Below, one piece after another: positions 1 through 43,966 of a DNA stretch of 43,966 nucleotides (position 1 is the stretch's first letter; each line of letters starts with the position of its first letter). This DNA is from an uncultured Actinomycetes bacterium (GTDB lineage Bacteria > Actinomycetota > Coriobacteriia > Coriobacteriales > Atopobiaceae). The stretch spans positions 1 through 43,966 of the forward strand of contig OMTG01000078.1 in NCBI GenBank assembly GCA_900313905.1. The letters run 5' to 3'. The notes beneath the pieces are model-generated. The model did not search any database, was not told the origin of the DNA, and saw nothing but the letters and a program-made list of their open reading frames with translations. The translations under genes were made by a program, and so were the position numbers.

Positions 1-283
1 TGCAGCATGGGTCCGACAGGAATTCGTGGCCTTATGCTCTATGTGCCGAGCCATTTGACCTAAAAGCTCTTTCAGTCGCCTTTTGGGCACTTTAGGCCTC
101 CAGTATTATCAGAAATCTGAAATTATGCGGGCATCGGCGCAGTGCCTGCTATGGGGGGCTGGCCGGTGGCAGCGTGCTGCACCTCTTCTGCATGGGAAGG
201 GCGCAGGTGGCGCAGGGCTGCCCCTATAATGGGGGCAGCGAATGATATCGGGAGGATGGCATCCCCATCCACGAGGAGGAATC
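1..283. other. Gene-free left edge with a hairpin and a -10-like palindrome
   Basis: I see no convincing gene here. CCTAAA (59-64) and TTTAGG (91-96) are a perfect inverted repeat around a pyrimidine-rich stretch, so the region may fold into a hairpin or be the 3' end of a neighbouring transcript. At 217-239 the halves GCTGCCCC and GGGGCAGC flank a perfect TATAAT (225-230), which could be the -10 of the downstream phosphatase gene. No good -35 is visible 17 bases upstream. Confidence 0.4.
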
Positions 284-1138
284 ATGATCAGGCTTGCGCT
301 CACCGATCTGGATGACACCCTCATCCCCTATGGCCAGGGGCGTGCTTCGGATGCAGCGATTGCGGCGCTTCGTGCTGCCAATGCTGCGCCGGACGTGGTC
401 GCAGGCCCGGTCTCCGGCAGGTCCATCCCGATGATGGACTGGATGTTCGGCCAGGAGGCAGCCGACTGCTTCGCGACGGGTGTCTTCTCGAATGGCCAGG
501 TCGTGCGGCTCGGAGGTAGGGAGCTCGTGCACCATGCCCCATCGCGCGAGACGCTCGATGAGCTGGCGCGCTATCTGCGTGAACGGGAAGGGGAGTCCGT
601 GGCGCTCACGGTCTACGACGATGTGGACGGCCGTGAATTCTGCATCGGCGTCACGCTCGAGGAGATGGCCCGCCATCCCAAGGCCTACCATGCCTTCCAT
701 CTTGCGGCGCCATGCCTGCCGGAGGGCGAGTTCGTGAAGACGAACATCCATGCCGACCGCCCACGTGCACATATGGAAGAGCTGCGCCGCGAGCTTGAGG
801 AGCGGTTCAGCGATCTTGCCTTCGTCTTCCCGAGTGCCACCTCCTCCACGATCGATATCACCCCCGCCGGGGTCTCGAAGAGGACGGGCGTCGAATGCCT
901 GATGGAAGCGCTTGGCGTCTCGGCCGATGAGGTGTGCGTCTTCGGCGATTCCGAGAACGACCTCTCTGCGCTGGAGGCCGTGCCCAATTCGGTCGCCGTC
1001 GCCAATGCCATGCCGAAGGTGGCGAAGACGGCACGCTGGCATATCGGGCCTGCCAGCGAGGATGCGGTGGCTTCGGCGCTGCTGGACATCGCCGAAGCGG
1101 CGAAGAGCGGGGCCATGCCAGCGTTAATGAGGGGATAG
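284..1138 (+). CDS. HAD-superfamily (Cof-type) phosphatase
   Basis: A 284-residue hydrolase of the HAD superfamily, Cof/IIB class. Such cytosolic enzymes remove phosphate from sugar phosphates or nucleotides; the substrate cannot be read here. Motif I is DLDDTL at residues 8-13 (nucleophile D8 and D10). Motif II is the SGR around residue 44. A lysine near 199 fits motif III, and GDSEND near 221-226 is motif IV. The start at 284 is chosen over an in-frame ATG at 242 because ACGAGGAGGA sits just upstream of 284 and the catalytic motif then falls at the usual distance from the N-terminus. It is a single-gene unit with a hairpin 25 bases downstream. Confidence 0.9.
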   Translation: MIRLALTDLDDTLIPYGQGRASDAAIAALRAANAAPDVVAGPVSGRSIPMMDWMFGQEAADCFATGVFSNGQVVRLGGRELVHHAPSRETLDELARYLREREGESVALTVYDDVDGREFCIGVTLEEMARHPKAYHAFHLAAPCLPEGEFVKTNIHADRPRAHMEELRRELEERFSDLAFVFPSATSSTIDITPAGVSKRTGVECLMEALGVSADEVCVFGDSENDLSALEAVPNSVAVANAMPKVAKTARWHIGPASEDAVASALLDIAEAAKSGAMPALMRG

Positions 1139-1160
1139 GGCTCCTGCACGGAAGAAAAGA

Positions 1161-1208
1161 GCAGGAAGGCGGCCCCCAGATTGCTTCCGGGGCCGCCTTC
1201 TGTCCTGC
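1161..1208. terminator. Hairpin between convergent units
   Basis: Long inverted repeat (GCAGG-AAGGCGGCCCC against GGGGCCGCCTT-CTGTCCTGC). It follows the phosphatase gene on the plus strand and the GntR remnant on the minus strand. An A-rich stretch at 1150-1160 gives U residues in minus-strand transcripts, so it probably terminates both directions. Confidence 0.7.
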
Positions 1209-1221
1209 TACGGATTGCCGG

Positions 1222-1699
1222 CTACGAGGTGATCTTCGAGAAGTGCGAGCCGTTCGCATCGAGCTTGAGCATGAAGCGGTTGAGGTCTGCCCGGAGGATG
1301 ATCACGGAAGTCTCGAGGGGCCTGCCATAGGAGTCGCAGGACGTCCTGAGCGTGCGGAGCGCCGCTGTGCCTTTGGGGACCTCGAGCGCCTCCGCCTCGC
1401 GCGTCGAGCTTGATGGCCTCATATACTTCCACGGCACGTGCTGGGGTGCGGCCTGACTGCTCGGCGATGAGGGTGCAGAGCGGAGATCTGAGTGCGTCCT
1501 CGCCGAGCTCGGGGCATACCTCGCAGAGCACAGAGACCGTGACCATCTGCATGGGCTTGCCATCCGCAAGGCGGATGCGCCTGATCTCCCAGACCTGGAC
1601 GCCATCAAGGATTTGGAGGTGCTTGGAGATGCCCCTGTCCGATGCACGGCGCCTGAATCCAAGCACCTTGGAGGAGGGCTTCTTGCCCAAGGCATGCAT
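1222..1699 (-). pseudogene. Truncated, frameshifted GntR-family regulator (UTRA domain only)
   Basis: Two minus-strand frames together spell the effector-binding UTRA domain of a GntR/HutC-type regulator. The upstream frame begins around MHALGKKPSSKV, the conserved entry to UTRA domains, and runs through a segment resembling VWEIRRIRLADGKPM. Near 1390-1410 the homology jumps by one base to a frame ending DLNRFMLKLDANG, which closes the domain. The N-terminal winged-helix DNA-binding domain (usually about 70-80 residues) is missing: upstream of 1712 homology stops, and ydcF starts at 1787. Seen: the two frames and the missing HTH. Inferred: a dead regulator. The frameshift alone could be a sequencing error, but the missing N-terminus could not. 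Confidence 0.7.
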
Positions 1700-1786
1700 C
1701 TCGGCTGTGCGGTGCGGAACGGGCGAGGCTGTGCATCGCACGGCTGGATAGAATGGCTTGCAAGGAAACAGGGGAAAGGGAGCAGG

Positions 1787-2599
1787 ATGGATCGCTATCT
1801 GGGGTCGGAGCATCTGGAGCGGGTGGCGCACGATATGAACGTGCTCGCTGCCTTTTTGGGCATGCGGGAGGTGCCAGAGCTCACGCAGAATGCTTTGGAG
1901 GCGAAATATGGCTTCAGGCAGGCTGACGTGCTGGCGCTCTTTGGAGGATCCATCTTGGCGGGAGGCGATTTCCTCGCCGATGCGATGCATGCAGGTGTTG
2001 CCCGCTCGTACGTGATCGTCGGCGGTGCTGGGCATACGACCGAGACCTTCCGCGAGAAGGTGCGGGGCCTCTGTCCCGACCTCAGCTTCGCAGATGATGC
2101 GACCGAGGCGGAGATCTTCGCCCAGTATCTGAAGGCCCGCCATGGGCTTGAGCCCGACCTGCTGGAGATGCGTTCCACGAACTGCGGGAACAACATCACC
2201 TATCTGCGCGACCTCCTGAAGGAGCAGGGCGTCCCTCAAGGAAGCGTCATCCTCTCGCAGGACCTCACGATGGAGCGGAGGATGGTGGCCGAGACCGAGA
2301 AGGAGATGCTCCAGACGCTCCCCATCGGATATGCGACCTATCAGGTGGAGATGGTCGTCCGTGACGGGAAGCTGGACTACGCGGAGCGTCCGCTCGGCAT
2401 GTGGGACCAGGACCGCTATCTGTCCCTGCTGATGGGAGAGATCCCGAGGCTCACCGACGACGAGGGAGGTTACGGCCCGAAGGGCCTGGGCTACCTGGTC
2501 CATGTGGACATCCCCGACGAGGTCCAGGAGGGATGGGAGCGCCTGCAGGAGCGCTATCCCTGGTCGGTCCGCAAGGCCAATCCCCGCTTCGCGAACTAG
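1787..2599 (+). CDS. ydcF: YdcF-like DUF218 protein
   Basis: A 270-residue DUF218 protein that matches Escherichia coli YdcF (about 266 residues) along its whole length, so this is the YdcF branch rather than the membrane-anchored SanA/ElyC branch. Shared landmarks are the glycine-rich GGAGHTT (residues ~76-82), STNCGNN near 133-139, the DLTMERRM segment, and a C-terminal block with RYLSLLMGEIPRL and GYGPKG. E. coli YdcF has been reported to bind S-adenosylmethionine; its cellular role is unknown. There is no signal peptide or membrane helix. The start at 1787 is preceded by GGGGAAAGGGAGCAGG. It is a solitary gene between a GntR remnant and a hairpin at 2622. Confidence 0.85.
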   Translation: MDRYLGSEHLERVAHDMNVLAAFLGMREVPELTQNALEAKYGFRQADVLALFGGSILAGGDFLADAMHAGVARSYVIVGGAGHTTETFREKVRGLCPDLSFADDATEAEIFAQYLKARHGLEPDLLEMRSTNCGNNITYLRDLLKEQGVPQGSVILSQDLTMERRMVAETEKEMLQTLPIGYATYQVEMVVRDGKLDYAERPLGMWDQDRYLSLLMGEIPRLTDDEGGYGPKGLGYLVHVDIPDEVQEGWERLQERYPWSVRKANPRFAN

Positions 2600-2621
2600 C
2601 AGGCATCTGCTGCCAGAAGCA

Positions 2622-2660
2622 GAGCCCCTCGGCTGCCTTTTGGGCGGCGAGGGACTCTTT
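2622..2660 (+). terminator. Terminator after ydcF
   Basis: GAG-C-CCCTCG (2622-2631) pairs with CGAGGG-A-CTC (2648-2657), followed by TTT. It lies 23 bases after the ydcF stop and separates it from the convergent YunC-like gene. Confidence 0.55.
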
Positions 2661-2728
2661 GCGCATCGGGCAGCCAGAAGAATCTGCGCCCCATGCATGT
2701 ATCCTGCATTTGTGCTTCGTGGCGAGGT

Positions 2729-3034
2729 CTAGCGGTTCAGGATCTCCGCTGCCTGCATTCCCGTCATGTCCGGGGTGATGCCGAGGGCGGCTGCCTGCGG
2801 CGTGAGGCCGGTGACCTTGTTTGCAAGGACCTCATCGAAGCTTCCGCCGGCGACCCGCACAGCCACATCGCCGAGCTGCTCTGCCTTCTCGAGGCTCAGG
2901 TATCCGCACATGAGGAAGCCACGCCTGCAGCGGATGACAATGAGGGAAGCATGCCCTTCGCCTGCTAGCTCGGGCACGATGATGCCTTCGGCCGTGCTGT
3001 CTCCAATCGAGACCGTCTCTATTGCTGCTGCCAT
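2729..3034 (-). CDS. YunC-like DUF1805 protein
   Basis: A 101-residue protein of the DUF1805 family, the size of Bacillus subtilis YunC (about 100 residues). It shares the pattern of an N-terminal beta-rich half, a central FLMCGYLSLEKAEQLG stretch resembling YunC's IMCG motif, the AVRVAG segment, and an end in LGITPDMTGMQAAEIL, a helical tail conserved in the family. The function is unknown. The start at 3034 has GGAGAA six to ten bases upstream; longer in-frame starts lack one. It is a single-gene unit, divergent from the permease operon at 3235, sharing a 200-bp regulatory region with a GTAAGG inverted repeat. Confidence 0.75.
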   Translation of the reverse strand: MAAAIETVSIGDSTAEGIIVPELAGEGHASLIVIRCRRGFLMCGYLSLEKAEQLGDVAVRVAGGSFDEVLANKVTGLTPQAAALGITPDMTGMQAAEILNR

Positions 3035-3126
3035 GATTTCTCCTTCCGGATGCCTTCGGCTGTATGGTCCATTCTTGCGGCGCCGCTGGGAGCTGTCAAC
3101 AGATGCCGCTGGCCTGTTGTGCCGAT

Positions 3127-3155
3127 CCTTACAGAAGCGTAAGGCGGATGTAAGG
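3127..3155. promoter_or_regulatory. Candidate operator with three GTAAGG half-sites
   Basis: CCTTAC (3127-3132) and GTAAGG (3139-3144) are a perfect inverted repeat with a 6-base spacer. A further GTAAGG at 3150-3155 repeats the right half at an 11-base step. It lies between the divergent YunC-like gene and the permease operon, and no regulator is adjacent. Confidence 0.4.
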
Positions 3156-3234
3156 CATTTCGATGGCTCAAGATTGCGTCTTCCCGGAACATAGGACTGA
3201 CATCCTGGCGTTTCCGGAAAGGGGAGCGATCTAT

Positions 3235-3411
3235 ATGAATGCAAAGGCAGAGCGTTTCTGGCGGAACAACGAGCGGAGACTGGCAGGCAGGCTGACTGTG
3301 CCCGAAAGGGTCCTTTCCTGCGCGCTCAATGGCGCGCTGGATCTGGCAGACCTGCTGCTTGCGCTTGGCGGTGCGCCAGAGCCGCAGGAGCTTTCGCGAG
3401 AGAAGGCATGA
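3235..3411 (+). CDS. Small protein coupled to a BceB-like permease
   Basis: A 58-residue, charged, soluble protein that I do not recognise. The N-terminal half is basic (WRNNERRLAGRL); the second half is a leucine/alanine-rich amphipathic stretch with an acidic end. GGAAAGGGGAG lies 8 bases before the ATG at 3235, a strong site, and the stop overlaps the permease start as ATGA (3408-3411), so the two are likely translationally coupled. It could be a small regulatory subunit of the permease or simply a translational leader. The coupling argues that it is a real gene; nothing else is known. Confidence 0.6.
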   Translation: MNAKAERFWRNNERRLAGRLTVPERVLSCALNGALDLADLLLALGGAPEPQELSREKA

Positions 3412-4805
3412 TGGGGCTCTTCTGGAAGATGGCCTGCGGCAATGTGCGGAAGAACCTGAAGGACTACTCGGTCTATTTCGCGACCCTCGCCTTCTGCGCC
3501 TGCCTGCTCTATGCCTATGCATCCTGTGCGGACACGATAAGGGCCATCGGCTCCGAAGTGATCGAGGGCACGGCGCTCTCTGTCCTTGAACAGGCTTCAT
3601 CCATCATCACGTCCCTGGGCTTCTTTTCGGCAGTGGTCTTCTGCTTCCTGGCAGCCTATGCAAACCGCTTCATTGTCCAGAGAAGGAAGCAGGAGCTGGG
3701 CATGCTCCAGCTCATGGGCATGGGAACAGGGCGGGCATGGATGCTCCTGTGCCTCGAGTGCTCCCTGACAGGCCTTGCTGCAGCAGCATCAGGCATCGCT
3801 GTGGGCGTTGCGCTCTCACCTGCCTGGGGCCTTCTTGCCGCCTGGGCATTTCGCATTCCATGGCATTCAGCATGGACGCTGTCGCTCCAGGGCATGGGTC
3901 TTGCGGCTGCAGGGTTTCTTGCCGTGGCCGTGGCCTCATGCATCGCGGCAGGCCGCGAGCTTGCACGAACCCAGCTGATCGAACTGATGCAGGCACGGCA
4001 CATATCCGATGCAGCGCGTCCCCGCACCAAGCGCCAGGTCAGGCGCGAGCTCATCGGAGGGCTTGCCTTCCTGGGGCTTGGGTATGGCATCTGCCTTTCT
4101 GTCTACGGCTTCCTGCTCTTCATGATTCCGATGATCGCCCTTGTCTGCAGCGGCTCCTGGCTTGTGGTCCATGCCCTCTCCACCATGGTGGGCGATGCGC
4201 TGCGCAGGCATCCGCGCCTATGGTTCCGCGGACTCACGAGCTTCGTGGTCCGCCAGCTGGAAGTTCATGTGGAAGAGAGCGTCTCTGCCGTGACCACAGC
4301 ATCGGCGCTCCTTGCGGTAGGCATCTGCGCTCTGGGCATGGCGGTGGGCATCCGGAATGCGCCGATTCCGCAGGGAGCAGGCGATGCAGAGCTTCTGGCG
4401 GTGAGGGGCTCGTTCGTCTATATCATCCTCTTCTTCGGCCTCACCTTCCTGATAGCGGCTTTTGCGGTGCTTGCGCTCCAGCAGCTGGCAGAGGCAGAGG
4501 ACGAGCGCACGTCGTGCGCCAGCCTCATGCGTCTTGGGGCAAGCGACCGCCAGCTCAAAGGCGCCCTTGCGGCCGAGGCCTGCGCCTACTTCCTGGTGCC
4601 GGCAGCCCTTGCAGCTCTCCACGATGTGGTCGGGTTCGTGGTGGCGAAGGCGCTCTTGGCGGGGCTCTTCAGCCTGCCTTCGCAGACGGTCAGCTTTCCG
4701 CTCGTGCTGGCATCGGTGTTCGTGGCCTATCTTGCCTATCTGGGTGTGGTCCTTCTGACAGGCGCCCGGAGCATCCAGGACATCCGCATGCTGCCGGCGG
4801 AATGA
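3408..4805 (+). CDS. FtsX/BceB-like ABC permease, compact form
   Basis: A 465-residue membrane protein with the FtsX-type permease layout of bacitracin/antimicrobial-peptide transporters. The start resembles BceB (MACGNVRKNLKDYSVYF), followed by two helices, then FIVQRRKQELGMLQLMGM at about residues 87-105, the coupling segment that contacts an ATPase. About nine to ten hydrophobic helices follow, with a second LMRLGAS coupling motif near 374. BceB is about 640 residues because of a ~200-residue extracellular domain between helices 7 and 8. Here that gap is only about 20 residues, around NAPIPQGAGDAE. No ABC ATPase or two-component system lies nearby, so it either borrows an ATPase from elsewhere or is a relic. 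Confidence 0.75.
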   Translation: MMGLFWKMACGNVRKNLKDYSVYFATLAFCACLLYAYASCADTIRAIGSEVIEGTALSVLEQASSIITSLGFFSAVVFCFLAAYANRFIVQRRKQELGMLQLMGMGTGRAWMLLCLECSLTGLAAAASGIAVGVALSPAWGLLAAWAFRIPWHSAWTLSLQGMGLAAAGFLAVAVASCIAAGRELARTQLIELMQARHISDAARPRTKRQVRRELIGGLAFLGLGYGICLSVYGFLLFMIPMIALVCSGSWLVVHALSTMVGDALRRHPRLWFRGLTSFVVRQLEVHVEESVSAVTTASALLAVGICALGMAVGIRNAPIPQGAGDAELLAVRGSFVYIILFFGLTFLIAAFAVLALQQLAEAEDERTSCASLMRLGASDRQLKGALAAEACAYFLVPAALAALHDVVGFVVAKALLAGLFSLPSQTVSFPLVLASVFVAYLAYLGVVLLTGARSIQDIRMLPAE

Positions 4806-4848
4806 ATGGATGCCAGCAAAGGCTGTCGGGATATGCCGTAGCTGGCGC

Positions 4849-5724
4849 CTACTGATCCTTCAGGACTTCTTGGGCGCAGGAGATGAAGGCCTTGGCGGCA
4901 GGGGAGGCCTCTGCCAGCTCCGGAACGGCGATGCCGAGGCTGATGGACTGGGGAGGATCGAAGGGGATGGTCGCCACGGCGCCGTCCCACCTCTTGCTGA
5001 TGAGGGCATTGTTCAAGGAGATGCCGAGCCCTGCCTCCACCATCCGCCAGGTCGTATAGGCATCCTTCGTCGAGAAGCGGATGTCGGCCTCGATATGCTG
5101 CTCCTCGAAGAGCCGGTCGATATCGGTATCCTCTCCTGCCATGGTGATGATGAAAGGGTCCGTGGCAAGGCGGGAGAGCGGATAGGCATCTGCATGGGCA
5201 TAAGGGTGGTCTTCGGGGAGCCAGGCGAGGAGCTCGTCGTCGCGGAGCGGAATCCAGTCGCAGGGGACCGAAGGTGCGGGGACTGCCGAGACGCTGCAGT
5301 CGACCGAGCGCTCCGTGAGCCAGCGGGCGATCTCGGCATTCGTGCCCTGCCGGAGGATGACGCGCACACCGGGATGCTCATGCGAGAAGCGGGCAAGCAC
5401 CTGCGGGAGCCAGAGGGCGCCTGTGCTGTAGTAGCTCGAGACGGTCAGGGTGCCTGAGAGCATGCCGCAGATCTCGGCCCCCTGCTCTTCAGCCGCCCGC
5501 AGAGCCTGGGCCGCAGCGCGCATGGCGGGCAGCATATCGCGGCCATTGGCAGTGAGCTCTACACCGCGCTTGGTGCGAACCAGGAGCCTGAAGCCAAGCT
5601 CGGACTCGAGCGAATGGATCTGCCGGGTGATGCCAGGCTGGGTGTAGCCAAGCTCCTTGGCGGCGCGGGTGATCGAGCCATATTCAGCTGCGGTGAGGAA
5701 TGCTTCGCACTTGACGAGATCCAT
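4849..5724 (-). CDS. LysR-family regulator beside a threonine aldolase gene
   Basis: A 291-residue LysR-type transcriptional regulator. The N-terminal winged helix spans residues 1-60 (LVKCEAFLTAAEYGSITRAA, then LGYTQPGITRQIHSLE), followed by a linker helix and a periplasmic-binding-like effector domain from about 90 with the usual two lobes. The start at 5724 is preceded by GGAAGGAG at good spacing; the upstream in-frame ATGs fall inside the inverted repeat and lack one. It is transcribed away from the aldolase gene at 5863, the classical LysR arrangement, so it probably controls that gene and itself. The effector is unknown. Confidence 0.85.
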   Translation of the reverse strand: MDLVKCEAFLTAAEYGSITRAAKELGYTQPGITRQIHSLESELGFRLLVRTKRGVELTANGRDMLPAMRAAAQALRAAEEQGAEICGMLSGTLTVSSYYSTGALWLPQVLARFSHEHPGVRVILRQGTNAEIARWLTERSVDCSVSAVPAPSVPCDWIPLRDDELLAWLPEDHPYAHADAYPLSRLATDPFIITMAGEDTDIDRLFEEQHIEADIRFSTKDAYTTWRMVEAGLGISLNNALISKRWDGAVATIPFDPPQSISLGIAVPELAEASPAAKAFISCAQEVLKDQ

Positions 5725-5756
5725 GTGGGCTCCTTCCAGAGGCATTTGCTGTGCAA

Positions 5757-5776
5757 CATAATAACAGTTCATTATG
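5757..5776. promoter_or_regulatory. Candidate LysR box between divergent genes
   Basis: CATAAT-N8-ATTATG is a perfect inverted repeat 33 bases upstream of the regulator start and 87 bases upstream of the aldolase start. LysR regulators commonly bind such a dyad with a T-N11-A core. Binding is inferred. Confidence 0.5.
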
Positions 5777-5862
5777 ATAAGCATTGCATTCTGCCGTTTG
5801 TGTTATTGCAAGAGGTTACGTAGCCTTGAAGCAGCAAGAACAGCACAGCAGAAAGGCCTCCC

Positions 5863-6924
5863 ATGCAAACATCCACCGCATCAGCCCACAAGCTTCCCTT
5901 CGCCTCCGATTACGCCCAGGGCGCCCATCCTTCCATTATCGAATGCCTGGCGAAGACGAACATGGAGGCGACGCCGGGCTATGGGACAGATGCCTACTGC
6001 GGGCATGCCTGTGCCCTCATCCGCGAAGCTTGCGGGGCGCCTGAGGCAGAGGTCCATTTCCTGATTGGCGGCACCCAGGCGAACAAGGTTGCACTCGATG
6101 CCCTGCTTGCGCCGTGGCAGGGTGTCGTGGCGGCGCGCTCAGGCCATGTGAGCATACACGAGGCAGGTGCCATCGAGGCAGGAGGGCACAAGGTCCTGGA
6201 GATTGGAGGCGAGCACGGGAAGCTCTCGGCTGAGTCAGTCAATGCCTTTGCTACTGCCTGGGAGCAGGACGGGAACCGGGACCACATGGTGATGCCAGGG
6301 GTCGTCTATATCTCGCAGCCGACCGAGTATGGCACGCTCTACACGCTCTCCGAGCTTGAGGCGCTCCGGGACGCGTGCGATGCCCATGGACTCAGGCTCT
6401 ATGTGGATGGGGCGCGTCTTGCCTATGCGTTGGCAGCGCCGGAAAACGATGTGGCGCTCCCCGATCTTGCCCGCCTCGCCGATGCCTTCTATATCGGCGG
6501 CACCAAATGCGGGGCGCTTCTGGGCGAGGCCATGGTGTTTCCGCATCCGGGCATCTGCCCTCATTTCTTCACCTTCATGAAGCAGGAAGGAGCGCTTCTG
6601 GCAAAAGGCCGCATCCTGGGCATCCAGTTCGATTGCCTCTTCGCCGATGGGCTCTACCAGAGGATCGGTGCGGCAGCAGACGCGCAGGCAGCCCGGATCG
6701 CAGCGGCATTCGAGAAGACGGGATGCGAGCTGGTGCATCCGCAGCAGACGAACCAGGTCTTTGTCGCGCTGACCGAAGAGCAGGAAGAGAGGCTTTCCCA
6801 TGCCTGCGACATGAGCTTCTGGGAGCGTCTCCCGGATGGACGCACCGTCTATCGCCTCGCCACCTCATGGGCCACGACAGAAGACGACACAGATGCCTTG
6901 GTGTCCATCCTCGGGGAGCTCTGA
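5863..6924 (+). CDS. ltaE: Low-specificity L-threonine aldolase / beta-eliminating lyase
   Basis: A 353-residue fold-type I PLP enzyme of the threonine aldolase family, predicted to split threonine or allo-threonine into glycine and acetaldehyde in the cytosol. The PLP lysine is K215 in YIGGTKCGAL, the conserved position. GGTQANK near 69-75 holds the phosphate, HVSIHEAGAIE near 104 covers the cofactor ring, and LRLYVDGARLAYAL near 178-191 carries the aspartate that pairs with the pyridine nitrogen. The length fits the family. The start has only a modest ribosome site (GAAAGGCC). It is divergent from a LysR gene with a perfect palindrome between them. The specific amino acid cannot be told apart from sequence alone. 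Confidence 0.87.
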   Translation: MQTSTASAHKLPFASDYAQGAHPSIIECLAKTNMEATPGYGTDAYCGHACALIREACGAPEAEVHFLIGGTQANKVALDALLAPWQGVVAARSGHVSIHEAGAIEAGGHKVLEIGGEHGKLSAESVNAFATAWEQDGNRDHMVMPGVVYISQPTEYGTLYTLSELEALRDACDAHGLRLYVDGARLAYALAAPENDVALPDLARLADAFYIGGTKCGALLGEAMVFPHPGICPHFFTFMKQEGALLAKGRILGIQFDCLFADGLYQRIGAAADAQAARIAAAFEKTGCELVHPQQTNQVFVALTEEQEERLSHACDMSFWERLPDGRTVYRLATSWATTEDDTDALVSILGEL

Positions 6925-7023
6925 GGGCTTCCTCGTCTGGGCAGCTGCGCTTCGGGAATAGTAAGGGAAAGGTCAGGCGATCTGCCTTCACCAGGAAGGC
7001 AGCAAGAGCTGAGGCATCTCCTT

Positions 7024-7959
7024 ATGGCAAGAGACAAGAACACTGATGGGATCAAGCCATCTGGCCCTTCTCCTACAGCAGCATGGGTATCCAGCATCGT
7101 GCAGGAATGGAACCGCCGGCAGTTCAGCATGCATGCGTCGAGCGTGACCTATTTCTACTTCCTCGCGATCATCCCGATTTTCATCTTCATCTCGGTGCTT
7201 TTGCCCTTCACGGACATCGGGCAGAACGAGATCATCCGTGCGATCGATGCGGTCGTGCCCGATGTCGTGAATGGCATCCTCGATATGGTCGTGACGGAGG
7301 CCTTCCAGCATGCATCGGCCCTCATCCCCATCTCGGTCGTGACCCTGCTCTGGACCTCGATACAGGGGAACATGGCATTGCTCCGGGGCATGGACAGCGC
7401 CTACAGCGAGGAGGAGACCCGCCCCTACTGGATGCGCCTCCTCATCTCCTTCATCTGGACGACGGTCCTTCTGCTTGTCTTCCTGACCCTCATGCTCCTC
7501 ATCTTCAGCAGGAAGATCCGGGAGTTCGCCGAGACCTATCTGCCGGGCTACCATCTCCATATAGGGCTTCTGGACTTCTCCGCCCTGCGCATCGTCCTCT
7601 CGATGATCATCGCCTGGCTCTTCATCGCTGGCACGTATTGGATCATGCCGAACGGGAAGAGGCGCTTCCAGGACCAGCTCCTGGGTGCCGCGCTCGTGGC
7701 TGTCGCCTGGCTTGTCCTCTCCGAGATCTTCTCGGTCTACGTGAACCATGTGAACAAGTTCACGGCCTTCTATGGGACGCTCGGCGCCTTCGCGATCTCG
7801 CTCTTCTGGATGTACTGCTTCTTCTACATCCTGCTGGTGGGCGGCTTCGTGAACTGCTTCTTCGAGAAGGAGATAGGGCAGCTGATGGATGGGATCGGCA
7901 ACCGCACCTTCCGGATCGTGAAGAGGATCCGCTGCAGGATCCATAAGAAGGGGCGCTGA
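7024..7959 (+). CDS. YihY/BrkB-family membrane protein
   Basis: A 311-residue integral membrane protein of the YihY/virulence factor BrkB family. It has six hydrophobic helices at roughly 40-60, 92-112, 137-160, 183-207, 220-242 and 250-278. The family signature is visible at the first helix (SVTYFYFLAIIPIFIF) and near the end (NKFTAFYGTLGAFAISLFWMY). Members were once called RNase BN, which is now known to be wrong; the real role is unclear, possibly envelope integrity or export. The C-terminus is strongly basic. The ribosome site is weak. It is a single gene, convergent with the next. Confidence 0.85.
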   Translation: MARDKNTDGIKPSGPSPTAAWVSSIVQEWNRRQFSMHASSVTYFYFLAIIPIFIFISVLLPFTDIGQNEIIRAIDAVVPDVVNGILDMVVTEAFQHASALIPISVVTLLWTSIQGNMALLRGMDSAYSEEETRPYWMRLLISFIWTTVLLLVFLTLMLLIFSRKIREFAETYLPGYHLHIGLLDFSALRIVLSMIIAWLFIAGTYWIMPNGKRRFQDQLLGAALVAVAWLVLSEIFSVYVNHVNKFTAFYGTLGAFAISLFWMYCFFYILLVGGFVNCFFEKEIGQLMDGIGNRTFRIVKRIRCRIHKKGR

Positions 7960-7986
7960 TCTTGTCTGAGGCGGGGCTGGATCTCC

Positions 7987-8436
7987 CTACTTGGCAGGAC
8001 GCCCCTTGCGCTTGATCTGGAGCGGGAGCGCGGCAAGCGTCTGCAGGATGCCCTCCGCATCGGCCCTTGCCTGTGCCTTCTCCTCGGGCGTGAAGCCTGC
8101 TGCCTCGAACGCCTCTTCAGCTGCTGCCTCATAGTCGCGCTTGTGCTTCTTGTTGAGGGCATTCCAGTCTGTGCCGGCAAGCTTCTGGGCGAGCTTCTCG
8201 TCGTAGGGCAGCCTTCCCTCTTTCATCATCACTGCCAATACCGGATAGCCGGCATAGCCCTGCCAGTAGCTGGCACTGTCATTGGAGGCATAGATGTCCC
8301 CATCCCAGGTGATGGTGTAGCGCTTTGCCTGGTTCGAGGAGGTGACGTGGGCCTCCCCGTCTCCCATCTCGACACGGCCATCGGCCAGAGCGCTCCAGGC
8401 CTCATATACCTTCTGGAGGGGCGGCAGCTTCTCCAT
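7987..8436 (-). CDS. Conserved hypothetical protein
   Basis: A 149-residue soluble protein that I cannot assign to a named family. The first half is a compact beta-rich region (SSNQAKRYTITWDGDIYASND, then a Trp/Tyr-rich turn). The second half is helical and charged, with KHKRDYEAAAEEAFEAAG and EEKAQARADAEGIL, ending in a basic tail (KRKGRPAK) that may touch nucleic acid. The start at 8436 has GAAGAAGGA upstream at good spacing; the open frame continues far upstream but without family-like content. It is divergent from the DUF1848 gene at 8602. Confidence 0.65.
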   Translation of the reverse strand: MEKLPPLQKVYEAWSALADGRVEMGDGEAHVTSSNQAKRYTITWDGDIYASNDSASYWQGYAGYPVLAVMMKEGRLPYDEKLAQKLAGTDWNALNKKHKRDYEAAAEEAFEAAGFTPEEKAQARADAEGILQTLAALPLQIKRKGRPAK

Positions 8437-8601
8437 CGGTCCTTCTTCCTCGCGTCTTCCTGCATTCCAGTCCCCATCATAGCGCTGCTCCGTGATAGCG
8501 AGCGGAGCGGGTGGGGAGCTGTGGGTGCGCGTGGCGCATCGTGGCGGCGTCTGTCGCGAAGCTGGCGGATAATGGAGAGGCTGTCTGAAGGGAGGATAGG
8601 C

Positions 8602-9541
8602 ATGATCATCAATACCGGTGCCCGCACCGATATGGCGCAGTGGTACTCTGACTGGCTCCTGGAGCGATTCCGGGAGGGCGTGGTGCTCGTGCGCAACCCC
8701 TTCTATCCGGACACCGTGATCCGCTACCAGCTCGACCCTGCTGTCGTGGACTGCGTCGTCTTCTGCTCCAAGAACTATGCCCCGATCCTGCCGAGGCTCC
8801 ATGAGATAACAGAGCGGTTCAACACCTACTTCTTCTACACCATCACAGCCTACGGGCGCGATATCGAGCCCCGCGTGCCTGATATCGAGGCCTCGGTGGA
8901 GACGCTCTATGCTCTTGAGGAGCAGGTGGGCAAAAAGCGCATCGCCTGGCGCTACGATCCGGTGCTCCTGACGGATGCCTATACGGCGCAGCGGCACAAA
9001 GAGACCTTCAGCTTCCTCTGCTCGAAGCTTGCAGGCCATGTGGACTGCTGCATCTTCAGCTTCGTCGAGCGCTACCAGAAGCTCCGCCACAACATGCCGG
9101 AGCTTATCCCCTTCACACGGGAGAGCGAAGAGGAGATGGCGAAGAGCCTGGGCGAGATTGCAAGAAGCTACGGTATCAGGCTCGAGTGCTGTGTGGCGAA
9201 ATCTGACTGGAGTGCCTATGGGATTGCACAGTCCGGCTGCATCACGCTCGAGACTGGGACATGCCAACAATGTCCGCTTCAGGAGCCTCAAGCATGCTGG
9301 CATGCGGCCAGGCTGCCGCTGCATCGTGTCGCATGATATAGGGGCTTATGATTCCTGTCCGAATGGCTGCCATTACTGCTATGCGAACCAGACGCCCGAG
9401 CTTGCAGAGGAGAGATGGCGGAGGCGCCCAGGTCCTGAAAGTCCCCTCATCCTGGGGGAGCTCAAGGACAGCGACCGGGTGATCGATGGGGCGCAGAAGA
9501 GCTTTCTCGTGGATGATGGAAGGCAGCTGAGCCTCTTCTGA
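8602..9541 (+). pseudogene. DUF1848 protein gene with an internal frameshift
   Basis: The first frame (8602 to about 9255) gives the N-terminal part of a DUF1848 protein: INTGARTDMAQWYSDWLLER at the start, YPDTVIRYQLDP, then CVVFCSKNYAPIL and RIAWRYDPVLLTD, all typical of the family. Near 9250-9262 the homology moves by one base into a second frame. That frame supplies the C-terminal cysteine cluster (GCRCIVSHDIGAYDSCPNGC, then HYCYAN) and ends at 9541. Together the two frames give a normal ~310-residue protein with a C-x3-C-x2-C-type metal-binding end. The start has GGAGGATAGG directly upstream. Either it is broken by one indel or this is an assembly error. Function is unknown; the cysteines suggest an iron-sulfur or radical-SAM-like enzyme. 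Confidence 0.75.
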
Positions 9542-9575
9542 TGCTGGCAGGAACGATCAGGGAAGGAGTCTGTGC

Positions 9576-10529
9576 ATGATCTTGTCGCTTGCCCCGATGG
9601 AGGGGATAACGGAGCATACGTTCCGCAGGGTCCATGCTGCCTGCTTCGGCAAGCTGGATCGCTACTACATCCCCTTCGTCGTGCCGCCCCGCGTGGGCAG
9701 CCCCTTCTCGGGGAGGATCATGCGTGAGCTCGACCCTGCTGCCAACGAAGGCATCGATGCGGTGCCGCAGCTCATCACCAAGAATGCGGAGGAGTTCGCC
9801 TGGGCAGCGAAGCTCCTGGCTGATATGGGCTATCGTGAGGTCAACCTCAATGCAGGATGCCCCTCCGGCACAGTCGTGTCGAAGGGGAAGGGCGCCGGGT
9901 TCCTCCGCGATCCTGGCCGGCTCGAAGCCTTCCTCGATGCGGTGTGTGCAGGCTCTCCTCTGCCGGTCTCGGTGAAGACGCGCATCGGCTTTGCCGACGA
10001 CGAAGAATGGGAGGAGATCCTTGCCATCTACTGCAGGCATCCGCTTGCCGAGCTCATCGTCCATCCCCGGGTCCGCACCGACATGTATCGGAATATCCCG
10101 CGCCAGGAGGCCTATGGCAAGACGCTCGAGGAGGCGCCCTTCCCGATTGCCTATAGCGGGGACATCTTCTCCTGCGCTGCCTATGATGCCCTCGTGGACG
10201 CCTACCCGAAGACCCGCCATGTGATGCTCGGGCGGGGAATCCTCGCCAACCCCGCATTGGGCCGCATGATCGAGGGCGGGCCTGCCGCGACAGCAGAAGA
10301 GCTTGACGGCTTCCAGCAGAAGCTCTTCTCTGTCCTGGTGGAGGAGATGGGTGGCAATGCGGTGCTCCGCATGAAGGAGTGGTGGTCCTATGCCCGCTTC
10401 GCCTTCGCAGATCCCCTTGCGGTCCAGCGCGCCATCAGGAAGGTGCGCAAGGTGGCGGAGTACGAGGAGGCAGCATCCTGGATCTTCCAGAATCTCCCGC
10501 TTGCCGACGAGGCTGTCTTCCACGGGTGA
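9576..10529 (+). CDS. dus: tRNA-dihydrouridine synthase
   Basis: A 317-residue flavin enzyme of the Dus family that reduces uridine to dihydrouridine in tRNA loops. It starts directly with the family opening LAPMEGITEHTFRR and has the FMN-binding TIM barrel. The active-site cysteine is C95 in NLNAGCPSG, followed by GKGAGFL. SVKTRIGF near 130 and HPRV near 164 are conserved flavin/tRNA contacts, and GRGILANPAL near 222 binds the phosphate. The start has GGAAGGAG upstream. The gene lies 34 bases after the frameshifted DUF1848 gene in the same direction, possibly one transcript, and a strong hairpin follows at 10585. Confidence 0.92.
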   Translation: MILSLAPMEGITEHTFRRVHAACFGKLDRYYIPFVVPPRVGSPFSGRIMRELDPAANEGIDAVPQLITKNAEEFAWAAKLLADMGYREVNLNAGCPSGTVVSKGKGAGFLRDPGRLEAFLDAVCAGSPLPVSVKTRIGFADDEEWEEILAIYCRHPLAELIVHPRVRTDMYRNIPRQEAYGKTLEEAPFPIAYSGDIFSCAAYDALVDAYPKTRHVMLGRGILANPALGRMIEGGPAATAEELDGFQQKLFSVLVEEMGGNAVLRMKEWWSYARFAFADPLAVQRAIRKVRKVAEYEEAASWIFQNLPLADEAVFHG

Positions 10530-10584
10530 GGGATGCCTCTGCCTGCAGCTTGTTTCCTGAACCTGCGCGCCTTCATATGGAAGA

Positions 10585-10608
10585 AGGCCAGCGCCGAGGC
10601 GCTGGCCT
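10585..10608. terminator. Bidirectional hairpin between dus and the flavoprotein gene
   Basis: AGGCCAGCGCC and GGCGCTGGCCT form a perfect 11-base inverted repeat with almost no spacer. It lies between two convergent genes. There is no T-run on the plus side and a short TTCTT on the minus side. Confidence 0.6.
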
Positions 10609-10636
10609 GAGAAGCCCGATCGTTTTGCGGAAGATG

Positions 10637-11992
10637 CTAGACGAGCGGCAGCAGCGGCGTGAGGAGGCTGATCAGTCCCTGCGATTCGGTCGGGAACGTG
10701 AAGATCATCTGCCCGAGGTCGCGTCCCGTAAGCTTCTGGTTGATCACGAGAGTGGCGATATCTGCCCAGATGCCAGCATCGGTGCCATAGAAGGCGGCGC
10801 CAGCAAGGAGTCCGGTCTTCTTCGAGAAGACGAAGCTGAATTCGGCATCGGCCTCATTCTTGGCTTCGAAGAGCAGGCGCTTCCCGTACTCGACAGTCTC
10901 GATGCGCCAGCTGTCAGGGTCGCGCTCGGCTTCTGCGAGCGTGACGCCTGTCTGGGAAATGCGCGGCAGCGTGAAGACGAGGTTGGGGATGGCAGGGTAG
11001 GAGATGGGGTCTGAGCTGAGCCCCAGGATCTGCAGCGCGATGTAGTTCGACTCGAAGGTCGCCGTCGGCGTCAGCTTCGGGATGCGCTTGGCGACACAGT
11101 CGCCCGATGCATAGATGGACGGCACGCTGGTGCGCATATGGTCATCGACCACGATGCCCCTGCTCGAGGCTTCGATGCCGAGCTCCTCCAGGCCGAGGTC
11201 TTCGACATTCGCGATGCGTCCAGTGGCACCGAGCACGTAGTCGCAGGCAAGGGAGGTGCCATCCTGGAATGTGAGGACGTATTCGCCCCCGTGCTCCTCG
11301 ACGTTCGCCACGTCGTGGTCGAGGAGGAAGGTGACGCCTTCGGACTTCATCTTCTCCACGACGCGGGAGACGTATCGTGCAGGATACATCGAGAGGATGC
11401 GCCTGTCGTGCTGGATGATGGTGACCTCGGAGCCCATGCGGGCTGCGATGGAAGCGAACTCCATCGAGATGATGCCAGCGCCGATGAAGGCGACGCGTTT
11501 CGGGAATTCCTCGATATCGAGGAATTCCCGGCTGTCGTGGATGAAATTGGCTCCCGGGATAGCGAGCGTGCGGGGGCGCTCGCCCGTGCCGAGCACGACG
11601 CTTTCTGCCGTCAGCTTCCTGTCTCCCGCCTCGACGGCATGGGCATCGAGGAGCTTGCCGTGGGCATGGAAGACATCGATGCCCATCTGGGAGAACATGC
11701 CCTCCATCAGCTTATGGAGGGGACTGATGGTCTGCTTCTTGTATGCCATGAGCTCAGGCCAGTCGACCTGGGGCAGCTCATGGATCCCTGCCCCCTCATA
11801 GCGCGAAAGGCCATCAATCATATCGAAGGGGGTATCGAGCAGGATCTTGGCATTGCAGCCCCAGTTGGTGCAGGTGCCTGCGACGGTATCCTCCTCGACG
11901 AATGCGACCTTCTTGCCTGCCTTCACGAGCATGAGCGCCGCATGCCAGCATGCGTGTCCGGAACCGATGAATACGACGTCGTAATCGTACAT
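10637..11992 (-). CDS. Glutathione-reductase-like FAD/NAD(P) disulfide oxidoreductase
   Basis: A 451-residue flavoprotein of the pyridine nucleotide-disulfide oxidoreductase family. The FAD-binding GSGHA motif is at 10-14. The redox-active cysteines are C41 and C46 in GTCTNWGCNAK. A second Rossmann fold (FIGAGIISMEFASIAARMGS) lies near 169-188 for NAD(P), the FAD motif YASGDC near 290, and a dimerisation domain follows. Classical members end in HPTxxE, where the His serves as general acid; here the equivalent reads FTFPTESQ, with Phe for His, so catalysis may differ from true glutathione reductase. The start has GGGAGG upstream. The promoter region has an operator-like palindrome, which would fit redox control. 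Confidence 0.85.
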   Translation of the reverse strand: MYDYDVVFIGSGHACWHAALMLVKAGKKVAFVEEDTVAGTCTNWGCNAKILLDTPFDMIDGLSRYEGAGIHELPQVDWPELMAYKKQTISPLHKLMEGMFSQMGIDVFHAHGKLLDAHAVEAGDRKLTAESVVLGTGERPRTLAIPGANFIHDSREFLDIEEFPKRVAFIGAGIISMEFASIAARMGSEVTIIQHDRRILSMYPARYVSRVVEKMKSEGVTFLLDHDVANVEEHGGEYVLTFQDGTSLACDYVLGATGRIANVEDLGLEELGIEASSRGIVVDDHMRTSVPSIYASGDCVAKRIPKLTPTATFESNYIALQILGLSSDPISYPAIPNLVFTLPRISQTGVTLAEAERDPDSWRIETVEYGKRLLFEAKNEADAEFSFVFSKKTGLLAGAAFYGTDAGIWADIATLVINQKLTGRDLGQMIFTFPTESQGLISLLTPLLPLV

Positions 11993-12035
11993 GTCTGCCT
12001 CCCTGACAGGTGGGCCGGAGGACCAGCCCTAAAAT

Positions 12036-12078
12036 ATTGAGTACAATTATATTGTGTACAATTAATATAGGATGTCAA
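12036..12078 (-). promoter_or_regulatory. AT-rich promoter with a MarR-like operator
   Basis: On the minus strand a perfect TTGACA (12073-12078) is followed by an AT-rich region with -10-like hexamers around 12045-12055. Inside it ATTGTGTACAAT (12051-12062) is an ATTGT-N2-ACAAT palindrome, and GTACAATTA occurs twice in direct orientation (12041-12049 and 12056-12064). The operator overlaps the promoter of the flavoprotein gene, so repression by a MarR-like protein is plausible. The exact -10 is uncertain. Confidence 0.55.
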
Positions 12079-12118
12079 GTAAGGCTTCAGAGACTTTCAT
12101 GGTGAAGCGGCCATGCAG

Positions 12119-12152
12119 CAGGCCCGCCCCCTCAGATGAGGAAGCGGGCCTG
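12119..12152 (-). terminator. Hairpin after the hemerythrin/PAS gene
   Basis: CAGGCCCGC (12119-12127) pairs with GCGGGCCTG (12144-12152), 24 bases beyond the minus-strand stop. No U-run follows. Confidence 0.4.
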
Positions 12153-12175
12153 GGGATGAAAGCTTGCTGCTGTGC

Positions 12176-13675
12176 CTAGGGGAACGGATGGGGGCGGGGA
12201 GCTGACGGCTCTGCCAGATGCTCCATCACGTCGCCGAACTGCTGGACGATCTCGAGCGTGCCCATGTAGGCCCCGTCCTTGTCACGGACGGCCAGATACT
12301 GCACGCGGGTCGGAACGCCGCCCTTCGGCATCCATACCTCCATCTTGTCGCGCTTGCCGCTCTTGAAGTCCTCGATAAGGGTGCGGACCACCATCTGGAC
12401 ACGGGGTGGATGGCAGCTCCAGACCGGGCGGCCCAGGCAGGAGAGGGGACGGGAGAAGACCTTGCCCTCGTTCGTGAAGAAGCGGGTGGTGTCGTCGGCG
12501 TCGATGAAGGTGAGATCGACCGGCAGCATCGAGAGGATCGTGGCAAGCTGCCCGAGCGTGAGCTCGCCCGTCGGGAGCTTCACGGTGCCAGCCTCGATAT
12601 CCTGGGATGCTGCCTTCTTTGCCTCGAGGCCTGCCCAGACATCGGCGTCGAGCCAATGGGGAGCGGACGCAATGAAGGAGAAGCCGAACTCGGGGATGTC
12701 CCGGTAGACGGCGTACCAGTCCTCCTTCGTGAAGTGGTCCTGGCAGAGCGGGAAGAGGATCTGCTCCTCCTTGTAGAGCATCTCGCGCATGCGCTTCAAG
12801 GCTGCCTGGATGCGGGGTTCGAACTGGGAGAGCGTATCAGGCGTTGCTGCCTTGGCAAGCATGGACACCTCGTGCATGATCTCATCGTCCACCCCCCACA
12901 TGACCTCGGCGGGACCGGGGTAGCCATAGGACTCGAGGAGGGGCATGAGGAGCTCCTCCTTCTTCGCGTAGTGGGGCTTCACCTGGCGCAGGGCGCAGAA
13001 CTCGTCGATGAAGGCTGCGCGGTCTGCATCGTCTTCGAGCGTGTGGGCTGCAAGGACATCGAGTCGCTTCTCGATCTCATCGTTCTCCGCCTTGAGGACC
13101 GAGAGGGGGTGGCCTTTCGGCAGCACGCTCTCATCGCCGAAGGTGAGCGTGCATTCGTCGTCGGTCCTCCCGTGGAAGAGGGAGGAGTGCACGTCGCAGA
13201 GGCGGCGCATCTCGGGAAGCGAATAGCCCTGGGCAATCAGGTCCTGCTCTGCCTGGGCGATCTCCTCAGCCGAGACAGATGCGAAATCGCGCACGAACTG
13301 GTCGCGTACGGTCTCGAAATCCTCGCCGTCCGAAAGGCGCTTCACGAGCTGTCCGAGCTCTGCGGTCCGCTCCTCGGCAGTTGCTGGGGCAGATGGCTGG
13401 TCGGAAGGTGCTGCGGCAGGTTCAGGAGCAGCCTCTTTCTTCTCGTAGCCTTTGACGGAAAGGCCGGCCTCCTGGAGGCTGTCCACGAGGTCCTCCTCGG
13501 GGATGCCCTTGAAGCTGCATCCCTTCCGCATGCTCATGAACCTGCCGACCGTCTCAAGGCGGCCGGGCTTCACGATCTCGTCGAAGCCTGCTTTCGACAT
13601 GATCTCCTTCACCTCGGGATGGGCTTTGCAGGTCTCGATGAGGGGAGCATCGAGGTCGATTGCTGTGGTATCCAT
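12176..13675 (-). CDS. DUF1858/DUF438 hemerythrin and PAS sensor protein
   Basis: A 499-residue soluble multidomain protein. Residues 4-75 are a DUF1858-type domain (CKAHPEVKEIMSKAGFDEIV and FMSMRKGCSF). An Ala/Pro-rich linker runs to 105. Residues 107-170 are DUF438 (LVKRLSDGEDFETVRDQF). About 185-335 is a hemerythrin-like four-helix bundle with metal-ligand candidates in GHPLSVLKAENDEIE, HYAKKEELLMPLLE, IMHEV and KEEQILFPLCQDHF. From about 385 there is a PAS domain (PVDLTFIDADDTTRFFTNEG). The family is common in anaerobes and thought to sense oxygen, nitric oxide or redox state through a diiron site. No output domain is present, so it may signal by protein contact or be an enzyme. It forms a single-gene unit. 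Confidence 0.85.
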   Translation of the reverse strand: MDTTAIDLDAPLIETCKAHPEVKEIMSKAGFDEIVKPGRLETVGRFMSMRKGCSFKGIPEEDLVDSLQEAGLSVKGYEKKEAAPEPAAAPSDQPSAPATAEERTAELGQLVKRLSDGEDFETVRDQFVRDFASVSAEEIAQAEQDLIAQGYSLPEMRRLCDVHSSLFHGRTDDECTLTFGDESVLPKGHPLSVLKAENDEIEKRLDVLAAHTLEDDADRAAFIDEFCALRQVKPHYAKKEELLMPLLESYGYPGPAEVMWGVDDEIMHEVSMLAKAATPDTLSQFEPRIQAALKRMREMLYKEEQILFPLCQDHFTKEDWYAVYRDIPEFGFSFIASAPHWLDADVWAGLEAKKAASQDIEAGTVKLPTGELTLGQLATILSMLPVDLTFIDADDTTRFFTNEGKVFSRPLSCLGRPVWSCHPPRVQMVVRTLIEDFKSGKRDKMEVWMPKGGVPTRVQYLAVRDKDGAYMGTLEIVQQFGDVMEHLAEPSAPRPHPFP

Positions 13676-13732
13676 AGATCCTCCTGCTGCAGGGTAGTAT
13701 GCCTGTTATTGTTTGACAGAGCTTACTCTACC

Positions 13733-13749
13733 CAAGGGAACATCCCTTG
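13733..13749. promoter_or_regulatory. Perfect palindrome upstream of the hemerythrin gene
   Basis: CAAGGGA-ACA-TCCCTTG is a perfect 7-base inverted repeat 58 bases upstream of the DUF438/hemerythrin start. It could be an operator or a small hairpin; the lack of a following T-run favours an operator. Confidence 0.4.
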
Positions 13750-13861
13750 TTCGTTGCCAGAACCACGAAAAGGATAAATGATAGAGAAATGCTCACAATT
13801 AAGGGCAGGAGAAGAGGACCATGAGATCCTGCTGGCAGCAGACGCAGCCGCGCTCTGCATG

Positions 13862-13894
13862 AAAAAGGGGACCCTGGCTGCCCAGGATCCCCTT
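13862..13894 (-). terminator. Rho-independent terminator of the glycerol dehydrogenase gene
   Basis: AAGGGGACCCTGG (13865-13877) pairs with CCAGGATCCCCTT (13882-13894) with one mismatch. On the minus strand it is followed by TTTTT. It lies 31 bases after the stop. Confidence 0.85.
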
Positions 13895-13924
13895 GCAGAG
13901 CTGATGGATGGCGTGGCAGATGCC

Positions 13925-15043
13925 TTAGCAGGCCTGGCCGCCCTCGCCCAAGGACTCGAGCACTTCCCTGCCCTGGGCATCCGTCGCGACGATGGCAGCG
14001 TAGAGCTCGTCGGGCGTGACGTCGCCGGCAAGGTTGTGGATGGTCTCGCCGGGGACGCAGGCGTTCTTCGCGATCGTGCGGATCTGCTCATCCGTGGTGA
14101 TGCCGAGCTCGGCCAGGGTGACCGGAAGGCCGACCTCGAGGCAGAAGGACTGGACATCCTCGAACTCCTCCGTGGTGGCAGCCTCGAGGGTGAGCTGCAC
14201 GAGCGTGCCGAAGGCGACGCAGTTGCCATGCGGTGCGCTGTGGCCGCCGAGCGAGGTGAGGCCGTTGTAGAAGGAGTGGGCTGCTGCGCAGTTCACGTTG
14301 TCGGCGCCGACGCCGGAGAGGTAGACGTTCGCCTCGATGATCGCGTCGAGGGCCGGGGTGACCACGTGGTTCTCGCAGGCTGCGAGTGCCTGCTTGCCGT
14401 AGTTCCTGAGCGTCTCGTAGCAGAGCTTTGCGAGCGCCATGCCGGCACGGGTGATGCCGGTGCCCTCAAGGCTCGGGGACTCGGTGCGGATGGAGGCGCG
14501 GCCCTCGAAGTAGGTGCCGAGCGCGTCGCCCATGCCTGCGATCAGGAACCTGACCGGTGCATCGGCGATGACCTGGGAGTCGACCATAACGGCATCCGGG
14601 TTCGTCGGATAGAAGAGGTACTTGTCGAAGCTGCCATCGTCGTTGTAGATCACGGAAAGGCCGGTGCAGGGGGCATCGGTGGCAGCGACGGTCGGGATGA
14701 TGACAACATGCTTGCCGGTGTAGTAGGCCGTTGCCTTGGCGGTATCGACTGCGGAGCCGCCACCACAGGCGACGACGGCGTCGATCTTGTCCTCCTCGAC
14801 GATCTTCTGCATCTTCGCGATCTCGCCCTTGCTGGAGATGCCGCCGAAGATCTCATAGCGGCGATAGTCCTCAGAGGTGCCGAAGCTCTCCTCGATCTTA
14901 TCGTGGCAGGCCTTGTATCCGCTCTTCGAGCAGATGAAGAGCCAGCGCTCTCCCATGTAGCCCATCTCTTCCTTGAACTTCAGAAGAGCACCCTTGCCCT
15001 GGACATACTTCAGGGGCTCACGCATGGCACGAAGCATCTTCAT
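13925..15043 (-). CDS. gldA: Glycerol dehydrogenase-type iron/zinc alcohol dehydrogenase
   Basis: A 372-residue member of the glycerol dehydrogenase group, predicted to oxidise glycerol to dihydroxyacetone with NAD in the cytosol. The NAD-binding GGGSAVDTAK sits near 94-103. PTVAATDAPCTGLSVIYN near 117-134 is the family's substrate-pocket signature. Metal ligands are expected at the Asp of MGDALGTYFE (~172), the first His of HSFYNGL (~255) and the His of GGHSAPHGN (~268-275). The length fits. AGGAGAGG lies 9-10 bases before the start. It stands alone with a good terminator; no glycerol facilitator or dihydroxyacetone kinase lies beside it. Related 1,2-propanediol or hydroxyacetone activity is possible. 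Confidence 0.87.
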   Translation of the reverse strand: MKMLRAMREPLKYVQGKGALLKFKEEMGYMGERWLFICSKSGYKACHDKIEESFGTSEDYRRYEIFGGISSKGEIAKMQKIVEEDKIDAVVACGGGSAVDTAKATAYYTGKHVVIIPTVAATDAPCTGLSVIYNDDGSFDKYLFYPTNPDAVMVDSQVIADAPVRFLIAGMGDALGTYFEGRASIRTESPSLEGTGITRAGMALAKLCYETLRNYGKQALAACENHVVTPALDAIIEANVYLSGVGADNVNCAAAHSFYNGLTSLGGHSAPHGNCVAFGTLVQLTLEAATTEEFEDVQSFCLEVGLPVTLAELGITTDEQIRTIAKNACVPGETIHNLAGDVTPDELYAAIVATDAQGREVLESLGEGGQAC

Positions 15044-15239
15044 AGTGAACGACCTCTCCTTGCTGCTCGAAAGCGCACGATCGCTGCGCCGGAGCCCTCT
15101 GCTCCAGCCTCAGACAGCAGGGCTTTCGTACCCGCTGGAAGGAAAGATATACGCCGGAATAAATTGATTAACTGAAAAATGCAGAAATGAGAATGACTTT
15201 AGTAAATAAATGCTTCCTGAAGGAAGGATGAACAGCAGG

Positions 15240-15286
15240 AAAAGCCGGCACGCCTGCATGCTATGAGGGCAGGCAGGCGTGCTGGC
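15240..15286 (-). terminator. Terminator of the ABM-domain gene
   Basis: GCCGGCACGCCTGC (15244-15257) pairs with GCAGGCGTGCTGGC (15273-15286), one G-U pair. On the minus strand TTTT follows. It lies 30 bases after the stop. Confidence 0.8.
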
Positions 15287-15316
15287 GAGATGGCATCGGA
15301 TATATGGAGGCAGCAG

Positions 15317-15643
15317 CTACGAGCGCAGGAATCCCTGGTCGGATGTGGGGTTCTCTGCGGGCACGAAGCGCTCGGCGCGCATGTGCAGGTCGTACTTGTC
15401 GCGCAGCGCTGCGAGCTTCTCCATGTAGGGGCTTGCATGGTGGGCATCGAGGGCTGCCTGGTCCTTCCACTGGTCGATCGGGAGCACGGTCTCGGGATCT
15501 GCGAGCGAGAGGAAGTAGTCATAGCGCTCGTTGCCCTCTTCGGCACGGATGCCTGCGGCTGTGCCTGATGATTCCATCTCCTCGACGAAGCGGCGGGCAG
15601 AGCCTTCGGACCCGGTGTAGTACAGGTTCATCGTTATGCTCAT
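15317..15643 (-). CDS. ABM-domain protein, putative quinol monooxygenase
   Basis: A 108-residue dimeric alpha/beta-barrel protein of the antibiotic biosynthesis monooxygenase family. It begins with a beta strand (ITMNLYYTGSEGSARRF), then FVEEME, a strand reading YDYFLSLADPETVLPIDQWK, and the typical DQAALDAHHASPYMEKLAAL helix with conserved His residues. Members oxidise quinols or degrade heme without a cofactor, or act in stress detoxification; the substrate here is unknown. GGAAGGAG lies upstream of the ATG. It follows a TMEM175-like gene by 39 bases in the same direction, so the two may be cotranscribed, and it ends in a strong terminator. Confidence 0.75.
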   Translation of the reverse strand: MSITMNLYYTGSEGSARRFVEEMESSGTAAGIRAEEGNERYDYFLSLADPETVLPIDQWKDQAALDAHHASPYMEKLAALRDKYDLHMRAERFVPAENPTSDQGFLRS

Positions 15644-15682
15644 GGTGCTCCTTCCGGGGACTGTGGGCGTACGGTCCCATTC

Positions 15683-16300
15683 TCATGCATCGGTCTCATC
15701 GCTGGCAAGGAAATCCAGCAGATGGACGATGCGGAGGTCGGGAACGACCCAGAAGAGGAAGGCTGCCGCCATCGCGATGAGGGCGGCGTGCGTGGCGGGC
15801 AGGAAGAGCGCGAGCGCAATAGCGACAAGCTCAAGGAAGAGCGTCGCACGCTCCTTAACGAGCGAGCGCTTCTGCAGCTGCTTCATGCCGGTGATGGAGT
15901 ACTCACAGGCAAGGTCGTGGCGGATGACACGCTCGAGGTTCATATAGGAGAGCGACAGCAGGATGTTCAGGACCACGTAGGCCGTCGTGGGGAGGGTCGC
16001 GAAGCTCGTCTTTGCGAGCCAGTCGGTCGCGACAGGGATGAAGGACATAACGAAGAGGAAGAAGAGGTTCGCCCAGAGGAGCTTGCCATCAACTTTCTGC
16101 ACGAGGTTCAGGAGATGGTGGTGGTTGTTCCAGTAGGTGCCGACGCCGACGAAGCTGATTGCGTAGGACAGGATGGCGGGCACCAAGGACATGAGGTCTT
16201 CGAGGGACGACCCATCAGGGGCCGAGATCGTGAGGACCGTGATCGTGATGATGATAGCGATGACACCATCGCTCATGGCTTCCATGCGGCCTTTGGGCAT
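15683..16300 (-). CDS. TMEM175-like (DUF1211) membrane protein
   Basis: A 205-residue, six-helix membrane protein of the TMEM175/DUF1211 family, whose studied bacterial members are potassium channels. The first helix carries the family motif region RMEAMSDGVIAIIITITVL; the usual FSD signature reads MSD here, with the Ser-Asp kept. Further landmarks are the FVGVGTYWNNHHHLLNLV segment and a central basic loop (KQLQKRSLVKERA) between the pseudo-repeats. The start at 16300 is chosen because AGAGGTAGAGG lies just upstream and the motif then falls at the N-terminus; the frame continues upstream only through the remnant region. It probably heads a two-gene unit with the ABM protein. Confidence 0.78.
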   Translation of the reverse strand: MPKGRMEAMSDGVIAIIITITVLTISAPDGSSLEDLMSLVPAILSYAISFVGVGTYWNNHHHLLNLVQKVDGKLLWANLFFLFVMSFIPVATDWLAKTSFATLPTTAYVVLNILLSLSYMNLERVIRHDLACEYSITGMKQLQKRSLVKERATLFLELVAIALALFLPATHAALIAMAAAFLFWVVPDLRIVHLLDFLASDETDA

Positions 16301-16336
16301 AGCCTCTACCTCTTTCTTCCGGGTTATCTTGCAGCC

Positions 16337-16394
16337 TTCCAATTGTAGGTGGATATGCTGCACAGATGCTTGGGAAGCAGGCATGAAATGAGGC
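16337..16394. repeat. Left copy of a ~57-bp direct repeat
   Basis: This copy runs from CAATTGTAGG through GCTGCACAGATG and CTTGGGA to GGCATGAAATGAG. It matches 17110-17166 at roughly four bases in five, in the same orientation. Confidence 0.5.
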
Positions 16395-16460
16395 CTTGAT
16401 GCCTGGATGATGGTGCTGGCGGGCTCTTTGGGATTCTTGCCAGCATGTTCTCCAAGCAGC

Positions 16461-16749
16461 TTATCCCTCGATAGTCCTGCTGCAAGGACCGTCTTCCTCG
16501 TCGTCCATTTCGGCGGGAAGGATGCTCGATCCCAAAGTCGCATCTGCTGGAAGAACAGTCGATTTATGGTAGCGGGGCTTGGGCTCAGGACGCATGTCGA
16601 AGGGGGAGCCCTCCGACTTCTATTGACTTGATCAGGAAGGTATTCACTGCATCCGAAAGGCTCATGCCCCATCGGGCGTAGATATCAGACGCCTCGGATT
16701 TAACGTCAGGAGAGACGTAAGACTTCACTTCAGCAGTTCTCGATCCCAT
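16461..16749 (-). pseudogene. Frameshifted RelB/DinJ-family antitoxin
   Basis: The minus strand from 16749 reads MGSRTAEVKSYVSPDVKSEA, then IYARWGMSLSDAVNTFLIK and SIEVGGLP. This is the ribbon-helix-helix N-terminus of RelB/DinJ antitoxins, in which M-S-x-S-D-A-(I/V)-N-x-F-L is highly conserved. The frame closes early at 16585 (54 residues) after a run of five C. Skipping one C restores LPFDMRPEPKPRY and continues to a stop at 16461 with an acidic end, giving about 95 residues, a normal length. No RelE/YafQ toxin follows. The indel could be real decay or a homopolymer error. The ribosome site is poor. Confidence 0.7.
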
Positions 16750-16771
16750 AAGAAGCCATCTTTCATACCTG

Positions 16772-16788
16772 AACTGGTACTAGTTTAT
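16772..16788 (-). promoter_or_regulatory. Candidate antitoxin operator and -10
   Basis: AACTGGTACTAGTT (16772-16785) is a near-perfect palindrome 23 bases upstream of the RelB/DinJ start. It overlaps TATAAA (minus strand, 16783-16788), a plausible -10. Antitoxins of this family repress their own promoters at such sites; binding is inferred. Confidence 0.45.
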
Positions 16789-17109
16789 ACCCTAAATCCC
16801 TAGTCACTGACCTATAGCTTTAAAACGGCGGGGTTTAGAGACAAAGCGCAGATGGATGCGGATTCGTGAAGCTTCCGCATGGGCCGCTCAAGTTCAGGAT
16901 GTGCGGCTCAGCCGTCATGCTGCGATATGCCAGCTCTCCATGGGCGATGGTTTCAGGTAGAGGCATAGGGGAAACGCGAGTCCCAAAGAACTGGCTAAGC
17001 TCCAGAACTGGCTCATCAAAGATGAAGGAATCCCTGAGGAATTTCCCCATGGCCCGCATCCTTCTGGGCCCTCTTTCGATGTGGGCTGGATGCAGCTCTG
17101 CGGTCTTCT

Positions 17110-17166
17110 CAATTGGAGGGAGACGTGCTGCGCAGATGCGCTTGGGACAAAGGCATGAAATGAGCC
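17110..17166. repeat. Right copy of a ~57-bp direct repeat
   Basis: This copy runs from CAATTGGAGG through GCTGCGCAGATG and CTTGGGA to GGCATGAAATGAG. It is the partner of 16337-16394, 770 bases away and in the same orientation. Confidence 0.5.
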
Positions 17167-17192
17167 CCTCTGCCGGTTGACAGAAGGGGCTC
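17162..17192 (-). terminator. Hairpin after the NmrA-type fragment
   Basis: GAGCCCCTCTG pairs with CAGAAGGGGCTC with one bulged base, 15 bases beyond the fragment's stop. Confidence 0.5.
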
Positions 17193-17206
17193 CATGCAAG
17201 CATGCT

Positions 17207-17407
17207 TTATAGCTCGTCGTCGGTTGAGGTGTGCGAGCCGATCAGATGCTCATCCATGTGCTCAAAGATCTCCTTCATGCTGAGGGGCTTGCGTCCGACG
17301 AGCTCCTCGAAGTCGTTCGTGAAGGTCGCCATCTGTCCCAGGCGGATGGCGCGGCCGAAGGTCACCATGCCATCGGAGCGGAAGGGGAAGTTCTGGGCAT
17401 CTGCATC
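17207..17407 (-). pseudogene. C-terminal fragment of an NmrA-like NAD(P)-binding oxidoreductase
   Basis: About 66 residues remain, including MVTFGRAIRLGQMATFTNDF and EELVGRKPLSMKEIFEHM. The pattern (T-x-D/N-D-F-E-x-x-x-G-R-K-P-x-S) is the C-terminal signature of NmrA-type short-chain oxidoreductases. The Rossmann fold and the first ~200 residues are absent: upstream lies the terminator of the acetyltransferase gene. No start codon with a ribosome site precedes it. Confidence 0.65.
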
Positions 17408-17412
17408 GATGC

Positions 17413-17452
17413 AAAAAGATGGAGAAGAGGCCAAATGCATCCCTTCTCCATC
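17413..17452 (-). terminator. Terminator of the acetyltransferase gene
   Basis: GATGGAGAAG (17418-17427) and CTTCTCCATC (17443-17452) form a perfect stem, followed on the minus strand by TTTTT. Confidence 0.85.
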
Positions 17453-17462
17453 CTGCAGCCGT

Positions 17463-18116
17463 TCAGGAAGAAATCTTTGTGGTCGTGCCATCCTCTGCGA
17501 TCTTGCGCAGGAGGCGTGCGGGCACCCCTCCCGCCAGGATGCGGGGTGGCACATCCTTCGTCACGACGGCGCCCGCGGCAATCACGGCGCCGTCTCCTAT
17601 GGTGACGCCGGGCATGATGGCGGCCTTCGAGCCTATCCAGACGCCCTGTCCGATATGGATCGGGCTGGCTATGGTCTCGGCCCTCCTGGCAGGTGCCATG
17701 GCATGGTTGAGCGTCGCCAGCACCACATCGTGCCCAATGAGGGAGCCATCGCCAATCCAGATGCCGCCCTGGCTCTGGAAGTGGCAGCAGGAATTGATGA
17801 AGACATTCCTGCCCACATGGATATTGGCGCCGAAGTCGGTGTAGAAGGGCGGGAAGAGGCAGAAGCCTTCGGGCACGTCCTCTCCGATGAGCCAGGAGAA
17901 GATGCGGCGGACCTCTTCCGGCTCATGATAGGAGCAATTGAGCTCTGCCTGGATCATGAGAGCGCGCTGGCTCATCGCCTCTGAGAGAGCCTGGTTCGTC
18001 TTGCTGCCACAGCTCATTTCCCGGCATGCCTCCTGGAGCTCCTCATCATCCGCAATGGCGTAAGCAGGATCGAGGAAGCGCCCATAGCGGCTCATGCATG
18101 CCATGCTGTCTTCCAT
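17463..18116 (-). CDS. Maltose/galactoside O-acetyltransferase-type hexapeptide enzyme
   Basis: A 217-residue left-handed beta-helix acetyltransferase of the maltose/galactoside acetyltransferase group, using acetyl-CoA to acetylate a sugar hydroxyl. An N-terminal helical domain (about 15-75) is followed by hexapeptide repeats from about 95 to 205 (VGRNVFINSC, IGDGSLIGHDV, IGQGVWIGSKAAIMPGVTIG, DGAVIAAGAVVTKDV). H138 in TLNHAM is the conserved catalytic histidine, and GGVPARLLRKI is the usual C-terminal CoA-binding end. The start at 18116 lies one base after the stop of the upstream hydrolase gene, so the pair is translationally coupled. An upstream extension would only overlap the hydrolase. 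Confidence 0.85.
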   Translation of the reverse strand: MEDSMACMSRYGRFLDPAYAIADDEELQEACREMSCGSKTNQALSEAMSQRALMIQAELNCSYHEPEEVRRIFSWLIGEDVPEGFCLFPPFYTDFGANIHVGRNVFINSCCHFQSQGGIWIGDGSLIGHDVVLATLNHAMAPARRAETIASPIHIGQGVWIGSKAAIMPGVTIGDGAVIAAGAVVTKDVPPRILAGGVPARLLRKIAEDGTTTKISS

Positions 18117-18117
18117 A

Positions 18118-19164
18118 TCAGGCAAGGCCCTTCTGGAAGAAGTCCACAAGCGTGTCCCAGGGGATGAAGCCGCCCTTGCCGTTCGTGGCCTCAGGTCCTC
18201 CGTCGTAGAGGTCGCAGTGCACGGCACCAGGGACAACGACGAGCTTCTTGTTCTCGGGATGGGTGCCTGCTGCAAGCGCCTCGTAGGCAGACTTCCCCAT
18301 ATAGAGGGAATGGGCCTTCTCGCCGTGCATCACCATGACGGGAGATGCGATCTCGCCGATGTAGTGCATGAAGCGGGCATTGGCCCAGGAGATGCTGCTG
18401 GTGATGGCCCAGCCGCCGTTCGAGTTGAGGGAGCGTGGATGATAGCCACGGGGCTGCTTGTAGTAGGCGTAGTAGTCCTGAACGAACTGGGGAGCATCTG
18501 CCGGGAGCGGATCGACGACGCCGCCAGCAAGCGCATAGCTGCCGGACCTGAAGTCCTCGGTGCGCTGCTCGGAGAGAGCATGGCGCAGCTTGGTCCTTGC
18601 TTCTGCATTGTCATCTGCATCGAAGTAGCCGTTGGCAGTGACGCGGCACATGTCGTACATCGTTATGGCTGCACAGGCTCTGATGCGGGTGTCTGCCGCT
18701 GTGGCATTAAGGGAGATGCCGCCCCAGCCGCAGATGCCGATGATGCCAATGCGGGAAGGGTTCACATCATCCCGGCAGGAGAGGTAGTCGACTGCTGCCT
18801 CAAAATCCTCGGTGCTGATGTCAGGGGAGTTCATGTAGCGGGGCTGCCCTGCAGACTCTCCCGTGAAGCTCGGATCGAAGGCGAGCGTGAGGAACCCCCG
18901 CTCCGCCATGGTCTGGGCGTAGAGGCCGCTTGCCTGCTCCTTGACAGCACCGAAGGGGCCGCAGACTGCCAGAGCATCGTACCCTCCTTTGGGGGCTGCC
19001 GTCTTCGGGATATAGATGTCAGCGGCAAGGGTGATGCCGAAACGGTTCGGGAAGCTCACCTTCGTATGGTCGACGAGGTCGCTCTGCGCGAAGGTCTTGT
19101 CCCATTCTTGGGAAAGCGCGAGCTCCTCTACATGCAGGCTGGTATCGGCTGAAGTATCTGCCAT
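18118..19164 (-). CDS. Alpha/beta hydrolase with a probable cysteine nucleophile
   Basis: A 348-residue alpha/beta hydrolase, probably cytosolic. The nucleophile elbow reads GICGWGG near 143-149, with C145 where most esterases carry serine. That is the dienelactone-hydrolase pattern, and a related group of YcjY-like hydrolases shows the same. The oxyanion region CGPFGAVKEQASGLYAQ lies near 68-84. The catalytic His is probably in VPGAVHCDLYDG near the C-terminus. Substrate unknown; an ester or lactone is likely. The start at 19164 has AGAGAAAGG upstream and a normal N-terminus. It is divergent from a LysR gene and coupled to an acetyltransferase, so the three look like one regulon. Confidence 0.78.
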   Translation of the reverse strand: MADTSADTSLHVEELALSQEWDKTFAQSDLVDHTKVSFPNRFGITLAADIYIPKTAAPKGGYDALAVCGPFGAVKEQASGLYAQTMAERGFLTLAFDPSFTGESAGQPRYMNSPDISTEDFEAAVDYLSCRDDVNPSRIGIIGICGWGGISLNATAADTRIRACAAITMYDMCRVTANGYFDADDNAEARTKLRHALSEQRTEDFRSGSYALAGGVVDPLPADAPQFVQDYYAYYKQPRGYHPRSLNSNGGWAITSSISWANARFMHYIGEIASPVMVMHGEKAHSLYMGKSAYEALAAGTHPENKKLVVVPGAVHCDLYDGGPEATNGKGGFIPWDTLVDFFQKGLA

Positions 19165-19258
19165 GGTGGATGCCTTTCTCTTGGCGGGCATGCGCACAGC
19201 ATCCCCGCATTGTCTGTCACCATCCATAATGAAGGGAGGAAAGGCATTCCGCTAATGG

Positions 19259-19287
19259 CTATTGAGAATATATGATAGTCGCAATAG
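19259..19287. promoter_or_regulatory. Candidate LysR box
   Basis: CTATTG (19259-19264) and CAATAG (19282-19287) are a perfect inverted repeat. A nested CTAT-N12-ATAG (19259-19278) gives the T-N11-A-like core that LysR proteins favour. It lies between the divergent hydrolase and LysR genes. Confidence 0.5.
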
Positions 19288-19315
19288 GCATAGCAGAGCC
19301 GGATGGAGGTTCGCG

Positions 19316-20200
19316 ATGGAGATACGCACGCTGAGATACTTCCTGGCAGTCGCTCGGACGCAGAACATGACGCATGCCGCGCAGGAGCTCCATGTGACGC
19401 AGCCGACGCTCTCGAAGCAGATCAAGGCGCTCGAGCAGGAGCTGGGCCAGAAGCTCTTCATCCGGCACAGCTTCTCGATCGAGCTGACCGAGGAGGGCAG
19501 GCTCCTGCGGGAACGGGCAGAGGACCTGGTGGCCCTGGCTGACCGGGTGGAGGAGGAGTTCGCCTCCATGGGGGACATCCAAGGAGGCGATATCCATTTC
19601 GGCCTGGCCGAGACCTGGCAGGTCCGTCTCATCGCGCGCGAGATCGCCGAGCTGCGCCACAGCTATCCAGCCCTGCGCTATCACGTGATATCCGGCGATA
19701 CCGCACAGGTCGCGGAGCGGCTTGATTCAGGTGTCATCGATTTCGCCCTGCTTGCCGAGAAGCCCGATCCAGGGCGCTACGAGTCGCTCCTGTTTCCCGA
19801 AGCAGATGCCTGGGGCCTTGTGATGCCGGCAGACGATCCCCTTGCTGCCCATGAGGGGATAGCAATCGATGATATCGTGGGTGTGCCGCTCCTCTGCTCA
19901 CGGCAGGGATGGCGTGCGGACATCCCCCGCTGGGCAGGCGGGCGCATGGATGAGCTTATGCTCGATGGGGAGTTCTCGCTCTCCTACAATGCATCCCTCT
20001 TCGTGCGGGAGCACATGGGATATCTTCTGACCTTCGACCATATCGTGGACGTGGGGCCTGGATCGGGCCTCACGTTCCGTCCGCTTGTGCCTGCGCTCAC
20101 AACGCAGCTCTATCTTGTCTGGAGAAAGGGGAGGCCCCTCTCCCGCATGGCGGAAGTCTTCCTCGAGGCGCTGCAGCGGAGCTTTGGACAGGGCATGTGA
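19316..20200 (+). CDS. LysR-family regulator of the hydrolase/acetyltransferase unit
   Basis: A 294-residue LysR regulator. The winged helix covers residues 1-60 (MEIRTLRYFLAVARTQNMTH, then LHVTQPTLSKQIKALEQELG). The effector-binding domain begins near 90 (GGDIHFGLAETWQVRLIA). It resembles the CynR/YbhD-like group in the HTH, but the ligand cannot be told. GGAGGT ends six bases before the ATG; an earlier in-frame ATG at 19262 would run through the LysR box and is less likely. Divergent placement suggests control of the hydrolase and acetyltransferase genes. It ends before a strong hairpin shared with the convergent dehydrogenase gene. Confidence 0.87.
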   Translation: MEIRTLRYFLAVARTQNMTHAAQELHVTQPTLSKQIKALEQELGQKLFIRHSFSIELTEEGRLLRERAEDLVALADRVEEEFASMGDIQGGDIHFGLAETWQVRLIAREIAELRHSYPALRYHVISGDTAQVAERLDSGVIDFALLAEKPDPGRYESLLFPEADAWGLVMPADDPLAAHEGIAIDDIVGVPLLCSRQGWRADIPRWAGGRMDELMLDGEFSLSYNASLFVREHMGYLLTFDHIVDVGPGSGLTFRPLVPALTTQLYLVWRKGRPLSRMAEVFLEALQRSFGQGM

Positions 20201-20287
20201 GGATCCTGATCTTTCAGGACCTGCATCGGGTTCCCTCTATGACAGGCATGCGGACACCGCATTGGCAACAGTACACACGAGAATCAG

Positions 20288-20326
20288 CCAGGGGCCGCTC
20301 CATGGGAAGGATGGAGCGGCCCCTGG
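20288..20326. terminator. Bidirectional hairpin
   Basis: CCAGGGGCCGCTCCAT and ATGGAGCGGCCCCTGG form a perfect 16-base stem with a 7-base loop, between the convergent LysR and dehydrogenase genes. U-runs on either side are short. Confidence 0.7.
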
Positions 20327-20346
20327 CCTTGCTTGGAATGCCAGCG

Positions 20347-21309
20347 CTACTCCGCCTGGCTGCCGATGTCGCGGATTGCCTTGATCGTACGGATGAGCCT
20401 GATGTCACGGTCCCGATAGGCAGCCTCGGGATCCTTGTAGCTGCCGCAGAGGCCTTCGCCAGTCTTGACGCCGAGCTTGCCTTCTTGGACATCCTTCAGG
20501 ATGAGCGGGGAGACTGATGTGGCATTGCTGAGTGTCGGGAAGAGGTTATTGAAGACGTAGGCGCAGACATCGAGCCCCACGAAGTCGCCGAGGCGGCAGG
20601 GGCCCTCGAAGGTGAAGCGCGGGCCATAGGTGGCAACGATTGCCTTGTCCACATCCTCGAAGCTGACGTAGCCCGCCTCCACCATCGAGCAGGCCTCACG
20701 GGAAAGGGCAGCCGTGAAGCGGTTGATAATGAAGCCGGAGATAGCCTTGTTGAGCACGGCTACGGTCTTGCCTGAACTCTCGAGGAAGGAGTGGATGGAC
20801 TGGACCGTCTCATCCGATGTCTCGGGGCCACGCACGACCTCGACCAGGGGCATCACGTAGGCAGGGTTGAAGTAGTGGGTGATCAGGAGGCGTTCGGGGT
20901 GCGATACCTCGATGAAGCGGTAGATGTCCATGGAGGAAGTGTCGCTTGCGAGGATTGCATCTGGACGTGCGGCAGCATCGATCTGGGCGAAAACCGCTTT
21001 CTTCACATCGGGCTTCTCGGCGACATTCTCCACGATGTAGTCGGCATCTGCTACAGATGCAGCGATATCGCTAGAGGGCGTGATGCGGGAAAGCACGCTC
21101 TCGATATCGCTCTCTTCTGCCATCCCATACCGGACAAGCCCCTCCATGTTGGAGCGGATATGGGAGAGCGCCGTCTCGAGATGCGCGGGCGTCCGGTTGT
21201 AGAGCCTCACCTCGTGGCCCTGCATCGCAAAATGCTGGGCTATGCAGAGCCCCATGGTCCCCGCTCCGACGACCGCGATCTTCCAGCTGGCATATCCGTT
21301 CTTCTCCAT
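20347..21309 (-). CDS. 3-hydroxyacyl-CoA dehydrogenase family protein
   Basis: A 320-residue NAD-dependent dehydrogenase of the 3-hydroxybutyryl-CoA/3-hydroxyacyl-CoA family. GAGTMG at residues 15-20 is the dinucleotide motif. ASDTSSMDI near 138 and the catalytic His in ITHYFNPAYVMPLVEVV near 160 are conserved, and ISGFIINRFTAAL near 205-217 joins the C-terminal helical domain. The protein lacks a hydratase half. Related enzymes act on L-gulonate or carnitine, and the lack of neighbouring thiolase or crotonase genes leaves the substrate open. GGAAAGGTG precedes the start at 21309. It is divergent from a TetR gene with a palindrome between them, suggesting repression released by a ligand. Confidence 0.83.
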   Translation of the reverse strand: MEKNGYASWKIAVVGAGTMGLCIAQHFAMQGHEVRLYNRTPAHLETALSHIRSNMEGLVRYGMAEESDIESVLSRITPSSDIAASVADADYIVENVAEKPDVKKAVFAQIDAAARPDAILASDTSSMDIYRFIEVSHPERLLITHYFNPAYVMPLVEVVRGPETSDETVQSIHSFLESSGKTVAVLNKAISGFIINRFTAALSREACSMVEAGYVSFEDVDKAIVATYGPRFTFEGPCRLGDFVGLDVCAYVFNNLFPTLSNATSVSPLILKDVQEGKLGVKTGEGLCGSYKDPEAAYRDRDIRLIRTIKAIRDIGSQAE

Positions 21310-21444
21310 GGTGGACGCACCTTTCCTGTCGCGCCTTGCGTGGCTGAAATCTGTTGGCAAGTGTAGGAAATGGCTTCTGCTGGAAAATCCTCTTTGAATC
21401 AATTGCGACAGACCGTTTGGAGAAAGAGACAGGTTGCGCCAGAA

Positions 21445-21461
21445 TGTTACAGAGTGTAACA
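21445..21461. promoter_or_regulatory. Candidate TetR operator
   Basis: TGTTACA-GAG-TGTAACA is a perfect 7-base inverted repeat 16 bases before the TetR start, where a bound repressor would block its own transcription and perhaps the divergent dehydrogenase promoter. Confidence 0.6.
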
Positions 21462-21477
21462 AGGGAGGGGATGGCAT

Positions 21478-22017
21478 ATGGGACGCTGGGATGATGAAGG
21501 GCTTCCGACGGCATACTTTGCCGAGGCCCTGATAGGGCTTCTCGAGGAAAAGCCTCTTTCATCCATCAGCGTAAGCGAGCTTGCTGAGCGTGCTGGCGTC
21601 TCCCGGGTGACGTTCTACCGCAACTATCACAGCATCGAGGAGGTGCTGGAGCGCTATGTCACAGATATCGCGCACAGCTACGAGAGGAAGGTCTCTGAGG
21701 GACGGGGTTTCGCGTCCTATATCCGTGAGGACAACATCCTTCTTCTCGCTGATGCCTTCCGGGAACATGCGGAGCTTGTCCGATGCCTCAGGAAGAGCCA
21801 CGCCGAAGGCTATATCTACGAGGCGATAGAGCGTGGCGTCCTCGCAGTGTCGCTTGCAAGCGAGCGCAGCGTGCAGGAGAAGGAGCTTGCCGTCTCCTAC
21901 AGCGCGGCCCTTGCCGGCCCTCTCATATCCTGGGTCGCAGATGGGATGGAGCGCGATCCGCATGAGATCGCAGAGATGCTCTGCAGCCTCTTCCAGGAAC
22001 GCATGCGGCGCTATTGA
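21478..22017 (+). CDS. TetR/AcrR-family repressor
   Basis: A 179-residue TetR-type regulator. The N-terminal helix-turn-helix is at about residues 20-52 (ISVSELAERAGVSRVTFYRN, then YHSIEEVL). The remaining helices form a ligand-binding domain like that of the TetR_C_8 group, found in DhaS-like regulators. GGGAGGGG stands upstream of the ATG. It is divergent from the 3-hydroxyacyl-CoA dehydrogenase gene, with a perfect operator-like palindrome directly before its own start, so it probably controls both. The inducer is unknown. Confidence 0.85.
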   Translation: MGRWDDEGLPTAYFAEALIGLLEEKPLSSISVSELAERAGVSRVTFYRNYHSIEEVLERYVTDIAHSYERKVSEGRGFASYIREDNILLLADAFREHAELVRCLRKSHAEGYIYEAIERGVLAVSLASERSVQEKELAVSYSAALAGPLISWVADGMERDPHEIAEMLCSLFQERMRRY

Positions 22018-22074
22018 ATGACCTTTTCCGGCTGTTTTGCAGCGGTGCAGAGACAGTGCCATCTAGCAGTCCAT

Positions 22075-22143
22075 TTAACAAAATATATAGCTACCAGTTA
22101 ACAGAAAATATGGCCAGCAGCTAACCAGATGAAGGACCTGGAG
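22075..22143. repeat. Left iteron array (2 clear and 1 degenerate copy, 23-bp period)
   Basis: TTAACA begins at 22075 and 22098, and a degenerate CTAACC at 22121, each exactly 23 bases apart. Copies read TTAACAAAATATAT and TTAACAGAAAATAT followed by a 9-base spacer ending CAG. The second copy and the 50-60 bases after it resemble the end of the right array (from 23719), in the same orientation. Confidence 0.8.
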
Positions 22144-22167
22144 TTGACACGGCGGAGCGCATGCAGA

Positions 22168-22199
22168 ATGCCGGCAGGGCGTGGAAGCCCTGCCGGCAT
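22168..22199 (-). terminator. Hairpin downstream of the DUF4143 gene
   Basis: ATGCCGGCAGGGC and GCCCTGCCGGCAT form a perfect 13-base stem with a 6-base loop, 142 bases beyond the ATPase stop. It could end that transcript or be left over from an older gene. Confidence 0.5.
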
Positions 22200-22340
22200 C
22201 GGATGCTGATGGATGGCTGCGGCGAGCCTTGAATCTGCCTTATGCCAAATGACGATAGGAAACCATGCAGATTCCGGTCGGGAGGTCCGCTGCGTCAAAG
22301 ATGTGCTGCGCGGCGCTGACGAATGATGTCTCAGCGCGTC

Positions 22341-23600
22341 TCAGGGGCCAATCACATCGATGGGGGCAACCTGTATGCCTGTTTCCGTCACGTATGTGGG
22401 CGCTCCGAAACCGATGATGGCGAGCTTGGCGCGAGGTGGCCTGTTTCCGGCTGAAACCATCCTCTTCTCAACGGCAAGGAGGCTCTTTTCCGCTTCGGGG
22501 AGCTGGGCAGAGCCAAGCTTGATCTCGACGGGTATCCAAGCTCCTCCGGGGCTGGCGATGACAGCATCTGCCTCGAGATCGCTCGCATCATGGTAGTGAT
22601 AGACCTGCATGCCATTCGCTCGCGCGTAGACTATGAGGTCATGAAGCGCCAGAGATTCGAAGAGCAGACCAAGTGTCTTGAAATCCTCCAGCAGCGATTC
22701 GGTGGTGGCACCAATTGCGGCGGCAGCAAGCGACGGGTCGGCAAGATGGTGCTTGGATGCCTCTCGCAGCGCAACGGGAGATCTCATTGCAGGACTCCAA
22801 GCAGGTATGTTGCATACGAAGCTGAGCCGTTCCAGCAGTGAGATGTAGGCAGAGGCTGTCTGCCTCGTAACGGAATCTCCCATGTCAGCAACGAGCGTCT
22901 TGATGCTTGCGCGCGTCGATTCATTGCGACCGAGCGAGGCGATGACGGCCTTGACCTTCTCAGGGTTTCGCCTGGTGGCATCGACTTTTGACAGATCCTC
23001 TTCAGCGACTGCCTCGATATAGCCCTTTGCCATAAGAGATGCGGCATGGGTGGACATGTCGATGGCTGCTGGCCATCCACCTCGGACAATTCGGTCTGCG
23101 ATGCTTGCAGAATCCAGATGACCCATCAGACCCCGATAGGTTGTGCCAGAGAGGATGCCGGAAAGGCTCATGTCTCCGCTTGATACTCCGAGCTCGCAGA
23201 GCGTCATGGTGTCCATGCGGAGCCTTGCGAAGCGGCCTGCACCGCTGTGCATCGGCCTCATATCGTCGCGTGGCGTTGCGGACCCCGTGAAGATGAACTG
23301 GCCAGGCCTGCCCCCTCTGCGGTCGCATTCGAAACGGGCAGCATCCCAAAGCTTGGGGACCTCCTGCCACTCGTCGATCAGCCGCGGGGTTTCGCCAGAT
23401 ATTGCCAGAGCCGGATCCGTCTCTGCCCGCATCCGTGCTTCAAAGTCACGGGTTGGATCGGTGAGAAGCAGATGCGATTTTGCCCTTGTCTCGGTTGTCG
23501 TGGTTTTTCCGCACCATTTGGGTCCTTCGATAAGGACGGCACCGAAAGTATCGAGAAGCTCATCGAGTTCCTTCTCGGCGATTCGTGGAATGTATTTCAT
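22341..23600 (-). CDS. AAA_14/DUF4143 ATP-binding protein
   Basis: A 419-residue AAA-type ATPase fused to a C-terminal DUF4143 domain, a family very common in gut bacteria but of unknown function. Walker A is GPKWCGKTTT at 26-35; the Cys inside it is typical of the family. RLIDEWQ at 73-79 is Walker B. Sensor-like FIFTGSATP lies near 105. A winged-helix-like region occupies about 200-260, and the C-terminal DUF4143 part has a nuclease-like core (LEADAVIASPGGAWIPVEIK), the D-E-x-K arrangement seen in PD-(D/E)XK folds. GGGGGTG precedes the start at 23600. Its promoter contains an iteron, and similar iterons lie beyond its 3' end, so self-regulation or a repeat-dependent role is plausible. Confidence 0.85.
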   Translation of the reverse strand: MKYIPRIAEKELDELLDTFGAVLIEGPKWCGKTTTTETRAKSHLLLTDPTRDFEARMRAETDPALAISGETPRLIDEWQEVPKLWDAARFECDRRGGRPGQFIFTGSATPRDDMRPMHSGAGRFARLRMDTMTLCELGVSSGDMSLSGILSGTTYRGLMGHLDSASIADRIVRGGWPAAIDMSTHAASLMAKGYIEAVAEEDLSKVDATRRNPEKVKAVIASLGRNESTRASIKTLVADMGDSVTRQTASAYISLLERLSFVCNIPAWSPAMRSPVALREASKHHLADPSLAAAAIGATTESLLEDFKTLGLLFESLALHDLIVYARANGMQVYHYHDASDLEADAVIASPGGAWIPVEIKLGSAQLPEAEKSLLAVEKRMVSAGNRPPRAKLAIIGFGAPTYVTETGIQVAPIDVIGP

Positions 23601-23619
23601 GGAAACACCCCCATGCACC

Positions 23620-23649
23620 AGTATATTTAACAAAATATATGGAGTTCAA
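23620..23649 (-). promoter_or_regulatory. Promoter of the DUF4143 gene with an iteron inside
   Basis: On the minus strand TTGAAC (23644-23649) and TATACT (23620-23625) are separated by 18 bases, a good -35/-10 pair. Iteron copy 1 (TTAACAAAATATAT, 23627-23640) fills the spacer, the ideal place for a repressor. Confidence 0.6.
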
Positions 23650-23764
23650 TTAACAAAATATATACGATATAATTAACATAAAATATAAGTACTAATTAAC
23701 AGAATATAGAGCTTCCAGTTAACAGAAAATATTGCCTGCAGCCAGCCGGGTGCAGGGCTGGAGC
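23627..23764. repeat. Right iteron array (5 clear and 1 degenerate copy, 23-bp period)
   Basis: TTAACA starts at 23627, 23650, 23673, 23696 and 23719, an exact 23-base step each time; a sixth unit at 23742 is recognisable only by spacing and a few bases. Each unit is TTAACA followed by an AATATA-rich part and a 9-base variable spacer. The 23-base step is slightly over two helical turns. Confidence 0.9.
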
Positions 23765-23862
23765 CAGCACGATGTAGCTCGAGCAGAATGTCGATAGTCG
23801 AGCGCACTGGCGGAGGCCGGCTTCCACAAGGAGGATGCCGGGATGGATGGGGAAGATGCTGC

Positions 23863-26800
23863 CTACGAGAGGAGGGCGATGAGGTCGTCCGAGCTGAGGG
23901 AGGCGAGCGAGGCCTCGGTTCCCGCCATGAGGGATTGGGCCAGGGCATTCTTGCGTTTCTGGAGATCCACGATGCGCTCCTCGATGGTCCCCTTCGCTAT
24001 GACCTTATAGACGCTGACGGTGTGCTGCTGGCCGATGCGGTGGGCGCGGTCAGTTGCCTGATGCTCGGCTGCGGCATTCCACCACGGGTCTGCATGGATC
24101 ACGATCGAGGCGCCCGTGAGGTTGAGGCCAGTGCCTCCAGCCTTGAGGGAGATCAGGAAGACGGGCACCTCATCGCAGTTGAACGCATCGACGAGCTCCA
24201 GCCGCTTCTTCTTGGGCGTCGAGCCTGTGATCTCATAGAAGCTGATGCCGGCTTTATCGAGCCGTTTTTCGATGTGGCCGAGGAAGCTCGTGAACTGGGA
24301 GAAGATGAGCATCTTCTGGCCGGATTCGATGCCCTGCTCCACAAGATCCATGATCGTGTCGAGCTTGGCTGCGCCTCCCCTGTAGTTCTCGAAGACGAGA
24401 CCGGGGTCGAGGCAGATCTGGCGCAGGCGGGTGATCTCCGCAAGCACCTGGATCTTGTTCATGTCTTCTGCGCCGGATGCGCTGCCTTTCTTCTTGCTGG
24501 ACACCAGGCTGTCCCTCAGATGCTGCTCCTGGGCACGGTAGAGCTTGAGCTGGCTTCCTTCGAGCTGGGCGAAGACAGAGGATTCCATCTTCTCGGGCAG
24601 GTCCTTCAGGACATCAGCCTTGAGCCTCCTCAGGATGAAGGGGCCGGTGAGTGCCTGGAGGCTTGCTGCAGCCTCCTCGTCGCCTGCGATGATGGGAGCC
24701 TCGAAGCGGTCGCGGAAATGCTTGGCAGACCCCAGAAGGCCGGGCATCAGGAAATCGAAGATGCTCCACAGCTCCGAGGGGCGGTTCTCGACCGGCGTGC
24801 CGGTCAGGGCAAAGCGGTGGTCGGCCTGGATGAGCTTGGCTGCCTTTGCCACCTTCGTGTTGCGGTTCTTGATGTACTGGGCCTCGTCGAGGGTGCAGCT
24901 TGCGAAATGGAGCTCCGCGAAGTCCTCGATATCGATGCGGAGGATATCGTAGGAAGTCACGATGGCATCCGCCTCGTCCATCGCTTGGAGACGCAATGCC
25001 TGCCGCTGGCTTTTGGTGCCCGTGACGGCGACCACCTCGAGATCGGGAGCGAAGCGCTCGAACTCCGCCTTCCAGTTGAAGACAAGGGAGGCCGGGCAGA
25101 CGATCAGATGGGGCCCTGCGGTGCGTGCGCTGCTGCGCTCAGAGGCAATCCAGCTGATCAGCTGGACAGACTTGCCGAGTCCCATCTCGTCTGCCAGGAT
25201 GCCGCCGAAGCCGCAGCTTGCCAGCAATGAGAGCCAGCTGAAGCCCTCCTTCTGGTAGCCACGCAGGATGTGCCCGAAGGCCTCGGGGGGCTTCCGCTCC
25301 TTGGTCCGCTCCTTCTCGAAGCGGTCGATGCAGGCGAGGTAGCTCTGGTCGCGCTCGGCATCCTTCAGCCGGTCCTCCAGATAGAATGCTTCGTAGACAG
25401 GCAGGCTCACCGATCCCTTTGCGATCTGGCGGGGCGTGAGGCCGAGGTCCTCGCTCATACGGTCGAGCTCCGAGAGATCGATCCCTGCCATGCTGAGATA
25501 GGACCCATCCTTCAGGCGGTGGTACCTGCGGCGCTCCCGGTAGCTGCCCAAGAGCTGTGACACCTCTTCAGCGTCGAGATCGTCAGACGAGATGGTGAGG
25601 TTGATGAGGTTGCCGGCAAGGGAGAGGCCAGTGTGGATCTGAGGCTTCTCCTCATGGAAGAGGCGATTGAAGGAGTCGGTGCTGAAGACCTCTCCGACCT
25701 CTCCGAAGGCGGGGAGGCCCTGCTCGAAGAGATCGACGACGTGCCTTTCATCATCCTCGTCGAGGCAGAAGCGCAGGCCTGCGCCAGAGCGAGCTTGTGG
25801 CAGATAGCTGAGATAGCGCTCGAGGAGCACCAGCGCCTGGCTTTCGGCATCGCTGTCGCGGATCAGGCTGTCCTCAGAGGTGCACGGGGAGCCGATTGGG
25901 TACTCGCGGCTGCCGTAGACCGCCTTTGCCGTGCAGAGGATCTGGCCACCCCTCCGGTCGAAATAGAACTGGAGCCTGCAGGGCACGGGCTTCAGGGCAT
26001 CCAGGGAAGGGGGAGCCTTGATACCGAGGATCTCCTCCACGTCGTCCAGCACGGTCGAGCTGAATCTCTGCTCATCCTTCTTGGCGATGAAGAGGGACGA
26101 CTCCCTGAAGAGAAGGCCCAGGAAGCCGGCAATCCGCATATAGCTCGCAGGGCAGAGCCAGATCGTGCTGCCCTGCCAGATGGCAATCCGCTGCCCGTCG
26201 GAGATGGGGACGCCGCGCTGGTCGTCCTTGAGGGCGAGCCCATAGCCATCGGATGCCTCCGTGAAGGTGACATCGGCTTTGGGCGCGCCCTGCTGGATGA
26301 GGGCAGTGACCGGGGCAGATTCTGTGCAGTAGCTGCCGTAGCGGTAGGCGTAGGCGTCGTCTTTCGCCATGCGCACCATCTGGACGATCGTGACCGTCTC
26401 GCCTTCAAGGGCTTTCAGGAGCGATAGGAGCTCGCTCTTGGCAAGCTGCATCTCGCGCTGCACCTTCGGGTGCGTGCCATAGTAGCCGATCCCGCTATAG
26501 AAGATCTCGTTGCGCCTGATGAGAGCCCCCTCCAGGAACTGCTCGATCTTGCGTGCCCGGGGGAGCAGGATGTCCGGCGTATGCGTGAAGGCAAGCTTCT
26601 TGCCGTAGGAGAACTGCTCGCCGATGCGCATGCGGTGCACGAAATCCTCGATGCTCTTCACCACATAGGAGGCTCCGGTGGGACCGACCACCTTGAGGGC
26701 AAGCGTCCAGGAGTCGTTCGTCTGATGCGTGAGGACCATATCGAGGTCGACAGAAGGGGAGGGGTGGCCGGCGGGCTGCGTGGCGCGGCGGCCCATCAGA

Positions 26801-27174
26801 TCGATGAGGCCCGGTGTCGTCTGGCGCTTCGGCTTCGCGCCGAACACCTGGAACGAGCCAGGCTCATCCACGTAGCGCAGGATGAGGGCTGCGGCATGCT
26901 TGCACATGCCAGAGTACTTCTTGGAGGCAGGACAGTCGCAGCCATAGCCGACCACCCTGCCGCTCTCCTCTTCGATCTCTGCCTCTGTGTAGTAGACGGT
27001 TCCGGGAGTGGACCCTGCGACTCTCGAGCTCAGGATCACGTGATGGCGGCGGCCGACGGCGATATGCTCCACGATGGGATTGAGGAACTTCGAGGACTGC
27101 AGGGCAAGCGATTCTGCCTTGCTGCAGGTCGTCGGATAGCAGTTCCTGTATACGGCGTCAGCGCTGATTGCCAT
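23863..27174 (-). CDS. SWIM-domain SNF2-family helicase/translocase
   Basis: A 1103-residue Swi2/Snf2-type DNA translocase. An N-terminal SWIM zinc motif (C79-x-C81-x9-C91-x-H93) is followed by a long SNF2-associated region (about 150-600). The two RecA-like lobes begin near 635: LRGYQKEGFSWL, Walker A GILADEMGLGKS (K668), DEAQ near 760 in place of DEAH, as usual for this branch, SAT-like LTGTPVENR, and helicase-C motifs including SLKAGGTGLNLTGAS and ATDRAHRIGQ near 1045. Such bacterial proteins remodel protein-DNA complexes or RNA polymerase, or act in repair. A modest AGGA precedes the ATG at 27174. It is monocistronic, next to the DUF4143 iterons. Confidence 0.92.
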   Translation of the reverse strand: MAISADAVYRNCYPTTCSKAESLALQSSKFLNPIVEHIAVGRRHHVILSSRVAGSTPGTVYYTEAEIEEESGRVVGYGCDCPASKKYSGMCKHAAALILRYVDEPGSFQVFGAKPKRQTTPGLIDLMGRRATQPAGHPSPSVDLDMVLTHQTNDSWTLALKVVGPTGASYVVKSIEDFVHRMRIGEQFSYGKKLAFTHTPDILLPRARKIEQFLEGALIRRNEIFYSGIGYYGTHPKVQREMQLAKSELLSLLKALEGETVTIVQMVRMAKDDAYAYRYGSYCTESAPVTALIQQGAPKADVTFTEASDGYGLALKDDQRGVPISDGQRIAIWQGSTIWLCPASYMRIAGFLGLLFRESSLFIAKKDEQRFSSTVLDDVEEILGIKAPPSLDALKPVPCRLQFYFDRRGGQILCTAKAVYGSREYPIGSPCTSEDSLIRDSDAESQALVLLERYLSYLPQARSGAGLRFCLDEDDERHVVDLFEQGLPAFGEVGEVFSTDSFNRLFHEEKPQIHTGLSLAGNLINLTISSDDLDAEEVSQLLGSYRERRRYHRLKDGSYLSMAGIDLSELDRMSEDLGLTPRQIAKGSVSLPVYEAFYLEDRLKDAERDQSYLACIDRFEKERTKERKPPEAFGHILRGYQKEGFSWLSLLASCGFGGILADEMGLGKSVQLISWIASERSSARTAGPHLIVCPASLVFNWKAEFERFAPDLEVVAVTGTKSQRQALRLQAMDEADAIVTSYDILRIDIEDFAELHFASCTLDEAQYIKNRNTKVAKAAKLIQADHRFALTGTPVENRPSELWSIFDFLMPGLLGSAKHFRDRFEAPIIAGDEEAAASLQALTGPFILRRLKADVLKDLPEKMESSVFAQLEGSQLKLYRAQEQHLRDSLVSSKKKGSASGAEDMNKIQVLAEITRLRQICLDPGLVFENYRGGAAKLDTIMDLVEQGIESGQKMLIFSQFTSFLGHIEKRLDKAGISFYEITGSTPKKKRLELVDAFNCDEVPVFLISLKAGGTGLNLTGASIVIHADPWWNAAAEHQATDRAHRIGQQHTVSVYKVIAKGTIEERIVDLQKRKNALAQSLMAGTEASLASLSSDDLIALLS

Positions 27175-27273
27175 CGTTATCCTTCATGCCGGAGAGGGTG
27201 GACAGGCAGAGCCTCAAGCTGGCTCTGGATTCATGTCCCCGATTCTAGCATGGTGAAAGGACAGGAGTGGAGG

Positions 27274-27301
27274 CCTGGAAGCCCCGGCAGGGGCTTCCAG
27301 G
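27274..27301 (-). terminator. Terminator of the MarR-GNAT-panE operon
   Basis: CCTGGAAGCCCC and GGGGCTTCCAGG form a perfect 12-base stem with a GGCA loop, 13 bases beyond the panE stop. Confidence 0.75.
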
Positions 27302-27313
27302 AATGGCGGAGGC

Positions 27314-28231
27314 TTATGCGAAGGATGCCTCGACGACCTTCATGAGGGCATAGACCGCCTTCGTATAGGGGACAGAGATGCCCTTCGCCTCGCCCCGCCT
27401 CACGATCTCGCCGTTGATCGAATCGATCTCGGTCCTGCGCTTCTTCATCACATCCTGTGCCATCGAAGGATAGTGGTCCTTGTGGTGGACGAAGCTGAAC
27501 TTCAGGGATTCGATCACGCGCTCGGCAGAGGCATCGACGCCTGAGGCCTGGGCGACAGCAGCCGTCTCGCGTGCGATCTGGAAGGCAAGCTCGCGCCCCT
27601 CGGCAACCTTGCCGATGCCGCCGCAAGGCACATGGGCCAGGGCGCAGGTGCTGTTGATGGCAGCATTGAAGGCGGCCTTCTCCCAGATGGCGACAAGGAC
27701 ATCAGGGTAGATCTCCGCTGCAAAGCCGGCATCTTTCAGGGCCTGGTGCACGGCTGTGACAGAGGGACGCATCGTGCCATCAGCCGAGTAGAGGCGCACG
27801 AATCCTGCTCCCTGGGTGCGGATGGCGCCAGGGCCCGTGACATCGCTTGCATAGTTCGTGACGCCAGCCAGAATCTGGGAAGGCTCGACGAACTCCTCGA
27901 CGAGCTCGATGTTGCCAAGCCCGTTCTGCAGGGTGAGCACGGTCGTGCTGCTTCCAATGAATCCCTTGGCCGACTTGAGGGCAGAGCGGGAATACATGGT
28001 CTTCGTGAAGAGGATGGCAAGGTCCTGCGGCTCGTTGAGCTCCTCACCCCGGCAGGATGCAGCAGGGATGTGATGCTCTCCTTCCTCATCCTCGAGGATG
28101 ATGCCACGGGAGGAGATTGCATCGATGACAGAAGGGTTCACGTCCACCATCGTGACATCATTTCCTGCCTGGGCAAGCCTCCCTCCGAAAAGCGTTCCCA
28201 TGGCGCCTGCTCCGATGACGGCAATCTTCAT
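27314..28231 (-). CDS. panE: Ketopantoate reductase family protein
   Basis: A 305-residue ApbA/PanE-type NADPH-dependent reductase. The Rossmann motif GAGAMG is at 7-12. TKTMYSRSAL near 75 marks the family's K-T region, LTLQNGLGN near 98 is conserved, and WEKAAFNAAINSTCAL near 174-189 holds the catalytic lysine and the asparagine. PSMAQDVMKKRRTEIDSING near 250-270 closes the substrate pocket. True PanE makes pantoate for coenzyme A; paralogues reduce other 2-keto acids, and no panB or panC lies nearby. It follows the GNAT gene by two bases, so it is the last gene of a three-gene operon headed by MarR, which hints at a non-housekeeping role. Confidence 0.82.
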   Translation of the reverse strand: MKIAVIGAGAMGTLFGGRLAQAGNDVTMVDVNPSVIDAISSRGIILEDEEGEHHIPAASCRGEELNEPQDLAILFTKTMYSRSALKSAKGFIGSSTTVLTLQNGLGNIELVEEFVEPSQILAGVTNYASDVTGPGAIRTQGAGFVRLYSADGTMRPSVTAVHQALKDAGFAAEIYPDVLVAIWEKAAFNAAINSTCALAHVPCGGIGKVAEGRELAFQIARETAAVAQASGVDASAERVIESLKFSFVHHKDHYPSMAQDVMKKRRTEIDSINGEIVRRGEAKGISVPYTKAVYALMKVVEASFA

Positions 28232-28233
28232 GG

Positions 28234-28719
28234 CTAGTCTCCGTCTTCCTCATTGTGATCGAGGAATTTCTCCAGAGCATAGTCTCCGCGCACATAGCCG
28301 AACTCCTGCTGGGGGAGGGCGAAGCGCCTGAACCCATGGCTCTCGTAGATGTGGATGGCTGCATGGAGGTGGCTGTTCGTGAGGATATAGATGCGTTTTG
28401 CCCCGTGCGAGGTGGCCCAGGCCTCTGCAGCCTCGAAGACGGCTTTCCCTGCTCCGGGATGGGGAACGTCAGGGTCGCTTCCGAGCTTTGCGAGCTCCCA
28501 GACGCCGTTGCCTTCATTTCTTGCCATGCAGGTCGCCAAGGCACGCCCCTCGTCGTCCACGGCGAAGAAGATCATACCGCCCTCTTCGAGCTCCTGGTCG
28601 ATGCCATCGAATTCCGCCCGGTCCTGTGCCTCGACTGTGCCGAAATAGCGCTCGATCCACCAGGTGTTGAGGCGGATGAAATCATCTTTCCGGTCCGGCG
28701 TATAGGTGATCACCTTCAT
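28234..28719 (-). CDS. GNAT-family acetyltransferase
   Basis: A 161-residue N-acetyltransferase of the GNAT superfamily, cytosolic, using acetyl-CoA. The central core reads MIFFAVDDEGRALATCMARN, then WELAKLGSDPDVPHPGAGKA with the CoA-binding pyrophosphate loop (GAGKA), AKRIYILTNSHLHAAIHIYE, and the C-terminal SHGFRRF. This resembles bacterial GNAT proteins found fused to or beside MarR regulators. Its start overlaps the MarR stop as ATGA and its stop is two bases from panE, so the three genes are coupled. Substrate unknown. Confidence 0.82.
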   Translation of the reverse strand: MKVITYTPDRKDDFIRLNTWWIERYFGTVEAQDRAEFDGIDQELEEGGMIFFAVDDEGRALATCMARNEGNGVWELAKLGSDPDVPHPGAGKAVFEAAEAWATSHGAKRIYILTNSHLHAAIHIYESHGFRRFALPQQEFGYVRGDYALEKFLDHNEEDGD

Positions 28720-29177
28720 CGTGCTCCAGTCTCCTTCCTGTTCCGCGAAAGGCAGACGATCTCCTCGATGCGCTTCATGGCATCGGCGACCTCTGCGCAT
28801 TCATCGTCACTTGCTCCTGCCAAGATGTCTCCGACAAGCCTGCGTCCCTCTTCAGTGAGGGAGGCCGCCTCATCTCTGCCTGGGGCCGTCAGCTCCAGGC
28901 GCTTGCAGCGGGCATCCTGCGCATCGGGCGTGCGGGAAAGGAGCCCTTCCTTCTCGAAGCGGTGCAGGATGCGGCTCAGATAGCCCTTGTCGAGCTTCAG
29001 CTCCTCTGCAATGTCCCGTGCTGTGCATCCAGGGCATCTCCCGATCTCTATCAGGACATCTGCCTCCATCGTGGAGTAGGAGCTGCCAAGATAGCGCTGG
29101 TCGAGCAGTCCCATCATGGGCACGTAGTGACGGTTGAAGTAGCGGATCTTGTCTATCGATTGCGTGCGGTCAGGCAT
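28716..29177 (-). CDS. MarR-family regulator heading a three-gene operon
   Basis: A 153-residue MarR-type winged-helix regulator. The DNA-binding helices are at about 50-90 (TARDIAEELKLDKGYLSRIL, HRFEKEGLLSR), followed by the wing (DARCKRLELTAPG). MarR proteins form dimers and release DNA on binding phenolics or on oxidation. The start at 29177 is chosen because TTAGGAGGG lies seven bases upstream; a longer frame from 29207 runs through the operator. Two palindromes in its own promoter indicate autorepression of the MarR-GNAT-panE operon. Confidence 0.88.
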   Translation of the reverse strand: MPDRTQSIDKIRYFNRHYVPMMGLLDQRYLGSSYSTMEADVLIEIGRCPGCTARDIAEELKLDKGYLSRILHRFEKEGLLSRTPDAQDARCKRLELTAPGRDEAASLTEEGRRLVGDILAGASDDECAEVADAMKRIEEIVCLSRNRKETGAR

Positions 29178-29192
29178 CCCATCCCTCCTAAC

Positions 29193-29242
29193 AGTTGATT
29201 TTGTCAACTAATAGGATAGGGAAATAAGTTGACTAAGTCAAC
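29193..29242 (-). promoter_or_regulatory. Promoter and twin MarR operators
   Basis: Minus-strand TTGACT (29236-29241) and TATCCT (29213-29218) are 17 bases apart. AGTTGA-N5-TCAACT (29193-29209) lies just downstream of the -10, and GTTGAC-TAA-GTCAAC (29228-29242) covers the -35. The shared GTTGA/TCAAC halves point to one regulator, most simply the MarR protein itself. Confidence 0.75.
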
Positions 29243-29302
29243 AATATTGAGAGAAAGCAAAACCATCCATCCATGGAGAAAGAGTTCGGGGTTCAGCGAA
29301 AC

Positions 29303-29638
29303 GGCGATGTGCACAGTCGCGATAATAGATGATAAAAACAGATGTTCGGCCGATGGAGGGGGCGGGCCGGAAAATCGCAGGCAGATGCACTGGCAGCCTC
29401 TCCATGGCGGCCGCAATCCGCTCCCTGGCGATATCGGGTGATAAACAAGCGATAATAAGGCGAGACAAGGCCCGCTCCCCGGAGAGGGGCTGCTCGGACG
29501 CGATAATAGAAGAGAGAGGGGAAAGGAGGGCCGCTCTGGTAAAACCGCAGGCAGATGAGCCGGAGTCTCTCCAAAGCATCTGCAATCCGCTCTCTGATGA
29601 TAAACACGCGATAATAGCTGATAAATAAAAGATGCAAT
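29303..29638. repeat. Left GATAA repeat array (two diverged units)
   Basis: GATAA occurs at 29321, 29331, 29440, 29451, 29502, 29599, 29610 and 29620, mostly in pairs 10-11 bases apart, within the motif GCGATAATAGNTGATAA. The ends of this 336-bp block match 31548-31713 almost perfectly. In the middle an extra 170 bp lies between two copies of CGCAGGCAGATG, so this flank carries one more unit than the right flank. Confidence 0.85.
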
Positions 29639-29681
29639 GAAAGCGAGGAGAGCAGACTTTCTGCCTCTTCCTATGAAAAGA

Positions 29682-29710
29682 TGCGGGTGCACCCATACGG
29701 ACGCACCCGC
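29682..29710 (-). terminator. Possible terminator of the AlbA_2 gene
   Basis: ATGCGGGTGC (29681-29690) and GCACCCGCAT (29703-29712) are a perfect inverted repeat, 36 bases beyond the stop of the AlbA_2 gene. On the minus strand TTTTCATAGG follows, giving a short U-run. Confidence 0.6.
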
Positions 29711-29748
29711 ATATGGCATGATCAGCGCCTGATCTGCCCCCCATTTCT

Positions 29749-31221
29749 TCAGGCCCACTCGGGTATGTAGCTCCTGTTTTTCAAGCTGGCAGATTCATCA
29801 AGCACTTTTATGAGGCCATTTGCGCAGCAGCTGCTAATGAGTCGAGAAGCCGCAAGCGTGCTTCTGCGATCGTCTGGAAGACCGAACCTTTCTCTCAAGG
29901 ATTTATTGGTGAGCGATTCTCCCTGTGCGTACATGAGGCAGGCATGCCAGTAGACGGCATCCATGCGTTCTTGGCGTGTCATGCGGTCAAAGATTGATGA
30001 TCCGGCGAAGAGGGTCGCAATCGTGCCAACATCTTCGTCGCTTGTAATGCGGGGAGCCAATGCATGAGCATCCTCACAAGCTTTGACAACACGATCCCAG
30101 CCCGTGCCGGCCTCTTCGCAGAGGTGCATCTGCCTCAGTATGCCTGCCAGCCTACCATTGCGTGTTTTTGGCGGGGCATTGAGCACTCGTTCTGCAGGGA
30201 TGAGGCTTGTGCCAGGATTGCTGAAGACGATTCGGTTGCCATATATCTGAACCAGCGGGCCAGAATCACTGGCGGACAGATCCTGATGTATGACGGCGTT
30301 GGATAGCAGTTCGCGAACGGCAGCCATCGGAAAGGCAAAGGTTTGTTTGCGGAAGGCACCTTGGTTGATTTCGCCAGCAGCTGTGGATAAGGCGATGTGT
30401 TCCAGCGCTTCGGAAAGCGAGAGCGCGTATCCCCTACCGAAGGTCTGGTTGCTTCGGATGTTGAGATTCCCGTTGCCTTCATAGACAATCACGCGTATGG
30501 CATGCTTTCCGAGGTGCATGAACTCGCGAAGGTCGCGTGCTACAAGCAGGGCTCCGAGATTGGTGATGGAATACCTGCCATTGTCCTGCTTTTTCAACAG
30601 TGACTGCTCTGTCATGACGGTTGCCATCGCCTCTAGGCTGGTGGGCTTTGGGAGGTCCATCAGCTGGATGAAGCTTGAGACATCCAGAAGCTCGGGTATC
30701 TCCGTAAGCTGGTAGTTCTCTCCCGCAATGCGCAACTCATAATCGCTGTTCTGTAGACGTTTCCAGAGCTCGGCCTCCAAAGCAGACCCGGGAATGATTT
30801 CAGTCGAGCTGGTGCCTTCGCGAATATAGGCGTGTTTGTCGAAATAAACCGGCTGGCTGGAAGGTGCGGCGATTCTCAATATTGAGAAATGCTTTCCGCC
30901 AGAATCGGTCTCGATGAATTCATAGCGAGCGTTCTGTGACAGCTTGGTCTTGAGCCAGATTGGCAGCAGCTGGTTTCCTTTGCCCTTTGCGGTGTTGTGG
31001 TTGAAGGTTGTCCCGACCAGCTTTCGGGTGCCATCTTCGACACCCCATATCTTGTAGGCGTACTCTCGTCCATGGTATGCGGCGGCATTGGAAAGTGCGG
31101 ATATGTCCCTTCCGATCTGTATGCAGTCAGCGTTGTTTTCTTTGAACTCAAGCCACTCCGTCTCCGCAGGAAATCCGATGAGCGAGTAGATGAGTTCCAT
31201 GGGATCGGCTGATGTGTTCAT
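29749..31221 (-). CDS. AlbA_2 (Schlafen-type) and HATPase predicted regulator
   Basis: A 490-residue protein with a Schlafen AlbA_2 domain at about 15-135 (EWLEFKENN, IGRDISALSNAAAYHGREYA, WGVEDGTRKLVG) and a GHKL-type ATP-binding domain at about 290-400. The N-box is RELLSNAVIHQD near 303-314 and the G-box is FSNPG near 332, followed by PKTRNGRLAGILRQMHLCEE and GTGWDRV. A winged-helix-like C-terminus lies near 435-485. This is the layout of COG2865-type predicted transcriptional regulators; biochemical function is unknown. The start at 31221 is chosen because GGAGACGG precedes it; MRLETVS at 31242 is an alternative. GATAA repeats on both sides, including its promoter, suggest that it binds them. 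Confidence 0.83.
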   Translation of the reverse strand: MNTSADPMELIYSLIGFPAETEWLEFKENNADCIQIGRDISALSNAAAYHGREYAYKIWGVEDGTRKLVGTTFNHNTAKGKGNQLLPIWLKTKLSQNARYEFIETDSGGKHFSILRIAAPSSQPVYFDKHAYIREGTSSTEIIPGSALEAELWKRLQNSDYELRIAGENYQLTEIPELLDVSSFIQLMDLPKPTSLEAMATVMTEQSLLKKQDNGRYSITNLGALLVARDLREFMHLGKHAIRVIVYEGNGNLNIRSNQTFGRGYALSLSEALEHIALSTAAGEINQGAFRKQTFAFPMAAVRELLSNAVIHQDLSASDSGPLVQIYGNRIVFSNPGTSLIPAERVLNAPPKTRNGRLAGILRQMHLCEEAGTGWDRVVKACEDAHALAPRITSDEDVGTIATLFAGSSIFDRMTRQERMDAVYWHACLMYAQGESLTNKSLRERFGLPDDRRSTLAASRLISSCCANGLIKVLDESASLKNRSYIPEWA

Positions 31222-31268
31222 GGATACCGTCTCCAATCTCATGAAAATGGCGCTGGAAGTCACAATTC

Positions 31269-31405
31269 GATAATAGATGATAAAAACAAACGTTCTGCTT
31301 TACAAGAGCGCTAATAGAAAACGTGCAGGTCGATGCTATTATCGATGGATGAAAAGCGTGGGAGCACATAGCTTCTGAAGGTAAAAGCGATAATACGTGA
31401 TAATA
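31269..31405. repeat. Promoter-proximal GATAA sites of the AlbA_2 gene
   Basis: GATAA pairs lie at 31269/31279 and 31389/31399, exactly 10 bases apart within each pair; an inverted GCTATTATCG is at 31335-31344. The first pair is 48-58 bases upstream of the AlbA_2 start and overlaps a minus-strand TATTAT (31270-31275) that could be its -10. Confidence 0.75.
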
Positions 31406-31547
31406 AGAAATCCCTAGCAGTCCAACGACAGCGCCACAAGCATTCGAAAGGAATGCGTGCTCAGCTGGATGAGGAATTGGATTGGAATGCAGTGGCTCAA
31501 GCACACCTACTGGTGTCTGCAGATGGCTGTTACCCGGCGTTGATGTC

Positions 31548-31713
31548 GGCGATGTGCACAGTCGCGATAATAGGTGATAAAAACAGATGTTCTGCCGATG
31601 GAGGGGGCGGGCCGGAAAATCGCAGGCAGATGAGCTGGAGTCTCTCCAAAGCGCCTGCAATCCGCTCTCTGATGATAAACACGCGATAATAGCTGATAAA
31701 TAAAAGATGCAAT
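31548..31713. repeat. Right GATAA repeat unit, near-identical to the left flank
   Basis: A 166-bp block from GGCGATGTGCACAG to AAGATGCAAT. GATAA lies at 31566, 31576, 31674, 31685 and 31695. Except for the extra 170 bp there, it matches 29303-29638 with only a handful of mismatches and in the same orientation, which is much more similar than unselected intergenic DNA should be. Confidence 0.9.
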
Positions 31714-31767
31714 CAACAATCAGCATCTATGTCTATGTGTGCCAGCCAGAGAGAGGCTGATGATGAG

Positions 31768-31787
31768 CGGCCAGCGGAGGCTGGCCG
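31768..31787 (-). terminator. Hairpin after the hydroxyacid dehydrogenase gene
   Basis: CGGCCAGC and GCTGGCCG form a perfect stem with a GGAG loop, 10 bases beyond the stop. No U-run follows. Confidence 0.5.
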
Positions 31788-31796
31788 TCGCCTCCC

Positions 31797-32804
31797 TCAG
31801 AGCCCGTTCACGATGTTGATGGGGCGCCTGCCTTCGAAGACTGCCTCGATATTGCTCCAGATCATCCGATGGGCACGCCTGAAGGAGCTCTTCGAGCTTC
31901 CTCCGACATGGGGTGAGAAGAGGATGCGGGAAGCGATATCGGGAGGAAGCAGCAGGAGCGGATTGTAGGGAAGGACTGGCTCGGGGGCTACGGTATCGAG
32001 TCCGGCACCAGCAAGGTGGTCAGAGGTGAGGGCTGCTATCAGGGCATCGTTGTCCACAAGCTCCCCACGGGCGGTATTGATCAGGATGGAGCCCTCCGGC
32101 ATTGCGTCGAGGAATGACGCGTCTGCCATGCCCTTGGTCTCAGGGGTCACGGCTACATGGAGGGAGACGATATCCGAGGTGGCGAGGAGACGATCAAGCG
32201 GCAGATAGCTGACATGGAGCTTCCGCTCGATATCCTCTGGCCGGCGGTGGGCCGACCAGTAGCTGACAGAGCAGCCAAAGCCTTGGAGGCGCTCAGCCAC
32301 TGCGCTGCCGCAATCGCCGAGGCCTACGAGGCCGATATGGCATTCGCCGAGCTCGGCGCAGCCTTCAGCAAAGGCCTTGGTCTTTGTCTCGAACTGCCTT
32401 CCTTCGCGCACGGCCCTGTCGTAGGGGACGACCTTCCGGAGCACGCCGAGCATGAGGAGGATGGCCTGCTCTGCGACAGAGGGGGCATTGGCGCCTTTGC
32501 AGTTGCAGACGTAGATGCCTTGCTCTGCGGCCGCGGCGCAGTCGATTGCATTGAAGCCAACGCCCTCGGAGTGGATGAGCTTCAGCTTGGGCAGGGCGCG
32601 AATCAGCTCTTTTGGCATAGGCGTGATGGCATCTACGACGCACATCTCGCAGCTGGCACCAAGCTCGGCTATCTCCTCTGCCGTAGCGCCTGCAGGGACA
32701 AAGACAGGATGGGCATGTCCTACAAAGGGGTCATCCTTCGGTGCATATTCCTGGAAGCGCGCTGCATTGGTGTGGACAAGGATGGAAGGATGTGCATCGG
32801 GCAT
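31797..32804 (-). CDS. D-isomer-specific 2-hydroxyacid dehydrogenase
   Basis: A 335-residue NAD-dependent dehydrogenase reducing a 2-keto acid to a D-2-hydroxy acid or the reverse. The nucleotide-binding motif is GLGDCG at 161-166. The catalytic residues are in place: R246 in TARGEL, E275 in APEP and H299 in SPHVGG. The N-terminal catalytic half shows the usual SEGVGFNAID near 79-88. The length fits phosphoglycerate, glycerate or lactate dehydrogenase relatives without an ACT domain; the substrate is not determined. CTGGAGG precedes the ATG. It is monocistronic, bordered by the AlbA_2 repeats on its 3' side and the ChbG terminator on its 5' side. Confidence 0.88.
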   Translation of the reverse strand: MPDAHPSILVHTNAARFQEYAPKDDPFVGHAHPVFVPAGATAEEIAELGASCEMCVVDAITPMPKELIRALPKLKLIHSEGVGFNAIDCAAAAEQGIYVCNCKGANAPSVAEQAILLMLGVLRKVVPYDRAVREGRQFETKTKAFAEGCAELGECHIGLVGLGDCGSAVAERLQGFGCSVSYWSAHRRPEDIERKLHVSYLPLDRLLATSDIVSLHVAVTPETKGMADASFLDAMPEGSILINTARGELVDNDALIAALTSDHLAGAGLDTVAPEPVLPYNPLLLLPPDIASRILFSPHVGGSSKSSFRRAHRMIWSNIEAVFEGRRPINIVNGL

Positions 32805-32971
32805 AGGGGCCTCCAGCTGCAGCTTGGGTGTATAGATGAATTACAGGGTAGGCCAGGAATTCCGATGAGGACAGCAGGATGAGAATGGCTGGGCAATCAG
32901 CGGGAGAAATGTACAAAGGTGGATGCCGAACGCTAAAGAAAGTACCTATCGCAGCTGCAGGATGCCCCCAT

Positions 32972-33011
32972 AAAAGCAAGGGGCGCATCCTGGCTGGTAT
33001 GCGCCCCTTGC
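32972..33011 (-). terminator. Terminator of the PTS/chbG unit
   Basis: GCAAGGGGCGCAT (32976-32988) and ATGCGCCCCTTGC (32999-33011) form a perfect 13-base stem; on the minus strand TTTT follows. It lies 25 bases beyond the chbG stop. Confidence 0.85.
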
Positions 33012-33035
33012 TGGCTCTTCCATGGAGAGGACGGC

Positions 33036-33809
33036 TTACGCGATGTCGCGGTAGTCGATGAGCTGGAGGTCCGGCTGGGCTTCGAGCCAGCTCCGGAGCT
33101 CAGGATCGATCAGGGCATCGACTTCTTTCGTGCGGTTCGTCGTGAGCGACGAATGTCCCAGGATATAGGCATCGAGATAGCCGGGGTGCAGGACGACGAC
33201 CGTGGTCCCATCCTCCTCGATGCTCTCTGCCGTACGCCTGATGAAGTCTGCCGGATGGTAGTCTTCGGGCTTGAGCGTATCCTCGCAGCACATGCGCACT
33301 TCCGTCGTGCCGCAGAGGACCTTCTTCGAAGGGTCGAACGAGGCCTTCTGCTCGCGCAGGTGATGGGCTGCTGCCACATCCGAGATGGCGCGGTTCAGGG
33401 TCTCGGACATCACGGCATGGGCCTCGAAGTAGTCTGGCTCATGGCCGACGAGCTCGAGGAAGTGTTGGTGCTGGGCCTCGATCTCGCGCACTGCATCGTC
33501 GTAGTCGACGAAGTCGATGCCGTCCTTGAAGCTCTGGCGATAGGTCCTGCTGCTTTTGAGCTGTCCCTCCTCATCCACCAGGCTCGGGATGGTGGCGGGA
33601 TCTGAGCAGGGGGTGCCGAGGCAGACGTTCGTATGCTGGCCGATTGCGATATCCTCACCTTCGAGCCAGGAGAGGCCGCGTGCGGCTTCCGGCATGTTCG
33701 GCATGAGGCCGACCGAGCGGATGAGGCCTTCCTTCACAGAACGGACGATGCCGAGGTTCACGGCGTAGCTGTATCCCAGATCGTCAGCGCGGAGCAGCAG
33801 TCGTTTCAT
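33036..33809 (-). CDS. chbG: ChbG/YdjC-type carbohydrate deacetylase
   Basis: A 257-residue deacetylase of the YdjC family. In E. coli, ChbG removes one acetyl group from chitobiose-type phosphates so that the operon inducer and substrate form. The metal-binding start LLLRADDLGYS is at residues 4-14 (D9, D10); a conserved His lies in IGQHTNVCLG near 59, another in EAHAVMSE near 130, and VVLHPGYLD near 206 closes the site. GGAGAT lies before the ATG. The gene follows the PTS gene by 34 bases and precedes the unit's terminator. Its place suggests the imported sugar carries N-acetyl groups, although no phospho-glycosidase is present. Confidence 0.85.
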   Translation of the reverse strand: MKRLLLRADDLGYSYAVNLGIVRSVKEGLIRSVGLMPNMPEAARGLSWLEGEDIAIGQHTNVCLGTPCSDPATIPSLVDEEGQLKSSRTYRQSFKDGIDFVDYDDAVREIEAQHQHFLELVGHEPDYFEAHAVMSETLNRAISDVAAAHHLREQKASFDPSKKVLCGTTEVRMCCEDTLKPEDYHPADFIRRTAESIEEDGTTVVVLHPGYLDAYILGHSSLTTNRTKEVDALIDPELRSWLEAQPDLQLIDYRDIA

Positions 33810-33843
33810 GGAAGAGATCTCCTTTCAGTGCGGTCAAAGACCA

Positions 33844-35319
33844 TTATGCCGAGAGTGCGGCCTTCTTGGCCTTGGCTTCGGCAGCAGCTTCTGCATCGGC
33901 GGCAAGCTGCTCCTTCGTGAAGCCGAAGGTGTAGGAGATGATGGCAGCTGCAACGAAGGCGGCGAAGGATGCCACGCAGCCCATTACGAGGTTGAAGGTG
34001 CCGCCAGCCACGAACCCGACGATGCCGAGGATGTTGGTGGCGCCCAGGACATAGGTCGTGACATGGAAGATGCCAGCGATGAGGCCACCGATGGCGCCGC
34101 CGCCGATCATGCCAGCGAAGCAGTGGGTGTACTTGAAGCCGCAGCCGTAGAGGGCGGGCTCGGTCACGCCGCCGAGGAAGCCAGAGAGGAAGTAGCCGAG
34201 GTTGGCGCCACGCTCGTCAGGATCCTTGAGGCGCAGGAAGGCGCCGAATGCCATGCCCCAGGTGGCGAACTGGGCGATGCCGCCTGCGACCATGACGCAG
34301 GAATCGGAGCCGACGGAGAGCAGCTGCATGATGCCGAGGGTAAGCAGGACCTGATGCATGCCGGTCATGACCAGGAACTCCCAGAGGGCAGCGATGATTG
34401 TGAGGGCGATGACGGTCGCGATGCCGCCGGCGTTGCCGAAGGAGAACATGAAGTTGCCGATGGCATTGCCGAGGACAGATCCAATCGGGGCGAGGACGAC
34501 GAGGCTGACAGGAACCATCACGAACATGGTGAGGAAGGGGACGAAGACCGTGGAGAGCATATCGGGGACGACGCGCTTGAAGAACTTTTCGACCTGCCAG
34601 AGCACGGGCATGCACAGAAGGATGGGGAGCACCGTGCTCGAGTAGTTGTTGAGCATGGCGGGAAGCCCATAGACCGAGGTCGTGGTGGCGCCGGTGTCTG
34701 CTGCAGCCGTGACCAGCGCGATCAGGTCGGGGGCGATCAGCACGCCGCCCATCATCATGCCCAGCATCTTGCTGCAGCCAAGCTGCGCTGCGGCGGCATA
34801 GCCCAGATAGATGGGCATGAAGTAATAGCCTGCGTCGTAGATCCAGTTGTAGAAGAGGTTGTAGATCTCGCTGTCAGCAGCCCAGATGTTGAGCATGCCC
34901 GGTCCGGCAATGACAGCGATGGTGCGGAACATGGCAGCGCCCATCATGACCGGGATGGCGGTGACCATCGTCTTCGAGAGGTAGTTCAGGATGGCATTGC
35001 CGACGCGCTTCGCTGTCCACGGCTGCTTCTCGAGCCCGGCATCGAGGTTCTCGTCGATGGCGCCTCCGGCCGAGACGCCGAGCTTCACGATCTCGTCGTA
35101 GACCTTCGGAACATTCTGGCCGATGATGACCTGGTACTGGCCACCGGACCACTGGCAGCCGAGGACTCCCTTGATGGCCTTGATCTCATCGTCGTTCGGG
35201 ATGGATTCATCCTTCAGGTTGATTCTCAGCCTTGTCATGCAGTGCGCAATGCTGGTGATGTTGTCCTTGCCGCCGACTGCAGCGAGCACCTGCTGCGCGA
35301 TCTTTGCGTTGTCTGCCAT
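33844..35319 (-). CDS. PTS beta-glucoside-type transporter, EIIBC
   Basis: A 491-residue sugar phosphotransferase permease. The EIIB domain (1-90) has the phosphorylated cysteine C27 in ITSIAHCMTRLRI. The EIIC membrane domain (about 105-465) has around ten helices, with the family signature GGVTEPALYG near 400 and MTGMHQVLL near 355. It belongs to the beta-glucoside/sucrose group. The C-terminus is a short Ala/Lys-rich tail without an EIIA domain, so EIIA must come from another protein. AAGGAGGAG lies before the start. Together with a BglG antiterminator upstream and ChbG downstream it forms an inducible sugar uptake unit; the sugar may be a beta-disaccharide or an amino-sugar derivative. Confidence 0.88.
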   Translation of the reverse strand: MADNAKIAQQVLAAVGGKDNITSIAHCMTRLRINLKDESIPNDDEIKAIKGVLGCQWSGGQYQVIIGQNVPKVYDEIVKLGVSAGGAIDENLDAGLEKQPWTAKRVGNAILNYLSKTMVTAIPVMMGAAMFRTIAVIAGPGMLNIWAADSEIYNLFYNWIYDAGYYFMPIYLGYAAAAQLGCSKMLGMMMGGVLIAPDLIALVTAAADTGATTTSVYGLPAMLNNYSSTVLPILLCMPVLWQVEKFFKRVVPDMLSTVFVPFLTMFVMVPVSLVVLAPIGSVLGNAIGNFMFSFGNAGGIATVIALTIIAALWEFLVMTGMHQVLLTLGIMQLLSVGSDSCVMVAGGIAQFATWGMAFGAFLRLKDPDERGANLGYFLSGFLGGVTEPALYGCGFKYTHCFAGMIGGGAIGGLIAGIFHVTTYVLGATNILGIVGFVAGGTFNLVMGCVASFAAFVAAAIISYTFGFTKEQLAADAEAAAEAKAKKAALSA

Positions 35320-35611
35320 GCCTTCTCCTCCTTGTGGACCCTGTCGCCTTCGTGGCGCATCTGTCCTGTGCTGTGGAGGATGGTGCCTTCCTTCGGGTGG
35401 GAAGGCAGCTGCATGAAAAAAGCTCCCGAGCCATTTCCTCAGCATGCAGGACAGAGACGTCTCTCAGGACGTTTTTCCTGTTGCTTTGGTAATGCCTCGT
35501 GGAGCATGGCTTCACTGAGTAGCACCCAATGCAGTTGCAATCTAACGTCCTGAAAGAAGGCTTGGGAAGCAGGTCGCCGTGAACGGCATGATTAAGACGG
35601 TGAACGGTATG
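35320..35611 (-). promoter_or_regulatory. Antitermination leader of the PTS gene
   Basis: The minus strand carries GATTGCAACTGCATT (35529-35543), which matches the 5' half of the BglG/LicT RNA target (GATTGNNACTGCATT); the 3' half is less conserved. The inverted repeat CAGGACGTT/AACGTCCTG (35465-35473 and 35544-35552) encloses it. Further down, AAAAAAGCTCCCGAGC (plus strand, 35416-35431) gives a weak stem with a run of six U in the transcript, about 100 bases before the PTS start. This is the layout expected for sugar-dependent antitermination by the adjacent BglG protein. The folds were judged by eye. Confidence 0.6.
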
Positions 35612-36448
35612 TCAGTGCTTCGTTTCCCGTTCGTAGACCCGCACAATATGGAGCATCAGGTAGACGCGCTCTTCGTGGTCGAGCGTCGTGCCGAGCCGCT
35701 CCTCGAGGAAGTCGGCAACGGCATTTCCGCAGGCAAATGCTTCAGGATAGTGCTCCTCCATCTCGGGATAGAGGCCTGATGCTCCTGAAGTCAGCCGCTC
35801 GCCCTTTTGGAGCTGGCCGATCAGGTAGCGCATGTGCGTCGCGAAGCGGGCATAGTCGAACGAATCGCGGTCGACCGAGATGGAGAGCCTGCGCTCGATG
35901 ATTTGGGTGCTGTCCTCGAGGAGTAGGTCTGCCATCCGCTCTGCGCGGCTGTCCCTGGCGCTTGCCGAGACGGCACTGTTCACGATGGAGAGGGCGATAC
36001 CGACCGCCTCCTGCTTTGGCAGCTTTACATGGAAGGTCTTCTCCATTCCATGCACGGCCATCTCGCCAATCCGGTATTCGGTGGGATAGCTCTGGCGGAT
36101 ATCGTAGGCAAGCGGCATCTGGACGACCATGTGCTCCTCAGCACGTTTGATTGCAAAGGCGATATGGTCTGCCAAGGTGATGGGCAGATTCGGAGAGAGC
36201 TCGTAGGAGAGGGTGTTTCTGGCAAGATCGGCAAGCTGTGCCGCGAATTCGAGCGTCTCTTCGGGCAGCTCTCCGATGAGGCCAAGGTATTTCGGGTCGA
36301 TGCCGTAGAAGGTCCGTTTGACTTCAGAGAGCTCAAGCTCGCGCGGGATGTCGCCAAAGCCGATGCCGGTGCCGAGGGCGATGAGTTCGCGGCCTCGGCC
36401 GTCCACACAGATGGCGGCATTGTTGTTGATGCTGCGCACGACCCGCAT
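35612..36448 (-). CDS. BglG/LicT-family transcription antiterminator
   Basis: A 278-residue antiterminator. The N-terminal RNA-binding domain (1-55) shows INNNAAICVD and LIALGTGIGFG, typical of LicT/SacT. PRD1 (about 70-170) has its conserved histidines in LADHIAFAI and AVHGMEKTF. PRD2 (about 175-275) has FATHMRYLI and EERVYLMLHIVRV. The PTS phosphorylates such histidines to switch RNA binding. GGGAGGAGA precedes the start. It lies upstream of, and in the same direction as, the PTS EIIBC gene, whose leader holds a RAT-like element, so it should allow PTS and chbG transcription when the sugar is present. Confidence 0.9.
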   Translation of the reverse strand: MRVVRSINNNAAICVDGRGRELIALGTGIGFGDIPRELELSEVKRTFYGIDPKYLGLIGELPEETLEFAAQLADLARNTLSYELSPNLPITLADHIAFAIKRAEEHMVVQMPLAYDIRQSYPTEYRIGEMAVHGMEKTFHVKLPKQEAVGIALSIVNSAVSASARDSRAERMADLLLEDSTQIIERRLSISVDRDSFDYARFATHMRYLIGQLQKGERLTSGASGLYPEMEEHYPEAFACGNAVADFLEERLGTTLDHEERVYLMLHIVRVYERETKH

Positions 36449-36625
36449 GGCAAATCTCCTCCCAAAAGCACGGTGCCCTCACATTGTAACGGCAGAGCTG
36501 CTGGAGGAAAGGCCTGCTTCTCGGGGAAGGGGCTGGCTTGTTTGATGACATGGGCATGCAGCCATGCGCGCCGGGGATGCTTTCATGCTTCAGCATGCGG
36601 ATCGCGCCTATGCCGGCATGCAAAG

Positions 36626-36661
36626 GGGCGCCGCCTCGCATCGCGTGCCGAGGCGGTGCCC
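36626..36661 (-). terminator. Terminator of the aldo/keto reductase gene
   Basis: GGGC-G-CCGCCTCG and CGAGGCGG-T-GCCC pair over 12 bases with one internal mismatch, 35 bases beyond the stop; CTTTG follows on the minus strand. Confidence 0.65.
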
Positions 36662-36695
36662 TGCCTTGGGAGAGGGGCCAGATAGACAGAAGGCC

Positions 36696-37544
36696 TTACT
36701 GCTGCTGATCGAAATCGAAGGTGGTGTCCATCCACGCCGGCGTCTCGTCGGGCACGTTGTAGTAGGGCTGCTGGGGAATGGCATCGATCTCTGCCATCTC
36801 GTCGTCCGTGAGGGCAAAGTCGAAGATCGTGAGGTTGTCACGCATGTGGGCAGGGTTGTTCGTCTTCGGGAAGATCACGTTGCCGGACTGGATGTGCCAG
36901 CGCAGGATGATCTGGACCGGGCTCTTGCCATACTTCTCGGAGAGCTTCTGGAAGACCGGGAGCTGCTGGAGGGCCTTGTCGCCGTGGCCCAGAGGATACC
37001 AGCCCTCGAAGACGACGCCCTTCGGGGCAAGCCATTCCTTCATCTCATGCTGGTTGCTGCGGGGATTGATCTCGACCTGGAGGACCTGCGGGACCACCTC
37101 TGCGACATCGAGGATCTGCTGGGTCTTGGCATGACTGAAGTTGGAGATGCCGATGGCGCGGACCTTGCCTTCGCGCTGGGCCTCTTCGAGGATCTTCCAG
37201 GCCTCGGTGTAGGCGCCATAGGGCTGATGGAGGAGGAGCAGGTCCACATAGTCCATATCGAGACGGCGAAGCGAGGCATCGATTGCCTTCATGCAGGCAT
37301 CTTTGCCGTAATCCCGCGGGAAGAGCTTCGTCGTCACGAAGAAGTCCTTGCGGTCGATGCCGGAATCCTTGAGGACCTGGCCGACAGCGACCTCGTTGTA
37401 GTAGGCGTTGGCGGTATCGATGTGGCGGAAGCCTGCCTCGATGGCCTGGGGCAGATGCTCTGCCACCTCGGCGGAGGACATCTGGAAGACGCCGTAGCCC
37501 ATCTGGGGGATCTCGACGCCGTTGTTCATCATAAGAGACTGCAT
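36696..37544 (-). CDS. Aldo/keto reductase
   Basis: A 282-residue NADPH-dependent (beta/alpha)8-barrel oxidoreductase. The catalytic tetrad is complete: D43, Y48, K73 and H106 in DTANAYYNE, TTKLF and LLLLHQPYG. Also visible are GISNFSHAKTQQIL near 139, QVEINPRSNQ near 163 and the cofactor-binding IPKT-like IFPKTNN near 230, where the first residue of the usual IPKS is Phe-shifted. It resembles bacterial YvgN/DkgA-type reductases acting on methylglyoxal or 2,5-diketogluconate. The start at 37544 is chosen for GGAAAGGA upstream; a longer frame would add an unrelated N-terminus. It stands alone, ending in a hairpin ahead of bglG. Confidence 0.88.
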   Translation of the reverse strand: MQSLMMNNGVEIPQMGYGVFQMSSAEVAEHLPQAIEAGFRHIDTANAYYNEVAVGQVLKDSGIDRKDFFVTTKLFPRDYGKDACMKAIDASLRRLDMDYVDLLLLHQPYGAYTEAWKILEEAQREGKVRAIGISNFSHAKTQQILDVAEVVPQVLQVEINPRSNQHEMKEWLAPKGVVFEGWYPLGHGDKALQQLPVFQKLSEKYGKSPVQIILRWHIQSGNVIFPKTNNPAHMRDNLTIFDFALTDDEMAEIDAIPQQPYYNVPDETPAWMDTTFDFDQQQ

Positions 37545-37640
37545 GGAGCTGTCCTTTCCTTTGCGGCTTTCTGCTGCGCTTTCGTGCAATCCCATTATCT
37601 CCGGGAATCGCGGCGATGGGTATGCATGCTTGGCCATCCA

Positions 37641-37659
37641 CTATGCTGTTGGTGCATAG
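37641..37659. promoter_or_regulatory. Palindrome between the AKR and flavodoxin genes
   Basis: CTATGC-N7-GCATAG is a perfect inverted repeat, 97 bases upstream of the AKR start and 169 upstream of the flavodoxin start, in the shared divergent region (37545-37827, no gene seen). It has the shape of a LysR box but no LysR gene is adjacent. Confidence 0.35.
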
Positions 37660-37827
37660 CAGAAGACCCTTCCGCTGTGCTGGCCCGCTTTCGGGCTTCC
37701 TGTTCTGCAATGCCTGGATTGCATGGCAAAGTACTCGGAATAGGCATTGGAACAGATGATGCCAAGGTCCCACAATGGATAGCGGATATATGAAGGGGTC
37801 CCGCACAGAACCCCAGAAAGGGGCCGT

Positions 37828-38487
37828 ATGGTTACAAGAAGAGATTTCCTCAAGCTCATCTCCCGGGGAAGCGTGGGCATGCTCGCTGCCTGCTCTTCCC
37901 CGGCAGCCGAGGGGAATGCCGCATCAGCAGACACTGCATCTGGCGATGGCACGCAGCCATCGACCTCGGGAGAGGCTGAAGCCTTCTCGTCCTCTAGCAC
38001 CACGTCGGCGACGGCGCTGGTCGTCGACTTCTCCTACGAGGAGCATACCTGGCAGATGGCGCAGCGCATCGCTGAGAAGACCGGAGCCGACCTCTTCCGC
38101 ATCGAGCCGACCACAGCCTATCCCGACGACTACAACACGACCGTCGACCAAGCCAGGCAGGAGCAGCGTGCGAACGAGATGCCGGACTACACAGGCGATG
38201 TGGATGGATGGGAAGGATATGACACCATCTATCTGGGCTATCCCATCTGGTGGTACCAGCTGCCGCAGATCGTGAAGCATTTCTGCTCCGACCACGACTG
38301 GACGGGGAAACATATCTATCTCTTCGATTCCCACATGGGAAGCGGCTGGTCCGATACGCCCGACGAGGTGCGCAATCTCTGCGGCGGAGCGACAGCCGTG
38401 GATGAGGGCGTGAGCATCCGGGGAGACGAGATCCCCGATAGGCTGGATGAAGTGGACAGCTGGCTCACAGATCAGGGGCTGGCATAA
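37828..38487 (+). CDS. Exported flavodoxin lipoprotein
   Basis: A 219-residue flavodoxin-fold protein with an export signal. TRRDFLKLI at 3-11 is a twin-arginine motif, and the lipobox LAAC at 19-22 predicts lipidation at C22, so it would fold with FMN inside the cell and be anchored outside. A Ser/Ala-rich linker (25-60) leads to the flavodoxin domain: ALVVDFSYEEHTWQMAQRIA (FMN phosphate loop is unusual, lacking the T/S-x-T-G-x-T form), YDTIYLGYPIWWYQLPQIV near 131-149, and FDSHMGSGWSDTP near 171. The Flavodoxin_4 family includes such extracytoplasmic forms. AGAAAGGGG precedes the ATG. It is divergent from the aldo/keto reductase gene, possibly coregulated. Confidence 0.83.
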   Translation: MVTRRDFLKLISRGSVGMLAACSSPAAEGNAASADTASGDGTQPSTSGEAEAFSSSSTTSATALVVDFSYEEHTWQMAQRIAEKTGADLFRIEPTTAYPDDYNTTVDQARQEQRANEMPDYTGDVDGWEGYDTIYLGYPIWWYQLPQIVKHFCSDHDWTGKHIYLFDSHMGSGWSDTPDEVRNLCGGATAVDEGVSIRGDEIPDRLDEVDSWLTDQGLA

Positions 38488-38501
38488 GGACAAGGAACGG
38501 A

Positions 38502-38525
38502 GGGGCTTCTGTGATGGAAGCCTTT
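38502..38525 (+). terminator. Terminator of the flavodoxin gene
   Basis: GGCTTC (38504-38509) and GAAGCC (38517-38522) pair across a 7-base loop, followed by TTT. Confidence 0.5.
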
Positions 38526-38628
38526 CCACTGCATCAAAGCGTCCGCAAAGGCGGATTGTGGCCTTCTTGGAGCGTGCCTGTTGGAGTAAGGTTGGGCTGA
38601 TAGGAATCTGCTCGAAGGAGGATATCCG

Positions 38629-39513
38629 ATGTTCGATAACGAGCCAGTGCCTGGGCGCAATGATGCGTGCTGGTGCGGAAGCGGCAAGAAGTACAAGAAA
38701 TGCCATGAGGCATCCGACCAGAAGATGGAATATCTCTACGACCGCGGCGAGGAGGTCCTGCCCCGGTCGCTCCTGAAGCAGCCGAAGGACATCGAAGGCA
38801 TCAAGGCCTCGGCTGCCGCGAACATGGGCGTGCTCGACTATGTCGGGGAGCACATCCAGGCAGGCGTCTCCACGATGGACATCAACCGCTGGGTCGAAGA
38901 CTACCTCTCCGCCCATGGGGCGGTCTCGGCCGACCTCAACTTCGAGGGCTATCCCTACAGCGTATGCACCTCGATCAACGATGTGGTCTGCCATGGCTTC
39001 CCGGACGAGAAGGCCGTGCTCCAGGATGGTGACATCATCAACGTCGATATGTCCACCATCAAGGATGGCTACTTCTCCGATTCCTCCCGCATGTTCTGCA
39101 TCGGCGAGGTGTCGCCGGAGCGCAAGAGGCTCGTCGATGTCTGCCACGAGTCGGTGAAGGCAGGCCTTGCCGCCGTGAAGCCGTGGGGGCATCTCGGCGA
39201 TGTGGGGGCTGCCGTCCATCAGGTGGCGCTCGATGCCGGCTTCTCGGTCGTTGCCGAGTACGGCGGCCATGGCATAGGCAAGGAGTTCCACGAGGATCCG
39301 TTCGTGAGCTTCGTCGCCGAAGAGGGCACGGGCCCCATCCTCGTGCCGGGGCTCTGCTTCACGATCGAGCCGATGGTGAATGCGGGCAAGCCCGGCATCC
39401 GCATCGACCGCAGCAATGGCTGGATCGTGCGCACGGCCGATGGCTCCGACTCTGCGCAGTGGGAGGTCCAGCTCGTCGTGACCGAGACGGGCTACGAGCT
39501 GCTCTCCTGGTAG
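38629..39513 (+). CDS. map: Methionine aminopeptidase with an N-terminal SEC-C zinc motif
   Basis: A 294-residue type I methionine aminopeptidase that removes the initiator Met from nascent proteins at the ribosome. A SEC-C motif fills residues 8-26 (C14, C16, C25, H26), probably binding zinc and aiding ribosome association. The pita-bread fold follows: H122 in VCHGFP, and the dinuclear metal ligands D140, D151, H214, E247 and E279, spaced as in E. coli Map. H221 completes the site. GAAGGAGGATATCC is directly upstream of the ATG. It is a single-gene unit ended by a strong hairpin. The extra SEC-C motif is known in some clostridial and actinobacterial enzymes. Confidence 0.93.
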   Translation: MFDNEPVPGRNDACWCGSGKKYKKCHEASDQKMEYLYDRGEEVLPRSLLKQPKDIEGIKASAAANMGVLDYVGEHIQAGVSTMDINRWVEDYLSAHGAVSADLNFEGYPYSVCTSINDVVCHGFPDEKAVLQDGDIINVDMSTIKDGYFSDSSRMFCIGEVSPERKRLVDVCHESVKAGLAAVKPWGHLGDVGAAVHQVALDAGFSVVAEYGGHGIGKEFHEDPFVSFVAEEGTGPILVPGLCFTIEPMVNAGKPGIRIDRSNGWIVRTADGSDSAQWEVQLVVTETGYELLSW

Positions 39514-39534
39514 ACATACGGCATAGCTGCTGCA

Positions 39535-39568
39535 AGGAAGGCCTGCTGGAATCCCAGCAGGCCTTCCT
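39535..39568. terminator. Bidirectional terminator
   Basis: AGGAAGGCCTGCTGG and CCAGCAGGCCTTCCT form a perfect 15-base stem with an AATC loop between convergent map and the iron-sulfur aldo/keto reductase gene. Confidence 0.8.
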
Positions 39569-39585
39569 CATAGCGCGGCGATCCT

Positions 39586-40689
39586 TCAGCTGGAGGTGCG
39601 CTCCAGCTCCTTGGCGCACTTCTCCAGAAGGTCCGTGATCGGGAGCTGCTGGGGGCAGGCGCGTTCGCATTGGCGGCAGCGGATGCACGCAGAGGCAGCG
39701 CCTTTGCCTTCTATCGCCTGCGCATAGGCAGCCTGTGCCTCACCCTGCTGTCCGTTGCCGAGCTCCTTGTTCATGGCAGCGAAGATCTCCGGGATGGGGA
39801 TATGCTTCGGGCAGCCTTCGGTGCAGTAATGGCAGGCCGTGCAGGGGATGGTGGAGGAGTTTCCGAGGATGCGCTGCGCTTGCTGGATGATCTCCTGCTC
39901 CTGGCTGTCCAAGGGCCTGAAGTCCTTCATGTAGGAGAGGTTGTCCTGCATCTGAGCGATGTTCGACATGCCCGAGAGCACGCACATGACATTCGGGAGG
40001 GATGCGACGAAGCGGATGGCCCAGGATGCCGGGGAGGCATCGGCATCGTAGGCATGGAAGAGGTCGAGCACCTCCTTCGGAGGATTGGCGAGGTTGCCGC
40101 CCTTCACCGGCTCCATTACGACGACAGGCTTGCCGTGGGCGGTCGCCACATCGTAGTTCGCATGGGATGAGACCTTGGGGCTCTCCCAGTCCGCATAGTT
40201 GATCTGGAGCTGCACGAAGTCGACCTCGGGATGCTCGTCCAGGAGCTTGTCCAGAAGGTCGGGCCCTGCGTGGAAGGAGAAGCCGATGTGCTTGATGAGG
40301 CCAGCCTCCTTCTGCTCGGCGATGAAGTCCCAGGCCTTGAGCTTCTCGTAGCGGGTATAGCTGTTGTTCATGAGGGCATGGAGCAGGTAGTAGTCGAAAT
40401 AGCCGGCTCCGGTGCGCTCGAGGCTCTTGTAGAACTCGTTTCTGGCTGCCTTCTGGGTCGGGGCAACCATCGAGTTCAGCTTCGTCGCAAGCGTAAAGGA
40501 ATCGCGGGGATGGCGCTCGACCAAGGCCTTGCGGACGGCATCCTCCGATCCGGGATAGATGAAGGCGGTATCGAAATAGGTGAAGCCTGCATCGAGGAAG
40601 AGGTCCACCATCTCGCTCGTCTGGGCCATATCGATGAAGAGGCCCTTGCGGGGGAGGCGCATGAGGCCGAATCCAAGCTTTCCTGCCAT
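39586..40689 (-). CDS. Aldo/keto reductase with a C-terminal ferredoxin domain
   Basis: A 367-residue oxidoreductase that joins an aldo/keto reductase barrel (1-280) to a two-cluster 4Fe-4S ferredoxin-like end. The tetrad D40, Y45, K70 and H104 is intact. The first cysteine cluster is CTACHYCTEGCP near 296-307 and the second is CIRCRQCERACP near 341-352. Such proteins are frequent in anaerobes and probably pass electrons between ferredoxin and a carbonyl substrate, but none has a firm role here. The start at 40689 is preceded by AGAAAGG at about ten bases. It is monocistronic, divergent from adenine deaminase and convergent with map. Confidence 0.88.
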   Translation of the reverse strand: MAGKLGFGLMRLPRKGLFIDMAQTSEMVDLFLDAGFTYFDTAFIYPGSEDAVRKALVERHPRDSFTLATKLNSMVAPTQKAARNEFYKSLERTGAGYFDYYLLHALMNNSYTRYEKLKAWDFIAEQKEAGLIKHIGFSFHAGPDLLDKLLDEHPEVDFVQLQINYADWESPKVSSHANYDVATAHGKPVVVMEPVKGGNLANPPKEVLDLFHAYDADASPASWAIRFVASLPNVMCVLSGMSNIAQMQDNLSYMKDFRPLDSQEQEIIQQAQRILGNSSTIPCTACHYCTEGCPKHIPIPEIFAAMNKELGNGQQGEAQAAYAQAIEGKGAASACIRCRQCERACPQQLPITDLLEKCAKELERTSS

Positions 40690-40877
40690 AGCAACCACAG
40701 CCTTTCTGCCGTATTTGGATGAAGTATCGAGCCTGCGCCGGCTGTTTGCAACGGATGGTCGGTAATGTGCTTCCGTCCGTCCAAAGAGGGGCGATGCGTT
40801 CCCCGACAACCTGTTGAAGCACAGGTAGCGTTGCTTCTAGACTCATGAAAATGCCTCTTTTCAAGGGGAAGGAGCAC
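40690..40877. other. Shared 5' region of the AKR and adenine deaminase genes
   Basis: GC-rich divergent region without a gene. Near 40803-40829 CAA-CCTGT-TGAAGC-ACAGG-TAGCG-TTG could fold as two stacked stems in the adenine deaminase leader. I see no clear match to a purine riboswitch and no PurR-like palindrome. Confidence 0.35.
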
Positions 40878-42716
40878 ATGATGCTGAACCACTTCTGCAA
40901 AAAGCCGCTCTGGGAATGCCATCGCACCCTCATCGAGGTCGCCCAGGGAAAGCGTCCCGCCGAGTGCGTCCTGCGCGATGCCAAGCTCGTGAGCGTCACG
41001 ACCCATGAGGTGCTGGAACATGCAGACATCGCCCTGGCTGAAGGACGCGTGGCCTATATCGGGATCTGCGGCCACACCGCCGACCACTGCATAGGACCTG
41101 ACACGTTGGTCTATGACCTGAAGGGGGCCTATGTCGCCCCTGGCTTCATGGATGGCCACATCCATGTGGAGTCTGCCATGGTCGGCCCGTCCCAGTATGC
41201 CCGTGCTGTCGTCCCTCATGGCACGACGGCAATCATGTGGGATCCCCATGAGGCGATGAATGTCGGAGGCGTTGCTGCCCTGAAGGAGCTCATCAAGGAC
41301 TCGAAGCGGGTCCCGCTCAAGTGCATGGTGACGCCGGGATCGTGCGTGCCGGCAGTCCCCGGCTTCGAGGATACGGGCGCCGCGATCGGCGTGGACGACA
41401 TTCGAGAGATGATGGGCTGGGACGAGGTCGTCGGCCTGGGCGAGATGATGAACGACCCGGGTGTCCTTGGCTGCGCAGATCTGCCTCTGGGGGAGATCGA
41501 GGAGACCCTGAAGGCTGGCAAGACCGTGACGGGGCACTTCACGATGGGAGATACGGACTGCGCCCTCGAGGCCTATATCGCATCGGGCGTCTCCTGCTGC
41601 CATGAGTCGGTGACGCGGGAGGAGGCGCTCCAGAAGCTGCGCTTCGGCCAGTATGCGCAGTTCCGCGAAGGCTCTGCCTGGCACAATCTCGAGGAGCTCT
41701 CCCATGCGATCACGGAGCGCACGATCGACACCCGCTTCGTGAATCTCGTGTCAGATGACAACCATCCTGAGACGCTCGTCTCCGAAGGCCATGTAGACCG
41801 GCTGCTCCGGAAGGCGGTCGCCTGCGGCATAGACCCGATTTCCGCCCTCCAGATGGTCACGATCAATGTCGCCCAATGCTTTGGCATCGCCTCCGATATG
41901 GGGTCGGTCACGCCGGGCAAATGCGCCGACCTCGTGGTCTTCACGAGCCTCGGGAGCTTCGATGTGCAGGCCACCTTCATCGACGGTGAGCTCGTGGCTG
42001 AGGATGGGCGCGCCCTCTTCGATCCTGAGCCGTACGCGTGGCCCGAGGAGCTTGGACACTCGATGCATGTGGGACTCTCCATCACGCCGGAGACGTTCCG
42101 GATTCCAGCACGCACTCAGGATGGCACGGTCTTGCCCGACGGAGAGGCGCTCGTCCGTGTCATCACGTCGGCTGGCGGCTCGACGCTCACGAAGGAGGAG
42201 CATCTCACGGTGCCTGTGGAAGGTGGCTGCCTTCTGGCCATGCCCGAGAAGGACATCCTCAAGGCCTTCGTCTTCGAGCGCCATCATGCGACCGGGAACC
42301 ATGCTGCCGGATTCGCGAAGGGCTTCGGCATCCATGGAGCGCTGGCGCAGACGGTCGCCCATGATGCGCACAACCTGCTCGTGGTCGGAGACAACGATGC
42401 GGACATGGCGCTCGCTGCGCAGACCCTCATCGCCTGCGGAGGCGGCGAGGTGGCCGTGGCCGACGGCCAGATCCTCGGGAAGGTCGAGCTGCCGCTTCTC
42501 GGCATCATGTCGCCGCGTCCGGTCGAGGAGGTGGCGGAGGAGGTCGCAACTGTGGAGGATGCCTGGTCGAAGATGGGATGCACGATGCCCAGTCCATTCA
42601 TGACAATGGGGCTGCTGTCACTCGCCTGCATCCCTGAGCTCCGTCTCACTGACCGGGGCTACGTGGACTGCTGCACCTATCGCTTCGTTCCCCTGATCGT
42701 CGAGAACGAGGTGTGA
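40878..42716 (+). CDS. ade: Adenine deaminase
   Basis: A 612-residue amidohydrolase of the adenine deaminase (AdeC) family, converting adenine to hypoxanthine and ammonia for purine salvage. Metal-binding GHIHVES is at 93-99 (H94, H96). Conserved blocks follow: TTAIMWDPHEAMNVGG near 116-131, VPAVPGFEDTGA near 157-168, GLGEMMNDPGVLG near 184-196, HFTMGDTDC near 218, a second His pair near 234-245 (SCCHESVTREEAL), and SDDNHPE near 281 with the catalytic Asp. The C-terminal domain has HHATGNHAAGF. The length is slightly above the common 570-590. GGAAGGAG stands six bases before the chosen ATG; two earlier in-frame ATGs lack one. It ends in a textbook terminator. Confidence 0.93.
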   Translation: MMLNHFCKKPLWECHRTLIEVAQGKRPAECVLRDAKLVSVTTHEVLEHADIALAEGRVAYIGICGHTADHCIGPDTLVYDLKGAYVAPGFMDGHIHVESAMVGPSQYARAVVPHGTTAIMWDPHEAMNVGGVAALKELIKDSKRVPLKCMVTPGSCVPAVPGFEDTGAAIGVDDIREMMGWDEVVGLGEMMNDPGVLGCADLPLGEIEETLKAGKTVTGHFTMGDTDCALEAYIASGVSCCHESVTREEALQKLRFGQYAQFREGSAWHNLEELSHAITERTIDTRFVNLVSDDNHPETLVSEGHVDRLLRKAVACGIDPISALQMVTINVAQCFGIASDMGSVTPGKCADLVVFTSLGSFDVQATFIDGELVAEDGRALFDPEPYAWPEELGHSMHVGLSITPETFRIPARTQDGTVLPDGEALVRVITSAGGSTLTKEEHLTVPVEGGCLLAMPEKDILKAFVFERHHATGNHAAGFAKGFGIHGALAQTVAHDAHNLLVVGDNDADMALAAQTLIACGGGEVAVADGQILGKVELPLLGIMSPRPVEEVAEEVATVEDAWSKMGCTMPSPFMTMGLLSLACIPELRLTDRGYVDCCTYRFVPLIVENEV

Positions 42717-42732
42717 GATCCAGATGAGAGAG

Positions 42733-42761
42733 CCTCCCTGTCCTTGGACGGGGAGGTTTTT
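42733..42761 (+). terminator. Terminator of the adenine deaminase gene
   Basis: CCTCCCTGTCC and GGACGGGGAGG (one G-U pair) are followed by TTTTT, 17 bases after the ade stop. Confidence 0.9.
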
Positions 42762-43519
42762 CATGTCCAGAGCGAGATGTGGAAGCGGGAGGCATCGCTC
42801 ATGGGGGCATCTGTATAAGATCTGAGCTCCTCTTTCGTCACGGCCTGAAGCCCCGCCACCTCGAAGTTCGTCCGGATGCCCTCGAAAGAAGGTACCTCGG
42901 CATCCACGAGGGCGATGGGCTGGAGCTTGGCGGAGCCGATGAAGATGCCGCGGAAGGCGAAGTCCCCCTCGTGGACGTTGAGCCCCAGCTCCTCTTCCAT
43001 CTCGCGGCAGGCGCAGGAGAGGACGGGATTTCCGGCATGCGGGTCACGCTCGTCGAGGGCCCCGGTGGCAGAGACGCTGAAGCTTCCTGCGGAGAGCGCG
43101 ACGGCGCCTGAACGCCTTGCCAGGAGGAAGTGCCTGTCAGGCGTATGGAGCAGGATGGACACGGCGAGGTCGTTGGCGAGCAAGGGATTGGAGAGGATGC
43201 GCAGAGGCTTGCGTTGCAGCTCTTCTATATTCGCCTCGTTGCGGAGACGCTCCTGGAGCTGCCGTGCCTCAGGACTCCATTGCGAGGCCGTGGCGCTGAG
43301 CAGCAGATTGGTCGAGAGCAGATCGAAATAGCAGGACGGCGAGAGCAGGAGATCCAGCTGTCCGTCGCGCTCTTTGATGCCTTCGAGGCGGACTGTTTCA
43401 CCGTTGAAACGCGTCCCGCCATATTGGCTGACGATGAGGGAGCGTTCGTCCTGCGTGAAGAAGGAACGAAACGACGAGGGGACAAGGCGTGTCCTGAAAG
43501 CCTCAGCAGCAAGGAACAT
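42761..43519 (-). CDS. NUDIX-fold hydrolase-like protein
   Basis: A 252-residue protein whose C-terminal half is a NUDIX domain, which usually cleaves nucleoside diphosphates linked to another group. The catalytic helix reads REMEEELGLNV from residue 172, preserving R-E-x-x-E-E; the glycine and preceding loop differ somewhat from the consensus G-x5-E spacing. The N-terminal ~110 residues form a separate domain of beta strands (GGTRFNGETVRLEGIKERDG and SPSCYFDLLSTNLLL) that I cannot name. The start at 43519 is chosen because GAGGGGAG lies directly upstream; an ATG at 43546 lacks a site. Its substrate is unknown. It is convergent with ade, sharing the terminator area. Confidence 0.78.
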   Translation of the reverse strand: MFLAAEAFRTRLVPSSFRSFFTQDERSLIVSQYGGTRFNGETVRLEGIKERDGQLDLLLSPSCYFDLLSTNLLLSATASQWSPEARQLQERLRNEANIEELQRKPLRILSNPLLANDLAVSILLHTPDRHFLLARRSGAVALSAGSFSVSATGALDERDPHAGNPVLSCACREMEEELGLNVHEGDFAFRGIFIGSAKLQPIALVDAEVPSFEGIRTNFEVAGLQAVTKEELRSYTDAPMSDASRFHISLWT

Positions 43520-43966
43520 GGTCTCCCCTCGCAGCAGATTGCGCATCCTGACGTCATTTCAGTCTATGCCACGAAGGCACCAATACAGAAGTGGAGCCAA
43601 CGGATTACCGCCAGCTTTGCAGACAGGTAACATCTGCCGAATGGATATAAAGGATGCCAGAACCCCGTGGATATAATGCAGGCGCTGGGTGGGTATATCT
43701 GCCTAGGCATGGAGCATGCAGGAAACCAGAAACGAAGTCTTACAAGCTCCTAGGGACCGTGTGGTCCGATCCGGGCGCTGGCTGCAAAGGTCGGGTGTCT
43801 TTCTCCCATTTATGTACAAATTGTGAACGCACGGTTTGAGGGCTGCAAAGGCTTTGTAATCGCGTATATTCATTTCTCGCGCCGAGGGGCGGCCGGCAGG
43901 GCGGCCCGGACAGCGCAGGCGAACCCTGAGAACCGGATACTGCGATCTATGAGATCGGAAGACAGA
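43520..43966. other. Gene-free right end, possible rRNA operon leader
   Basis: No gene is visible in these 447 bases. GGACC-GTGT-GGTCC (43753-43766) is a small hairpin. A TATATT (43865-43870) could be a -10. GAACCCTGAGAACCGGATAC (43921-43940) resembles the conserved box found shortly upstream of 16S genes in many actinobacteria, which would fit a contig ending at an rRNA operon. AGATCGGAAGA at 43952-43962 equals the start of a common sequencing adapter. Both readings are tentative. Confidence 0.3.

What the first reader, a model, noticed from the sequence alone, without database searches (positions are those of the whole stretch)
22075..23764. DUF4143 ATPase gene bracketed by phased 23-bp iterons
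Upstream of the gene TTAACA with an AATATA-rich tail recurs at 23627, 23650, 23673, 23696 and 23719: five units with an exact 23-base step. Beyond the 3' end the same unit occurs at 22075 and 22098 with the same step and orientation, and sequence similarity continues for another 50-60 bases. Such strict phasing suggests cooperative protein binding. The gene's own ATPase is the obvious candidate binder. No function is established for these iterons as far as I know, so this gene and its repeats may be a self-contained module: an autoregulated defence or maintenance factor, or a mobile cassette whose ends are the repeats.
Basis: partly seen in the sequence, partly recalled or inferred. Interest (0 to 1): 0.85.

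Follow-up and report, generated by a model that had tools for sequence, protein, structure and literature searches.

The report
Self-specific repeat arrays before DUF4143 genes
A very common but unstudied microbial gene, an ATPase joined to a nuclease and listed as a candidate virus-defence gene, is preceded in bacteria and archaea by its own private set of evenly spaced DNA repeats that evolve together with the protein, so each gene probably controls itself through its own DNA address.

Summary
The five upstream and two downstream 23-bp units are exactly where reported; their core occurs nowhere else in the 2.78-Mb genome. In the same order, 42% of 97 testable DUF4143 genes have three phased repeats upstream, against 0.5% of control windows. 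In 77 testable genes of the window's subfamily from many bacterial and archaeal groups it is 84%, against 2%. Spacing is quantised at 22-23 or 32-34 bp and follows two protein clades (3 changes on the tree; 13.6 with shuffled labels). Each gene has its own repeat sequence, and motif similarity tracks protein identity (Mantel rho 0.47, p about 0.001). In Bacteroidota the array lies just upstream of the promoter. In Collinsella one cassette recurs in several contexts, with homology running from the first iteron to about the stop codon. The protein is an AAA NTPase with a probable winged helix and conserved PD-(D/E)XK residues; PADLOC lists it as defence candidate PDC-S01. Best explanation: an autoregulated, horizontally moving NTPase-nuclease module that assembles on its own operator array. 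Binding and defence are untested. The downstream copies here look like a local duplication, not general element ends.

The parts
23627..23741 (+). upstream array: five 23-bp units TTAACA[AGT]AA[AT]ATA + spacer, exact 23-bp step; it lies upstream of the minus-strand gene, its last unit about 40 bp before the ATG
22341..23600 (-). AAA_14-DUF4143 gene (419 aa from the ATG at 23600): NTPase + probable winged helix + PD-(D/E)XK-type C-terminal domain; PADLOC PDC-S01
   Evidence: Pfam; PADLOC; model; Foldseek; residue conservation
23502..23525 (-). Walker A motif GPKWCGKT (residues 26-33)
   Evidence: alignment; G31 and K32 conserved in all aligned proteins
22803..22964 (-). three-helix plus strand segment, residues 213-266, taken as the probable winged helix
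   Evidence: secondary structure of the model; assignment is inference
22518..22658 (-). PD-(D/E)XK-type residues E315, E343, D345, E359, K361
22075..22120 (+). two further iterons, same step and strand, beyond the 3' end of the gene
22075..22173 (+). 99-bp direct repeat, a 77% copy of 23696-23793: the two distal iterons plus their distal flank
23696..23793 (+). the other copy of that direct repeat: distal part of the upstream array plus flank

Best explanation
Each AAA_14-DUF4143 (PDC-S01) gene is a self-contained module of one NTPase-nuclease plus a private operator array just upstream of its promoter. The protein's winged helix recognises the repeat; protomers or dimers line up one per unit at about two (22-23 bp) or three (32-34 bp) helical turns, depending on the protein clade, and control the promoter, keeping the nuclease scarce or parked on its own DNA until a trigger (presumably an invader) releases it. 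The array-plus-ORF moves between genomes as one unit, and the array diverges with the protein, so paralogues in one genome need not cross-talk. Shown: family-wide phased arrays, two spacing classes by clade, gene-private sequences, co-variation with the protein, promoter-adjacent position in Bacteroidota, genome-wide confinement of two arrays to their own loci, the shared unit in Collinsella, conserved NTPase and nuclease residues. Inferred: that the protein itself binds, that binding represses, and that the output is defence.
For: Upstream arrays in 42% of 97 testable order-level genes against 0.5% of controls and 84% of 77 genes from many phyla against 2.1%. Lags only 22-23 or 32-34 with few strays, split by clade with 3 changes against 13.6 shuffled. 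Motif similarity follows protein identity, rho 0.466 against a permutation maximum of 0.224, arrays almost always in the same orientation. Collinsella orthologues at 74-75% identity keep the core. The window core occurs only at this gene and the C30 motif only at its own locus apart from background. In Bacteroidota the promoter box TAnnTTTG lies between array and ATG at a fixed place. NTPase and nuclease residues conserved; DNA-binding AAA proteins (ORC1 with DNA, RuvB, DnaA) among the partial fold matches.
Against: No binding, expression or defence experiment exists. The promoter in the window was not located. Several DUF4143 clades show no detectable array. A separate regulator could bind the array, although no constant partner gene was seen. 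The array abuts the upstream side of the promoter rather than covering it, so activation is as possible as repression. Foldseek matches are partial (TMq 0.41 at best), and the winged-helix assignment rests on secondary structure and family knowledge.
Confidence: 0.65

Rival explanations
1. The array is a cis-acting mobility or homing site: the ATPase-nuclease acts on its own iterons to move or copy the array-plus-ORF unit, which would be a selfish element rather than a defence gene.
For: Shared Collinsella unit with homology from the first iteron to about the stop codon in unrelated contexts; presence/absence at one site; an array left behind when the ORF was replaced; many diverse copies per genome; direct-repeat arrays around some genes in this genome.
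Against: Arrays are on one side only in most genomes (6% downstream); no inverted ends, no clear target duplication; the array abuts the promoter and has no partner at the other end.
Confidence: 0.2
2. The array is an operator for another DNA-binding protein (a host regulator or a separate repressor), not for the ATPase.
For: Defence loci are known to be repressed through direct repeats by a small separate regulator (RptR, PMC12255303); a small HTH gene precedes the DUF4143 gene on Collinsella plasmids.
Against: Each paralogue in one genome has a different array; motif and spacing follow the DUF4143 protein itself; the small HTH gene is absent at other loci such as L241 and the window.
Confidence: 0.1
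3. The arrays serve replication or segregation, as plasmid iterons do next to rep genes.
For: Iterons at 2-3 helical turns directly upstream of a gene whose product resembles ORC1/DnaA-like AAA proteins in partial fold matches; some copies on plasmids.
Against: Most copies are chromosomal single genes, and each genome carries many different ones; no replicon features were seen; the conserved nuclease domain is not typical of such initiators.
Confidence: 0.03
4. The repeats are ordinary slippage minisatellites in AT-rich promoter regions.
For: Some arrays are near-perfect tandem copies (L115, L202, L230).
Against: Most arrays conserve a core of about 14 bp and vary the spacer while keeping exact spacing; control windows show 0.5-2% and shuffles about 0; only two spacing values occur; enrichment is upstream only.
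Confidence: 0.02

Closest known systems
PADLOC PDC-S01 (AAA_14-DUF4143; COG1373)
   Same: The protein is a member: all 23 aligned proteins match PDC-S01 models; ATPase fused to a PD-(D/E)XK-type domain, as described in PMC12988326.
   Different: No upstream repeat array is mentioned in the passages read; function unvalidated.
Iteron-regulated plasmid rep genes (from general knowledge)
   Same: Direct repeats spaced by about two helical turns directly upstream of the gene for a DNA-binding protein, presumed to bind them and control its own expression.
   Different: Here the product is an AAA NTPase-nuclease, copies are mostly chromosomal and many per genome, spacing has a second value of 32-34 bp, and no replication role is indicated.
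RptR and its direct repeats (PMC12255303)
   Different: RptR is a small separate regulator with 9-bp repeats and a 6-bp palindrome TAGCTA conserved across bacteria; here the sequence is private to each gene and the units are 23 or 33 bp apart.
BrickBuilt 23-nt minisatellite MITE of Porphyromonas gingivalis (PMC4596501)
   Same: 23-nt direct repeats with conserved and variable halves, intergenic, with promoter activity.
   Different: One shared element at 19 sites, with leader, tail and small inverted ends; no DUF4143 association described; sequences were not compared here.
Archaeal Walker-type ATPase PABY2304 (PDB 2qen)
   Same: Best Foldseek match of the model (E 2e-5, TMq 0.41).
   Different: 14% identity over a partial alignment; repeats near those genes were not examined.

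Membership tests
AAA_14-DUF4143 / PDC-S01 | AAA_14 and DUF4143 domains over the Pfam cut-offs | tested here: met
   98 and 37.5 bits against cut-offs 28.1 and 27
AAA_14-DUF4143 / PDC-S01 | match to PADLOC PDC-S01 models | tested here: met
   E 1.9e-58 for the window protein
AAA_14-DUF4143 / PDC-S01 | NTPase and PD-(D/E)XK-type residues present | tested here: met
AAA_14-DUF4143 / PDC-S01 | anti-phage activity | not testable with these tools
   needs phage challenge; reported as unvalidated in PMC12988326
Autoregulated gene with own operator | site specific to the gene and co-evolving with its product | tested here: met
Autoregulated gene with own operator | site next to the gene's promoter | tested here: met
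   Bacteroidota; promoter not located in the window itself
Autoregulated gene with own operator | product binds the site and changes its own transcription | not testable with these tools
   needs EMSA and a reporter assay
Transposon with terminal repeats | repeats at both ends | tested here: not met
   downstream arrays in about 6% of genes; own-motif copies in 4 of 41 genes with arrays
Transposon with terminal repeats | inverted ends or target-site duplication | tested here: inconclusive
   none seen by eye at the Collinsella unit ends; no clean empty-site junction was available
Iteron plasmid replicon | supports replication of its own molecule | not testable with these tools
   most copies are chromosomal, several per genome

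The most novel reading that the evidence does not exclude
AAA_14-DUF4143 genes are minimal selfish elements of one ORF plus an iteron array, whose NTPase-nuclease recognises its private array both to control itself and to drive its own spread or homing, and whose reputation as an abundant defence gene partly reflects that mobility.
Probability: 0.2. Interest if true: 0.92.

Novelty: new variant of a known kind. Interest (0 to 1): 0.77.

Why it matters
PDC-S01 is reported as the fourth most common defence system in prokaryotes (PMC12988326), and experimental validation of most such candidates is pending. A cis-acting partner found across bacteria and archaea, private to each copy and evolving with the protein, gives a testable handle: what the protein binds, how many protomers assemble, and how it is kept silent. 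The many natural protein-array pairs also form an experiment in the evolution of DNA recognition with two fixed spacings.

Tried and rejected
PDB sequence search: no match. NCBIfam: none; PHROGs: one weak match in one of 23 members. Empty site through the SNF2-helicase neighbour in relatives failed, because the genus-mates lack it and the others are too distant. All-against-all BLAST of the first 100 loci showed homology largely restricted to the gene plus up to about 115 bp upstream, but too divergent to fix ends. BrickBuilt was considered as dispersed solo arrays of this kind; nothing read in that paper links it to DUF4143, and repeat sequences were not compared. The general 'repeats at both ends' model was dropped because own-motif downstream copies are confined to this genus in the data. 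Two apparent downstream arrays in other phyla (L171, L234) belong to a second DUF4143 gene that follows with its own array.

Full report
Observation. The core TTAACANAAWATA, even as a single unit, occurs only these seven times in the 2.78-Mb genome. The gene between the two groups (22341-23600, minus strand) is an AAA_14-DUF4143 protein.

From one gene to a family. The genome has about a dozen DUF4143 genes, some broken. When each was oriented and its flanks read, several others proved to have phased repeats upstream too, each of a different sequence: GCGTAAAATACCGGTT (C34, six units, 23 bp), ACTTATAAATTATGG (C124, 23 bp), TACTCTGCAATTATGG (C102, 23 bp), GCAAATTGACAAATAT (C148, 33 bp), AAGTCCCTTGGAAAA (C11, 32-33 bp), GCTATTCGTGCA (C30, 33 bp) and, by eye, GATTATTCGC (C78). 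I then analysed 100 full-length genes of the genome and its order-level relatives. Requiring three exactly phased copies with at least 10 of 16 columns identical, 42% of 97 upstream regions pass, against 6% of downstream regions, 0.5% of 1533 control windows of the same loci and none of the shuffles (block shuffles of two bases). The lags of the positives are 22-23 (21 genes) or 32-34 (17 genes), with three strays. In 77 testable genes related to the window protein, from Bacteroidota, Bacillota, Spirochaetota, Actinomycetota, archaea and others, 84% pass a walk-based score that 2.1% of control windows reach, and 63 of 65 have lag 22-23. These 80 loci were chosen by similarity to the window's subfamily, so the figure holds for that subfamily.

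Two spacing classes, two clades. On a tree of 117 proteins the 23-bp and 33-bp labels (41 genes) need only 3 changes; shuffled labels need 13.6 on average and never fewer than 10. Of the exceptions, one (L117 minus) shares an array with a divergently transcribed 33-bp-class gene, and two have 22-bp lags with weaker scores (L119, which lies in the 33-bp clade, and L109). The classes differ by about one helical turn.

Private and co-evolving. Among 78 genes of the 23-bp class, protein identity and cyclic motif similarity correlate (Mantel rho 0.466; best of 1000 permutations 0.224), and where motifs are alike they almost always lie in the same orientation relative to the gene. Collinsella orthologues 74-75% identical to the window protein keep the core (TTTGGTTAA against TTTTGTTAA in the window) at about 23-bp steps. 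The C30 motif occurs only at the C30 locus, apart from three scattered single hits with 2 mismatches, which is the level of the reversed control (3 hits).

Position. In 29 Bacteroidota genes the promoter box TAnnTTTG lies at -60 to -20 from the ATG in nearly all (25 hits in that bin), and the last repeat usually starts 30-60 bp before it, so the array abuts the upstream side of the promoter. Across the 23-bp class the last repeat starts a median 71 bp before the ATG, with a median of four units. The window promoter itself was not located.

Protein. AlphaFold2 gives a confident model (mean pLDDT 93). Partial Foldseek matches are the archaeal Walker-type ATPase 2qen, ORC1 bound to DNA, RuvB, DnaA, NLRs, and, probably for the C-terminal part, the Can2/Cdn1 nucleases. 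Walker A G31/K32, Walker B D76/E77 and the nuclease-type residues E315, E343, D345, E359 and K361 are conserved in 91-100% of 114-117 aligned proteins. All 23 proteins of alignment A1 match PADLOC PDC-S01 models. PMC12988326 ranks PDC-S01 fourth among defence systems across prokaryotes and says that validation is pending for most such candidates. A Thermus gene annotated AAA_14/DUF4143 (TT_P0211) was 6.6-fold up when a plasmid was present together with Argonaute, in the only paper of the library that names DUF4143; that is suggestive at most.

Mobility. In Collinsella a cassette 84-100% identical occurs in seven order-level genomes and on a plasmid. Between unrelated contexts homology starts at the first iteron, about 110 bp before the ATG, and stops at the stop codon or within about 30 bp of it. 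At one chromosomal site between a PTS IIB gene and an aldose epimerase gene, two species carry it, and in most of about 20 others the intergenic stretch is short and lacks it; these empty regions are too diverged to read an exact junction. At another site one species has array plus gene, and its relative has the same left flank and an intact array, but the ORF is replaced from the start codon on, with a different ATPase gene lying antiparallel. I saw no inverted ends, transposase or clear target duplication tied to the unit.

Downstream copies. In the window 22075-22173 is a 77% copy of 23696-23793, i.e. the two distal iterons with their distal flank. Own-motif copies downstream were found in 4 of 41 genes with arrays (window, C30, C148a, and L139 of the same genus), and by eye at C78. 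C30 has a third array beyond a serpin-like ORF. They are best read as local duplications.

Conclusion. The association, the two spacings, the privacy, the co-variation and the promoter position are shown. That the protein binds its own array, that this controls expression, and that the output is defence are inferences. I put autoregulation by self-binding at 0.65 and a mobility or homing role at 0.2. No description of such arrays turned up in the papers searched; subscription papers and preprints were not searched, so novelty is provisional.

Noticed in passing
G000 C51, C78, C148 (L029, L030, L027): Several DUF4143 genes of this genome are broken or reduced to remnants (split frames at C51 and C78; a C-terminal piece of about 108 aa at C148), some still next to repeats.
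   Followed up: partly
L028:2090-5330 (G000 C30): Three arrays of one motif in the same direction: before the DUF4143 gene, after it, and beyond a serpin-like ORF; the third is preceded by sequence resembling the end of the DUF4143 gene.
   Followed up: partly
L296:175-1443 (G163): A 422-aa ATPase gene lies antiparallel where a related genome has the DUF4143 ORF; the four-iteron array remains as a solo array.
   Followed up: partly
L117:3780-4054 (G013): Two divergently transcribed DUF4143 genes share one 33-bp array.
   Followed up: partly
L073, L077, L081 upstream regions: The last unit before the gene seems inverted (TACGTCCTTATTT ... AATAAGGACGTA), a possible different arrangement in one clade scored as having no array.
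   Followed up: no
L022 (G000 C41), upstream of the DUF4143 gene: An inverted repeat (TGGAAAATCTGGA ... TCCAGATTTTTCA) instead of direct repeats.
   Followed up: no
window 12034-12064: Short tandem repeat of period 15 (ATATTGAGTACAATT, 2.1 copies) between ORFs.
   Followed up: no
L241:3800-3860 and 5340-5400: Repeat-like sequences (AAAGAGTGTCC...GAACGTC...AATGACT) flank the Collinsella cassette on both sides and recur in the genus.
   Followed up: no
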